From the IMG/VR virus record IMGVR_UViG_3300044629_000313, positions 1-41,159 of that record: a stretch of DNA of 41,159 nucleotides. The stretch is one strand, 5' to 3'. Source of the stretch: a virus. The notes below the pieces were generated by a model that saw nothing but the letters and a program-made list of their open reading frames with translations, searched no databases and was not told the origin of the DNA. Each line of letters begins with the position of its first letter. The first letter of the stretch is position 1. Below, piece after piece: positions 1-41,159 of the stretch. Made by a program: the position numbers and the translations under genes.

Positions 1-198
1 GACGTCCTTCTCACCGTGTCCGGGTCCAACACCCCCGGCTCGGCCATCTCGGGCCAGGCCATCACGGCCGACGCCTACAGCACCGACACCATCGACCTCG
101 GCACCGCTCGCGACATCGGCGAGGGCCACCAGCTCTACATGGTGTTCACCGTCGTGACCACGTTCAACACGCTCACCAGCCTCGACCTCGAGGTGGTT
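1..198. repeat. Direct terminal overlap of circular contig, left copy
   Basis: Bases 1-198 match 40962-41159 except at one position (A at 128, G at 41089). The overlap lies inside the cement-protein gene and reads through in frame, as expected for an assembler overlap of a circular or circularly permuted molecule rather than a biological end. The unit length is then 40,961 bp. Confidence 0.93.
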
Positions 199-450
199 TC
201 GTCGGCGAACGCGAACCTCTCGTCCCACACCGTCCTCGCGGAGACGAACGTCCTGCTCGCCGGCCTGACCGCCGGGAAGCAGTACGTGGTCGCCATCCCG
301 CCGCAGATCGCAAGCCTCGGCCTGCGCTACCTCGGCGCCCGCTACGACGTCAACGGCACCAACCCCACGACCGGCAGCATCCTGGCTCAGATCGTCATGG
401 ACATCCAGGACGGCAAGAAGTTCTACGCCAGCGGCTTCACGGTCGCCTGA
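1..450 (+). CDS. Capsid cement/decoration protein, Bbp16 family (3' part; 5' end at 40953)
   Basis: This is the continuation of the ORF that starts with ATG at 40953. Joined across the contig overlap the protein is 152 aa and begins MITDVLLTVSG. It follows the major capsid protein, and its Ala/Thr/Gly-rich beta-sheet composition (TADAYSTDTIDLG, LYMVFTVV, LRYLGARYDV) is that of the Bbp16 family, named after Bordetella phage BPP-1, whose members sit on the capsid surface as cement proteins like epsilon15 gp10. A GTG at 16 could be mistaken for a start, but the true start lies upstream across the contig junction. The two contig copies differ at residue 46 (His here, Arg in the right copy). Family assignment is from recognition of sequence and position. 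Confidence 0.85.
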   Translation, partial: DVLLTVSGSNTPGSAISGQAITADAYSTDTIDLGTARDIGEGHQLYMVFTVVTTFNTLTSLDLEVVSSANANLSSHTVLAETNVLLAGLTAGKQYVVAIPPQIASLGLRYLGARYDVNGTNPTTGSILAQIVMDIQDGKKFYASGFTVA

Positions 451-462
451 TAGGAGCATCAC

Positions 463-660
463 ATGGCAATGGTCAAGGCATTGGTCGACTGCTTCGTGGA
501 CAACGGGCTTCGGAAGGCGGGCGAGGAGTTCCGCTACTCCGGCCCGGAGATCCCCGAAGTCCTCGAGTTCATGGACGGCGCACCCGTCCTCGACGCCGCC
601 GAACCGGAGCGCAAGCTGCGCCCCGGACGGAAGCCCAAGGCCGAAGCCACGCCGAACTGA
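463..660 (+). CDS. Small conserved phage protein downstream of cement gene
   Basis: This 65-aa protein starts at an ATG with a clear AGGAG site 8 nt upstream and lies 12 nt after the cement gene. The N-terminal half (VKALVDCFVDNGLRKAGEEF) resembles short phage proteins found between capsid and adaptor genes, which carry a small beta-type fold with the pattern G-L-R-x-x-G-x-x-F. The C-terminal third is a basic, Pro-rich tail (RKLRPGRKPKAEATPN) that is probably disordered. The position suggests a head-completion or accessory virion role, but that is inference. A strong hairpin follows 25 nt after the stop. Confidence 0.75.
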   Translation: MAMVKALVDCFVDNGLRKAGEEFRYSGPEIPEVLEFMDGAPVLDAAEPERKLRPGRKPKAEATPN

Positions 661-684
661 TGCGTGCCTGAGTTCGCGAACAAG

Positions 685-715
685 GGAGGGGGGCCGTCCA
701 CGCCGGCCCCCCTCC
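685..715 (+). terminator. Strong GC hairpin after the capsid genes
   Basis: A perfect 12-bp stem (GGAGGGGGGCCG at 685-696 pairing with CGGCCCCCCTCC at 704-715) closes a 7-nt loop. No U-run follows on the plus strand, so termination is probably partial or Rho-assisted. Its place between the capsid/cement genes and the tail genes fits a device that keeps capsid mRNA more abundant than tail mRNA. Confidence 0.7.
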
Positions 716-734
716 TGTCACGAAGGGAGCGAGA

Positions 735-1415
735 ATGCCATCGGTCGTTGATATCGCAAACCTCGCACTCGCATACCTCGGGGATGATGCAACGGTCGCA
801 AGCATCGACCCGCCGGAGGGCTCGGCGCAGGCCGAGCAGTGCCAGCGTTTCTACCCCATCGCACGCGACACGCTGCTCCAGATGCACACCTGGAGCTTCG
901 CCTCGCGGCGCGTCTCGCTCGCGCAGGTCACGATGCCGTACACGATGTGGAAGTACGCATATGCCTGCCCCGGGGACATGATGACCGCCGTGTCGGTGCT
1001 CCCGCCCGAGGCCGAGGACGATTACGCGGTGCGCGCCTACCCGGCAGACCGATACGGCTGGGGCTGGATCAACACACCGTTCGTCGCAGGCGGCACCTAC
1101 GTGCCGCAGCCGTACCAGATCGAGACGGACACGGCCGGGAACAAGGTGATCTACACCAACCAGGAGAACGCGCTCCTGCGATACCAGGCGCTCGTCACCG
1201 ACCCGACCAAGTTTGACCCGCTGTTCTCGAATGCGCTCGCATGGCACCTCGCGTCGATGCTTGCCGGTCCGGTCATCAAGGGCTCGGAGGGCGCCGCCGA
1301 GGGCCGCCGCTGCATGCAGATGGCGCTCGTCTACGTGCAGCAGGCCAAGGCGTCCGACGCCAGCCAGCGCGACATCAGGCCCGACCAAATCACGCCCTGG
1401 ATCTCTGGCCGCTGA
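735..1415 (+). CDS. Head-tail adaptor (T7 gp11 / tail tubular protein A-like)
   Basis: This 226-aa protein has the N-terminal signature of podophage adaptors: a helical start (VDIANLALAYLGDD) followed by EQCQRFYPIARDTLLQMHTWSFA, in which a conserved RFYPxARDxLLxxHxWxFA pattern packs against the portal ring. In T7-like tails twelve copies join the portal to the nozzle. It lies directly upstream of the nozzle gene (3 nt apart) and has an AGGGAG ribosome site. C-terminal residues 155-226 are helical and should face the head. The family role is established; copy number here is inferred. Confidence 0.85.
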   Translation: MPSVVDIANLALAYLGDDATVASIDPPEGSAQAEQCQRFYPIARDTLLQMHTWSFASRRVSLAQVTMPYTMWKYAYACPGDMMTAVSVLPPEAEDDYAVRAYPADRYGWGWINTPFVAGGTYVPQPYQIETDTAGNKVIYTNQENALLRYQALVTDPTKFDPLFSNALAWHLASMLAGPVIKGSEGAAEGRRCMQMALVYVQQAKASDASQRDIRPDQITPWISGR

Positions 1416-1418
1416 CCG

Positions 1419-4400
1419 ATGGCACAGACCCGCGTCTATCACCGCTCGTTCGGAGGTGGGGAGCTGTCGCCCGAGATGTTCGGGCGCATCGATGACGTCC
1501 GCTTCCAGACGGGCGCGGCCACGATGCGCAACTTCATCGCCCTGCCGCAGGGCGCCGCCGAGAACCGACCCGGCACGCAGTTCGTGCGCGAGGTGAAGGA
1601 CTCGAGCAAGAAGACGCGCCTGCTGCCCTTCACGTTCAGCACCACGCAGACAATGGTGCTCGAGCTCGGCGCTGGCTACTTCCGCTTCCACACGCAGGGC
1701 GCCACGCTCGGACCCGGCACGCCTGCCGCCTACAACGGCGCCACGGCCTACTCGATCGGCGCGCTCGTCTCCTCGGGCGGCGTGAACTACTATTGCATCG
1801 CGGCGACCACGGGCAACGCACCGCCGAACGCCACGTACTGGTACGCGCTCCCGGCGGGGATCTACGAGATCCCGAATCCCTACGCCGAGGCCGACCTGTT
1901 CGACATCCACTACGTGCAGTCGGCGGACGTGCTGACGCTCGTCCACCCCAACTACGCGCCCCGCGAGCTGCGCCGGCTGGGGGCGACCACGTGGGTGCTG
2001 TCCACGATCTCCTTCGTCCCGAACGTGAGCACCCCGACCTCGGTCGCGGTGACGGCCAACCGCGGGCAGGCGCTCAACATCACGGCCTTCACGCAGGCGA
2101 ACCCGGGCGTCATCACGACCATCGGCAACCACGGCCTCGCGGTCGATGACCCGGTCTACGTCGATGGCGGCACGATGACCCAGGTGCGCGGGTTCTACAC
2201 CGTGAACTCGACGCCCGGCACGACCACGCTGTCGCTGCGCGCATACGACAGCGGCGTCCCGGTGAACACGACCTCGTTCACGGCGTGGTCTGGCGGCGGC
2301 TACGTGCAGTTCGGCGCGAAGACCATCGACTCGGACTCGTACTACGTGGTGACGGCAGTGGACGCGAACGGGATCGACGAAAGCGCACCGAGCGTGGCGG
2401 TGAGCGTCACGAACAACCTGAATGCCCCGGGCTCGAGCAACACGGTCACGTGGGCGGCGTCTGCGGGCGCGGCGCTCTACAACGTCTACAAGCGCCAGAG
2501 CGGCCTGTACGGCTACATCGGGCAGACGCAGTCGCTGTCGTTCACGGACAACAACATCGCCCCGAACCTCGGGATCACGCCGCCCATCGCGGACACGACG
2601 TTCGTCCCGGGCGCGATCCTGTCGGTCCCGGTCACGAACGGCGGCTCGGGCTACGGCTCGACGGTGGTGAGCGGCGGCTCGTTTCAGACGGTGGCGGTCA
2701 TCGCCGGCGGCACGAACTACGACGCCAGCCCGAGCCTGACCGCGGCCGACCCGACCGGGAGCGGCGCCACGTTCACGGTGACGCAGACGGGCGGTGCCAT
2801 CAGCGCGGTGGCCGTCACGGCAGGCGGCAGCCTGTACAGCGACCCCACGCTGACCGCAGGCGGCAACTCGGGCGGATTCACGCCAACGGCAGGCAGCGGC
2901 GCGCAGCTCCTGCCCACGCTCACGCCGCTCGTCTATGGCAGCGTCACCATCGGCGTCACCGACACCACGGGGACCGGGGCCGTGCTCGAGCCCATCGTCC
3001 AGGGCGGCGTCATTACCGCCATCCGGGTCGTGAACGGCGGGCGCAACTACACCAGCCCGACCATCACCGTCACCTCGGCGGCTGGCGGCTCGAGCGCCAC
3101 GTTCGGTGCGGCGGTCCTGTCGGCGGTCCAGTTCCCCGGCGCGGTCAGCTACTTCGAGCAGCGCCGCGTCTTCGCAGGCACCACGCTCGCGCCCCAGACG
3201 CTCTGGATGACCCGCACGGGCACCGAGAGCGACATGTCCTACCACATCCCGGTGCAGGACACCGACCGCATTTCCTTCACCGTGGCCGCCCGCGAGGCGA
3301 ACACCATCCGCCACCTGGTGCCGCTCACGCAGCTCCTCGCGCTGACGAGCGCCGCAGAGTGGCGAATCTCCCCGGTCAACAGCGACGTCATCACCCCGAC
3401 CACGATCTCCGTGCGCCCGCAGGCATACGTCGGCGCCAACAACGTCCAGCCGTCCATCGTCAACAACACGGTGGTCTACTGCTCGGCCCGCGACGGCCAC
3501 GTGCGCGAGCTCGGCTACTCGTGGCAGGCCAGCGGATTCGTGACGGGCGACCTGAGCCTGCGCGCCACGCACCTGTTCGACAACTTCGACATCTCGGACA
3601 TGTGCTACAGCAAGGCTCCGCAGCCGCTCCTGTGGTTCATCTCGAGCACGGGCAGGCTGCTGGGCCTCACCTACATCCCCGAGCAGCAGATCGGCGCATG
3701 GCACCGCCACGACACGGACGGGTCGTTTGAGTCATGCACGGTGGTCGCGGAAGGCGTCGAGGACCGCCTGTACGTCATCGTGAAGCGCACCATCGGCGGC
3801 ACGACCAAGCGGTACGTCGAGCGCATGGCGAGCCGCCAGGTCGGGGACATCGAGGACTGCTTCTTCGTGGACAGCGGCCTGAGCTACGACGGCACGAACA
3901 CGGGCTCGACCACGGTGACGGTCACGGGCGGCTCGACCTGGGGTCCGGCAGACGTCCTGACCGTGACGGCGAGCGCCGCGATCTTCCAGTTCCCGGCGAC
4001 CACGGACATCAACGACGCCATCGTCATCACGGCCACGGACGGCACGCAGTACCGCCTGACGATCCTCGGCACGTCGAGCACCACGGTCGCGACCGCCAAG
4101 GTGGACAAGGTGATCGCGCCCGCCCTGCGCGGCGTGGCGACCACGTCCTGGTCGTTCGCACGCGACTCCATCTCGGGGCTGGGGCACCTCGAGGGCAAGA
4201 CCGTGAGCATCCTCGCGGACGGGGCCGTGATGCCGCAGAAAGTCGTGACGGCAGGCACGGTCGCGCTCCAGCGCGCATCGACCGTGGTCCACGTCGGGCT
4301 GCCCTACGACAGCGACCTCGAGACGCTGCCGATGACGCTCCAGGTCGAGGCGTTCGGGCAGGGCCGCGCCAAGAACATCAACGAGGCATGGCTGCGCGTG

Positions 4401-4625
4401 GTGAGCTCGAGCGGCATCTTCATCGGCCCCAGCCTCGACAACCTCGTGGAGGCCAAGCAGCGCACCACGGAGCCCTACGGCAGCCCCCCGGCCCTGAAGA
4501 CGGACGAGATCGGCGTGAAGCTGACGCCGTCCTGGCAGCAGGCCGGGCGCATCTTCGTGCGGCAGTCTGACCCGCTGCCCCTGACCATCGTCGGGCTGAC
4601 GCTCGAGGTCGCCATCGGAGGATGA
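1419..4625 (+). CDS. Tail nozzle / tail tubular protein B-like (T7 gp12 type)
   Basis: This 1068-aa virion protein forms the distal tail tube in podophages. The N-terminus (YHRSFGGGELSPEMFGRIDD, then MRNFIALPQGAAENRPGTQF) and the central EQRRVFAGTTLAPQTLWMTRTG segment are hallmark blocks of the family. It is longer than T7 gp12 (794 aa) because of insertions: an FN3-like stretch at about residues 300-400 (YNVYKRQSGLYGYIG) and, at about 404-565, a Gly-rich beta-repeat region with recurring NGGSGY, AGGTNY, AGGSLY and NGGRNY turns. The C-terminus (IFVRQSDPLPLTIVGLTLEV) is also typical. Translation follows the adaptor stop by 3 nt and precedes an ejection protein by 1 nt. Confidence 0.88.
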   Translation: MAQTRVYHRSFGGGELSPEMFGRIDDVRFQTGAATMRNFIALPQGAAENRPGTQFVREVKDSSKKTRLLPFTFSTTQTMVLELGAGYFRFHTQGATLGPGTPAAYNGATAYSIGALVSSGGVNYYCIAATTGNAPPNATYWYALPAGIYEIPNPYAEADLFDIHYVQSADVLTLVHPNYAPRELRRLGATTWVLSTISFVPNVSTPTSVAVTANRGQALNITAFTQANPGVITTIGNHGLAVDDPVYVDGGTMTQVRGFYTVNSTPGTTTLSLRAYDSGVPVNTTSFTAWSGGGYVQFGAKTIDSDSYYVVTAVDANGIDESAPSVAVSVTNNLNAPGSSNTVTWAASAGAALYNVYKRQSGLYGYIGQTQSLSFTDNNIAPNLGITPPIADTTFVPGAILSVPVTNGGSGYGSTVVSGGSFQTVAVIAGGTNYDASPSLTAADPTGSGATFTVTQTGGAISAVAVTAGGSLYSDPTLTAGGNSGGFTPTAGSGAQLLPTLTPLVYGSVTIGVTDTTGTGAVLEPIVQGGVITAIRVVNGGRNYTSPTITVTSAAGGSSATFGAAVLSAVQFPGAVSYFEQRRVFAGTTLAPQTLWMTRTGTESDMSYHIPVQDTDRISFTVAAREANTIRHLVPLTQLLALTSAAEWRISPVNSDVITPTTISVRPQAYVGANNVQPSIVNNTVVYCSARDGHVRELGYSWQASGFVTGDLSLRATHLFDNFDISDMCYSKAPQPLLWFISSTGRLLGLTYIPEQQIGAWHRHDTDGSFESCTVVAEGVEDRLYVIVKRTIGGTTKRYVERMASRQVGDIEDCFFVDSGLSYDGTNTGSTTVTVTGGSTWGPADVLTVTASAAIFQFPATTDINDAIVITATDGTQYRLTILGTSSTTVATAKVDKVIAPALRGVATTSWSFARDSISGLGHLEGKTVSILADGAVMPQKVVTAGTVALQRASTVVHVGLPYDSDLETLPMTLQVEAFGQGRAKNINEAWLRVVSSSGIFIGPSLDNLVEAKQRTTEPYGSPPALKTDEIGVKLTPSWQQAGRIFVRQSDPLPLTIVGLTLEVAIGG

Positions 4626-4626
4626 C

Positions 4627-5400
4627 ATGAACCTGACCCCGGCCCAGCAGTGGATGCTCAACATGCCGTACCAGACGCAAAGCGTCGGGACGATGCTGAC
4701 GGGCACGAACCTGCCCTACTACGAACGCACGGGCGGGATGCCATCGGCGCCCGCCGCGGCGGCTGCGGCCGATGGCGGCACATTCATGCAAGGCTTTGCC
4801 CCGGCCTTCGCCGAGGGCATGACCGTCGCTGGGCCGATTGTCTCGATCTTCGGGGCCGCGTCGAGCGCCATCGGGTCGTACTACGCAGCCGAGAGCCAGA
4901 AGAACGCCCTCAAGATGCAGGCGCAGAACCAGCGGTTTGCTGGCGAGATGGCCCGCATCAACCGGCAGGGCGCCGAGTTCACCGCCGCGCAGGTCGGCCG
5001 CGAGGGCGCCATGCGGGCCGGGATCATGGGAATGCGCGCCGGGCAGGCCCGGGCCGGCGCACGGGCGTCCTTGGCCGCACGCGGGGCCGTCCTCGGCGCA
5101 GGCTCTGCACGCGAGATCATCGGCAGCATGGACCTGATGGCCGAGATCGACCGCCTGAGCATCAGCGCCGCCACCGTGCGCGAGCAGGAGGCCGCCCGCC
5201 TCGCCGCCACGAACCTCGGCGCTCAGGCCACGATGGCCGGAATCTCGGCCCGAAACCTCGAGGCGACCGCAGGAACGATCTACCCCGGCATGGCCCTCGG
5301 CACCAGCCTCCTCGGCAGCGCCACCGAGATCGGGTCCACGTGGGCCAGGAACCGCCGCATCGAGGAACTGCTCTCAGGCGTGGGAACGCAGAGGATCTGA
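4627..5400 (+). CDS. Internal virion (ejection) protein, T7 gp14-like
   Basis: This 257-aa protein occupies the gp14 position, immediately after the nozzle and before two larger ejection proteins. An N-terminal low-complexity region is followed by a hydrophobic Gly/Ala segment (about 68-92, MTVAGPIVSIFGAASSAIGSY) suited to membrane insertion, then a long Ala/Gln/Arg helical region (95-220) with the pattern QNQRFAGEMARINRQGAEF typical of these proteins. In the T7 model such proteins leave the head and form a pore across the outer membrane. Assignment rests on gene order and composition more than on catalytic motifs. Confidence 0.78.
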   Translation: MNLTPAQQWMLNMPYQTQSVGTMLTGTNLPYYERTGGMPSAPAAAAAADGGTFMQGFAPAFAEGMTVAGPIVSIFGAASSAIGSYYAAESQKNALKMQAQNQRFAGEMARINRQGAEFTAAQVGREGAMRAGIMGMRAGQARAGARASLAARGAVLGAGSAREIIGSMDLMAEIDRLSISAATVREQEAARLAATNLGAQATMAGISARNLEATAGTIYPGMALGTSLLGSATEIGSTWARNRRIEELLSGVGTQRI

Positions 5401-5403
5401 CCA

Positions 5404-7176
5404 ATGCCCACCGTACCGACCACGTTCGTCCCGCAGGTCGCGCCGCAGGCGCCGGGCGACATCGGCCAGTTCCAGGCGCCTGGCGTGCAGGCCGCCGAGA
5501 ACCTTGCCGGGCCGCAGCTCGCCCGCTTCGGGCAGGCGATGACCGGGGCAGGCAACGCCGCCTTCCGGCTGGGCTCCGCGATCCAGGACGGGATCGACGA
5601 TGCCACGACCAAGCAGGCCGACGTGATGGGCACGACGGCCATGCAGCGCGTGGCCGACCGCTTCCTCGGCACGGTCGGGCAGCAGTCCGAGCGCGACTTT
5701 GAGGCGGCGATGGGCGAGCTGTCGCAGGCCGGGTCGGCGGCGATGGACACGCTGAAGAACGACACGCAGCGTGCGATGTACGCGCCCATCCTCGCCCGGA
5801 ACATGGGGATGTTCCAGAGCCGGATGCAGCAGCACCGCAACGGCCAGGTGCGCGTCTGGAACACGAACGAGGCCATCGCACGCAGCGAGGTGAACGCCGA
5901 CAACGCCATCTTCTCCTGGGCAAGCCGCAACGAGAAGGATGCCGCCGGGCGCCCGGTCGGGATGCTCCGGTATGCCGCCTACGCCGACACGGCCGTGGAC
6001 GAGGCCCGCAAGGCCGGCGAACTCATGGGCTACGCGCCCGACTCGGCGCAGATGAAGCAGCTCGAGCAGAAGGTCCACGACCGGATGGCGAAGGGCATCG
6101 TGGATTCCATGCTCGTCAACGGCGAGTATGCCGCCGCCGACGAGTTCTTGTCCGACCCGGACACGCAGGAAATGCTCGACGCCAGGGCGGCGCAGGCGCT
6201 GCGCGAGAGCGTGATGACCAACCAGCAGCGCGCCGTCATCGGCGAGCTCACGGCAAGCATCAAGGAAACGGGCACGCTTTACGCCAAGAGCGATCCGAAT
6301 ACCTACGGGCAGGAGGCGACCGAGGGCGCCGAGCCGCCGGCCACGCTGCGCGATGCGCTCGAGCGCGCCGAGTCGATCAAGGACGATGACGTCCGCAAGG
6401 CGGTGCAGGCGCAGCTCAGGACGCAGTACGCGCAGGACGAGGCGCTCAGGACGCAGGAATACCGCGCCCTGATCGACGCCTACGAGAACCACATGGCGGT
6501 GCCAGGCAACTCCATGTTCAACCTGCCGCCGGCGCTCGAAAGCCAGATGGCCGCACTGAGCCCGAAGGACCGACAGTCGTTCTACGCGCAGCAGCGCGAG
6601 TCTGACGAGATCGGCGTGCAGGAGGAGCTGGCGCGCAACCCGGCAATGCTTACCCGCGAGTGGCTCGAACGCAACCGCACGAAGATGACGCCAGGCACCT
6701 ACGTCAAGCTGCTCGGTGAACTCAACCAGCCCGAGAAGATCATTGAGGCGCAGGTCGACGCGGATGACATCAACCGCCAACTCACGGACATGGGCATGCC
6801 GCAGTACGTCAACGCACCTCGTGGATCGACCGACGCGCAGCGCCACCTGATCTTCCGAAACAACATCACGCAGATGATCGAGATTCGCCAGCGGGAGCGT
6901 GGCGGGAAGATCAGCCCAGACGAAAAGCGCGACATCATCCGCAAGGCCATCGTGGACGAGGCATACGTTTCCATCTCATGGGCGAGAGATCCAAGAATTC
7001 CAGTCGCCATGATGACGCAGGAGGAGCTCGGGAAGGCGTACTACGACATCGGTGACCAGGAAGTGCCATTCGCGCAGTACCGCATGGCCGAGCAGCAACT
7101 CATGCGCGCCGGCATCGCGTCCCCGACAGAGGCGCAGATCCTTGAATACTGGACCCGGAAGGGCAAGCCGAAGTGA
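5404..7176 (+). CDS. Internal virion (ejection) protein, T7 gp15-like
   Basis: This 590-aa, largely alpha-helical, charged protein sits between the gp14-like and gp16-like genes. An N-terminal Pro/Gln linker (residues 1-45) precedes helical repeats (about 60-480) rich in Gln, Asp and Arg with no membrane segment and no enzymatic motif. In T7-like phages the gp15 equivalent assembles a periplasmic tunnel with gp16. The start is 3 nt after the previous stop. The end overlaps the giant gene start by 4 nt (GTGA), so the two are translationally coupled. The role is inferred from position and composition. Confidence 0.75.
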   Translation: MPTVPTTFVPQVAPQAPGDIGQFQAPGVQAAENLAGPQLARFGQAMTGAGNAAFRLGSAIQDGIDDATTKQADVMGTTAMQRVADRFLGTVGQQSERDFEAAMGELSQAGSAAMDTLKNDTQRAMYAPILARNMGMFQSRMQQHRNGQVRVWNTNEAIARSEVNADNAIFSWASRNEKDAAGRPVGMLRYAAYADTAVDEARKAGELMGYAPDSAQMKQLEQKVHDRMAKGIVDSMLVNGEYAAADEFLSDPDTQEMLDARAAQALRESVMTNQQRAVIGELTASIKETGTLYAKSDPNTYGQEATEGAEPPATLRDALERAESIKDDDVRKAVQAQLRTQYAQDEALRTQEYRALIDAYENHMAVPGNSMFNLPPALESQMAALSPKDRQSFYAQQRESDEIGVQEELARNPAMLTREWLERNRTKMTPGTYVKLLGELNQPEKIIEAQVDADDINRQLTDMGMPQYVNAPRGSTDAQRHLIFRNNITQMIEIRQRERGGKISPDEKRDIIRKAIVDEAYVSISWARDPRIPVAMMTQEELGKAYYDIGDQEVPFAQYRMAEQQLMRAGIASPTEAQILEYWTRKGKPK

Positions 7177-10100
7177 TCGAGCCGGACATCAACGAGCGCA
7201 TGGCACGATTCTCGCCCTCGCAGGTCCAGGACGATGTCGACCCGATTGCGTCCGAGATCGCGTCACGTGCCGCCGTCCCGACGTCACAGCCGACGATGGC
7301 GATGCCAGACGTCGATCCCATCGCCCGCCAGATCGCGGAGAACGACCGCGAATCGCTCGACGCCGCCGTGCTCGGCGCCCGGGCCGTCAACCCGGACGAG
7401 GCCGCACGCGCCATTCAGGTGGGACGGAAGGTAGGCATCCCGGCCGAGGTGGCCCGTGCGGACATGCAGCGAGCCGAGCAGCAGGCGTACCTCACGGACC
7501 TGCGCTCAAAGGACTTCCTCCGCACCGACCCGGTCATGGCGAACTTCCTCGCCAACAAGGAGTTCGCGGAGGTCGCGCATGATGACGTCGGCGTGCTGGA
7601 TGCCATCCGGCCCATCATGCAGGACTGGGCGATGGTGTACTGGACGGGTGCCACGCCGGGCATGCGCCGGGGCTTTGAGCGCGGCCAGCTCGGCGCCGAG
7701 CGCGGAGAGATCGGCGGCATGGCGATGGCTGGCCTGGCGCAGCCCAAGGACTTCGAGCGTGCGTCCAAGATCCGCGACCGCATGCGCGAGCTGGTGGACG
7801 TCGGGTTCCTGGGCGCGACCACCGAGGTCATCGCACAGAACCTTGCACAGATCCGAGGGATTGGCACGTTCACGGTCGGCGGCGCGGCGCTCGGCAGCGT
7901 GGTGCCCGTGGTCGGCACGGTTGCCGGCGGAGCGCTCGGCGCGACCGCAGGCGTGGTCGCCACGACCGGGCAGATGGAGGCCGGGAACCTGTACCTCGAC
8001 CTGCGCGAGGAGGGCGTCGAGGATGACGTCGCCATCCCGGTGTCCGTGGCCGGCGGGTTCCTGAACGGCGTGATCGAGGTGGTCGGCATGAAGATCGCCG
8101 CCAAGCCGTTCCAGGCGCTTGCCAAGCGCTTCATGGCTGAGGCGGTCGCCAAGGCCGTCGCGCAGCCCACGACACGCGCCGCGCTCGCCGCGGCCGGGAA
8201 GGGATACATCCTTCAGGTCGGGACCGGGGCCAGCGAGGAGGCGCTCCAAGAGGTGGTCATCATCGCCGGCGAGGAGATCGCCAAGGCGGCGTCCGGGATC
8301 GACAGCGAGACGGGCCTGCGGCAGGCCACCGAGCGCGTGGTGGACGCCTTCGTGCAGGGCGCGATGGGGTCGGCCATCCTGGGCGGCATCGGCCCGGGCG
8401 CGAACCTGTACGTCGATTTGAGCCGTGCGGCCAACACCGAGCGGCAGCAGGTGTTCTTTGAGAAGCTCGCCACGGCCGGCAAGGACAGCAGGCTCGCCAA
8501 GCGCAGCCCGGAGGCATACGAGCGGTTCCTCGAGGCGCAGGCGAAGGACGGCCCCGCCGAGACGATCTACGTGGACGGGCGCACGGCACAGGAGCTGTTC
8601 GCGCAGAGCGGCCTGACGGCGGCGCAGCTCGAGGAGGTGCTGCCCGGAATCAAGGCGCAGGTGGACGAAGCGGTCGCCACGGGCGGGGACGTGACGATCC
8701 AGACGGCGCAGTTCGGCGCTCGGCTCGCCAACACGGAACTCGGGAACGCGCTGCTGCCGCACATGCGCTTGTCGCCGGACGCCATGAGCGCCACCGAGGC
8801 GCAGGCGTTCGAGGCTGAACGGCAGGCAGTTGTGGAGGAGGCACGCACGATCCTTGCAGCAAAGCAGGAAGCCGACGCTGCGTTCGTCGCCGAGGCGCAG
8901 CAGGTCGAGGACGAGGCGTTTGAGCAGGTCCGTGCGGTCGGCCAGTTCACCGACATCGAGGCGCGGACGATTGCCAAGCTGCGCCAGGCGATGGTGGTCG
9001 TGGATGCCGCCGAAGCCGGGATGACGCCGGCGCAGTATCAGCGCGAGCGCGGCGTGCCGTTGGTCGTCCAAGGTGAAAAAACAAACGTACAAGCAGCGCA
9101 ATCTGCTGTTAAAAATGCAGAACTACAGGCACGCAGCAAGTTGTTTGGATGGTACGCACAGCGCGAACTAGCGAAGATTGCAGAATCAGAAGGAGTTGAT
9201 CTATCAACTCTGACTCGAGATCAATACGCGCAGTACGCGATTGATAATGGGCTGGCTATTGATGACGATCACCTTCGCATGGCCGCTGTACTCCGCAACG
9301 CCAAGACGATTGAAGAATATGCGTCCATGCGAAAGTCAATGCGTGCCGCAGCGAATCCAATGCAACAGCAGGCAGATGCCGAGTTTGCTGCATTCGCACA
9401 GCGCATCAAGAGAGATGCAACCGCAAGTACGACGATTTCACCTGGGGTTCGTATTCGCAGCGGAACAGCAAATAGCGATACCTGGCTATATTTCAAGGTA
9501 AACTCTGGCGCAACTACGACAGGGGAAACGCACAAGGCATACGCTGGTTTTGCTGATCCGTACAAGTCGCTTACTCAAAATCGTGTTGAGCAGTTTCTGC
9601 AATTCTTGCAGAGTCGTGGATACAACGGAGACGTTAAGACTATTCAGGACATTGACCAAGGTAGCGCGATTTCAGATCAGATTGTGATGCACGGAGCTAC
9701 CAAAGCGGATGCAGATTTGGCATTGCAGTTGTCGCAGGAGTTCTTTGGAAACGAACTGAACTTCCTTGAAACCGGAATGGACACGGACAGCGGTTCTTAC
9801 AGCCAGAATCTTGCTGAAAAAATTAAATCCGATATTGCTGCTAGAAATCAATCACAGCAAGCGCAGCAGCCAACCACTGCATTTGATCAGGCGGCTATCT
9901 CCCGCATGGACGCCGACTACCTCGCGGCGGTCGAGCGCGGCGACATGGAAGCGGCGCAGCGCATGGTGGACGAGGCGGCGAGGGCTGCAAATCAACAGAG
10001 AGTTACAAGATTTACGGTTGGTAACCGTGGTTTGCTAAATAATCAAGTCCTCAATTACGACAAATTGTCAGATGACGAAATGGCTGAAGTTGAGGTTCTG

Positions 10101-13100
10101 CTTCCTCTTGGTTTGCAGCAACCACGGGACGTACCTGCCAATGCGACATTCTTCTTCACCGACGAAGGATTGATTCGGCAAAATCGATTGATTGAGTTGT
10201 TGAAGAAAGCGGCGAAAGGTCGTGTGATAGAAACGACTGCTTATGTTCCAAATGATCCTGTATGGACATCAAACGATGGACAAGTTGCTGTGGTTCCGGA
10301 GCAGATCAAGTCTGCCAACCCCGTCACCTACGACGAGCAGGGCAACATCGTCCCGCTGTCGCGCCGCTTTGACATCACTAGCCCGAAGCTGTTTGAGCAG
10401 GCCGCCACTCTCAACGCCGATTACTTTACAGCCATTGAGCGCGGAGATACGGAAACCGTTCAAAGCATGATTGACGAAGCGGCTGAAAGACAGATGCCGT
10501 CCAGTCAAGTGCGCGATGCGGCAGGAAAACTGCTTCGCATCTACCACGGATCACAGAGAATTGATCGAGTCGGAAACCGTCTGCTGAAGAAGCGGGCCAC
10601 ATCCGGGCCGATGCCGTTCTTTACCGACACTCGTGCGATTGCAGAGGGTTATGCCCAAGGCAAGGAAGACACGAGCATTGAGAACATCGGATACGAGCAA
10701 TGGTTCAAGTACAAGCCACGCGGACAGCGAGGCACTGTCACTCTTGACCAAGCGTGGTTCTATCTCACGCCAGAAGAACGCGCTACTGCCACCGAACGTT
10801 TGTATACGGTTGGATACGAAAATCCCGACGAAGGAACCGGGGAAATCGTTGGCAATACCAAAACCATTGCGTCACGCGACCATGTGCAATTCTTGATTCG
10901 TCAGGCCAAGGGAAACGCGCTGACTGCTGCAAAGGAACTCTGGCTCAACAGCGGAAGCCTGTTCAACGACGAACAGAAGTTCATGGATGTCCTGAAGGGC
11001 ATGGGACTAGGAGAACGATTCGTTTACGACTCTCCTCATGCGGTCAATTCCGGAATCATTGAGGCATACGCCAACATCACGAATCCGCTCGATACATCTG
11101 CAATTCCGACATCAGTAGTTGATGCGCTTCAGAAGCGCGCAAATCGCGTGCGAAAGCCAGCAGATGAATACGGGCAAGATGCGTGGGACAAGCGGACTCG
11201 TGATCCGCAATCTTGGATGGAAACGCTCCGCTCCGACATCGCTGAAGGCCGGACGCAGGCATGGACTTCAATCCCGGATTGGGCGACCGATGTTCTGACA
11301 AAGCTTGGATATGACGGCATCAAGGACAGTGGTGGCAAGTATGGCGGCGATCCGCATGTCGTATGGATTCCATTCAATCCGCAGCAGATCAAGTTTGCCA
11401 ATCCAATCACAAAGGATGGTTCCGGGAAGATCATCCCGCTGTCAGAACGATTTGACCTGACATCTCCGATGATGTTCCGTCAGGCGGCACCCGGCCCAGC
11501 CCGCGGCGGATTCGACCCGCGCACTCTGAACGTCCTTGTCGGCAAGGGTGGCGATGTATCGACGCTCGCGCACGAACTGATCCACCTCCGTGTCGCCGAG
11601 TACCTACGCATGGCGCGTGGCACCACGCCGCCAGCGCGTGTGAACGCCGACCTCGAGACGCTGTTCGACTTCATGGGCGTGGAGGGCGCGACGTTCCAGG
11701 AGCGTCTCGACAACTACGAGACGATGACCATCGACCAGCGCAGGCCGCTGGAGGAGAAGGTCACCTACAACTTCGAGGTGTATCTGTACGAGGGCAAAGC
11801 ACCGAGCGTTGAGCTGCGCGGTGTGTTCGACCGCCTCGCCGCGTGGATGCGCCGCGTGTACAAGTCGATCCGCGATGACCTGAACGCGATCTACCGCCGC
11901 GAGTTCGGCACCGACCTGCCGATCCTCACGCCCGAAGTGCGCTCCGTGTTCGACCGCATGCTCGCATCCGAAGAGCAGATCAAGCGGCAGGAGGCCATCA
12001 GTGGAATGAAGGGTCTGTTCCAGACCCAGGCCGAGAGCGGCATGGGAGACGCTGAGTGGGCCGCGTACCAGGCCATGCAGCAGGAGGCTACGGATGCTGC
12101 CGTCACCGACCTGAACACCGCCAGCATGCGGCAACTCCAGTGGCTTGGGAACGCACGCGCTCGTATCCTGCGCGACCTTCAGAAGAAGCACGAAGCCAAG
12201 CGTAAGGAAGTCACTGCCGAGGTGGCCGCTACCGTCAGGCTCGAGCCCGTCTACCGTGCGATGACCTACCTACGCACCGGAAAGTTCGTGGACGCGGACG
12301 GGGCCGAGGTCGCCGTCGAAGGGCCGCATCGCCTTGACACCAAGCGCGTCAAGAAGCTCTACGAGACGGTCCCGACCGCCGCCTCGCTCGAGGCCGTGCG
12401 TGCGACCGGGATGCCGATGCCGGCGGTGATCGCCCCGGACATCGCCAAGCTCGGGACGGGCAAGGGCGGCATGATGGGCGTGGATGGACTCGACCCGGAC
12501 CTGGTGGCCGAGACGTTCGGCTACTCGAGCGGCGACGAGATGATCCGCGCCCTGATCGCGGCCCGCCCCATGAAGGAGATCGTGGCCGAGCGGACGGACG
12601 CCGAGATGCTGCGCCGCTTCGGAGACATGACGAGCCCGGAGGCCATCGAGGCCGAGGTGCAGGCGGCGCTCCACAACGAGGCCAGGGCGCGGTTCGTGGC
12701 CGTCGAGCTGCGCTACCTGTCCAAGGCGACCGAGCCGGCCCGGGTGATGGTCGACGCGGCCAAGCAGGTCGCCCGCGACCTGATCGCCGCCAAGCGGGTC
12801 CGAGACGTGCGCCCGAGCGACTTCGTGGCCGCCGAGGCCCGTGCCGCCCGTGACGCATCCCGCATCGGGTCGCCCGTGGACGCCGTGGCCGTTGGCCGTG
12901 CCGCCTATACCCGGACCTACAACGAGCGGATCGCGGCGGGGGCCGACGAGCTGACCGCCGTGGCCGAGGCCACCACGGCCAGCGTGGAGGCCGCCAGGAT
13001 GGCTCAGGAGCGCACGGAAGAGATCAAGGCGCGCTACGGGGCCGACCCGGAGCAGGCCCGCATACGGGCAAAGCGCGCCCAGCTCTACCAGAACCAGCTC

Positions 13101-15524
13101 GCCGCCGAGGCGCTCCGGGTCAAGGCCGAGGTGGACAAGCAGGTCAAGTACCTGCGGCGGGTGCTCAGAGACGAGAACGTCAAGCGCATGGGGGCGCAGG
13201 CGGCTGACCAGGTCGCCGGGCTCCTCGACCGCTTCGAGGTGGCCGCCGTCAGCCTGAAGCGCCTGGACGAGCGCAAGGCGCTGACCGACTGGCTCGCCGA
13301 GCAGGAGGCCGCAGGGCTGGTGCCGGACATCGCCCCGGAGATCGCCAACGAAGCCCGCCGCGTCAACTACCGCGAGATGAAGGTCAGTGAGTTCCGCGAC
13401 CTGGTGGACGCGGTGAAGCAGATTGAGTTCATCGGCAAGAACGAGCAGAAGCTGCGCCTGGCCGAGGAGCGCGCCGCGTTCGAGGAGAAGCGGGACGAGA
13501 TCGTCACGCGCATCCGCGCCGCCGGCAAGGTCCGCGGCCTGAGCCTCGACCCGCGCACGCCCCTGACCGGGATCGGCCGCGCCGCCGCGTTCCTGCGCGG
13601 GTTCGCCGCCCAGCACCTGAAGGCCGCGTCCATCGCCCGCGTCCTTGACGGCGGCAAGGAAGACGGCCCGCTCTGGAACGCCATCATCCGCACGGCCAAC
13701 GACGCCTCCGACATGGAAACCACCATGCGGGCCAAGGCGTCGCTCAGGCTGGGGGAGATCCTGAAGCCCGTGTTCGCCCTCGGTGGCATGGGTGGCAAGG
13801 GGATGCACTTCCCGTCCATCGGGCGCAGCCTGAACCGGGAGGCGCGGCTCGCCATCGCCCTGAACATGGGCAACGACGGCAACCGCCAGCGCCTGCTTGA
13901 CGGCGAGGGCTGGACGCTCGAGCAGATCCAGCCCGTGCTCGAGAGCCTGACCGAGGCCGAATGGCAGGCCGTGCAGCAGGTGTGGGACTTCATCGACGGC
14001 TACCGCCCGGAGATCGCCGCCAAGGAGCGCAGGCTCTACGGCAAGGAGCCGACCTGGGTGACGCCCGTCCCGTTCACCGTCCGCACGGTCGACGGCAAGG
14101 ATGTCAGCCTCCAGGGCGGCTACTACCCGATCAAGTACGACCCGGTGGCTTCCGACCGGGTGGCGACCGTGGACGCCGCCGAGGAGGCCAAGCGCGACCT
14201 GCAAGGCGCGTATACGGCGGCCACCACGCGTCGGTCGTTCGTCAAGGCACGCGCCAAGGAGGTCGTGGACAGGCCGATCCTGTACACGCTCGACGCCGCC
14301 TTCAGCGGGGTGAACGACGTGATCCACGACCTGTCGTGGCATGAGTGGCTCATCTCGACGAACCGCCTGCTGCGCGACGTCAAGTTCGCCAATGCCGTGC
14401 GCGAGACTCGCGGTCCTGAGTTCCTGAAGCAGCTGCGCGACTGGACGAAGGACAATGCGACCGGGGCACGCGGTCAGCAGGTCGCCGGCGAGTCGGTCCT
14501 GTCCTGGCTCAGGCAGGGCATCAGCGCGTCAGGCCTCGGCTTCAACATCAACAGCGCGGCGCTTCAGATCACGGGTTTCAACCAGAGCATCGTGCGGGTG
14601 GGCGCGAAGTACATCGGGCAGGGCATCACGCAGTTCGCGACCAGCCCGTTCGACTCGGCGAAGATGGTGGCCGACAAGAGCCAGTTCATGGCCGAGCGCG
14701 GCCGCACGCAGTTCCGCGAGATCAACGAGATCAAGAACCGTGTACGCGGACAGACAGAGATTTCGCGGCGGGTGTTCGCCGGCACCTACTTCCTGATGAT
14801 GAACATGCAGCGGTCAGTGGACATCCCGACCTGGCTCGGCGCGTACCAGAAGGCGCTCGACGCCGGGAAGAACGATGCCACGGCCGTGGCGCTCGCGGAC
14901 CAGGCGGTGCGCGACTCGCAGGGCAGCGGTCTCGTCTCTGACCTCGCGGCGGTCGAGCGCGGCGGGCCTGCCATGAAGCTGTTCACGGTGTTCTATTCGT
15001 ACATGAACACGGTCTACAACATGGCCGCCGTGCAGACGATGACGGCACGCGGCAGGGGGAAGCTGGCCGCCGACTACGCGATGCTGTTCGTGGTCCCGGT
15101 CGTGCTCGGTTACGCGATCAAGAGCCTGCTCCAGCCGAACACGGATGACGAGGAGTTCGATCCCGAGGCACTGGCACGCAAGCTCGCCGCCGAGGAGCTG
15201 TCGTACATGATGGGCACCATGATCATCGCACGCGAGTTTGGAGGCGCCGCGCAGCTCCTGACGGGCGCGGAAGGCGTCCGCATGGGCTACGGCGGCCCTG
15301 CCGGCCTGCGCGCCATCGGAGAGGTGTATGGCCTTGCCACGCAGGCTGGACAACTTGAGTTCGACCGCGCCTTCCGCCGCTCTGCGGTCAACACGCTCGG
15401 TGCGTTTACCGGGCTGCCGGCGGCGCAGATCAACCGCACCATCGACGGCATCGAGGCGGTGGTCGAGGGCGAGGTCGAGGGCGTCGGCGCGGTGGTCGCG
15501 CCGCTCACCGGAGTGCAGCGTTAG
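7173..15524 (+). CDS. Giant 2783-aa ejection/polyvalent protein with ART-like and HExxH domains
   Basis: This gene occupies the T7 gp16 position and is about twice the length of T7 gp16. Start is GTG at 7173 (GGAAGGG site upstream, GTGA overlap); an in-frame ATG at 7200 is the alternative. Order: helical N-terminus; hydrophobic Gly/Ala/Val segment at about 231-275; helical region to about 630; A/T-rich insert at about 634-1438; zinc-peptidase-like HELIH at 1467-1471 with a possible third ligand Glu near 1535; long helical/coiled region to about 2150; conserved C-terminal region with a membrane-type segment at about 2636-2655. The insert carries two cassettes, each opening with a DADYLAAVERGD-type linker and closing with an IKSANP...PLSRRFD block. 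The second has an ADP-ribosyltransferase-like core (IYHGS near 1123, FFTD near 1148, YDGI near 1379), as in PolyVal proteins. Enzyme activity is inferred. Confidence 0.82.
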   Translation: MIEPDINERMARFSPSQVQDDVDPIASEIASRAAVPTSQPTMAMPDVDPIARQIAENDRESLDAAVLGARAVNPDEAARAIQVGRKVGIPAEVARADMQRAEQQAYLTDLRSKDFLRTDPVMANFLANKEFAEVAHDDVGVLDAIRPIMQDWAMVYWTGATPGMRRGFERGQLGAERGEIGGMAMAGLAQPKDFERASKIRDRMRELVDVGFLGATTEVIAQNLAQIRGIGTFTVGGAALGSVVPVVGTVAGGALGATAGVVATTGQMEAGNLYLDLREEGVEDDVAIPVSVAGGFLNGVIEVVGMKIAAKPFQALAKRFMAEAVAKAVAQPTTRAALAAAGKGYILQVGTGASEEALQEVVIIAGEEIAKAASGIDSETGLRQATERVVDAFVQGAMGSAILGGIGPGANLYVDLSRAANTERQQVFFEKLATAGKDSRLAKRSPEAYERFLEAQAKDGPAETIYVDGRTAQELFAQSGLTAAQLEEVLPGIKAQVDEAVATGGDVTIQTAQFGARLANTELGNALLPHMRLSPDAMSATEAQAFEAERQAVVEEARTILAAKQEADAAFVAEAQQVEDEAFEQVRAVGQFTDIEARTIAKLRQAMVVVDAAEAGMTPAQYQRERGVPLVVQGEKTNVQAAQSAVKNAELQARSKLFGWYAQRELAKIAESEGVDLSTLTRDQYAQYAIDNGLAIDDDHLRMAAVLRNAKTIEEYASMRKSMRAAANPMQQQADAEFAAFAQRIKRDATASTTISPGVRIRSGTANSDTWLYFKVNSGATTTGETHKAYAGFADPYKSLTQNRVEQFLQFLQSRGYNGDVKTIQDIDQGSAISDQIVMHGATKADADLALQLSQEFFGNELNFLETGMDTDSGSYSQNLAEKIKSDIAARNQSQQAQQPTTAFDQAAISRMDADYLAAVERGDMEAAQRMVDEAARAANQQRVTRFTVGNRGLLNNQVLNYDKLSDDEMAEVEVLLPLGLQQPRDVPANATFFFTDEGLIRQNRLIELLKKAAKGRVIETTAYVPNDPVWTSNDGQVAVVPEQIKSANPVTYDEQGNIVPLSRRFDITSPKLFEQAATLNADYFTAIERGDTETVQSMIDEAAERQMPSSQVRDAAGKLLRIYHGSQRIDRVGNRLLKKRATSGPMPFFTDTRAIAEGYAQGKEDTSIENIGYEQWFKYKPRGQRGTVTLDQAWFYLTPEERATATERLYTVGYENPDEGTGEIVGNTKTIASRDHVQFLIRQAKGNALTAAKELWLNSGSLFNDEQKFMDVLKGMGLGERFVYDSPHAVNSGIIEAYANITNPLDTSAIPTSVVDALQKRANRVRKPADEYGQDAWDKRTRDPQSWMETLRSDIAEGRTQAWTSIPDWATDVLTKLGYDGIKDSGGKYGGDPHVVWIPFNPQQIKFANPITKDGSGKIIPLSERFDLTSPMMFRQAAPGPARGGFDPRTLNVLVGKGGDVSTLAHELIHLRVAEYLRMARGTTPPARVNADLETLFDFMGVEGATFQERLDNYETMTIDQRRPLEEKVTYNFEVYLYEGKAPSVELRGVFDRLAAWMRRVYKSIRDDLNAIYRREFGTDLPILTPEVRSVFDRMLASEEQIKRQEAISGMKGLFQTQAESGMGDAEWAAYQAMQQEATDAAVTDLNTASMRQLQWLGNARARILRDLQKKHEAKRKEVTAEVAATVRLEPVYRAMTYLRTGKFVDADGAEVAVEGPHRLDTKRVKKLYETVPTAASLEAVRATGMPMPAVIAPDIAKLGTGKGGMMGVDGLDPDLVAETFGYSSGDEMIRALIAARPMKEIVAERTDAEMLRRFGDMTSPEAIEAEVQAALHNEARARFVAVELRYLSKATEPARVMVDAAKQVARDLIAAKRVRDVRPSDFVAAEARAARDASRIGSPVDAVAVGRAAYTRTYNERIAAGADELTAVAEATTASVEAARMAQERTEEIKARYGADPEQARIRAKRAQLYQNQLAAEALRVKAEVDKQVKYLRRVLRDENVKRMGAQAADQVAGLLDRFEVAAVSLKRLDERKALTDWLAEQEAAGLVPDIAPEIANEARRVNYREMKVSEFRDLVDAVKQIEFIGKNEQKLRLAEERAAFEEKRDEIVTRIRAAGKVRGLSLDPRTPLTGIGRAAAFLRGFAAQHLKAASIARVLDGGKEDGPLWNAIIRTANDASDMETTMRAKASLRLGEILKPVFALGGMGGKGMHFPSIGRSLNREARLAIALNMGNDGNRQRLLDGEGWTLEQIQPVLESLTEAEWQAVQQVWDFIDGYRPEIAAKERRLYGKEPTWVTPVPFTVRTVDGKDVSLQGGYYPIKYDPVASDRVATVDAAEEAKRDLQGAYTAATTRRSFVKARAKEVVDRPILYTLDAAFSGVNDVIHDLSWHEWLISTNRLLRDVKFANAVRETRGPEFLKQLRDWTKDNATGARGQQVAGESVLSWLRQGISASGLGFNINSAALQITGFNQSIVRVGAKYIGQGITQFATSPFDSAKMVADKSQFMAERGRTQFREINEIKNRVRGQTEISRRVFAGTYFLMMNMQRSVDIPTWLGAYQKALDAGKNDATAVALADQAVRDSQGSGLVSDLAAVERGGPAMKLFTVFYSYMNTVYNMAAVQTMTARGRGKLAADYAMLFVVPVVLGYAIKSLLQPNTDDEEFDPEALARKLAAEELSYMMGTMIIAREFGGAAQLLTGAEGVRMGYGGPAGLRAIGEVYGLATQAGQLEFDRAFRRSAVNTLGAFTGLPAAQINRTIDGIEAVVEGEVEGVGAVVAPLTGVQR
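9072..11485 (+). other. A/T-rich cassette insert within the giant ejection-protein gene
   Basis: Base and codon use change abruptly at about 9072 (runs of AAA, TTG, GAT, ATT) and return to GC-rich codons at about 11485, without breaking the frame. Two GC-rich islands inside (about 9895-9990 and 10300-10410) coincide with shared cassette borders. The first segment (about residues 634-908) is unrecognised; its WLYFKVN and SDQIVMHG strands loosely recall HopA1-type effector folds, a weak suggestion. Cassette 1 spans about 9898-10405 and cassette 2 about 10408-11490. Confidence 0.75.
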
Positions 15525-15555
15525 TACCCGTAACCGTACCCGTGATTCATAGGCT
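15523..15555 (+). promoter_or_regulatory. AGTACCCGTAA motif, copy 1, before tail fibre gene
   Basis: The block AGTACCCGTAACCG starts on the stop codon of the giant gene and is followed by a second partial GTACCCGTG. The same 11-nt core recurs at 35575 and 38832, with TA conserved 27-28 nt downstream of the first A (TAGGCT here at 15550-15555). It may be a phage late promoter or regulator site. The function is not shown by the sequence. Confidence 0.5.
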
Positions 15556-15576
15556 GAACCAAGAGGCGATGCATCC

Positions 15577-17790
15577 ATGACCATCAGCAGCACGACGAGA
15601 ATCGCCGGCCCGTTCGTAGGCAACGGGACCGCCTCTGCCTTCCCCGTGGCGTTCAAGGTCTTCACCGCCGGGGACATCGACGTCGTGCGCCTGAACACGT
15701 CCACGGGCGTGGAAACCACGCTCGTCCTCACGACCGACTACACGGTCGCGCTGAACATCGACCAGGACTCGAACCCGGGCGGGACGGTCACGCTCGTCGC
15801 CGGGCCGCTGGCGACCGGGTTCACGCTCACGATCACCTCGGACATCGCCAATCTCCAGCCGACCGACCTGACCAACCAGGGCGGCTTCTACCCGGAGGTC
15901 ATCACGGACTCGTTCGACCGGGCGACCATCCAGATCCAGCAGATGGCCGGGGAGGTGTCTCGGTCGATCAAGGTCCCGCTGTCGGACAGCACGTTCGACA
16001 TGGAGCTGCCCGGGGCGCTGGCACGCGCCAACTCGTTCGTGGCCTTCGACGGCAACGGCGCGCTGACCACGCAGGCAGCGAGCTCGAGCGCGGCCCCGAC
16101 CTCAATCACCCGCCAGGTCTTTAGCGGCACGGGGTCGCAGACGATCTTCACCCTCGGGAGCGACCCGGGCGGCGCAGGCAATTCGGCGCAGGTCTTCATC
16201 GGCGGCGTGTACCAGCAGCGCAACACGTACACGATCTCCGGTTCCACGCTGACCTTCAGCCAGGCGCCGGTGGCCGGGACGAACAACATCGAGTTCGTGA
16301 ACTTCCTGATCGGCAGCGGCTCCAACGGCGTCGGCATCGTGACGCTGACCGGGGACGTGACCGGGTCCGGGACGGGCACGGTTCCGGCGACCGTGGCGGC
16401 CAACGCCGTCACCTTCGCCAAGATGCAGCAGATCGCGACCGACCGCCTTCTCGGCCGCGACAGCCTGCTGACGGGCGACGTCGAGCAGCTCACGGTCGGC
16501 GGCGGCGTGGAGTTCACTGGCTCGGGTGGCATCCAGACGAGCGCCTTCACGGGCGACGTCACGAAGGCCGCAGGCGGAACGGCGACCACCATCGCGAACG
16601 GCGCCGTCACGATGGCGAAGATCAGCGCCACGGGCACTCCGGGTAGCGGCAACTTCCTGCGTGGCGATGGGTCGTGGCAGGCGGTGCCTGCCCTGACGGA
16701 CGGCGACAAGGGCGACATTACTGTCAGCGCATCGGGCGCGACCTGGACCATCGACAACGGCACGGTGACGGTCGCCAAGATCAGCGCGACCGGGACGCCA
16801 GGCAGCGGCAATTTCCTGCGCGGAGACGGTTCGTGGTCCACGGCCACGGCATCCATCGCGGACGCCGATTACGGCGACATCACGGTGTCTTCGAGCGGCA
16901 CGGTCTGGACCATCGACAATGACGTCGTGACCTACGCCAAGATGCAGAACGTGTCCGCGACGGACAGGCTGCTCGGGCGCGACACGGCCGGCGCAGGCGA
17001 CGTCGAGGAGCTGACGGTCGGTGGCGGGATCGAGTTCACCGGGAGCGGCGGGCTTCAGACCTCGGCATTCACTGGGAACGTCACCAAGTCTGCGGGCAGC
17101 ACCAGCACGACCATCGCCAACGGCGTGGTGGCACCTGCCATGCTCACGACCGGCGGGCCGTCCTGGACTTCCGGCGGCGACGTCACCGTGACCGGGGACA
17201 TCACCGTCACCGGGAACGACATCAAGTCAAGCAGCGCGACCGCCATCACGCTTTCGAGCACGGACGTTGCCATCGCAGGTGACCTGACGGTCACGGGCAA
17301 CGACATCAAGTCCAGCACGGCTACGGCGCTGACGCTCTCAGGCGCGGACGTCACGGTGGCGGGCGACCTGACCGTGACAGGCAACGACATCAAGTCGAGC
17401 TCCGCGACTGCGATGAGCATGTCCGGCGCGGACGTGTCGATGCAGGGCAACACGTCGTTCAAGAACTACACCGAGGGCGTGGTCGCCATCGGCACGGTCG
17501 GTGCGACCCACACATTTGACCTGACAAACGGCACGGTGCAGACGGCCACGCTGACCTCCGGCACGGCGGCGACGTTCACGATGCCGACCGCCACGGCAGG
17601 CAAGTCGTTCGTGTTCTTCGTCAAGCAGCCCGCGTCCGGCAGCACGACCACGGCGACGTTCACGGGCGTGAAGTGGTCGGGCGGCACGGCTCCGACGATC
17701 ACGGCCACGCTCGGACGCCTTGACGTCATCTCGTTCTTCGCGGACGGGACGAACTGGTACGGATCGTTCATCCAGAACTTCACTCCCTGA
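15577..17790 (+). CDS. Tail fibre protein with T7 gp17-like N-terminal adaptor domain
   Basis: This 737-aa protein begins with the podophage fibre anchor module (residues 1-150): FVGNGTASAFPVAFKVF, then TTDYTVALN, then the QGGFYPEVITDSFDRATIQIQQ block, which attaches the fibre to the tail hub. The shaft is built of internal duplications: two copies of a unit running from AKMQ..TDRLLGRD through GGGxEFTGSGGxQTSAFTG to TTIANG (about 16420-16620 and 16930-17120), two copies of GTPGSGNFLRGDGSW, and three DLTVTGNDIKSS-type repeats. The C-terminal 100 residues form a beta-rich domain (SFVFFVKQPASGSTTTATF) common in phage fibres. It probably binds host surface structures. An AGAGGCG site precedes the ATG. 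Confidence 0.85.
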   Translation: MTISSTTRIAGPFVGNGTASAFPVAFKVFTAGDIDVVRLNTSTGVETTLVLTTDYTVALNIDQDSNPGGTVTLVAGPLATGFTLTITSDIANLQPTDLTNQGGFYPEVITDSFDRATIQIQQMAGEVSRSIKVPLSDSTFDMELPGALARANSFVAFDGNGALTTQAASSSAAPTSITRQVFSGTGSQTIFTLGSDPGGAGNSAQVFIGGVYQQRNTYTISGSTLTFSQAPVAGTNNIEFVNFLIGSGSNGVGIVTLTGDVTGSGTGTVPATVAANAVTFAKMQQIATDRLLGRDSLLTGDVEQLTVGGGVEFTGSGGIQTSAFTGDVTKAAGGTATTIANGAVTMAKISATGTPGSGNFLRGDGSWQAVPALTDGDKGDITVSASGATWTIDNGTVTVAKISATGTPGSGNFLRGDGSWSTATASIADADYGDITVSSSGTVWTIDNDVVTYAKMQNVSATDRLLGRDTAGAGDVEELTVGGGIEFTGSGGLQTSAFTGNVTKSAGSTSTTIANGVVAPAMLTTGGPSWTSGGDVTVTGDITVTGNDIKSSSATAITLSSTDVAIAGDLTVTGNDIKSSTATALTLSGADVTVAGDLTVTGNDIKSSSATAMSMSGADVSMQGNTSFKNYTEGVVAIGTVGATHTFDLTNGTVQTATLTSGTAATFTMPTATAGKSFVFFVKQPASGSTTTATFTGVKWSGGTAPTITATLGRLDVISFFADGTNWYGSFIQNFTP

Positions 17791-17792
17791 CC

Positions 17793-19085
17793 ATGTTCGC
17801 CGCGACCAAGAGCTTCTTCGCCAAGGCACCGACTGGTGGTGCGCTCACGCCAGCATGGAGCATCGACTGGTCAACGGGCACCCCCTCGGGCTACACGCTC
17901 ACCCGCACCGGAACCACTGCCACCTTTGTCGATTCGTCCGGATACATCGCATCGGCTGCGGCAGATGTCGCCCGCCTCACCCACGACAGCAGCGGCAGCA
18001 GGCTCGGGCTGCTGGTGGAGGAGCAGCGGGCGAACACCCTGCAATACTCCGAAGATCCGGCAAATGCCTACTACACCGTATTGAACACCACCATTGACAA
18101 CAACGGTGGATCATTCTGGACATCCCCGGCAAACACTTCGGACGCCGTGTTGCTCGAGCAAACTACCGCAACCGGAGCCCATCACATTACTCGAGCGGTA
18201 TCAACAACCACGGATGCCGTGTTCAGCGTGTTCTTGAAGAAGCAGACGACGAGCGGGGTCGGTCGATATGCAACGCTGATCCTCCGACGATCCAGTACCG
18301 AGTATTACCACGCGACGTTCGACCTAGACCAAGGAACCGTGACCCAATCGGCCTTGGTAGGAACTCTCCTGTCCGCTACCGACCGCGGCATCGAGGCATA
18401 TGCAAACGGCTGGTATCGGTGCTGGGTGCGAGGAACTCAGGCAAGCGCCACGCAGAACGTCACCATCGCTTTGGCGACAACCGGCACCCCGACCATGACC
18501 AGCACGGGCGAGTCGTACACTGGTGCAAACAGCACGGATGGGGTCTACATCTGGGGTCTGATGCGCGAGGCAAACAACACTCCACCGACCTCCTACATCG
18601 AGACGCCGTCGAACGCCACCGTCACCCGCAGCGCCGACCTCGCGCACGTCCTTGATTCCTCCATCACGTCGTGGGGCGACCCCGGTGCGTTGGTCATCCA
18701 CTTCTACCCGCCGGGTCAGGCTGGGACTCTCCTCTCCACGGATGACGTGGCGAACGAGCAACTCGGCATTCAGGCCAACACCGTCACGCAGGCCCGTGCG
18801 TTCTGGTCAAGCGGAAACACGAATGCCGGAACCATCGGCACCGGGGTGCAGAAGGCCGTCCACTACTGGAACGGAACGAACTCACGATTCTGCATCAACG
18901 GCGGAACTGTGGAAAGTTCCACGAACAACATCACGACCTTCGGCAACATCGACTACGTCACCTTCGGCGCGGAGGCGACGAGCTCGACCGCCGGGTATTC
19001 GCAGTACGCCAACTGCATCATCAGGTACATCGCCTTCTACAGCGGCACCCTGACCGACTCGAACCTCCAGACGATCACCACATGA
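17793..19085 (+). CDS. Lectin-like tail/head-spike fibre protein
   Basis: This 430-aa beta-rich protein starts 2 nt after the fibre stop. Residues 60-75 (LGLLVEEQRANTLQYSED) are the recognisable start of the phage head-spike-fibre/carbohydrate-binding module, followed by a jelly-roll of about 150 residues (VFSVFLKKQT..., YEAYANGWYRCWVRG-like strands, YIWGLMREANN..SYIET). Residues 290-430 look like a second concanavalin-type sandwich (ALVIHFYPPG, RFCINGG). It is likely a receptor-binding or accessory fibre protein. Base composition is somewhat less GC-rich than the fibre gene. No enzymatic residues were seen. Confidence 0.75.
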   Translation: MFAATKSFFAKAPTGGALTPAWSIDWSTGTPSGYTLTRTGTTATFVDSSGYIASAAADVARLTHDSSGSRLGLLVEEQRANTLQYSEDPANAYYTVLNTTIDNNGGSFWTSPANTSDAVLLEQTTATGAHHITRAVSTTTDAVFSVFLKKQTTSGVGRYATLILRRSSTEYYHATFDLDQGTVTQSALVGTLLSATDRGIEAYANGWYRCWVRGTQASATQNVTIALATTGTPTMTSTGESYTGANSTDGVYIWGLMREANNTPPTSYIETPSNATVTRSADLAHVLDSSITSWGDPGALVIHFYPPGQAGTLLSTDDVANEQLGIQANTVTQARAFWSSGNTNAGTIGTGVQKAVHYWNGTNSRFCINGGTVESSTNNITTFGNIDYVTFGAEATSSTAGYSQYANCIIRYIAFYSGTLTDSNLQTITT

Positions 19086-19375
19086 TCGCCTTCCACGACT
19101 ACTGGCTCAAGGGCGAGGACGAGGCGCACGTCCACGACGCGATGGCGGCGGCAGGCATCGGCCTGCTGCCGGCCGAGGATTCGTCCTTCGACTCCATCGG
19201 CACGATCTGGGTGCCAGGACCAGACGTGGATGAGGACGGCAACCCCATCCCCGTGCCGATCCCAGGCTGGCACGCCAACCTGAGAATGCGCCACGCGCTG
19301 ACCGCCGATCAGGCGGATGCGCTCGCGCCCGTCCTGATTCCCAAGCCGCATTATCCAGTAAGAGTGTGGGCCTGA
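19082..19375 (+). CDS. Small protein between receptor-binding genes
   Basis: This 97-aa protein shares ATGA with the lectin-like gene, so the two are translationally coupled. It has no signal peptide or TM segment. Residues 4-40 include HDYWLKGEDEAHVHDAM, then a Pro-rich loop (PGPDVDEDGNPIPVPIPG), ending LIPKPHYPVRVWA. Similar short genes lie next to fibre genes in many podophages, but the function is not known. A fibre-assembly or cap role is possible from position only. Confidence 0.65.
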   Translation: MIAFHDYWLKGEDEAHVHDAMAAAGIGLLPAEDSSFDSIGTIWVPGPDVDEDGNPIPVPIPGWHANLRMRHALTADQADALAPVLIPKPHYPVRVWA

Positions 19376-19377
19376 CC

Positions 19378-20802
19378 ATGACCATGACCAAGCCAACGTC
19401 CGAACAGGTGACATTCCTCGCAGCCGGTTCCGGCGCCACGCAGCGCACGGCGCTCGACAAGTTCCGCGACGTCGTGAGTGTCAAGGACTTCGGGGCCGTT
19501 GGCGACAGCGTGACCGACGATACGGCCGCGATCCAGGCCGCCGTCGATTCCGTGATCGCAGCCGGCGGAGGAACGCTGAGATTCCCGCGTGGTCGATACC
19601 GCGTCACGTCGACGATCTCCGCGAACGTGCAGTCGGCGGCGATTCACTTCGAGGGAGACTCGATCCTGTTCACCACGACAGGGACCGTCATCGACTGGAG
19701 AGGCGGAAACAACGACATCGTGTTCGACATGCCTGGATATGGCTGCATCTCGAACATGTTCATCAACAACGCGAACCTGGCCACCAACGTCACCGCCGTT
19801 GCGTATGCGGGAACTTCCGCGCCGGACAATCGAGCACGCGGAGACGTGTCCCGCGTTTACGTCAACAGGTTCGCCATCGGATTCCTCGTCGATTGGTCAT
19901 GGAACATCAACTTCCACAGCTGCGCCGCACTCTACTGCGGGATCGGATACAACTTCAGGACGGAGGCGAATGCCTGCACGCTGACCGGGTGCTCCACGAA
20001 TTTCTGCGATGTCGGGATTTCAGACAACGGGGGCTCAGGATCGCGAGGGTTGGTGTGGACAGGCGGTTCCATCGAGAATTCGACGGTCGCCGGAATTGAT
20101 TTTGACGCCTCGAACGTCAGCAATTCATGGCAGTTCAACGGCACTTACTTTGAGGCGAACTACCGCAGTGGCCTGCTCGACAAGAACATCTCGATCACCG
20201 AGCCATTCATCAACGGAGACGGCGGCGGCGGCGCACGCGAACCATTCGCAATCAGCGGTTCACGCGGCATCCGAATCGAGAACGCCTACACATCCGGAGG
20301 AGTTGTTTCGCTCGTTGACTTCACCGGAACGGACATCGGTTTCGTCGGAAACTCCGTGTTCGTCACGGAGAACTACCCGAACAACACGCTTCCAAAGTCG
20401 CTGTACGACAACCCGGACAGCTTCCGTAAGGGGTGGCTGGACCAATCATGCTACGTGATTGTCGAGACGGACTGGCTTGACGCATCCGGCGCGCAGCTCG
20501 TGCCGATCTCTCTCATCAATGAAAATGCCAAGCTTCGCGGCCGTGCGCTGATCGGGGCGCAGCTTGTCGTTCGCACGCAGATCGTCGTGAGCGGCACGGC
20601 GACGTTCGGAATCGGAAGGTCAGGGCCAGGCTTCGACGAAATTGCGGCTGCCACTTACAACGCGAACATCGCTGTCGGGGTTCATGACCTCACCATTGCG
20701 TTTGCAGCCCCGGTTGTATGGTTCCCGGAAACATTCGCGTATTTCGCGAGCGGAACCGCAGAGACGTCAGGCAGCTACAAGATCGTCGCATACTTTGCAT
20801 GA
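19378..20802 (+). CDS. Tailspike with pectate-lyase-like right-handed beta-helix
   Basis: This 474-aa protein carries the classical tailspike opening near residues 30-60: RDVVSVKDFGAVGDSVTDDTAAIQAAVD, then GGGTLRFPRGRYRV (Pectate_lyase_3-type fold). About 250 residues of parallel beta-helix rungs follow, rich in Asn, Gly and aromatic residues. The last 110 residues form a beta-sandwich for trimerisation or binding. Such spikes cleave or bind capsule or O-antigen; catalytic acids cannot be assigned by eye. I chose ATG at 19378 over an upstream in-frame GTG at 19366, which lies inside the previous gene; a second ATG at 19384 is equally possible. Confidence 0.83.
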   Translation: MTMTKPTSEQVTFLAAGSGATQRTALDKFRDVVSVKDFGAVGDSVTDDTAAIQAAVDSVIAAGGGTLRFPRGRYRVTSTISANVQSAAIHFEGDSILFTTTGTVIDWRGGNNDIVFDMPGYGCISNMFINNANLATNVTAVAYAGTSAPDNRARGDVSRVYVNRFAIGFLVDWSWNINFHSCAALYCGIGYNFRTEANACTLTGCSTNFCDVGISDNGGSGSRGLVWTGGSIENSTVAGIDFDASNVSNSWQFNGTYFEANYRSGLLDKNISITEPFINGDGGGGAREPFAISGSRGIRIENAYTSGGVVSLVDFTGTDIGFVGNSVFVTENYPNNTLPKSLYDNPDSFRKGWLDQSCYVIVETDWLDASGAQLVPISLINENAKLRGRALIGAQLVVRTQIVVSGTATFGIGRSGPGFDEIAAATYNANIAVGVHDLTIAFAAPVVWFPETFAYFASGTAETSGSYKIVAYFA

Positions 20803-20812
20803 CCAAGACGCC

Positions 20813-21037
20813 ATGAGCTCAGAACGACACGACGAACTGTTCCTCGCCATCGGCCGCCTCGAGGGCAAGGTCGATTCGCTCCTCGTCATGCAGCACAACC
20901 AGAGCGAGCAGATCAAGGAGCACGACCACAGGCTTCGTTCGCTCGAGCAATCACGCGGCTACATGCTCGGCTGGGCCGCTGCAATCGGCGCAGGCATGAG
21001 CCTCGTGTCCACGTACATCATCCGCGCCGTCACCTAA
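20813..21037 (+). CDS. Small coiled-coil plus C-terminal TM protein, holin-accessory candidate
   Basis: This 74-aa protein has a charged helical N-terminal half (residues 5-48, ELFLAIGRLEGKVDSLLV then KEHDHRLRSLEQS) and one TM helix (about 50-70, YMLGWAAAIGAGMSLVSTYII) close to the C-terminus. The layout recalls XhlA-type and other small phage membrane proteins. Neighbours downstream include two more membrane proteins, suggesting a role in lysis or membrane docking. Start ATG at 20813 lies 10 nt after the tailspike stop. No family was firmly recognised. Confidence 0.68.
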   Translation: MSSERHDELFLAIGRLEGKVDSLLVMQHNQSEQIKEHDHRLRSLEQSRGYMLGWAAAIGAGMSLVSTYIIRAVT

Positions 21038-21047
21038 GGAACCACCA

Positions 21048-21590
21048 ATGGCAACCGACATCGTCATCGCGACCGACCGACCGAACTTCCTCACGAGCGG
21101 GCTCATCACCGCCTCGAGCGGCACGTACGACGTGGCCGTCCCGACCGCCACGCTCCCGACCACGACCAGCCAGACGTTCATGGTCCCGATGGCGAGCGGG
21201 AACACGCAGAGCCTGATGCGCCTGGTGCCGTTCCACAGCGCCAACAACGCGACCACGCCCGGCGTGCGAGTGATCGGCTGGGCAACCTACGTGCAGACGA
21301 ACGGCACCCCGATCTACGTGCCGACGCTGCTTGCCGACCTGGCCTGCGCGTACAACGCGACCGGAGGCAGCATCCCGAGCCTGTCGGTGAACGGGACAAC
21401 GCAGCACTTCTTCCATGCGATCACCGTGGGCCTCGGCGTCCCGACCGTGAACGTCTACAGCCCGGGCACGGCTGCCGCTTCCGGCACGCCGCCTGCGGCT
21501 GCGGTGCTCGACCTGATCGGCTACCAGTACGTCACGCTCCAGTTCGAGTCATCGACCGGGACGATGGGCTGCTTCTACTCGTTCATCTGA
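21048..21590 (+). CDS. Predicted virion protein, beta-rich
   Basis: This 180-aa protein starts at ATG after an AAGGAACC site, 10 nt after the small membrane protein. It is almost all beta-strand and Thr/Val/Ala/Gly-rich (ASSGTYDVAVPTATLPTTTS; RVIGWATYVQTNG; YQYVTLQFESSTG) without charged helices, a composition typical of phage structural or decoration proteins. It sits between receptor-binding genes. No named family is recognised. Confidence 0.68.
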   Translation: MATDIVIATDRPNFLTSGLITASSGTYDVAVPTATLPTTTSQTFMVPMASGNTQSLMRLVPFHSANNATTPGVRVIGWATYVQTNGTPIYVPTLLADLACAYNATGGSIPSLSVNGTTQHFFHAITVGLGVPTVNVYSPGTAAASGTPPAAAVLDLIGYQYVTLQFESSTGTMGCFYSFI

Positions 21591-21600
21591 GGAGGCTGAC

Positions 21601-22509
21601 ATGCGAAGCAACCTCGGCAGGATGCGCCGCCCGATGAGGGCATCGACGGTCGGGCAGATGCTCGGTTTCGTCAGCGGCACTCTTGAGGTCGAATACCTTA
21701 TTGTCGGAGGCGGCGGGGGGGGCGGCGGCTTGAATTCCGCTGCTCCTTATGGTGGTGGAGGAGGGGCCGGCGGGTACAGGACGAACGTTGGTTCCAATTT
21801 GTCGATTTTGTATCCCGGTTCGTCGTATTCCGTAGTGGTTGGCGCTGGCGGAGCCTTGACCGTAAGTGGTTCTGGTTCGACGTTCTTCGGAATCACCGGA
21901 GCAGGCGGCGGACGTGGTGGCAGTGCTTCGTTCTTTCCTCAGTCAGGTGGTTCCGGTGGAGGCGGAGCAACATCTTCACAATCTGGAAGTGCAGGAAACA
22001 CCCCATCGACATCGCCATCGCAGGGAAGCAGCGGCGGAACCGGGTTCAATGCCGGGACGTCGCCAAACCAGACGTGGTCGGGCGGAGGAGGCGGCGGCGC
22101 ATCGGCAGTAGGCGCCGCAGGCGCGGCCGGGACGGCAGGGGTCGGCGGGGACGGAACCGCAAGCGCGATTTCAGGAGTCAGCACGACATATGCAGGCGGG
22201 GGCGGCGGCGGGTACAGAACGACCGGAACCGATCCGTCTGCCGATGGAGGCGCTGGCGGCGCAGGCGGCGGCGGCAAGGGAAGCGGAAGCACGGCGGGAA
22301 CGGCAGGAACGGCCAATTCCGGAGGCGGAGGCGGCGGAGAAGGTCGAATCGACACGGGACTGAGATATTTAGGCACCGCAGGCGGCTCCGGCATCGTCAT
22401 CGTTCGCTATCGCGGCGCGCCACGCGCCACTGGCGGGACCATCACGCAGGCAGACGGCTACACGATCCACACCTTCACGACGAGCGGCGACCTCGTTGTC
22501 GGGACGTAA
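21601..22509 (+). CDS. Glycine-rich phage adhesin-like protein
   Basis: This 302-aa protein has a short basic N-terminus (MRSNLGRMRRPMRA) and then the VEYLIVGGGGGGGG opening of the glycine-rich domain family common in phage tail proteins. Residues 40-270 are dominated by poly-Gly runs separated by Ala, Ser and Thr, comparable in composition to the polyglycine-II sandwich of T4-like gp38 adhesins. The C-terminus (SGIVIVRYRG ... YTIHTFTTSGDLVVG) closes the domain. A role in host binding is an inference from family and position. Confidence 0.75.
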   Translation: MRSNLGRMRRPMRASTVGQMLGFVSGTLEVEYLIVGGGGGGGGLNSAAPYGGGGGAGGYRTNVGSNLSILYPGSSYSVVVGAGGALTVSGSGSTFFGITGAGGGRGGSASFFPQSGGSGGGGATSSQSGSAGNTPSTSPSQGSSGGTGFNAGTSPNQTWSGGGGGGASAVGAAGAAGTAGVGGDGTASAISGVSTTYAGGGGGGYRTTGTDPSADGGAGGAGGGGKGSGSTAGTAGTANSGGGGGGEGRIDTGLRYLGTAGGSGIVIVRYRGAPRATGGTITQADGYTIHTFTTSGDLVVGT

Positions 22510-22511
22510 TC

Positions 22512-22811
22512 ATGGCGCACTACGCAAAGGTCGAGGACGGCATCGTCACGCAGGTCATCGTCGCGGAGGCCGACTTCATCGCGACCATGCCGGGAACGTG
22601 GGTGCAGACGAGTTACAACACCCGCGGCGGCGTCCACTACGATCCGCACACGGGCGAGCCGAGCGCCGACCAGTCGAAGGCGCTGCGCTTCAACTACGCG
22701 GGGATCGCGTATTCGTATGACGCGCAGAGGGACGCTTTCATCCCGCCCAAGCCGGCAGATGACGCGGTGCTCGACGAGGCGACATGCCTGTGGATCGTCG
22801 AGCAGGACTGA
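22512..22811 (+). CDS. Small conserved phage protein (AKVEDGIVTQVIVAE type)
   Basis: This 99-aa protein starts 2 nt after the Gly-rich gene. Its N-terminal pattern HYAKVEDGIVTQVIVAEADF, followed by PGTWVQTSYNTRGGVHYDP, matches a short protein found near tail genes in cyanophages and other marine or freshwater phages; function is unknown. The C-terminal part (LRFNYAGIAYSYDAQRDAF) is probably beta-hairpin. It overlaps the next gene by 28 nt in another frame, so I consider the end real (VEQD then TGA). Confidence 0.75.
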   Translation: MAHYAKVEDGIVTQVIVAEADFIATMPGTWVQTSYNTRGGVHYDPHTGEPSADQSKALRFNYAGIAYSYDAQRDAFIPPKPADDAVLDEATCLWIVEQD

Positions 22812-23290
22812 TCCTCGTCCTGCTCCTGGCCGGCTGCAATCCGGTCGCCAGGATCGCAAACAACGCCACGGCCATCCGCGGCGAGGCGCAGGCGCTCGTG
22901 GACCACGGCAAGGCCGCGGGCGACCCGGTGGTCGTGGATGGCGCCACGCGCATCCTGGGGCACGCGGACGCCATCCAGGCCGACATTCCCCACGTCGAGG
23001 CCCGGGTGCCTGCGTGGCTCTCCACGCTGCACTGGTGGGGGATCGCGCTGGCGGTGGTGGCGGTCGCGTTCATCCTGTGGCAGAGCGGGGCGTTCACGGC
23101 CATCCGCATCGCCATCGGCTGGCTGCCCCGGAAGAAGGTGTCGCAGGCCGAGCTGGCCGTGGATATGCTCGATGAATCACGCCCCGAGGGGGACCGTGAA
23201 TTAATCGCCGCGATGCGGGCGCAAGACCCGGAATTCGATGCGGCATACCGAAACGCGGCCAAGCGCCGCAAGCAGAAAGGCACGACATGA
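22784..23290 (+). CDS. Lipoprotein with internal TM segment, spanin-like candidate
   Basis: This 168-aa protein has a short signal with lipobox LLAGC (Cys18), about 65 periplasmic residues (19-83), a TM helix (about 85-111, WWGIALAVVAVAFILW) and a 57-residue basic C-terminal tail. An outer-membrane lipid anchor plus an inner-membrane TM in one chain is the layout of unimolecular spanins such as T1 gp11, which fuse the two membranes in the last step of Gram-negative lysis. The long tail after the TM is unusual for that class. The start overlaps the preceding gene by 28 nt, and ATGA couples it to the next. The spanin role is inferred. Confidence 0.6.
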   Translation: MPVDRRAGLILVLLLAGCNPVARIANNATAIRGEAQALVDHGKAAGDPVVVDGATRILGHADAIQADIPHVEARVPAWLSTLHWWGIALAVVAVAFILWQSGAFTAIRIAIGWLPRKKVSQAELAVDMLDESRPEGDRELIAAMRAQDPEFDAAYRNAAKRRKQKGTT

Positions 23291-23400
23291 GTCAGTTCCT
23301 CGGATCGGTCTGGTTCGGCGTGATGCTGGCCCTCGCGGGCTACCTCGTCGGCAACGTCCTGCCCATCGGCAAGCTGATGGACATGTTCAAGTCGAAGTGA
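23287..23400 (+). CDS. 37-aa single-TM protein
   Basis: This very short ORF starts in the ATGA overlap with the lipoprotein gene and reads MSQFLGSVWFGVMLALAGYL and so on to FKSK. Residues 7-27 form one TM helix and the end is basic, giving an N-out/C-in prediction. It is the last plus-strand gene before the terminator. A pinholin-like or holin-regulator role is possible given the adjacent spanin-like gene, but only size and membrane nature support this. Confidence 0.6.
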   Translation: MSQFLGSVWFGVMLALAGYLVGNVLPIGKLMDMFKSK

Positions 23401-23408
23401 AATGAAAA

Positions 23409-23445
23409 GCCCCGGCGGTGAGTGCGTCCTGCACGCCGCCGGGGC
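23409..23445. terminator. Terminator between converging late and early transcripts
   Basis: A 10-bp perfect stem (GCCCCGGCGG at 23409-23418, CCGCCGGGGC at 23436-23445) contains an inner GTGC/GCAC pair. Read on the minus strand it is followed by TTTTCATT, an intrinsic terminator for the early operon that ends at 23466. For plus-strand transcripts it lacks a U-run but may still block read-through. Confidence 0.82.
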
Positions 23446-23465
23446 AAGCGAGAGAAGAAGGTTCC

Positions 23466-23972
23466 CTAGCGTATCCGCAGGCTTGTGCCTCGCGGGAGCA
23501 GGGTGCAGCCGGGGATGGCCGTGCCGGACTCGAGCGCGGCGCGGATCGCGTCCTTGTTCGGCTCGTGGCGCACGACCCTGAACTCGGACGGCAGGTCATC
23601 GACCGGGGCTTCGATGACGAGCGGCTGCTTGCCGCCATTCGCTGCAACGCTCAGTTTGAAGCGGACGCCGTCGATGCGGTGTTTGCCAAGGGCTTCCATC
23701 GCCTCCTTGAGCCGCCGCTTGAGGCGGTCGGCCACGGCCTCGTCGGCCTCGGCCAGGGCGCGGATGCGGGCGGCCTCGTCCTTGCGTGCCTTGGCGCGGA
23801 GCGCGAGCTCCTGGATGACGCTGGCGTAGGCCTCGGCCCTGTCCTCAAGCGCCGCGTCGAGGCCGGCGAGGTGCTCCTCCAGGGCTGCGTTCGCGTCGGC
23901 CTCCGTCTGCCCGCCCTCGAGCAGGGCGTCGATGATGTCGCTTATCTCGTTCTGGATGGCGTAAAGGGACAT
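23466..23972 (-). CDS. Gp157-family protein
   Basis: This 168-aa protein matches the siphovirus Gp157 family: a helical N-terminal part (LYAIQNEISDIIDALLEGGQ), a long charged coiled coil (about 30-105), then the beta C-terminal part (RIDGVRFKLSVAANGGKQPLVIE; DLPSEFRVVRHEPNKDAIRAALESG). Family members usually sit beside RecT/ERF or SSB genes, as here 14 nt downstream of a RecT-like gene. An influence on nuclease or recombination activity is reported for the family; the precise role is unclear. It is the last gene of the early operon, next to the terminator. Confidence 0.88.
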   Translation of the reverse strand: MSLYAIQNEISDIIDALLEGGQTEADANAALEEHLAGLDAALEDRAEAYASVIQELALRAKARKDEAARIRALAEADEAVADRLKRRLKEAMEALGKHRIDGVRFKLSVAANGGKQPLVIEAPVDDLPSEFRVVRHEPNKDAIRAALESGTAIPGCTLLPRGTSLRIR

Positions 23973-23986
23973 GGTGTTCCTCCGGG

Positions 23987-24952
23987 TCAGAAGGGCATGG
24001 ACAGGTCGTCATCGGCGGGGGCGGGCGCTGGCTTGCGCTCGACCGTGGACAGGACGCGCATGATGGTCAGGGCGTTCCCGACCCGGGCGATGTCGAGCCG
24101 CATCTCATCGGCCTTGTCGGCGAGCTGGGCGTACTCCGCGACCGTGGTGGCGAGCCAGGCGTTGCCGTGGTCCCCGGCGACCTGGATCGCGATGGGCTTG
24201 TCCTTGCGGCGCACGACCCGCAGGATGGCGAAGTTCCCCTCGTATTCGTCCGGGTAGGTGTCGGCGGGCTCGGCCTCAGCCTTCGCCACGGGCGCCGGGG
24301 CCGGGGCGGGCGTGGATGCCTCCTGCGGCGCCTTGCGCTTGCGGACGGGCTTGGGTGCCTCCACGGCCACGGGCGCGTCCTGGGGCATCGTGGTGGCTTC
24401 CACGACCTCCGGGGCGGGCAGCGCGGCACGGGCCTTCGGGGCATCGTCCGTGATCTCCGTCTCGCCGTGTGCCTCGACGTACACCGGGGCGGCACCGAGC
24501 GCGTCCGGGCAGTGCTGCTTGTACCCGCTTGAGATGCAGCGGGCGAACAGCATGGCCTTCGGCCACTTGCGCCAGTTGTCGCCGCCGAGCTGCGCCCGCC
24601 GTGCGTCCTCGAGCGTGAACTCGGTGGTGCCGATCTCCTCCCACTTGCCGTCCATCGTGCGACCGAAGAACACGATGCTGCACTCGGTGTCCGAGCACGT
24701 GGCGCGGTAGTCGTACTTCCCGGCCCGCTTGATGGACGCTGCCATCAGGTTCGCGGCCAGGACTGCCTTCCCCTTGATGATGTGCAGGCCCGTCATGGCG
24801 TCGTAGTCCGACAACCCAAGGCCGCGGCCGATGATGATCTTGGCGCACGCCGCCGCCTCCGACTGGATGTCGGGGAACATCCCGGACGCCTTGAACACCT
24901 GTGCAACGGTCATGGGGTCAAGCTGCGCCTGACCAAATCGTGCAAGTTCCAT
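23987..24952 (-). CDS. RecT-like single-strand annealing protein with SSB-like tail
   Basis: This 321-aa protein is expected to promote strand annealing in phage recombination and replication. The N-terminal 165 residues carry family blocks: IIIGRGLGLSDYDAMTGLHI, KGKAVLAANLMAASIKRAGK, and NWRKWPKAMLFARCISSGYK, ending CPDALGAAPVY. A Pro/Ala/Lys linker (about 180-235) leads to a small beta domain (about 245-305) and a C-terminal tip DDDLSMPF that resembles the DDDIPF tip of SSB, the docking peptide for replication partners. No exonuclease partner was recognised. It has its own promoter (25018-25045) and a GAAGGAGA ribosome site. Confidence 0.82.
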   Translation of the reverse strand: MELARFGQAQLDPMTVAQVFKASGMFPDIQSEAAACAKIIIGRGLGLSDYDAMTGLHIIKGKAVLAANLMAASIKRAGKYDYRATCSDTECSIVFFGRTMDGKWEEIGTTEFTLEDARRAQLGGDNWRKWPKAMLFARCISSGYKQHCPDALGAAPVYVEAHGETEITDDAPKARAALPAPEVVEATTMPQDAPVAVEAPKPVRKRKAPQEASTPAPAPAPVAKAEAEPADTYPDEYEGNFAILRVVRRKDKPIAIQVAGDHGNAWLATTVAEYAQLADKADEMRLDIARVGNALTIMRVLSTVERKPAPAPADDDLSMPF

Positions 24953-24993
24953 GTCATTCTCCTTCGCTTGCGCGGGTCGCCGCGCTCGGCCGG

Positions 24994-25006
24994 GGGCAAC
25001 GCGCCC
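24994..25006 (-). promoter_or_regulatory. GCGUU-loop hairpin 1 in the recT leader
   Basis: On the minus-strand RNA the sequence reads GGGC-GCGUU-GCCC: a 4-bp stem and a pentaloop, 11 nt after the -10 box of the recT promoter. The same loop with different stems occurs at 25910-25924 and 28799-28815. The location just after a promoter is like a nut/put antitermination element; no function is proven. Confidence 0.55.
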
Positions 25007-25017
25007 ACGACAGGATC

Positions 25018-25045
25018 AGTATACGCCCCACTACATCGGCGTCAA
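25018..25045 (-). promoter_or_regulatory. Sigma70 promoter for recT and gp157
   Basis: On the minus strand TTGACG (25045-25040), a 16-nt spacer and TATACT (25023-25018) form a near-consensus promoter. The -35 box overlaps the TGA stop of rusA, so recT and gp157 can be expressed separately from the upstream early genes. The start of transcription should lie near 25011, giving a leader of about 60 nt. Confidence 0.75.
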
Positions 25046-25452
25046 GCCCACACTTTCACCAGCGTTTCGGCGGTTTCGCCCCATTCCTTGCTGGCGGCGA
25101 TCATCGCGACCTGGCCGTCGTCCACGTACACGACCCCGGTCATCGCGTCCAAGGCAGCTCTGCAAAGCTTGTCCAGGTCTGGCCGCGTGGGAGCCAGGGG
25201 CAGCGTCGGCCGGATGAGGCCACGCGAGGTGAAGTGCGACTTCGGGCGCGGGAACCGGAAACACAGCTCGACCGCCACCGCCCCGGTCGCCGGCGGCTCG
25301 GTCCACGCCTCGCGTGCCACCAGCGCGAACACCGCCCGGTAGGGCTTGACCTTGGCGCTCGACTCGAGCAGCACGACGCGCCCGTTCCTGAGCTTGACCG
25401 CACGCTTGGAACCCTGGGGGGCGGCGAATCCCGGTACGACGAATTCAATCAT
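25042..25452 (-). CDS. rusA: RusA-family Holliday junction resolvase
   Basis: This 136-aa protein is the usual RusA size. It opens MIEFVVPGFAAPQGSKRAVK and carries the catalytic block RPDLDKLCRAALDAMTGVVY ending VDDGQV, in which Asp92, Asp94 and Asp111/112 correspond to the metal-binding aspartates of E. coli RusA (Asp70, 72, 91). It cleaves four-way DNA junctions made during recombination or packaging. It overlaps the upstream small gene by 8 nt and its stop codon is part of the recT promoter. With RecT it makes up the recombination module of this phage. Confidence 0.9.
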   Translation of the reverse strand: MIEFVVPGFAAPQGSKRAVKLRNGRVVLLESSAKVKPYRAVFALVAREAWTEPPATGAVAVELCFRFPRPKSHFTSRGLIRPTLPLAPTRPDLDKLCRAALDAMTGVVYVDDGQVAMIAASKEWGETAETLVKVWA

Positions 25453-25633
25453 TGCGGACCCTGTGGTTGGATGCTGCCAGCACTTGGCGGTTCACCTGGC
25501 GTATGAGTTTCGCCATCTCCTGCCGCAGGTACACGACCTCCTGCATGAGTTCAATCGTGAGCGGGTCGTTGGTGCCGCTGTCTCGCACGCGGTCCACGAC
25601 GTCCTCGTCCCGTTCCCCTCGCCCCGCAAGCAT
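25445..25633 (-). CDS. Small helical protein upstream of rusA
   Basis: This 62-aa protein is predicted to be helical, with an amphipathic coiled segment (residues 25-52, IELMQEVVYLRQEMAKLIRQ). The N-terminus is very charged (GRGERDEDVVDRVRD). It overlaps rusA by 8 nt and starts 2 nt after the upstream gene, so it belongs to the early operon. No family is recognised and no function is proposed. Confidence 0.6.
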   Translation of the reverse strand: MLAGRGERDEDVVDRVRDSGTNDPLTIELMQEVVYLRQEMAKLIRQVNRQVLAASNHRVRND

Positions 25634-25635
25634 CG

Positions 25636-25836
25636 TCAGCCGGACCCTTCGTAAATGATGCGCTCGATGCGGGCGGGCAGCACGTTGCGGAGTTTCCGCA
25701 CCTCGTCGCGCAGGACGCGGATGTGCCGCGCCGCCTCGCGGCGTTCGAGGTTCGCCATCTCGCCCATGCCAGGCCAGTAGATGTCGAGCCGCTCAAGGAT
25801 GTCGCGCTCCTGGTGCTCGTCGCCTGGGTCAATCAT
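25636..25836 (-). CDS. Small helical protein of the early operon
   Basis: This 66-aa protein has a GAGGAG ribosome site and shares ATGA with the gene upstream. Residues 1-25 are acidic and aromatic (ERDILERLDIYWPGMGEM) and residues 30-64 form a basic amphipathic helix (EAARHIRVLRDEVRKLRNVL). A dimeric coiled coil is likely. No homologue is recognised. A 13-bp hairpin (25859-25905) lies just before its ribosome site and could affect its expression. Confidence 0.6.
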   Translation of the reverse strand: MIDPGDEHQERDILERLDIYWPGMGEMANLERREAARHIRVLRDEVRKLRNVLPARIERIIYEGSG

Positions 25837-26138
25837 CGCTTCTCCTCGTTCAAAGTTACCCCCGCGCCGTGTTGAAAACCACGATGAAGTGTCACGGCGC
25901 GGGGGCTTTCCGGCAACGCGCCGGAGGGTGTCTGTGGCTCGCGGTCGATCTCGCGAAGCAGGGCGTTGATTGACTCGAGCGCCTCGTTCTGGTCGTGCTT
26001 GAACCCTGCGGCCAGCGCCGCCGAGAGCTGCCGCAGCGGGGCCGCAGCGGCGCGGATGTGCCCGATGCGCGCACGCAGCAGCATGATCGTGAGGCCGCGC
26101 TCGTTGAGCGCGTGCTCGTACCAGGTCGGGTCAGTCAT
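25833..26138 (-). CDS. Small early protein; C-terminal third overlaps strong hairpins
   Basis: This 101-aa protein reads as a helical protein for residues 1-70 (TWYEHALNERGLTIMLLRAR, then EALESINALLREIDREPQ). The last 25 codons run through two perfect hairpins (25910-25924 and 25859-25905), so the protein there (PRAVTLHRGFQHGAGV) is probably dictated by RNA structure and not by protein function. It overlaps the CsrA-like gene by 8 nt. The function is unknown; a start-proximal truncated form cannot be excluded. Confidence 0.55.
   Translation of the reverse strand: MTDPTWYEHALNERGLTIMLLRARIGHIRAAAAPLRQLSAALAAGFKHDQNEALESINALLREIDREPQTPSGALPESPRAVTLHRGFQHGAGVTLNEEKR
25859..25905 (-). other. 13-bp perfect hairpin before an early-gene start
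   Basis: CCCCCGCGCCGTG (25859-25871) pairs perfectly with CACGGCGCGGGGG (25893-25905) around a 21-nt A/T-richer loop. On the minus strand it ends about 9 nt before the GAGGAG ribosome site of the 66-aa gene and is followed by TAACTTTG. It may act as an internal terminator, an mRNA stability element or a translation gate. It lies inside the end of the 101-aa ORF. Confidence 0.65.
25910..25924 (-). promoter_or_regulatory. GCGUU-loop hairpin 2
   Basis: Minus-strand RNA CCGGC-GCGUU-GCCGG, extendable by a U-A pair to 6 bp. The loop and closing C-G pair are the same as in hairpins 24994-25006 and 28799-28815 while the stem differs. It stands 4 nt before the 13-bp terminator-like stem, the order expected if the first element controls the second. 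Confidence 0.55.
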
Positions 26139-26319
26139 CGTCGCGCTCCCTGATGATGCGGACGGTCTTCGGTGCGCGCACGACGAGCGTCACCTTCCCC
26201 ACGTTGGACGGGGTGGGCGCAATGGCCGCGACGGCGCGGCCCTGCTCGTCGATCACGACCACGGATTGGCCGTGCCGCAGAGTGACGGCGACGTTGCCGG
26301 CGTTCGGGATGTCACGCAT
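26131..26319 (-). CDS. CsrA-like small RNA-binding protein candidate
   Basis: This 62-aa protein resembles CsrA/RsmA in size and pattern. Its LRHGQSVVVI strand aligns with the RRVGETLMI strand of E. coli CsrA after a one-residue gap, and its end, GKVTLVVRAPKTVRIIRERD, aligns with the CsrA [20 protein letters not shown] block with identical spacing from APK to the RNA-contacting Arg44 (here the Arg before ERDDD). The first strand is preceded by extra residues (MRDIPNAG) and the RR pair is reduced to RH. If real, it would bind GGA-containing leaders of host or phage mRNAs. It overlaps neighbours by 8 nt on both sides. The assignment is by eye and not certain. Confidence 0.5.
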   Translation of the reverse strand: MRDIPNAGNVAVTLRHGQSVVVIDEQGRAVAAIAPTPSNVGKVTLVVRAPKTVRIIRERDDD

Positions 26320-27646
26320 GGTCGGCCTCCCACTTTGCGATTTGCTCCCCGATCCAGGCCATGCAGTTGCAGGCCATGCTGTTGCCGAGAGCCTTGTATC
26401 GCGGCCCGTCCGGGCATTGCTCGGCGGGCTTGCCGCGCCACGGGATCAGAGTCCAGTCGTCGGGAAATGCCTGAAGTCTCTCGCACTCACGCGGCGACAA
26501 TCGACGCACGGTCATGGTGCTTGCGTGGACTGCGGCAACCTGCTGCGTGACCTCTGACGATTGCGGCGAGCGCGACGGGTCGTTGGTCGCTGTCAGCGAC
26601 GGCGCGACAGGTACAAGCGGCGTCCCGCGCCCGGTGCCGTCCTCGCTTGCGTCAAAGCCATCAGCGCGGAGAGAGTGTGCCACTCCCATGACTTGGTTCT
26701 TGATGAGCGTCCCGCATACGTCATCAGGCTTGCCGATCGGATCAAGCGCTGACTGCCACGGGAACGCCACCGCCACCGTGGTCGCCCGCGTGTCGCCTTG
26801 GTCAAACAGCGAGAGCGTCGGGTTAACCTGGCCCTGCACCCAAGTTTCGTCATCGGTCACGGTCTGCGCCCTCTTGGCCTTGGTGAAAGGGACGGGCTGC
26901 AACACCGCAGGGAAACGGTTCTTTTCCGGCATGGTCTGTCCCTTGGACAGAACCGCATCAAGCGTCTGATTTACTTGCCCACCGTCCCACCAGCAACCGC
27001 CTCGAGCGCCGCCTTCAGCATCGGGGGCAGCGCCTTGCCGCGCCTTTCCGCCCGCCTCAAGATGCCGCTGCAAGCCTTCGCGGAGAGCGAGTACCTCGGC
27101 GGCAGCGGTCCAGTCTCCAGCACCTCGCTCAAGGAGGCGACCGACGACGAACACCCGGCGGCGGCGCTGCGGGACGGCTCGGGGCCATCGCCCCACTCGC
27201 ACGTATTGAGCGTCCAGCACTCGGTAGGCCCACCCATACCCGAGTTCGCCCAGCGCCCCGAGGAAGGTGCCAAAGTCCCGTCCTCCGTTCGAGGACAGAA
27301 CACCGGGGACGTTCTCCCAGACAAGCCATCGAGGCTGGAGCCGAGCAGCAATCGCAAGGTAGGTGAGCATGAGGCTCCCTCGCGGATCTGCGAGTCCTTG
27401 CCGCAGCCCCGCGACTGAATATGACTGGCATGGCGTTCCGCCCACGAGAAGGTCAACTGTTCCTGGCTCAATCGGCCACTCCTCGAACTTGGTCATGTCC
27501 CCGTAGTTGGGGACGTGCGGGAAGCGGTGCTTCAGCACCGCAGCGGGGAACGGCTCGATCTCGCTGAAGCCGATAGGCTCCCAGCCGAGGTGGTGCCACG
27601 CAACGCTCGCGGCCTCGATGCCCGAGCATACGGAGAGGTATCTCAT
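26312..27646 (-). CDS. C5 cytosine DNA methyltransferase (Dcm-like, orphan)
   Basis: This 444-aa protein has the ordered motifs of C5 methyltransferases: I (SVCSGIEAASVAWHHLGW, residues 5-22), IV with the catalytic Cys (GTPCQSYSVAG, PCQ at 72-74), VI (ENVPG, 111-115), VIII (QRRRRVFVVG, 159-168), a variable target-recognition region (about 200-370), IX (RRLSPRECERLQAFPDDW) and X (ALGNSMACNCMAWIG). It transfers a methyl group from SAM to cytosine in a specific site. No cognate restriction enzyme is near, so it probably protects phage DNA or alters its expression. ATGA links it to the gene upstream. Confidence 0.93.
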   Translation of the reverse strand: MRYLSVCSGIEAASVAWHHLGWEPIGFSEIEPFPAAVLKHRFPHVPNYGDMTKFEEWPIEPGTVDLLVGGTPCQSYSVAGLRQGLADPRGSLMLTYLAIAARLQPRWLVWENVPGVLSSNGGRDFGTFLGALGELGYGWAYRVLDAQYVRVGRWPRAVPQRRRRVFVVGRLLERGAGDWTAAAEVLALREGLQRHLEAGGKARQGAAPDAEGGARGGCWWDGGQVNQTLDAVLSKGQTMPEKNRFPAVLQPVPFTKAKRAQTVTDDETWVQGQVNPTLSLFDQGDTRATTVAVAFPWQSALDPIGKPDDVCGTLIKNQVMGVAHSLRADGFDASEDGTGRGTPLVPVAPSLTATNDPSRSPQSSEVTQQVAAVHASTMTVRRLSPRECERLQAFPDDWTLIPWRGKPAEQCPDGPRYKALGNSMACNCMAWIGEQIAKWEADHA

Positions 27647-27981
27647 GCCTTCGCCTTCGCGCCCTGGCGCTCAAGCTCGTCGCGCAGCGCGCCACCCTCG
27701 GCGATGGCGATGACCTCGGGCATCGGGAAGTCCATCGGCACGTCGTGCGGCGTGTTGATCGCCGTGCCGTCAAGCCGGATCTCGAGCAGGTCCCACGACT
27801 TCAGGCGCCAGTACCGCGTCCGCACGCTGCCGTGCTGGTGGAAGCGTTCGTTCTCGTCCTCAATCCACTTGGCATCGACGAGCACAGACACGTCGTTGCT
27901 GCCGAGGTACTCGGCCAGTTGGCGGTTGGTGCGGGCGTAGTCGGACGTGAGCGGGACGATGTGTTCTACGTGCAGGATCAT
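27643..27981 (-). CDS. Early-operon protein of unknown function
   Basis: This 112-aa protein begins MILHVEHIVPLTSDYARTNR, with a GGAGG site 6 nt upstream and ATGA overlap to its upstream neighbour, so I prefer 27981 over longer in-frame starts. It is a mixed alpha/beta protein with a central VSVLVDAKWIEDENERFHQ and an aromatic TRYWRLKSWDLLEI segment. The last 20 residues are charged and helical. No domain is recognised. Confidence 0.65.
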   Translation of the reverse strand: MILHVEHIVPLTSDYARTNRQLAEYLGSNDVSVLVDAKWIEDENERFHQHGSVRTRYWRLKSWDLLEIRLDGTAINTPHDVPMDFPMPEVIAIAEGGALRDELERQGAKAKA

Positions 27982-28283
27982 GCGAGCCTCCATACCCGAA
28001 TCAGGCGACCATGCGTGGACGGCCGGCGGCTTGCGACCACCTCGCCAGTCCATGCGAACTTGCCGTCGAACACGCTGCCAGCGGCGTTTCCGAGTTCCGC
28101 ATAGTCAAGGCCGTTCTCGGCCATGAGCGCGGCGACCTCGTCGGCGGTGACCGTCTGGCCATGACTGGCGATGAACGCCGCGAAGCCGCGTGCGGCGGCG
28201 AGGAGTTCGTGGCGGCGGTCGGCGGCGAGCGCCTTGCCGACGATCTTGCGCCGCTCAGCCTCGGCGGTGTCAAAGAGGTTCAT
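27978..28283 (-). CDS. Conserved phage protein with GNAAGSVF motif
   Basis: This 101-aa protein has a helical N-terminal half (RRKIVGKALAADRRHELLAA) and a compact C-terminal domain: TVTADEVAALMAENGLDYAE, then LGNAAGSVFDGKFAWTGEVV, ending GRLIRVWRLA. The same pattern (HTH-like helix pair, GNAAGS-F, WTG, final VWRL) recurs in early regions of many phages infecting proteobacteria. The arrangement looks like a small winged domain, possibly DNA-binding. No function is established. It is coupled by ATGA to its neighbours on both sides. Confidence 0.7.
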   Translation of the reverse strand: MNLFDTAEAERRKIVGKALAADRRHELLAAARGFAAFIASHGQTVTADEVAALMAENGLDYAELGNAAGSVFDGKFAWTGEVVASRRPSTHGRLIRVWRLA

Positions 28284-28528
28284 CGGAACCTCCGAGTCCT
28301 GAGCTTGCGCGGGTCGATGATTCCCATGTCGAGGACGGTGTAGCCGACCCCGTCCTTGTGGGCGATCATCACCCCGAACAGGTCATGCGCCCGGTAGATG
28401 ATGTTGTTCACCGTGCGGGGCGTCACGTCCCAGCGGTGCGCCAATTGCTGCCTGGTCATCGGTTCGGTGCGGCAGATTTCGACCATGTCAAGGATGCGGT
28501 CGACGAGGGTTTCGGTGTCCTGCCTCAC
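28280..28528 (-). CDS. Winged-helix HTH protein of the early operon
   Basis: This 82-aa protein starts at GTG 28528 (GGAGG 7 nt upstream, GTGA overlap with the gene before); a longer reading from 28588 would run into the preceding gene. Residues 20-45 form a recognisable helix-turn-helix (EPMTRQQLAHRWDVTPRTVN, then NIIYRAHDLF) followed by a beta wing (GVGYTVLDMGIIDP). It may be an early transcription regulator. The nearest candidate operator is the dyad at 28863-28890 ahead of the operon. Confidence 0.72.
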   Translation of the reverse strand: MRQDTETLVDRILDMVEICRTEPMTRQQLAHRWDVTPRTVNNIIYRAHDLFGVMIAHKDGVGYTVLDMGIIDPRKLRTRRFR

Positions 28529-28776
28529 AGTTCGACCTCCGTCTTGGCGTGGACGGCGAGGAAGTCCTTCTCGGCCTGCTGGAGCCACAGGATGGAGGCG
28601 TCGAACTCATGCTCGGCGTCGAGGTTGCTCTGTGCGACGGCGCGGCTGGCGGCGATGACCTCGGCGCTGACCGAGTCCCCCAATTCCATCGCGGCGGCCA
28701 GGAGCACGTTGTCGTACTTCTTGCGGGTTTCGTGGCGAAGCGTGATGTGGTTGGTGACCGTATCTCTGACCTTCAT
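28525..28776 (-). CDS. First gene of the early operon, small helical protein
   Basis: This 83-aa protein starts at ATG 28776, with GGAGAA upstream. It has a short basic beginning (MKVRDTVTNHITLRHETRKK) and then long helices (NVLLAAAMELGDSVSAEVIA; DAEHEFDASILWLQQAEKDF). No cysteines and no TM. It is not recognised. As the first early gene it could be a host-takeover protein, but nothing in the sequence shows this. Confidence 0.65.
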   Translation of the reverse strand: MKVRDTVTNHITLRHETRKKYDNVLLAAAMELGDSVSAEVIAASRAVAQSNLDAEHEFDASILWLQQAEKDFLAVHAKTEVEL

Positions 28777-28798
28777 GGCAGTTCTCCGGTGTTGTGCA

Positions 28799-28815
28799 CC
28801 GAGCAACGCGCTCGG
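28799..28815 (-). promoter_or_regulatory. GCGUU-loop hairpin 3 in the early-operon leader
   Basis: Minus-strand RNA CCGAGC-GCGUU-GCUCGG: 6-bp stem and pentaloop, 22 nt before the first early ATG. It is the third copy of the element (others at 24994-25006 and 25910-25924). The stems differ by compensatory changes while the loop and closing pair are constant, which argues for selection on RNA structure. A nearby palindrome GATATATC (28836-28843) may be part of the promoter. Confidence 0.58.
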
Positions 28816-28862
28816 ATTCGGGGTGTGTACATCGGGATATATCGGCAGCGCAAGGGGGTTGC

Positions 28863-28890
28863 GTTAGAAATTCCGGCAAGAATTTCTTAC
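28863..28890. promoter_or_regulatory. Operator-like dyad in the divergent early region
   Basis: AGAAATT (28866-28872) and AATTTCT (28881-28887) form a perfect inverted repeat with an 8-nt spacer; GT and AC at 28863-28864 and 28889-28890 extend it. It is an A/T-rich island in the 153-nt gap between the early minus operon and the plus-strand phosphoesterase gene, so a repressor here could control both directions. No convincing sigma70 boxes were found for the minus operon. Confidence 0.55.
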
Positions 28891-28929
28891 GGCGTGAAAT
28901 CGCGGGGAAAGTGCGTAAGGTGTCGGCGC

Positions 28930-29835
28930 ATGGTGTCGATGGAGCAGCACCAGCCCGGATCGTTCACCGTCGAGATGTCGCATGACGGGGAATCGGCCAA
29001 TCCATCGAGCGAGTGGAGCCAGGAATTCCTGCTCATCTCGGACGCCCACATCGACAACGCGCACGCCGACAGGCAGATGTTCGAACGCCACATGCGCCAG
29101 TGCCGGGAGCGCAATGCGAAGTGGCTCTCGAACGGCGATTTCCTGTGCCTTTTACAGGGAAAATGGGACCCGCGCAGTGACACTTCGGCCTGCCGGCCCG
29201 AGCACCGCGAGGGGCGATACCTCGATGCGGTCATCAATACAACCGCCGACTACCTCGCGCCGTGGGCAGACATGGCGCTTCTGTTTGCACCTGGCAACCA
29301 CGAAACCGCGGTTCGCAAGCGGCACGAAACAGACATGAACGAGCGCCTGGTCGAGGCGCTCAAGGCCCGGAACAAGGACTGCCGTGCATATGCAGGCAGT
29401 TATGCAAACTGGGTGCGGTTCCTCGTCCGCAAGAAGAACCACCGCCAGCTCGTCGCCAGCAGCATCGTGATGTACATGCACCACGGCTACGGCGGCGGCG
29501 GCCCGGTCACCCGGGGCACCATCCAAACCTCGCGCATGGCGGTCTACCTCCCGGACGCCGACCTCATCTGGACGGGGCACACGCACGACGAGTGGATCAT
29601 GCCGATCCAACGGGCGCGGCTGTCGGTCCACGGCAGGCCGTACCTCGACCGCGTCCTGCACGTCAGAAGCCCCGGGTACAAGGATGAGTTCAGCGAGCAG
29701 AACGGCTGGGCCGTCGAGAAGGGGATGCCGCCCAAGCCCAAGGGCGCGCTGTGGTTGCGATTCTGGATGGAGAACCTCCGCAAGAAGGGTGTCGCCACCC
29801 GTACCCTGCGCTTCGAGGTCCGTGAAGCGCAGTAA
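28930..29835 (+). CDS. Calcineurin-like metallophosphoesterase
   Basis: This 301-aa protein carries all metal-binding motifs of the family in order: DAH (38-40), GD in NGD (69-70), GNHE (122-125), H in MYMHHGYGG (184/185) and GHTH (216-219). Such enzymes hydrolyse phosphodiesters of nucleic acids or nucleotides; phage members include SbcD-like nucleases and predicted phosphatases. It could process phage or host DNA ends, but no SbcC partner is present. The start is uncertain: ATG 28930 has only a weak AAGG site and ATG 28939 is possible. It is the first gene of the divergent plus block. Confidence 0.85.
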   Translation: MVSMEQHQPGSFTVEMSHDGESANPSSEWSQEFLLISDAHIDNAHADRQMFERHMRQCRERNAKWLSNGDFLCLLQGKWDPRSDTSACRPEHREGRYLDAVINTTADYLAPWADMALLFAPGNHETAVRKRHETDMNERLVEALKARNKDCRAYAGSYANWVRFLVRKKNHRQLVASSIVMYMHHGYGGGGPVTRGTIQTSRMAVYLPDADLIWTGHTHDEWIMPIQRARLSVHGRPYLDRVLHVRSPGYKDEFSEQNGWAVEKGMPPKPKGALWLRFWMENLRKKGVATRTLRFEVREAQ

Positions 29836-29870
29836 CTGACCGTCTGAGAAGGACAGATCGAGGAGCATCC

Positions 29871-30137
29871 ATGCCGACGCCAGCCAAGGGCAAGCGATTC
29901 GTGAAGGTGGTGAAGAACCCCAAGACCGGGCGCACCAACAAGGTGAGCTACGGCCAGGCCGGCAAGGCCAAGGGCGGCGGCGACCGCATCAAGCCTGGCA
30001 CCGCCAAGGGCGATGCGTACTGCGCCCGCAGCTGGGGCCAGATGCAGCGCAGCCCGGCGGCGGCACGCAACCCCAACAGCCCACTGCGGCTCTCGCGTGC
30101 GAAGTGGAAGTGCAGCGGCAAGACCTCGAGAGGATGA
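29871..30137 (+). CDS. Small basic phage protein (DUF6321-like)
   Basis: This 88-aa very basic protein has the ordered pattern FVKVVKNPKTGRTNKVSYGQ, then IKPGTAKGDAYCARSWGQ, then NPNSPLRLSRAKWKCSG. The YCARS and LSRxKWKC blocks are conserved in a short phage/prophage family that I know as DUF6321; function is unknown. A GAGGAG site lies upstream. Two conserved Cys could bind metal. It overlaps the start region of the next small gene. Confidence 0.75.
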   Translation: MPTPAKGKRFVKVVKNPKTGRTNKVSYGQAGKAKGGGDRIKPGTAKGDAYCARSWGQMQRSPAAARNPNSPLRLSRAKWKCSGKTSRG

Positions 30138-30139
30138 AC

Positions 30140-30274
30140 ATGGCGAAGAAAGCAGCAAAGCGCGGCCTGTACGCGAACATCAACGCACGGCGCAGGGCCG
30201 GCACCAGCCGCCCGAAGTCGAAGTCCACGGTCAGCCCATCGGCATACCGTGCGATGAAGCGCGGATTCAAGTGA
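30140..30274 (+). CDS. 44-aa basic phage protein (MAKK..GLYANINA type)
   Basis: This protein reads MAKKAAKRGLYANINARRRA and so on to AMKRGFK. The pattern of a short basic start, YANIxAxRxR, then a Gly/Ser/Lys linker and a final AxRxxKR helix, is widespread in phages of Gram-negative hosts; function is unknown. I chose ATG 30140 because AGAGGA is properly spaced, whereas ATG 30134 (in an ATGA overlap) has the site too close. Confidence 0.7.
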   Translation: MAKKAAKRGLYANINARRRAGTSRPKSKSTVSPSAYRAMKRGFK

Positions 30275-30281
30275 TCCGGCC

Positions 30282-30548
30282 ATGAGGGTCCGGCTCGGCG
30301 GCAAGTACTGGACGCTCAGGTTCAGCCCGAACCTGGCTGACTACGGCAACATGGTCGACCCGGGCCATGCCGCGGGCCGGGTGCTCCGCATCGCCACGTG
30401 GCAGTCGGAGGAGGATCGTCTCGACACGACCTTGCACGAGGCGATCCATTGCTGCCGCCAGGAGCTCGACGAGAAGGCCGTCACCGACCTGGCGAACGAC
30501 CTGTCTCGCCTGCTGTGGCGTATGGGCTACAGGCGAACTGGAACGTAG
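30282..30548 (+). CDS. Small HExxH zinc-peptidase-like phage protein
   Basis: This 88-aa protein contains TTLHEAIHCCRQELDEKAVT: an HEAIH zinc motif at about residues 52-56 and downstream acidic residues (ELDE) as in small phage proteins of the ImmA/IrrE-like or SprT-like kind. The C-terminus (LANDLSRLLWRMGYR) is typical of this short family. It has only one compact domain, so it could be a metal-dependent peptidase or a degenerate one. The last gene of this plus block; an array of dyads follows. Confidence 0.7.
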   Translation: MRVRLGGKYWTLRFSPNLADYGNMVDPGHAAGRVLRIATWQSEEDRLDTTLHEAIHCCRQELDEKAVTDLANDLSRLLWRMGYRRTGT

Positions 30549-30550
30549 AG

Positions 30551-30669
30551 TTCCACTTTCGGGAAGCCCATCCCGTATCCGCAAATCAATGACGGGCGTC
30601 GATTTCCGCTTACGGAATGGTTTCCGTCTGCGGAAACGTGTACGCCTTATCCGGACTTGTACGCCGGAT
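30551..30669. promoter_or_regulatory. Array of dyads and direct repeats between convergent genes
   Basis: Three related dyads occur: TTCCACTTTCGGGAA (30551-30565), TTCCGCTTACGGAA (30604-30617) and TTTCCGTCTGCGGAAA (30621-30636). They are followed by the direct repeat TGTACGCC (30639-30646 and 30658-30665) and the inverted repeat ATCCGG/CCGGAT (30649-30654, 30664-30669). CCCGT/ACGGG (30572-30576, 30592-30596) adds another. Elements are spaced by 17-19 nt, about two helical turns. The stretch is non-coding. It could be a repressor array, replication iterons or a set of terminators. Confidence 0.55.
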
Positions 30670-30671
30670 CG

Positions 30672-31256
30672 TCAGTCGCGCCAGTAGACCTCGTCGCCCC
30701 GGCGGTAGTTCCTGAAGTCGCGCTCGCCCTTGACGTACGAGGTGAAGTGCGAGTCGATGTACTGCGCATAGTTGTTCGGCAGCAGCATGAACCAGCCCGA
30801 ACTCGTCTCGATGAGGTTCAGGGGCTTGTGCTCCTGCGGGTAGCGGCTGAAGCCGTCCGCCCAGTCGAAGACGATCCCCGTGTGCCGGCCCGTGAACCCG
30901 GGCCTGTCGCCTAGTGCCGTCTTCTGCGCGACGCCCATGCAAGGCAAGCCCTCGAGGTAGTGGAGGTGCATGATCTCGAGGTGCTCGCCCATGCCGCCCC
31001 AGGGCGTGAGTTCACGCGACCCGCCGCTGGCGACTGCCTGTGGGTGGAACGCGGTGGTCATCGACATCATGTGCAGCGGGATGCCGCACCAGTGCGCGCC
31101 CGTCTCGAGCAGCACGTGCGCGAGGAGTTCCTGCCCGGGCCGGCAGTACGCCGCGTGCCAGATGCCGCGAGTCGTGCCCTCTGGCATGTTCGGCCCGAGC
31201 GCCGAGTTGTGTACTTGCACGTAGAGGTGAAACGGAAGATTTGCGTGGCGCGGCAT
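30672..31256 (-). CDS. Unrecognised 194-aa protein, His/aromatic-rich
   Basis: Start ATG 31256 gives MPRHANLPFHLYVQVHNSAL; a longer frame to 31316 would run through the candidate RNA/promoter zone, so I prefer this start although no ribosome site is visible. The protein is rich in His, Trp and Tyr (TRGIWHAAYCRPGQELLAHV; GAHWCGIPLHMM; MHLHYLEGLPCMGV; GIVFDWADGFSRY) and has no TM segment or signal. The mixture of conserved-looking His and Cys suggests metal binding. It stands alone between two unusual non-coding stretches on the strand opposite to the late genes. Function unknown. Confidence 0.68.
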   Translation of the reverse strand: MPRHANLPFHLYVQVHNSALGPNMPEGTTRGIWHAAYCRPGQELLAHVLLETGAHWCGIPLHMMSMTTAFHPQAVASGGSRELTPWGGMGEHLEIMHLHYLEGLPCMGVAQKTALGDRPGFTGRHTGIVFDWADGFSRYPQEHKPLNLIETSSGWFMLLPNNYAQYIDSHFTSYVKGERDFRNYRRGDEVYWRD

Positions 31257-31271
31257 TTGCGTAGGTATACT

Positions 31272-31432
31272 GCCAATGCGGAGGGGTGAGTCTGAGGTGG
31301 CTTCGGCCCCAAACACTCACAGGGGCATCGGCAGAAAGGCCGCGAGGCACGGCCCGGTGCAGCGCACCCTTGGTGTAGCAAACGCATTCCGCCGTAGGGC
31401 AGGCCAGGCTAAGACCTGGCGCTGCCCACCTG
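31272..31432 (+). ncRNA. Candidate structured RNA
   Basis: Successive plus-strand hairpins: GTGAGT/ACTCAC (31286-31291, 31315-31320) enclosing GGC-UUCG-GCC; GGCCG/CGGCC (31338-31342, 31350-31354); GGTGC-AGC-GCACC (31356-31368); and a two-part stem GGGCAG/CTGCCC with inner CCAGG/CCTGG (31397-31427). GCGGA (31278-31282) can pair with TCCGC further down to close the domain. A TATACT box stands just before. It matches no RNA family I recognise. Confidence 0.35.
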
Positions 31433-31448
31433 ACCAGCAAACTAGTCA

Positions 31449-31496
31449 TGTGACAAAGTCACCACACTTGTTGACAAGTGTCATCAGTTTGTCACA
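31449..31496. promoter_or_regulatory. Nested symmetric dyad
   Basis: TGTGACAAA (31449-31457), six bases, ACACTTGT (31464-31471), TG, ACAAGTGT (31474-31481), six bases, TTTGTCACA (31488-31496): inner and outer arms share one centre. Such a site suits a dimer-of-dimers regulator or an initiator protein. A consensus -35 TTGACA sits at its centre (31471-31476), but no matching -10 was found. Confidence 0.65.
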
Positions 31497-31510
31497 CGCC
31501 CGAAACGAAA

Positions 31511-31542
31511 CGCGGCCCGGGACTTGCGTCGACCAGGCCGCG
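31511..31542 (-). terminator. Intrinsic terminator of the 50-aa minus gene
   Basis: On the minus strand CGCGGCC pairs with GGCCGCG around an 18-nt loop and is followed by TTTCGTTTCG. It starts 16 nt after the stop of the 50-aa gene at 31558. The reverse of the U-rich tail (CGAAACGAAACG, 31501-31512) is repeated at 32892-32903. Confidence 0.7.
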
Positions 31543-31557
31543 CTTCCGGGGGTTCAG

Positions 31558-31710
31558 TCAGGTCGCGACGCGCTCGGCGGCGACTTGCCGCTCTGCCTCG
31601 TCAGAGAGCCGCGCCTGACGCGGGAACCATACCCCGGAAACAGAACGACCGCAAGCGTGCTTGCGGCCGTCTGCGAATTTCGCTTGCATGCCCCGAGGGA
31701 TCGGTATCAT
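31558..31710 (-). CDS. 50-aa basic protein with own promoter and terminator
   Basis: This small gene encodes MIPIPRGMQAKFADGRKHAC and so on to QVAAERVAT. It is basic and contains GVWFPRQARLSDEAERQVAA, a short aromatic strand followed by a helix. An internal ATG (31689) could be the start. It is flanked by a promoter (31737-31764) and an intrinsic terminator (31511-31542) on the same strand, a layout that supports it being real. No ribosome site is evident. Function unknown; a small regulator or an anti-host peptide is possible. Confidence 0.5.
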   Translation of the reverse strand: MIPIPRGMQAKFADGRKHACGRSVSGVWFPRQARLSDEAERQVAAERVAT

Positions 31711-31736
31711 GCAGCCAGCTAATCCAATCCGGTCGC

Positions 31737-31764
31737 ATTGTACCGCAGGTGCCTTCAGGGGCAA
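31737..31764 (-). promoter_or_regulatory. Promoter of the 50-aa minus gene
   Basis: Minus strand TTGCCC (31764-31759), 16-nt spacer, TACAAT (31742-31737). The -10 is near consensus and the -35 moderate. It would start transcription about 20 nt before the ATG at 31710. Confidence 0.55.
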
Positions 31765-32007
31765 CAATGCCGCACGCAGCTCTCGGCGCGGTAGGGGAGC
31801 ATGGATGTAGACGCAGGGCATGACCCTATCCTGCGCCGCCCGAAAGGGTGCGCTCCCCGACGATGGCAGCGGCTGGCAGTCCTCCAGCGAAATGGTGAAA
31901 ATCGTCGCTACGACTGACAGCGCGGCTCCGTGTGGGCTGATCGTGGTGGCCCCCTTGCGGGGTCACGCCCTCTGCGCTCACCATGTGAACTGAAATCCGT
32001 GGTTCGG

Positions 32008-32151
32008 GGGGCGCGAAGCGCCCCGCAGAGTCCTGAGCGAAGCGAAGGACGGATCGGAATAATCCCTCCCCTGTCGCCGGCTCACCCCAGGCGCCGCGAG
32101 TGGAGCGAAGCGGAGCCGCAGGCGAAGCGCAGCGGAGCGCAGCGAGCGGCG
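32008..32151. repeat. GCGAAGC mini-hairpin cluster
   Basis: GCGAAGC occurs at 32013-32019, 32037-32043, 32105-32111 and 32122-32128. The first is the tip of a 7-bp stem with a GAA loop (32008-32024). The second is nested in GTCCT/AGGAC (32030-32034, 32046-32050). The last two lie inside a longer dyad CGCCGC/GCGGCG (32092-32097, 32146-32151). d(GCGAAGC) is known to fold into an unusually stable mini-hairpin, described in the phiX174/G4 origin region. Confidence 0.7.
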
Positions 32152-32175
32152 TCCTGACTGAATTCGTTCGCAGAC

Positions 32176-32204
32176 TTGCAGATTTCAATACGTGCGCGTA
32201 TAGT
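32176..32204 (+). promoter_or_regulatory. Sigma70 promoter of the 209-aa accessory gene
   Basis: TTGCAG (32176-32181), a 17-nt spacer and TATAGT (32199-32204) on the plus strand. Spacing is ideal. Transcription would start near 32211, 25 nt before the ATG, with an AAGGA ribosome site between. Confidence 0.8.
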
Positions 32205-32235
32205 GCCCGTGAACCCTCCACACGAAAGGACCCAC

Positions 32236-32865
32236 ATGAAGTGGTATCTGATGGCGTTCACGCGAGAAGTGCCTGAATACCTGCACGTTCACGTTCCAGG
32301 CATCCACGAATGGCTGCTTTCACAGTACGACCATTCGCTCCATGGGCACAAGATGGGCATCGACACGGCCGTGTTTGAAACGCTTGCCGAGCAGTGGTGG
32401 GCGCAGGAGTACGGCAAGTTCGGCAGCAGACAGCCTTTGCGACTCGAAGGCGGTTCATCATCCAGGATTCACGCCGGCTTCGTCAACATGCTGGAAATGG
32501 ACATGTCGATCATTCCCGAGCACAGGATGACCGAGATCAGCGCATCGCCTGGCAACAACGTGCTTGTGTGCAAGATGTGGCAACCACCGGAAGGCGCAAG
32601 CGAAGAAGGGCGCTGGCGAACGATCCACGCGATGTTGCAGTGCAACAATTTCAGCGAAGTCGATGGCAAATACATTGATTTCTACGCTGATTCCCGCGAA
32701 AAAATGCAAACACAGAATGAGATTCGCGCCAAGATGGATATTGACCAGACCCACCGCTTTTACGACGAGCTGAGAACCTACGTCCGGCGCGAGCACGGAC
32801 AGAAGATGCCGCCAGCGCATCGCGATGGATTTGAAGCCCCAACAGGCAAGAAGAAGAAGGCCTGA
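32236..32865 (+). CDS. Accessory protein with its own promoter (moron-like)
   Basis: This 209-aa protein begins MKWYLMAFTREVPEYLHVHV. Codon use is visibly less GC-rich than in the flanking genes, and a clear promoter and ribosome site precede it, the pattern of a recently gained, independently expressed gene. Segments: His-rich N-terminus (VPGIHEWLLSQYDHSLHGHK), WWAQEYGKFGSRQPL, EMDMSIIPEHRMTEI, a helical C-terminal third (REKMQTQNEIRAKMDIDQTH) and a Lys-rich tail (GKKKKA). No known domain; no TM or signal peptide. Confidence 0.72.
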   Translation: MKWYLMAFTREVPEYLHVHVPGIHEWLLSQYDHSLHGHKMGIDTAVFETLAEQWWAQEYGKFGSRQPLRLEGGSSSRIHAGFVNMLEMDMSIIPEHRMTEISASPGNNVLVCKMWQPPEGASEEGRWRTIHAMLQCNNFSEVDGKYIDFYADSREKMQTQNEIRAKMDIDQTHRFYDELRTYVRREHGQKMPPAHRDGFEAPTGKKKKA

Positions 32866-32925
32866 AGAAATCATCGTTTCCCACGCGCACGCGAAACGAA
32901 ACGAACGCTTTGTAGCATCGCCCGC

Positions 32926-33216
32926 ATGGCGGGAAAGCGAAAGCCACGGCACAACCCCGTACTCTTGGCCCAGTTCGGGGACTGCTTGCTGGGCATCATG
33001 TACCCCCGCCCCGACGAGGAGAACTGCATACCCGTCGCCGTATACAGCGCCGAGATGATCGCAGCCCGCCTGCGCGACAACGAGAACATGACGATGGCCG
33101 AGGCGCGCTGCTTCGTCACCGACCGCATCGAGCAGAACTACCTCGGGCCCGGCACCCCCAGGATCATCTGGCCGGCGACCGAGGAGGATTTCGGTGAAGT
33201 CATCACCTCGCAGTGA
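32926..33216 (+). CDS. Small protein of unknown function
   Basis: This 96-aa protein has a basic start (MAGKRKPRHNPVLLAQFGDC), a beta segment (CLLGIMYPRPDEENCIPVAV), a helix (SAEMIAARLRDNENMTMAEA) and an acidic end (ATEEDFGEVITSQ). No good ribosome site is seen; a TAGCAT box lies 10 nt upstream, so it may start near the 5' end of an mRNA. It is separated from the preceding gene by 60 nt containing the repeat CGAAACGAAACG (32892-32903). Not recognised. Confidence 0.6.
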   Translation: MAGKRKPRHNPVLLAQFGDCLLGIMYPRPDEENCIPVAVYSAEMIAARLRDNENMTMAEARCFVTDRIEQNYLGPGTPRIIWPATEEDFGEVITSQ

Positions 33217-33222
33217 TATACT
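33214..33222 (+). promoter_or_regulatory. Extended -10 promoter before the HTH gene
   Basis: TGATATACT contains TATACT with the TGn extension of extended -10 promoters. It overlaps the end of the previous gene. The predicted start of transcription falls at about the ATG at 33230, which would give a leaderless mRNA. No -35 box is evident. Confidence 0.5.
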
Positions 33223-33229
33223 GCGGGCA

Positions 33230-33472
33230 ATGAATATCGGCTCGTATGAGGACGTGAAGGCCGCGATCACGCATGGCCTCACCTCCGCAGGAACCACGCG
33301 AAGCGCACTCGCACGCCGACTCGAGGCCCAGGGCGCCCTACGAGCGCACACCGTGCAGTGCCTCCTGTCCACGGCCCCCGTAATCGGCCGTAGACGCCCC
33401 ACGTTCGATTCCGTACTCAAGATCGCCCACGCAGCCGGGTTTGAGCTCCGGCTCGTCCTGAAGGATTCCTGA
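33230..33472 (+). CDS. XRE-like HTH regulator candidate
   Basis: This 80-aa protein resembles short Cro/XRE-type proteins: SALARRLEAQGALRAHTVQC (helix-turn-helix region, about 24-43) and the C-terminal PTFDSVLKIAHAAGFELRLV helix-strand, a pattern common to HigA/XRE-like proteins. The spacing between helices is longer than usual. It has no clear ribosome site but an extended -10 immediately upstream. It may regulate the phage switch between early and late expression; target sites are not known. Confidence 0.6.
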   Translation: MNIGSYEDVKAAITHGLTSAGTTRSALARRLEAQGALRAHTVQCLLSTAPVIGRRRPTFDSVLKIAHAAGFELRLVLKDS

Positions 33473-33621
33473 TGCCCAGCAAGTCACCCTCGCAGCGCCG
33501 TCTGATGGCCGCCGCCGCGCACTCAGCAGCATTCGCCCGCAAGGTCGGCATCCCCATGAAGGTCGCCAAGAAGTTCAACCGCGCCGACGTCCGCGCAAAG
33601 GGCAAGCGGAAGAAGCGGTGA
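33472..33621 (+). CDS. 49-aa basic phage protein (MPSKSPSQRRLMAAAAH type)
   Basis: This short protein has the well-known phage pattern MPSKSxxQxRLMAAAAHxxxFA, then KVGIPMKVAKKFNRAD and a Lys/Arg-rich tail. It occurs near terminase or head genes in very many tailed phages; function unknown. It starts on the last base of the preceding stop (TGATG) and overlaps the next gene by GTGA. Confidence 0.82.
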   Translation: MPSKSPSQRRLMAAAAHSAAFARKVGIPMKVAKKFNRADVRAKGKRKKR

Positions 33622-33908
33622 CCGCCCTCGTCGCCTACGACGACAACGGTCGCCGAGTCGGGCAGAGCCATCACAATGCCACGATCAAAGACGAAACCGT
33701 CACCCTCATCCGCGAGCTCCACGAAGACCGTGGATGGGGCTATCGTCGCATCGCCAAGCACCTCGCCCTCCGCTGGCAGACGGTCGCGAAGATCGCCCGC
33801 TACCAGCGCCGCAGCGCAGTCCCCTCCTCCTGGCGGCGACCTCGTCGTGCGGCGGAAGGTCGGGCGACCGCTGGGAACAACGATCCCCGTCCCGCAGGAC
33901 AAGGCTGA
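33618..33908 (+). CDS. Small HTH protein next to terminase
   Basis: This 96-aa protein starts at GTG 33618. Residues 20-65 form a Hin/IS-type helix-turn-helix: DETVTLIRELHEDRGWGYRR then IAKHLALRWQTVAKIARYQR. Such proteins lie just before terminase genes in related phages and may bind DNA for packaging or regulation. The C-terminal 30 residues (SWRRPRRAAEGRATAGNND) are low in structure and lie in the overlap with the terminase small subunit frame, so this part may be constrained by the other frame. Confidence 0.65.
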   Translation: MTALVAYDDNGRRVGQSHHNATIKDETVTLIRELHEDRGWGYRRIAKHLALRWQTVAKIARYQRRSAVPSSWRRPRRAAEGRATAGNNDPRPAGQG

Positions 33909-34257
33909 CTCCCTCGTCAAGTGGATCTCCGAAGGCCGGCCCCTGCGCGAATGGTGCAGGATCGACGGAAACCCGCACTTCACGGCGGTTTACGACTGGA
34001 TGGACAAGGACCCGGATTTCGCCCTACGCATCGCACGCGCACGCGAAGATGGGCACGACATCATCGCCGACCAGTGCATGGCGCTGTCTGACATCCAGCC
34101 GCTTGACCAGGTCGAGGTGGCGTGGCGCCGGCTCCAGGTCGATACCCGCCTGAAGCTCCTCGCCAAGTGGAACCCGAAGAAGTACGGCGACCGCCAGCAC
34201 CTTGACCATGGCGGGAACATCGTCCTGAACGTCATCACTGGCGTCCCGGATGCCTGA
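33847..34257 (+). CDS. terS: Terminase small subunit
   Basis: The recognisable protein runs from GRPLGTTIPVPQDKADSLVK through GRPLREWCRIDGNPHFTAVY (HTH-type DNA-binding part), DWMDKDPDFALRIARAREDG, and the conserved end VEVAWRRLQVDTRLKLLAKW then NPKKYGDRQ. It recognises phage DNA and feeds it to the large subunit. I chose GTG 33847 (136 aa); an in-frame ATG at 33676 would add an unnatural Ser/Arg-rich stretch that is the shadow of the HTH gene. No strong ribosome site is seen, so the exact start is uncertain. It overlaps terL by 8 nt. Confidence 0.78.
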   Translation: MRRKVGRPLGTTIPVPQDKADSLVKWISEGRPLREWCRIDGNPHFTAVYDWMDKDPDFALRIARAREDGHDIIADQCMALSDIQPLDQVEVAWRRLQVDTRLKLLAKWNPKKYGDRQHLDHGGNIVLNVITGVPDA

Positions 34258-35575
34258 GACGATCCGGCTCGGATACGAGCCCAGGGCGTGGCAGCGCAAG
34301 TGCCACCTCGAGCGCCGCCGCTTCACCGTGCTCGCCCTGCACCGACGCGCCGGGAAGACCGAGCTGGCGCTCATGGAACTCATGCACCGGGCGGTCAAGT
34401 TCACCGACGAACTGGGGTTCTTCGTATACGTCGCCCCGTTCCTGAAGCAGGCGAAGGCCATTGCCTGGGCGCGCCTGAAGCAGAAGCTCGACCCGTTCAT
34501 CCGCTCGGCCGCCGTCGAGATCAACGAGGCCGACCTGGCCGTCACGTTCAAGCACAATAAGGCCACGATCCGCCTGTTCGGCGGCGACAACCCTGACGCC
34601 CTCCGCGGCGTTCGACTCGACGGCTGCGTCATCGACGAGGTCGCGCAGATCAAGCCAGAGGTCTGGAACGACATCCTCCAGCCGGCCCTCTCCGACCGCA
34701 AGGGATGGGCCATGTTCATCGGCACCCCCGCCGGGATCAACCTGTTCAGCGAGCTGTTCTACCGGGCTGGCTCCTTGCCCGACTGGTATGCGGCGAGGTA
34801 CACGGTCCACGACACGGACGCGCTCGACGCCGAGGAGGTCGCCCGCCTCCAGCGCGACATGCCCGAGCAGGCGTTCGCACGCGAGTACCTCTGCGACTTC
34901 AGCGCCGCCGGCGATGACCAGCTCATCAGCCTGTCCGAGGCAGACGCCGCCGCCAGCCGCCGCTACCCGGACGGGGATGTCCTCGAGTTCCCGCTGGTGA
35001 TCGGCGTCGACCCGGCCCGGTTCGGGGATGACCGCAGCGTCATCGTCCTGCGCCAGGGACTGCGGATGGAAGACCCGGTCATCCGGCAGGGGATCGACAA
35101 CATGAACCTCGCGGCCATCGTCGCCAGCCTCATCGAGGACCGCGACCCGGACGCCGTGTTCATCGACGCAGGCGCCGGCTCAGGCGTCATCGACCGCCTG
35201 CGCCAGCTCGGCTACGAGGTCACCGAGGTGCCCTTCGGCGGCAAGGCCACGTTCCCCAACCTGTTCGTGAACAAGCGCACCGAGATGTGGTGGGCCGTCA
35301 AGGAATGGCTCGAGAACGGCGGCAGCATCCCGCAGGACACCACCCTGAAGCAGGAACTGTCCACCCCGATGTACTGGTACGACGCGGTCGGCAAGCGCGT
35401 CCTCGAGTCGAAGGATGACATCAAGAAGCGCCTCCAGGGCGGCGGCAGCCCGGACATCGCCGACGCCCTCGCGCTCACCTTCGCCTACCCGGTCGCCAAG
35501 ATGCTGCCTCGCGAGGTGCGCGAGCGGCTCGACCCGAAGCCCAAGGAGTACGACCCGTACTCCGAGATGCGGTGA
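34250..35575 (+). CDS. terL: Terminase large subunit
   Basis: This 441-aa packaging motor has an ATPase domain with Walker A HRRAGKT (31-37), Walker B CVIDE (126-130) and a coupling IGTPAG motif (158-162), and a C-terminal RNase H-like nuclease with acidic residues in GVDPARFGDD (Asp254), VFIDAGAG (Asp306) and SPDIADALALTF (Asp402/405). It packages DNA into proheads and cuts it. The length is typical for podophages of this type. The 8-nt overlap with terS is normal. Its TGA stop contains the first base of the AGTACCCGTAA motif. Confidence 0.93.
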   Translation: MPETIRLGYEPRAWQRKCHLERRRFTVLALHRRAGKTELALMELMHRAVKFTDELGFFVYVAPFLKQAKAIAWARLKQKLDPFIRSAAVEINEADLAVTFKHNKATIRLFGGDNPDALRGVRLDGCVIDEVAQIKPEVWNDILQPALSDRKGWAMFIGTPAGINLFSELFYRAGSLPDWYAARYTVHDTDALDAEEVARLQRDMPEQAFAREYLCDFSAAGDDQLISLSEADAAASRRYPDGDVLEFPLVIGVDPARFGDDRSVIVLRQGLRMEDPVIRQGIDNMNLAAIVASLIEDRDPDAVFIDAGAGSGVIDRLRQLGYEVTEVPFGGKATFPNLFVNKRTEMWWAVKEWLENGGSIPQDTTLKQELSTPMYWYDAVGKRVLESKDDIKKRLQGGGSPDIADALALTFAYPVAKMLPREVRERLDPKPKEYDPYSEMR

Positions 35576-35607
35576 GTACCCGTAACCGATGATGGGAGGA
35601 ATACAGT
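35575..35607 (+). promoter_or_regulatory. AGTACCCGTAA motif, copy 2, before GNAT gene
   Basis: AGTACCCGTAACCG begins on the last base of the terL stop. TACAGT (35602-35607) lies at the same distance as TACATT in copy 3. Since TACAGT ends only 1 nt before the ATG at 35609, a simple -10 reading does not suit this copy, which argues for another role or a different promoter geometry. Confidence 0.5.
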
Positions 35608-35608
35608 C

Positions 35609-36058
35609 ATGCCCGTAAGGCTCGCGACTGCGGACGATCTCGACGTGATCGCCGCGATGGGACAACGGTTCTTCGCAGGCACCCGCTATGCAGCAGCACT
35701 TTCGCCAAGCCACGAGGACATGCGAGCCGCCATCGGCGCTGTCTTCGAGCATGGTCGTGTGTGGGTGGCGGAAGTTGACGGCGTTCCTCGCGGCTTCCTG
35801 GCAGCGATTCTCCAGCCCGTCTGGTTCAGCCCCGGCGCCCGCGTCGCACTCGAAACCTCGTGGTGGATGGACGAAGATGTCCGAGGACGAGTTGAAGGCG
35901 TGCGGATGCTGGCAGAATTCGAGCGTTGGGCCAAGGAAGAAGGCGCGAAAGCCATCTGCATGTCGGACATCGTCCTCGAAGGGGAAAGCGCGGCGGAGCG
36001 CATCCTGACGAGGCTCGGGTACAGGATCACCGAACGGACGTTCACGAAAGGACTGTGA
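35609..36058 (+). CDS. GNAT-family acetyltransferase
   Basis: This 149-aa protein has GNAT features: an N-terminal strand-helix (VRLATADDLDVIAAMGQRFF), a central sheet (VWVAEVDGVPRGFLAAILQP), the region ahead of the acetyl-CoA loop (DEDVRGRVEGVRMLAEFERW) and a C-terminal strand with RLGYRITERTFTKG. The classic Q/RxxGxG/A loop is weak here, so catalytic ability is not certain. Similar acetyltransferases between terminase and portal genes are common in podophages, where they may modify host or virion proteins. GGGAGG site upstream; TGATG overlap with the next gene. Confidence 0.8.
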   Translation: MPVRLATADDLDVIAAMGQRFFAGTRYAAALSPSHEDMRAAIGAVFEHGRVWVAEVDGVPRGFLAAILQPVWFSPGARVALETSWWMDEDVRGRVEGVRMLAEFERWAKEEGAKAICMSDIVLEGESAAERILTRLGYRITERTFTKGL

Positions 36059-36546
36059 TGGAAGGACACTCGCTGCGACGCCACCGCGACCTCGCCGCCC
36101 GCCACGAGCGGCGGTTCATCATCTCGGCCATCGGCTCGCTCCTCGGCACCATCGGCGCGGGCCTCGGTGCCGGCGCAGCAGCCGCCGGCTTGGGCGGCGC
36201 GGCAGGCGGATCGGCGCTCGCGACCGGGCTCGCGGCCGCTGGCGCGGCAGCGGCAGCAGCAGGCACGGGCTACGGCATCGCGGCGGGCGAGAGCGGCAAG
36301 AAGGCGCAGGCGCAGGCAATGAAGGAGCAGCGCACCGCGCAGGAAGCCACCGCTGCACAGGCACGCAGCCAGCAGCGTCAGTCGCAGCAGGCGATGGCAG
36401 CGGCCACCCGCGCACAGCCCGACGTCGCAGGCATCATGCAGCAGGCGGGCGCCGAGGGCGGCCCCACCACCACCATGCTCACCGGGCCGATGGGCGTCAA
36501 CCCGCAAGACCTCCAGCTGGGGCGCCAGACGCTCCTCGGAGGCTGA
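36058..36546 (+). CDS. Hydrophobic Gly/Ala-rich protein upstream of portal
   Basis: This 162-aa protein begins MEGHSLRRHRDLAARHERRF. Residues 20-75 are a long Gly/Ala hydrophobic run (SAIGSLLGTIGAGLGAGAAA and onward) that could insert in membranes, followed by a Gln/Ala helix (about 80-125, QAQAMKEQRTAQEATAAQAR). This arrangement is like the membrane-active ejection proteins of podophages, so it may be an extra internal virion protein. It starts in a TGATG overlap with the GNAT gene and its stop touches the portal start. Confidence 0.65.
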   Translation: MEGHSLRRHRDLAARHERRFIISAIGSLLGTIGAGLGAGAAAAGLGGAAGGSALATGLAAAGAAAAAAGTGYGIAAGESGKKAQAQAMKEQRTAQEATAAQARSQQRQSQQAMAAATRAQPDVAGIMQQAGAEGGPTTTMLTGPMGVNPQDLQLGRQTLLGG

Positions 36547-38265
36547 GTGAGCCAGTACGTCGGCGACGGCCAGAGCTACGAGGATGCGCCCACGCGGGAC
36601 AAGCTGTTCACCCGCTGGGGCCAGCTCAAGTCAGAGCGTGCGTCCTGGTACGCGCACTGGCAGGAACTCACGTCCTACATCCTGCCGCGCAACGGCCGCT
36701 ACTTCCGCCAGGACCGGGACAAGGGCTGGCGCCGCCACAACAACATCTACGACAACACCGGGACGCGGGCGCTCCGCACGCTCGGCGCCGGCATGATGTC
36801 GGGCGCCACGAGCCCGGCCCGCCAGTGGTTCCGGCTCGCCACGCCCGACCCTGAACTGAACTCCTTCGACCCGGTCAAGCTGTGGCTCGATGACGTCACT
36901 AAGCGCATGCAGCGCGTGTTCCAGAAGTCGAACACCTACCGCTCGCTGCACATGATGTACGAGGAGCTCGGCACCTTCGGCACCGCAGCGTCCATCGTGC
37001 TCCCGGACTACGAGCAGGTCATCCACCACTACCCGCTCACCTGCGGCGAGTACTGCATCTCGACCGACGCGAAGGGCCGGGTCTGCACGCTTTACCGCGA
37101 GTTTGACATGACGGTGTCGCAGATCGTCAAGGAGTTCGGCCTCGAGAACTGCTCCGTCACCGTGCGGAACATGTATTCGAACGGCACCCTCGACCAGTGG
37201 GTGCCCGTGATCCACGCCATCGAGCCGCGTGCAGACCGCGACATGGGAAAGCGCGACTCGCGCAACATGCCCTACGGGTCGTGGTACTTCGAGGTCGGCG
37301 GCGAGGACGGGAAGTTCCTGCGCGAGAGCGGGTTCATGCAGTTCCCGGCGCTCGTCCCCCGCTGGGCCGTGGTCGGCGGCGACATCTACGGCCACAGCCC
37401 GGGCATGGAGGCGCTCGGCGACGTCAAGCAGCTCCAGCACGAGCAGCTCCGCAAGGCGCAGGCCATCGACTACCAGACGAAGCCGCCCCTCCAGGTGCCG
37501 GCGTCGATGAAGAACCGAGACATCGAGATGCTCCCGGGCGGGATCTCCTACTACGACGGCGCGGCCAACAACGGGATCAAGACCGCGTTCGAGGTGAACC
37601 TCAACCTCCAGTACCTCCTGAACGACATCATGGACTGCCGCGAGCGCGTGCGGGGCGCGTTCTACGCGGACCTGTTCCTGATGCTCGCCAACGCCGGCCC
37701 GAACACGCGGATGACCGCAACCGAGGTCGCAGAGCGCCACGAGGAGAAGCTCATCATGCTCGGCCCCGTGCTCGAGCGCCTGCACAACGAGCTGCTCGCC
37801 CCGCTTGTCGACACGACCTTCACCCGCATGGTGCAGGCCGGGATCGTCCCGCCTGCGCCGCAGGAATTGCAGGGAATGGACCTGAACATCGAGTTCGTGT
37901 CCATGCTGGCGCAGGCGCAGCGCGCCATCGGAACGAACGCCGTCGACCGCTTCGTCGGGAACCTCGGCGCCATCGCGCAGATGAAGCCCGACATCCTCGA
38001 CAAGTTCGACCAGGACGAGTGGGCCGACGTGTATGCCGACATGCTCGGCATCGACCCGGCGCTCATCATCGCGGACAAGGACGTCGCGCTCATCCGCCAG
38101 GCGCGGGCGCAGGCGATGGCCGCGAAGGAGCAGGCGGCCGTCATGCAGCAACAGTCGCAGACGGTCAAGAACATGGCGCAGTCGCCGACAGGCGGCGCAA
38201 ACGCCCTCACCGACATCACGAACATGTTCTCGGGGTATGGCTCCCCGAGCCCGGTGGAGCTCTGA
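36547..38265 (+). CDS. Portal (head-to-tail connecting) protein
   Basis: This 572-aa protein belongs to the Head-tail_con family: LKSERASWYAHWQELTSYIL then RNGRYF, ARQWFRLATPDPELN, and the wing and stem with YGHSPGMEALGDVKQLQHEQ, ending in a Gln-rich crown helix (MAAKEQAAVMQQQSQTVKNM). Twelve copies form the DNA channel at one capsid vertex. Start is GTG, directly after the preceding TGA and without gap. Length is typical. It is followed within 1 nt by a virion-protein gene. Confidence 0.93.
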   Translation: MSQYVGDGQSYEDAPTRDKLFTRWGQLKSERASWYAHWQELTSYILPRNGRYFRQDRDKGWRRHNNIYDNTGTRALRTLGAGMMSGATSPARQWFRLATPDPELNSFDPVKLWLDDVTKRMQRVFQKSNTYRSLHMMYEELGTFGTAASIVLPDYEQVIHHYPLTCGEYCISTDAKGRVCTLYREFDMTVSQIVKEFGLENCSVTVRNMYSNGTLDQWVPVIHAIEPRADRDMGKRDSRNMPYGSWYFEVGGEDGKFLRESGFMQFPALVPRWAVVGGDIYGHSPGMEALGDVKQLQHEQLRKAQAIDYQTKPPLQVPASMKNRDIEMLPGGISYYDGAANNGIKTAFEVNLNLQYLLNDIMDCRERVRGAFYADLFLMLANAGPNTRMTATEVAERHEEKLIMLGPVLERLHNELLAPLVDTTFTRMVQAGIVPPAPQELQGMDLNIEFVSMLAQAQRAIGTNAVDRFVGNLGAIAQMKPDILDKFDQDEWADVYADMLGIDPALIIADKDVALIRQARAQAMAAKEQAAVMQQQSQTVKNMAQSPTGGANALTDITNMFSGYGSPSPVEL

Positions 38266-38266
38266 C

Positions 38267-38842
38267 GTGGGATTCCTGAAGCAGGGATTCCCGTGGATCT
38301 ACGACAACGCATCGGGCGACATCGTCGGCGTCAAGGATCCTGACGGCAGCGAGACGTACTTCTCGAGGGCGCCGTACATCGGGTCGTTCTACGACGTCTC
38401 GAACCAGCCGGCGTCCGCCAACACCGAGACGCTGATGGAGTGCGACAGCGTCGACATCTCACGCGGCGTCGTGATGGTCGACAACACGAAGATCACCGCC
38501 GGACGCACGGCGACATACAACATCGCCTTCAGCGCCCAGTTCGTGAATTCAAGCAACGACGAGCGCGAGATCAGCATCTGGCTCGCCAAGCAGGGCGCCG
38601 CACTCGCCAACTCCAACACGATGGTCACCATCCTCAAGAAGCACGCCGGAGGCAATTCGTTCCTCGTCGCGGCGTGGAACTTCTTCGTCGACCTCGATCA
38701 GGGCCAGTACGCGCAGATCTACTGGTCGGTCAACGGGACCGGGGTGTCGATGGCCTACACCGGGACGCAGTCCACGCCGACCCGGCCGGCAACGCCGTCC
38801 CTGATCATCACCGTGAACGAGGTCGATGGTCAGTACCCGTAA
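38267..38842 (+). CDS. Predicted beta-sandwich virion protein downstream of portal
   Basis: This 191-aa protein starts at GTG 38267 (GGAG site, 1 nt after the portal stop) and not at longer in-frame starts inside the portal gene. After a short N-terminal part (FLKQGFPWIYDNASGDIVGV) comes a TNF/C1q-like jelly-roll pattern: TYNIAFSAQFVNSSNDEREI, SIWLAKQGAALANSNTMVTI, AWNFFVDLDQGQYAQIYWSV. Such domains occur in head-fibre or decoration proteins of phages. It ends with QYP, whose codons are part of the AGTACCCGTAA motif. Confidence 0.72.
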   Translation: MGFLKQGFPWIYDNASGDIVGVKDPDGSETYFSRAPYIGSFYDVSNQPASANTETLMECDSVDISRGVVMVDNTKITAGRTATYNIAFSAQFVNSSNDEREISIWLAKQGAALANSNTMVTILKKHAGGNSFLVAAWNFFVDLDQGQYAQIYWSVNGTGVSMAYTGTQSTPTRPATPSLIITVNEVDGQYP

Positions 38843-38864
38843 ACGACCAACGCGGGACTACATT
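38832..38864 (+). promoter_or_regulatory. AGTACCCGTAA motif, copy 3, before Bbp19/scaffold/capsid genes
   Basis: AGTACCCGTAAACG spans the TAA stop of the preceding gene; TACATT (38859-38864) lies 27 nt after the first A, as in copy 2. If TACATT is a -10 box, transcription of the capsid genes would start at about the ATG at 38870. Confidence 0.5.
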
Positions 38865-38869
38865 CGCCG

Positions 38870-39220
38870 ATGAGCACGAATTACGACCCCCTCGACCTGC
38901 GCGGGCAGGAACGCGACCGAGCCGACAAGGAGCTCAGGGAGCGCCTGGACAGGCAGAACGAGGAGGCCGACGTGAAGTGGCTCATGTCGCAGAAGCGCGG
39001 CAGGCGCATGGCCTGGCGCATTCTCGACCACGCGGGCGTGTTCCGATCTACCTTCGCGGCCAACGCCATGCAGATGGCATTCGCGGAAGGGAACCGGAAC
39101 GGCGGGTTGAGGCTCCTCGGCCTCATCCACTCCGCGTGCCCCGAGCAGTACCACGTGATGATGAAGGAACACCAGGATGACGGAACCAACGATGATGGAA
39201 ACAGCCGCGGCAATCACTGA
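38870..39220 (+). CDS. Bbp19-like phage protein
   Basis: This 116-aa protein matches the Bbp19 family (named from BPP-1) that lies between portal and scaffold genes: charged N-terminal coiled part (RERDADKELRERL-like), then the conserved core RRMAWRILDHAGVFRSTFAA, NAMQMAFAEGNRNGGLRLLG, LIHSACPEQYHVMMKE. Function is unknown, with a role in head assembly suspected from position. It overlaps the scaffold gene by 44 nt. Confidence 0.83.
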   Translation: MSTNYDPLDLRGQERDRADKELRERLDRQNEEADVKWLMSQKRGRRMAWRILDHAGVFRSTFAANAMQMAFAEGNRNGGLRLLGLIHSACPEQYHVMMKEHQDDGTNDDGNSRGNH

Positions 39221-39863
39221 AGCAGCTGCACCATCGACGGCCCCGGACAGCGTGGCGGCGACGGCCGACAAGCTCTACGGGAACACGCAGAAGGCTCCCG
39301 CGACCCAGGACCGGAAAGCCGCCGATGCGGCCCCTGCCGGAAAGGAACCTGCGCCGCCCGCCGCCGAGGAGGCCAAGGCACCCGCCGAGGCACCCAAGGC
39401 GCCGGAAGCCTACGAGTTCAAGGCGCCCGAGGGTCGAGTGTTCGACTCGGAGGTCATGGCCTCGTACTCGCAGGTGGCAAAGGAACTGAACCTGTCGCAG
39501 GAGTCCGCGCAGCGCCTTCTCGACGCAGTCGGCCCAAAGATGGCCGAGCGCCAGATGGCGATGATCGAGGCCACACGCAACGGCTGGGCCGACAACTCCA
39601 AGTCCGACCGAGAGTTCGGCGGCGAGAAGCTGTCGGAGAACCTGGGCGTTGCAAAGAAGGCGCTCGATGCGTTCGGCACCACCGAACTCCGCACGCTGCT
39701 GAACGAAACCGGACTCGGAAACCACCCGGAGCTCATCCGGTTCATGTTCCGAGCCGGCAAGGCGATCAGCGAGGACCGCATGGTCACGGGCGCGGCCACC
39801 CAGGCCAAGACCGGACCGCGCAGCTTCGCCGACCTCGCCGAGGCTCTTTACTCAAACACCTAA
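39177..39863 (+). CDS. Capsid scaffolding protein
   Basis: This 228-aa protein has a long acidic Ala/Pro/Lys-rich disordered N-terminal half (about 1-75) and a helical C-terminal half with family blocks: YEFKAPEGRVFDSEVMASYS, AKELNLSQESAQRLLDAVGP, SKSDREFGGEKLSENLGVAK and TLLNETGLGNHPELIRFMFR. Such scaffolds guide assembly of the major capsid protein and leave the head later. It precedes the capsid gene by 21 nt. Confidence 0.87.
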   Translation: MTEPTMMETAAAITEAAAPSTAPDSVAATADKLYGNTQKAPATQDRKAADAAPAGKEPAPPAAEEAKAPAEAPKAPEAYEFKAPEGRVFDSEVMASYSQVAKELNLSQESAQRLLDAVGPKMAERQMAMIEATRNGWADNSKSDREFGGEKLSENLGVAKKALDAFGTTELRTLLNETGLGNHPELIRFMFRAGKAISEDRMVTGAATQAKTGPRSFADLAEALYSNT

Positions 39864-39884
39864 CCCAACAAGGGAACCACAGCA

Positions 39885-40922
39885 ATGGCAACTCTCTCCA
39901 CTTCCAACCTGACCCTCGCGGACTGGGCCAAGCGCACCGATCCCGAGGGCAACGTGCCCATCATCGCCGAGCTCCTGTCGCAGTCGAACGAGATCCTCGA
40001 GGACTGCGTCTTCAAGGAGGGCAACCTCCCGACCGGCGAGCGCGTCGTGATCCGCACCGGCCTGCCCCAGGTCTACTGGCGCGCCCTCAACCAGGGCATC
40101 CCGAACAGCAAGTCGACGACCGCCCAGGTCGACGAGGCCTGCGGCATCCTCGAGGCCCGCAGCGAGGTCGACAAGGACCTCGCCATGCTGAACGGCAACA
40201 CCGCGCAGTTCCGGCTGTCTGAGGACACCGCCTTCCTCGAGGCGATGAACCAGACGATGGCGAGCACGATGTTCTACGGCAACCCGGCGACCGACCCGAA
40301 GCAGTTCCTAGGGCTGGCCCCGCGCTACTCGGCGCTCACGGGTTCCAACAACAGCGTGAACATCCTCAACGGCCTCGCCGGCGGCGGCTCGTACTCGGGC
40401 ACCGCGAACACCTCGGTGTACCTGGTGGTCTGGGGCGACAACACCGTCTACTGCCCCTTCCCCAAGGGCTCGACGGCTGGCCTCATGCACGAGGATCTCG
40501 GCGAGCAGACCGTCTACAACTCGGACGGCACGCGGCTCCAGGCGTACTCCACGCGCTACCAGTGGAAGAACGGCCTGGTCGTGAAGGACTGGCGCTACGT
40601 CGTGCGCATCTGCAACATCAACACGACCGACCTGCTCGCGCAGTCGAACGGCCAGGCGACCACCTCGGCCAGCAACCTCATCCGCCTCATGGCGCGTGGC
40701 CTGTACCGCATCCCGAACATGGCGATGGGCCGTGCCGCGTTCTACATGAACCGGACCGTGCACAGCGGCCTGTCGATCATGGCGCTCGACAAGAGCCAGG
40801 CGGTCGTCAAGGTGAACGAGGGCCTGTCGCAGTTCGGCACGCCGTACAGCTGGCTGTCGTTCCTCGGCGTCCCCTGCCGTCGCGTCGATTCCATCCTCAA
40901 CACCGAAGCCGAAGTCAGCTGA
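39885..40922 (+). CDS. Major capsid protein (epsilon15 gp7-like)
   Basis: This 345-aa HK97-fold coat protein has diagnostic blocks of the epsilon15 gp7 family: LTLADWAKRTDPEGNVPIIA, ELLSQSNEILEDCVFKEGNL then PTGERVVIRTGLPQVYWR, LNGNTAQFRLSEDTAFLEAM then NQTMASTMFYGN, and QYQWKNGLVVKDWRYVVRI-like C-terminal strands ending FLGVPCRRVDSILNTEAEV. The AAGGGA site and high GC-codon bias suit strong expression. The cement gene follows 30 nt later and a strong hairpin (685-715 on the circle) comes after that. Confidence 0.95.
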   Translation: MATLSTSNLTLADWAKRTDPEGNVPIIAELLSQSNEILEDCVFKEGNLPTGERVVIRTGLPQVYWRALNQGIPNSKSTTAQVDEACGILEARSEVDKDLAMLNGNTAQFRLSEDTAFLEAMNQTMASTMFYGNPATDPKQFLGLAPRYSALTGSNNSVNILNGLAGGGSYSGTANTSVYLVVWGDNTVYCPFPKGSTAGLMHEDLGEQTVYNSDGTRLQAYSTRYQWKNGLVVKDWRYVVRICNINTTDLLAQSNGQATTSASNLIRLMARGLYRIPNMAMGRAAFYMNRTVHSGLSIMALDKSQAVVKVNEGLSQFGTPYSWLSFLGVPCRRVDSILNTEAEVS

Positions 40923-40952
40923 CCCGCACACTCCTGAAGGGAGACACCCACA

Positions 40953-41159
40953 ATGATTACTGACGTCCTTCTCACCGTGTCCGGGTCCAACACCCCCGGC
41001 TCGGCCATCTCGGGCCAGGCCATCACGGCCGACGCCTACAGCACCGACACCATCGACCTCGGCACCGCTCGCGACATCGGCGAGGGCCGCCAGCTCTACA
41101 TGGTGTTCACCGTCGTGACCACGTTCAACACGCTCACCAGCCTCGACCTCGAGGTGGTT
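40953..41159 (+). CDS. Capsid cement protein, 5' part (continues at base 1)
   Basis: ATG at 40953 with an AAGGGAGA site begins the 152-aa Bbp16-like protein whose remainder is at 1-450. The first three codons (M, I, T) exist only here; from Asp (40962) onward the sequence duplicates bases 1-198. The right copy has Arg where the left copy has His (G at 41089 versus A at 128). Confidence 0.9.
   Translation, partial: MITDVLLTVSGSNTPGSAISGQAITADAYSTDTIDLGTARDIGEGRQLYMVFTVVTTFNTLTSLDLEVV
40962..41159. repeat. Direct terminal overlap of circular contig, right copy
   Basis: This is the partner of bases 1-198, with one mismatch at 41089. Removing either copy gives an uninterrupted circular genome. 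Confidence 0.93.

Follow-up and report, generated by a model that had tools for sequence, protein, structure and literature searches.

A 48-bp nested dyad (31449-31496, no strand assigned) in the viral DNA analysed here, a stretch of 41,159 nt that we call the window, is a real and conserved element, since conservation settles what sequence shuffling left moderate. With doubt and confidence about balanced, we read it as an operator-type DNA site for a putative symmetric protein that would regulate read-through from a structured RNA, RNA1, immediately to its left. The dyad itself fits a known class of site; RNA1 and a mutual exclusion between a second structured element, block R, and replication-initiator genes are the more surprising results.

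Geometry and conservation of the dyad

Each half-site of the dyad has the form TGTGACAAA-N6-ACACTTG, with a variable centre of 2-4 nt between the halves. In the window, the 9-nt outer arms TGTGACAAA (31449-31457) and TTTGTCACA (31488-31496) flank the 8-nt inner arms ACACTTGT (31464-31471) and ACAAGTGT (31474-31481), with 6-nt gaps on both sides (GTCACC and CATCAG) and the centre TG at 31472-31473, so that the coordinates and symmetry in an earlier note on this DNA proved exact. Scoring 14 (matches minus mismatches), the dyad is the top palindrome in the window and the only one to reach 13, and both occurrences of TGTGACAAA in the window lie inside it. Scores of at least 14 arose in 3 of 200 dinucleotide shuffles of the whole window and in 2 of 2000 shuffles of the local intergenic sequence; judged from one sequence, a chance origin is unlikely to a moderate degree only. 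The earlier remark that such geometry is rarely accidental was therefore fair, but for a single sequence these frequencies are not overwhelming, and it is conservation that decides.

The dyad is present in at least 19 other viral contigs. Scanning IMG/VR with the outer arm returned 35 stretches, among them 13 other viral contigs with like flanks and outer arms spanning exactly 48 bp overall. Searching with the left flank only recovered 12 contigs and with the right flank only 13, all belonging to this 13-contig set, and both arms were present in every one (12/12 and 13/13). The diverged haplotypes C to F were recovered through relatives of the neighbouring gene X, and the seven dyad haplotypes differ mainly in the gaps and centre. 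Every full genome of the dyad clade carries a single copy. The inner core ACACTTGT-NN-ACAAGTGT is also retained by L101 and L127, in other contexts. Other contigs with the TGTGACAAA arm (L004, L005 and others) or with the inner arms (L123-L126, L128-L136) were set aside as chance pattern matches, lacking RNA1 and lying in unrelated contexts.

We compared 14 half-sites and found the ACACTTG and TGTGAC parts nearly invariant, whereas variation falls in the centre and in the 6-nt gaps. Half-site positions 8, 16, 18 and 20-22 are invariant, positions 1-6 are altered in one half-site only, which bears an indel, and positions 10, 12-15 and 23 vary freely. On these alignments, the variation is the pattern of putative base contacts plus a spacer. 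The earlier note had asked whether relatives might keep the region and lose the symmetry: within the dyad's own clade the symmetry is kept, whereas two sister clades keep the place with other palindromes or none. The palindromes at the equivalent place are GTTGCAT-N5-ATGCAAC and TTTCCGG-NN-CCGGAAA, and the sister-clade phages L094, L099, L050 and L054 have no palindrome there, so the wider group can do without the dyad.

RNA1 and block R in the hub around the dyad

The gene order around the dyad runs metallophosphoesterase, the 30282 gene, gene X on the minus strand, RNA1 on the plus strand, a variable hub, the 32926 and 33230 genes, terS and terL. Gene X (30672..31258, minus strand; 194 aa, weak PHROG 3704 match) is the near-constant left neighbour of RNA1, and a conserved 96-aa protein (32926..33216, plus strand) forms the right border of the hub. 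The description of this region as a gene-free hub holds for proteins but not otherwise, since two structured elements, RNA1 and the non-coding block R, lie in the 31260-32235 gap. Five −10-like sites were found in the 41-kb window, four of them in the hub (31266, 31705, 32199 and 33217) and the fifth at 25023 on the minus strand. The hub also holds a putative cargo gene (32236..32865, plus strand; 209 aa), preceded by a promoter-like TTGCAG-N17-TATAGT (32176..32204, plus strand); comparison with the remaining hub loci and with full genomes gave no match to this gene. Searches of hub DNA against known phages and plasmids found no relatives, and a literature search found no description of the hub. 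A search of genome contigs for a host matched just one contig, of 3.4 kb, which had been binned with Nocardiaceae but is probably of phage origin and misplaced there.

RNA1 (31272..31427, plus strand) is a 156-nt structured RNA with a closing stem, a GNRA-capped arm and a 3' hairpin with a conserved bulged G, and it is present in more than 50 viral contigs. Twelve of its 30 pairs covary, with both sides changed, and 420 of 420 cells are paired, against 34-48% in a control with partners slid; its G-U pairs are consistent with the plus strand. A covariance model of RNA1 gave one match in each relative and none in L138 and L139, more distant podovirus stretches from Manatee Spring. A −10-like TATACT (31266..31271, plus strand) precedes it, reading TATAGT in L068 and TATGAT in L101, and no conserved −35 was found upstream of this site. 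RNA1 and the dyad are 21 nt apart, and abutting the dyad is a short inverted repeat, TGACCA-N6-TAGTCA (31431..31448, no strand assigned), which is perfect (TGACTA/TAGTCA) in haplotypes L080 and L137. Downstream of the dyad lies a leftward terminator-like hairpin (31507..31546, minus strand) followed by GTTTCGTTTC, whose whole stem is swapped for another paired stem among relatives. In L001, RNA1 and the dyad are separated by a PAPS-reductase-like gene, inserted exactly between the two and bordered by ACC at each end; such a gene also abuts RNA1 in L050, L054 and L073.

Farther right lies block R (31711..31993, plus strand), a 283-nt conserved structured element. It is non-coding: copies are 79-100% identical in DNA to that of the window, yet their frames are displaced and interrupted by indels. 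Seven pairs in its covarying helices show double changes (33 cells, versus 11.4 in shuffles); its folding energy by itself is unremarkable. A promoter-like TTGCAT-N15-TATCAT precedes R (31684..31710, plus strand) and is kept in other clades, the spacing being N15 or N16. We doubt that an 87-aa ORF at 31558-31821 (minus strand) is a gene, because several frames of its DNA are conserved and it overlaps R. An Rfam search matched neither RNA1 nor R to any family, its only return being SNORD23, a chance match that scored far under the threshold, and no known RNA or tRNA could be assigned in the hub.

Across 39 hub loci, R is present in 25 and a replication initiator in 14, with no locus carrying both and none carrying neither; in the window, R occupies the initiator's place. 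The initiators to the right of the dyad are of the HTH_36 type, akin to O-like initiator PHROGs, or of the DUF1376 type, akin to primosomal-protein PHROGs, with a 156-aa partner. R and the initiator are swapped within both the window's own clade and the L049-type clade, and an initiator is also present in L101; the exclusion thus does not stem from one ancestry. Tentatively, and with more doubt than confidence, we suggest that the dyad and RNA1 may form the fixed left part of a hub in which R stands in for O-like or primosomal protein initiators. If so, R-type phages would initiate from an RNA primer or a structured origin, in principle as in ColE1, and the dyad would be a common regulatory site. 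The hub offers a testable case of a structured non-coding element replacing phage replication-initiator genes, with a second covarying RNA, absent from Rfam, as that element's neighbour. As a separate observation, an AAGCAYGGC-like unit of about 11 nt is repeated in tandem inside the DUF1376 gene of L030; such repeats may be iterons like those in lambda O.

Regulatory and alternative readings of the dyad

Among the roles proposed earlier, an operator with stacked sites is the best supported, because the symmetric half-sites are kept, the gaps vary and the dyad is single-copy; the initiator site, in its simple form, did not hold up. An operator is expected to have conserved symmetric half-sites with a tolerant spacer, and this is what we find. 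We propose that a symmetric protein would bind the dyad, which separates the 3' end of RNA1 from the replication-initiation module; it would do so either as one dimer contacting the inner as well as the outer arms or as a stack of two dimers. The bound dyad would most likely be a roadblock to transcripts reading through from RNA1's promoter into that module, or would regulate them, a role suggested by its position about 175 bp downstream of this promoter, with the next promoter in the rightward direction more than 200 bp further on. The closest promoter-like sites, at 31266 and 31705, do not overlap the dyad, and no sigma-70 promoter was found within it. Several points weigh against an operator: the dyad has no overlapping promoter, unlike a classical operator, regulons are often multi-copy whereas the dyad is single-copy, and some sister-clade phages have no palindrome at this place. 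Operators of dimeric helix-turn-helix (HTH) proteins in phages and plasmids (lambda Cro/CI, plasmid Rep) likewise have short symmetric half-sites with variable spacer and centre, and are likewise intergenic, beside a replication or regulation region. The dyad differs from them in being 48 bp long, having a pair of nested arms in each half-site, occurring once and overlapping no promoter, and its binder is putative.

The first candidate binder is an 80-aa HTH-like protein (33230..33472, plus strand) with a weak PHROG 4268 repressor match and sub-threshold HTH support. Its putative recognition helix does not vary within the dyad clade; between clades with differing palindromes it reads AHTVQCLL, AHTVRCLL or AHTVMCLL. 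This protein is a lead, not proof, and three clades are too few to establish that the helix co-varies with the palindrome. The leftward operon encodes the second candidate, a small HTH protein (28280..28588, minus strand). The dyad provides a well-defined handle for tracing a regulator across a large, uncultured podovirus group.

The hub is a replication-initiation locus, as its HTH_36 and DUF1376 genes indicate, and the dyad might instead be part of a replication origin bound by an initiator or a host protein beside the replication module. Its outer arm resembles TGTGACAA, a motif that we take to belong to the RepE sites of the F plasmid. Inverted repeats are a further likeness to the RepE operator and iterons, RepE binding such repeats as dimers (PMC13028717). 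The dyad differs in that it is not a tandem iteron array, no such array being present there, and in that no Rep_3 protein was found in the window or its relatives, which led us to reject a Rep_3/RepE-type origin or operator. An initiator-bound origin should change with, or depend on, its cognate initiator, yet the dyad is unchanged when the initiator family switches or is absent. Although the dyad adjoins the replication module, as the earlier note's initiator site would, it accompanies HTH_36, DUF1376 or neither; its retention beside each of the three module types shows that it is not the site of one particular initiator. We regard an origin as fairly unlikely.

Alternatively, in RNA1 transcripts that read through, the dyad could fold into a hairpin serving in processing, protection or attenuation. 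The folded haplotypes are stable (−12.9 to −24.9 kcal/mol), and read-through is plausible because RNA1 has no classical U-tract terminator. However, the more stable hairpin forms on the minus strand in haplotype A but on the plus strand in B, and in D neither strand has the advantage; this inconsistent strand preference suggests that the symmetry is kept at the DNA level. The half-site changes are moreover one-sided rather than compensatory, and a U tract is absent on both sides of the dyad, which also removes an intrinsic terminator from consideration. A hairpin role seems decidedly improbable.

We also weighed an attP-type recombination site for a large serine integrase, or a mobile-element target. 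The A118 attP totals 50 bp, with its ZD motif at positions 16-24 (PMC3783163), and the dyad resembles it in a 2-bp centre, half-sites of about 24 bp and a 9-bp outer motif (PMC3783163). The attP sites of large serine integrases such as those of A118 and phiC31 and the dyad are both about 50 bp long, with a central dinucleotide and a distal 9-bp motif, and cassettes have been inserted beside the dyad, as with the PAPS-reductase gene of L001. Despite this striking geometry, an integrase attP is unlikely: the dyad phages differ from A118 and phiC31 in that no serine recombinase was found and in their palindromic (CG in haplotype B) or altered (ACGG in D, E and F) centres. The PF00239 resolvase domain was not found in the window or eight relatives, nor PF00589 in twelve records, and none of the genome contigs searched, covering about 85,000 species, matched a degenerate dyad. 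With neither a serine nor a tyrosine recombinase found, the integrase was dropped, and we give recombination or mobile-element targeting as a whole very little weight.

It is likewise very improbable that the dyad is a passive joint, a functionless conserved patch for recombinational module swaps: flanks are swapped on both sides (in L001 on the left, and in several differing right sides) and the phage encodes RecT and RusA, yet the symmetry is retained though the sequence between the arms has diverged, and such swaps require homology, not dyad symmetry.

Elsewhere in the window, a second dyad, AGAAATTC-N6-GAATTTCT (28866-28887), lies between divergent leftward and rightward operons and is kept in G002 and G003. 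Farther left, a 2783-aa polyvalent protein (7173-15524) carries LPD22 and ART-PolyVal domains and includes a low-GC stretch at 9-11 kb.

Follow-up and report, generated by a model that had tools for sequence, protein, structure and literature searches.

A conserved structured RNA alternates with initiator genes in a putative phage replication slot and may, with an adjoining hairpin, form a host-dependent origin

We found that a cluster of GCGAAGC hairpins in a phage genome lies directly downstream of a conserved structured RNA that had been missed when the sequence was first read, and that this RNA, rather than the hairpins, is the conserved part of the locus. The RNA occupies a slot that carries an initiator gene in relatives; the two are mutually exclusive, and one has replaced the other repeatedly. 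In our best reading the hairpins form the 3′ portion of a replication cassette built around the RNA. The RNA and the larger hairpin, H3, could together be a host-dependent origin that replaces initiator and loader, with the smaller hairpins H1 and H2 as REP-like passengers, an account that we place just short of an even chance. We also propose, tentatively and at somewhat below an even chance, that the structured RNA functionally replaces the initiator and the DNA hairpin tract the helicase loader, such that host enzymes alone start replication and sister phages exchange the protein and RNA versions.

The window, by which we mean the whole 41,159-base virus record that was analysed, contains a podovirus-type gene set that includes the following.

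from 735 onward: tail proteins
7173-15524: giant virion-type polyvalent protein of 2783 aa with LPD22 and ART-PolyVal domains
34250-35575: terminase
36547-38265: head-tail adaptor
39885-40922: major head protein
minus strand: RecT-like protein
minus strand: RusA
minus strand: Gam-like protein
minus strand: cytosine methylase

GC content dips locally to about 0.52 at 9-11 kb, within the giant polyvalent protein. A 48-nt near-palindrome of the TGTGACAAAGTCACC...GTTTGTCACA type is located at 31449-31496 between divergent gene blocks and is probably an operator/promoter region. The ends of records G002 and G016 overlap by 127 bases, so that both look like complete circular assemblies; no such overlap was present in the window.

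Eighty terminase relatives were kept for comparison. The replacement slot runs from a shared left border, which ends near position 31637, to a conserved gene at 32926. The locus holds the following features, of which the first palindrome and both promoters were recognised from sequence only.

31650-31665, no strand assigned: terminator-like palindrome CGCAAGC-GT-GCTTGCG just 5′ of the RNA promoter
31684-31710, + strand: sigma-70-like promoter, TTGCAT-N15-TATCAT
31712-31998, + strand: conserved structured RNA of about 290 nt, ends approximate, identified by covariation (alignment A1 covers 31707-31998)
32008-32024, + strand: H1, perfect 7-bp hairpin GGGGCGC-GAA-GCGCCCC, from sequence and folding
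32013-32019, 32037-32043, 32105-32111 and 32122-32128, all + strand: GCGAAGC copies
32030-32050, + strand: H2, REP-like hairpin GTCCT-GA-GC-GAA-GC-GA-AGGAC, from sequence and genome copies
32092-32151, + strand: H3, (GCGNA)n hairpin with the tip GCC-GCA-GGC at 32115-32123, from its presence downstream of the RNA in 18 distinct sequences
32153-32157, + strand: CCTGA, left end of a segment missing in close relatives
32176-32204, + strand: promoter-like TTGCAG-N17-TATAGT of the inserted gene
32236-32865, + strand: inserted accessory gene of 209 aa, no Pfam or PHROG match
32861-32865, + strand: CCTGA, right end of the same segment, overlapping the stop codon
32926-33216, + strand: conserved right-border gene of 96 aa, matching phrog_13182 (function unknown; E 2.6e-5)

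The direct repeat CGAAACGAAACG, present at 31503-31514 and 32893-32904, flanks the entire slot and could be a recombination handle.

Close relatives without the RNA carry in this slot a DUF1376 gene that matches a PHROG primosomal protein (E 2.5e-12); the alternative gene found in RNA-less slots is of the HTH_36 type and matches a PHROG replication initiation protein (E 7.6e-9). Judged from these gene matches, the slot is the phage replication module, and since its position is taken by an initiator gene in relatives, the location supports the idea of a replication function. We collected 71 distinct slots, of which 8 were too short to class. Among the remaining 63, the RNA occurred without an initiator in 51 and an initiator without the RNA in 12, with none carrying both and none carrying neither, in a sample enriched for RNA-bearing slots because loci were found largely via one exact 16-mer. 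This exclusion gave a Fisher value of 3.7e-13, kinship ignored. The pattern extended beyond the slot: in record-wide scans phrog_9327 was found in 0 of 16 RNA records vs 4 of 5 others, the fifth being L070 with its truncated slot, and PF13730 was likewise found in 0 of the 16. A terminase tree of 51 rows showed ten changes of the RNA label, at least five of them forced by starred branches, and near-identical terminases occurred with either the RNA or the protein version. One-slot exclusion of this kind could also reflect cassette swapping without functional equivalence.

The original prediction noted that no phage replication enzymes were evident. The slot of the window has neither an initiator gene nor the loader-like gene, and a search of the window and 20 related records gave no DnaB-type helicase. 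The two phage records closest in terminase lacked the RNA, and each had a gene annotated 'replicative helicase'.

Part of the slot is a variable addition. Five loci (L005, L010, L012, L015 and L032) lack window positions 32158-32860, such that 32157 joins 32861 at CCTGA. The accessory gene within this segment has diverged relatives in other slots and belongs to a family that is variable among relatives. Highly variable accessory proteins beginning M[SNK]WY were also seen in many RNA-adjacent slots (e.g., L029:4076-4822 and L117:1900-2568).

Positions 31560-32000 (approximately), and above all 31697-31998, retained about 78-85% identity in distant relatives, vs mostly 66-77% in the flanks. Iterated BLAST identified the RNA in 89 of 173 loci, representing 52 distinct sequences including that of the window. 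The 16-mer stretch is invariant in the RNA loci retrieved with it because it was used for retrieval. Alignment A1 consists of 47 of the 52 RNAs; L105, L072, L115, L154 and L133 were excluded as partial or very diverged. RNAalifold predicted 69 pairs in A1, with 99.3% of cells paired; in controls with the partner displaced by 1-3 columns, pairing fell to 39-51%. Double changes were found in 14 pairs and 93 cells, compared with 7.6 and 27.3 in shuffled alignments, none of 500 being as high. No reading frame was open in more than 19 of the 47 rows and most indels were of 1 or 2 bases; thus the RNA is non-coding, and the claim that the hairpins lie in a non-coding stretch was borne out as far as the comparison reaches. 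Rfam 15 gave no match at gathering score in the window, the sole hit being SNORD23 below threshold on the other strand. The RNA itself had no match among 50,697 phage records and none in the plasmid search, and a strict RNA pattern was found 0 times in bacterial genome contigs. Whatever its function, the RNA defines a structured family with good support, found on many phage contigs and unmatched in Rfam 15.

In 44 of 46 distinct upstream sequences the RNA was preceded by paired −35-like and −10-like elements that conform, with variants, to TTGCAT-N15-18-TATSAT; a generic promoter scan did not list the promoter at 31684-31710, which has 8 of 12 matches. Palindromes of other sequence occupy the place of the 31650-31665 palindrome in relatives. 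The −35/−10 spacer (31690-31704 in the window, and in relatives) often contains a small clade-specific palindrome such as GCGAC..GTCGC or GCACC..GGTGC, which is possibly an operator.

The d(GCGAAGC) sequence forms an exceptionally stable mini-hairpin reported at the phiX174/G4 origin region, and four clustered copies had been reported here as a possible origin or primer site. The clustering is real. The densest 116-nt stretch of the + strand contains 4 GCGAAGC copies, whereas at least 3 were seen in 0 of 500 dinucleotide-preserving shuffles of the whole window; when region 31990-32170 was shuffled alone, 4 copies appeared in 0 of 5000. For the degenerate GCGNAGC the best cluster was 7, compared with a maximum of 4 in 500 shuffles. 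Across the whole window the heptamer was not enriched (13 matches vs 14.4 expected on both strands), and the 181-nt region as a whole showed no more stable folding than its shuffles (z −0.51 as DNA and 0.17 as RNA). Of the two copies described as lying at the tips of perfect dyads, one does so: H1 is a perfect 7-bp dyad that folds well by itself, with only 4 of 200 shuffles as good, whereas H2 is imperfect: five pairs are followed by a tandem G.A/A.G mismatch and then by two G-C pairs that close a GAA loop. The remaining two copies are in H3, a larger imperfect hairpin of overlapping GCGNA units. Thus the cluster is composite, combining the REP-like H2 with H3 as a separate (GCGNA)n hairpin.

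H2 is a widespread REP-like repeat. Its core is repeated in bacterial genomes of many groups, with more than 116 stretches among the genome contig matches listed. In 12 genomes, picked because each held an H2 match, we counted 1341 copies of the core vs 0 for the reversed pattern, up to 486 of them in Reyranella sp. CPCC 100927. Forward and reverse counts were near-equal in these genomes, and the copies pair in opposed orientation, often 55-60 nt apart. When the loop was left open in the search of the same H2-selected genomes, 85% of 1576 matches had a GNA loop and 235 (15%) did not. The distribution of H2 is patchy: 2 of 100 sampled genomes carried any copy, and one of these two was a centre chosen for its hit. 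In place of the CGTC tag the window reads AGAGTC, while L023 and L134 read CGTC. In the plasmid search, two Streptomyces plasmid records matched the H1/H2 area over a short length near their ends.

H3 behaved differently, and the host-like repeat named as the other option for the cluster applies to H2. Searching 398 genomes of one phylum identified the H3 core at 34 places in 28 genomes, vs 24 for the reversed control, and a longer H3 pattern was found in 0 of the 12 genomes chosen for holding H2; by genome copy number H3 is not REP-like. Eighteen distinct sequences carried it downstream of the RNA. The window-type H3 pairs in a different register from the common type, and alignment A4 left out the 4 window-type rows; in the 14 sequences of the common type, both-sided changes were present in four stem pairs (7 cells). 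The RNA, an ATATGG motif and H3 also occur together in L095, L115, L327 and L328, loci whose RNAs are diverged and in which neither a related terminase nor a related border gene is present. The tip module of H3 was observed inside another GC-rich stem at L324:8013-8035 (− strand) and L330:4668-4690 (+ strand), with no RNA detected in either locus. H1 and H2 vary between near relatives, being present in L134 and missing from L149; an H3-like hairpin is present in L096 and missing from L107. The GNA loops fit DNA mini-hairpins and are compatible with DNA or RNA function alike.

A gene of about 150 aa often follows the initiator or the RNA in the slot. It had no match in Pfam, no PDB sequence match and no useful PHROG match, the four weak PHROG hits being without function. 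Its AlphaFold model (mean pLDDT 82, pTM 0.46) matched best to lambda P bound to DnaB (Z 6.5) and to DnaD (Z 6.1), with the next match at 3.7; these Z values, which lie below the level that the tool advises for helical proteins, are suggestive of a resemblance in fold to the lambda loader P. All 12 RNA-less slots and 29 of the 51 RNA slots contained this loader-like gene, which is absent from the window. Within 210 nt 3′ of the RNA, all 22 loader-less RNA slots, the window included, had at least 3 GCGNAGC copies, vs 8 of the 29 with the loader-like gene. L134, in which H1 and H2 occur together with the loader-like gene, was counted as hairpin-less because it has 2 GCGNAGC copies and the threshold was 3. 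Independent contrasts on the terminase tree were 4 of 4 concordant in most pairings (p 0.125, not significant), and the RNA tree gave just 1 loader/hairpin contrast on starred branches. L042, with the gene and no hairpin, and L110, with the hairpin and no gene, carry sister RNAs.

Cumulative GC skew had been suggested as a check on an origin at the cluster, and it did not place one there: the minimum of the detrended skew was near 5.5 kb, about 15 kb from the cluster, and the maximum near 32.6 kb. A much similar curve was obtained for G016, which lacks the RNA, and we rejected skew as an origin marker since the pattern is alike with and without the RNA. By eye, the RNA locus showed no obvious AT-rich stretch suited to unwinding. 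The predicted host-primed origin at this site is thus partly upheld, by a slot that appears to be a replication module, by the missing initiator and loader, and by the tract in every loader-less RNA slot; the skew minimum elsewhere and the REP-like nature of H2 tell against it.

Given the favourable location, a skew that does not mark the site and the T4 precedent cited below, we rate the RNA with H3 as an origin at the level stated above, and put the chance of the main rival, that all GCGNAGC hairpins are passengers, only a little lower. According to this alternative they are REP-like or (GCGNA)n palindromes that at most protect the RNA 3′ end and have no role in replication, although the RNA itself may matter. 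The abundance of the H2 core in genomes, its opposed pairs, and the gain and loss of hairpins between near relatives are what such passengers would produce. H3 fits this explanation poorly, as its core occurs at close to the background level in 398 genomes, its stem has changed on both sides and it accompanies the RNA into unrelated phages; the GCGNAGC tract in all 22 loader-less RNA slots likewise argues against it.

It is unlikely that the RNA is instead regulatory or trans-acting, as a long leader, decoy or sponge, in a phage that replicates with an undetected initiator or purely by recombination. The RecT-like, RusA and Gam-like genes would suit recombination-dependent replication, and a leader is possible because the RNA lies upstream of same-strand genes, but the genes 3′ of it are too variable for a specific leader. 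Exact alternation of the RNA with initiator genes at one site, and the finding of neither initiator family in 16 RNA records, also weigh against this explanation. The promoter hairpins of phage N4 carry GNA-type loops, and the hairpins here could by analogy be single-strand promoters of a virion RNA polymerase. We regard this as highly improbable: in a scan of the giant protein, with small ORFs covered in part, the only giant virion-type protein (7173-15524) was polyvalent, with LPD22 and ART domains and no polymerase match, and N4-type promoters were disfavoured on that ground.

If the RNA and H3 do form an origin, host RNA polymerase would make the RNA, which would stay hybridised to its template or be processed there and prime leading-strand synthesis by host polymerase, in the manner of ColE1 RNAII and of T4 R-loop origins. 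H3 would be extruded on the exposed or displaced strand, and host factors may load DnaB at H3, taking over the job of the loader. H1 and H2 would have arrived as REP-like elements in the spacer of the clade to which the window belongs, where they would at most help protect the RNA 3′ end. Such a system would be a natural example of RNA and protein substituting for each other at the start of DNA replication, an essential step, among phages whose terminases are near-identical, and would provide a small testable cassette of about 450 bases. We found no report of an RNA replacing a phage initiator in the open-licence literature, including the accessible text of PMC12306157, which is no proof of absence.

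Several known systems resemble parts of this locus. Like REP elements, H2 is a short palindrome with high copy number in some genomes, often in opposed pairs; the core of H3 differs from them in not being high-copy. CGTC-tagged REPs, as described in the accessible part of PMC3733652, have a stem of 8-9 bp with A-T first pairs, a loop of 4-5 and a terminal CGTC tag, whereas H2 has 5 + 2 pairs, a 3-nt GNA loop and no A-T first pairs. The phiX174/G4 mini-hairpin and the present hairpins have the heptamer in common, together with its unusual stability (the accessible part of PMC10527192 includes a table that lists a 2-bp 'extraordinarily stable hairpin' at 76.5 C); here, unlike phiX174/G4, several hairpins adjoin a structured RNA in a double-stranded phage. 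The lambda O-P module is matched in slot position, in the order of initiator then loader and, in the relatives, by a gene with O-like/primosomal PHROG matches and another whose modelled fold appears P-like. All 12 RNA-less slots hold the O-like initiator and the slot of the window lacks it, such that, in contrast to lambda, the RNA stands in the place of O and, in the window, the hairpin tract in the place of P. At ColE1-type origins the RNAII pre-primer forms a persistent RNA-DNA hybrid that is cut by RNase H, with no initiator gene on the replicon. Phage T4 provides a phage precedent for RNA-primed initiation at R-loop origins, according to the accessible part of PMC3016281. Searches of Rfam and of plasmids with the RNA described here revealed no sequence kinship to these systems. 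The likeness consists in a slot without a dedicated initiator protein and a structured RNA, driven by a promoter identified by its motifs, at the presumed origin.
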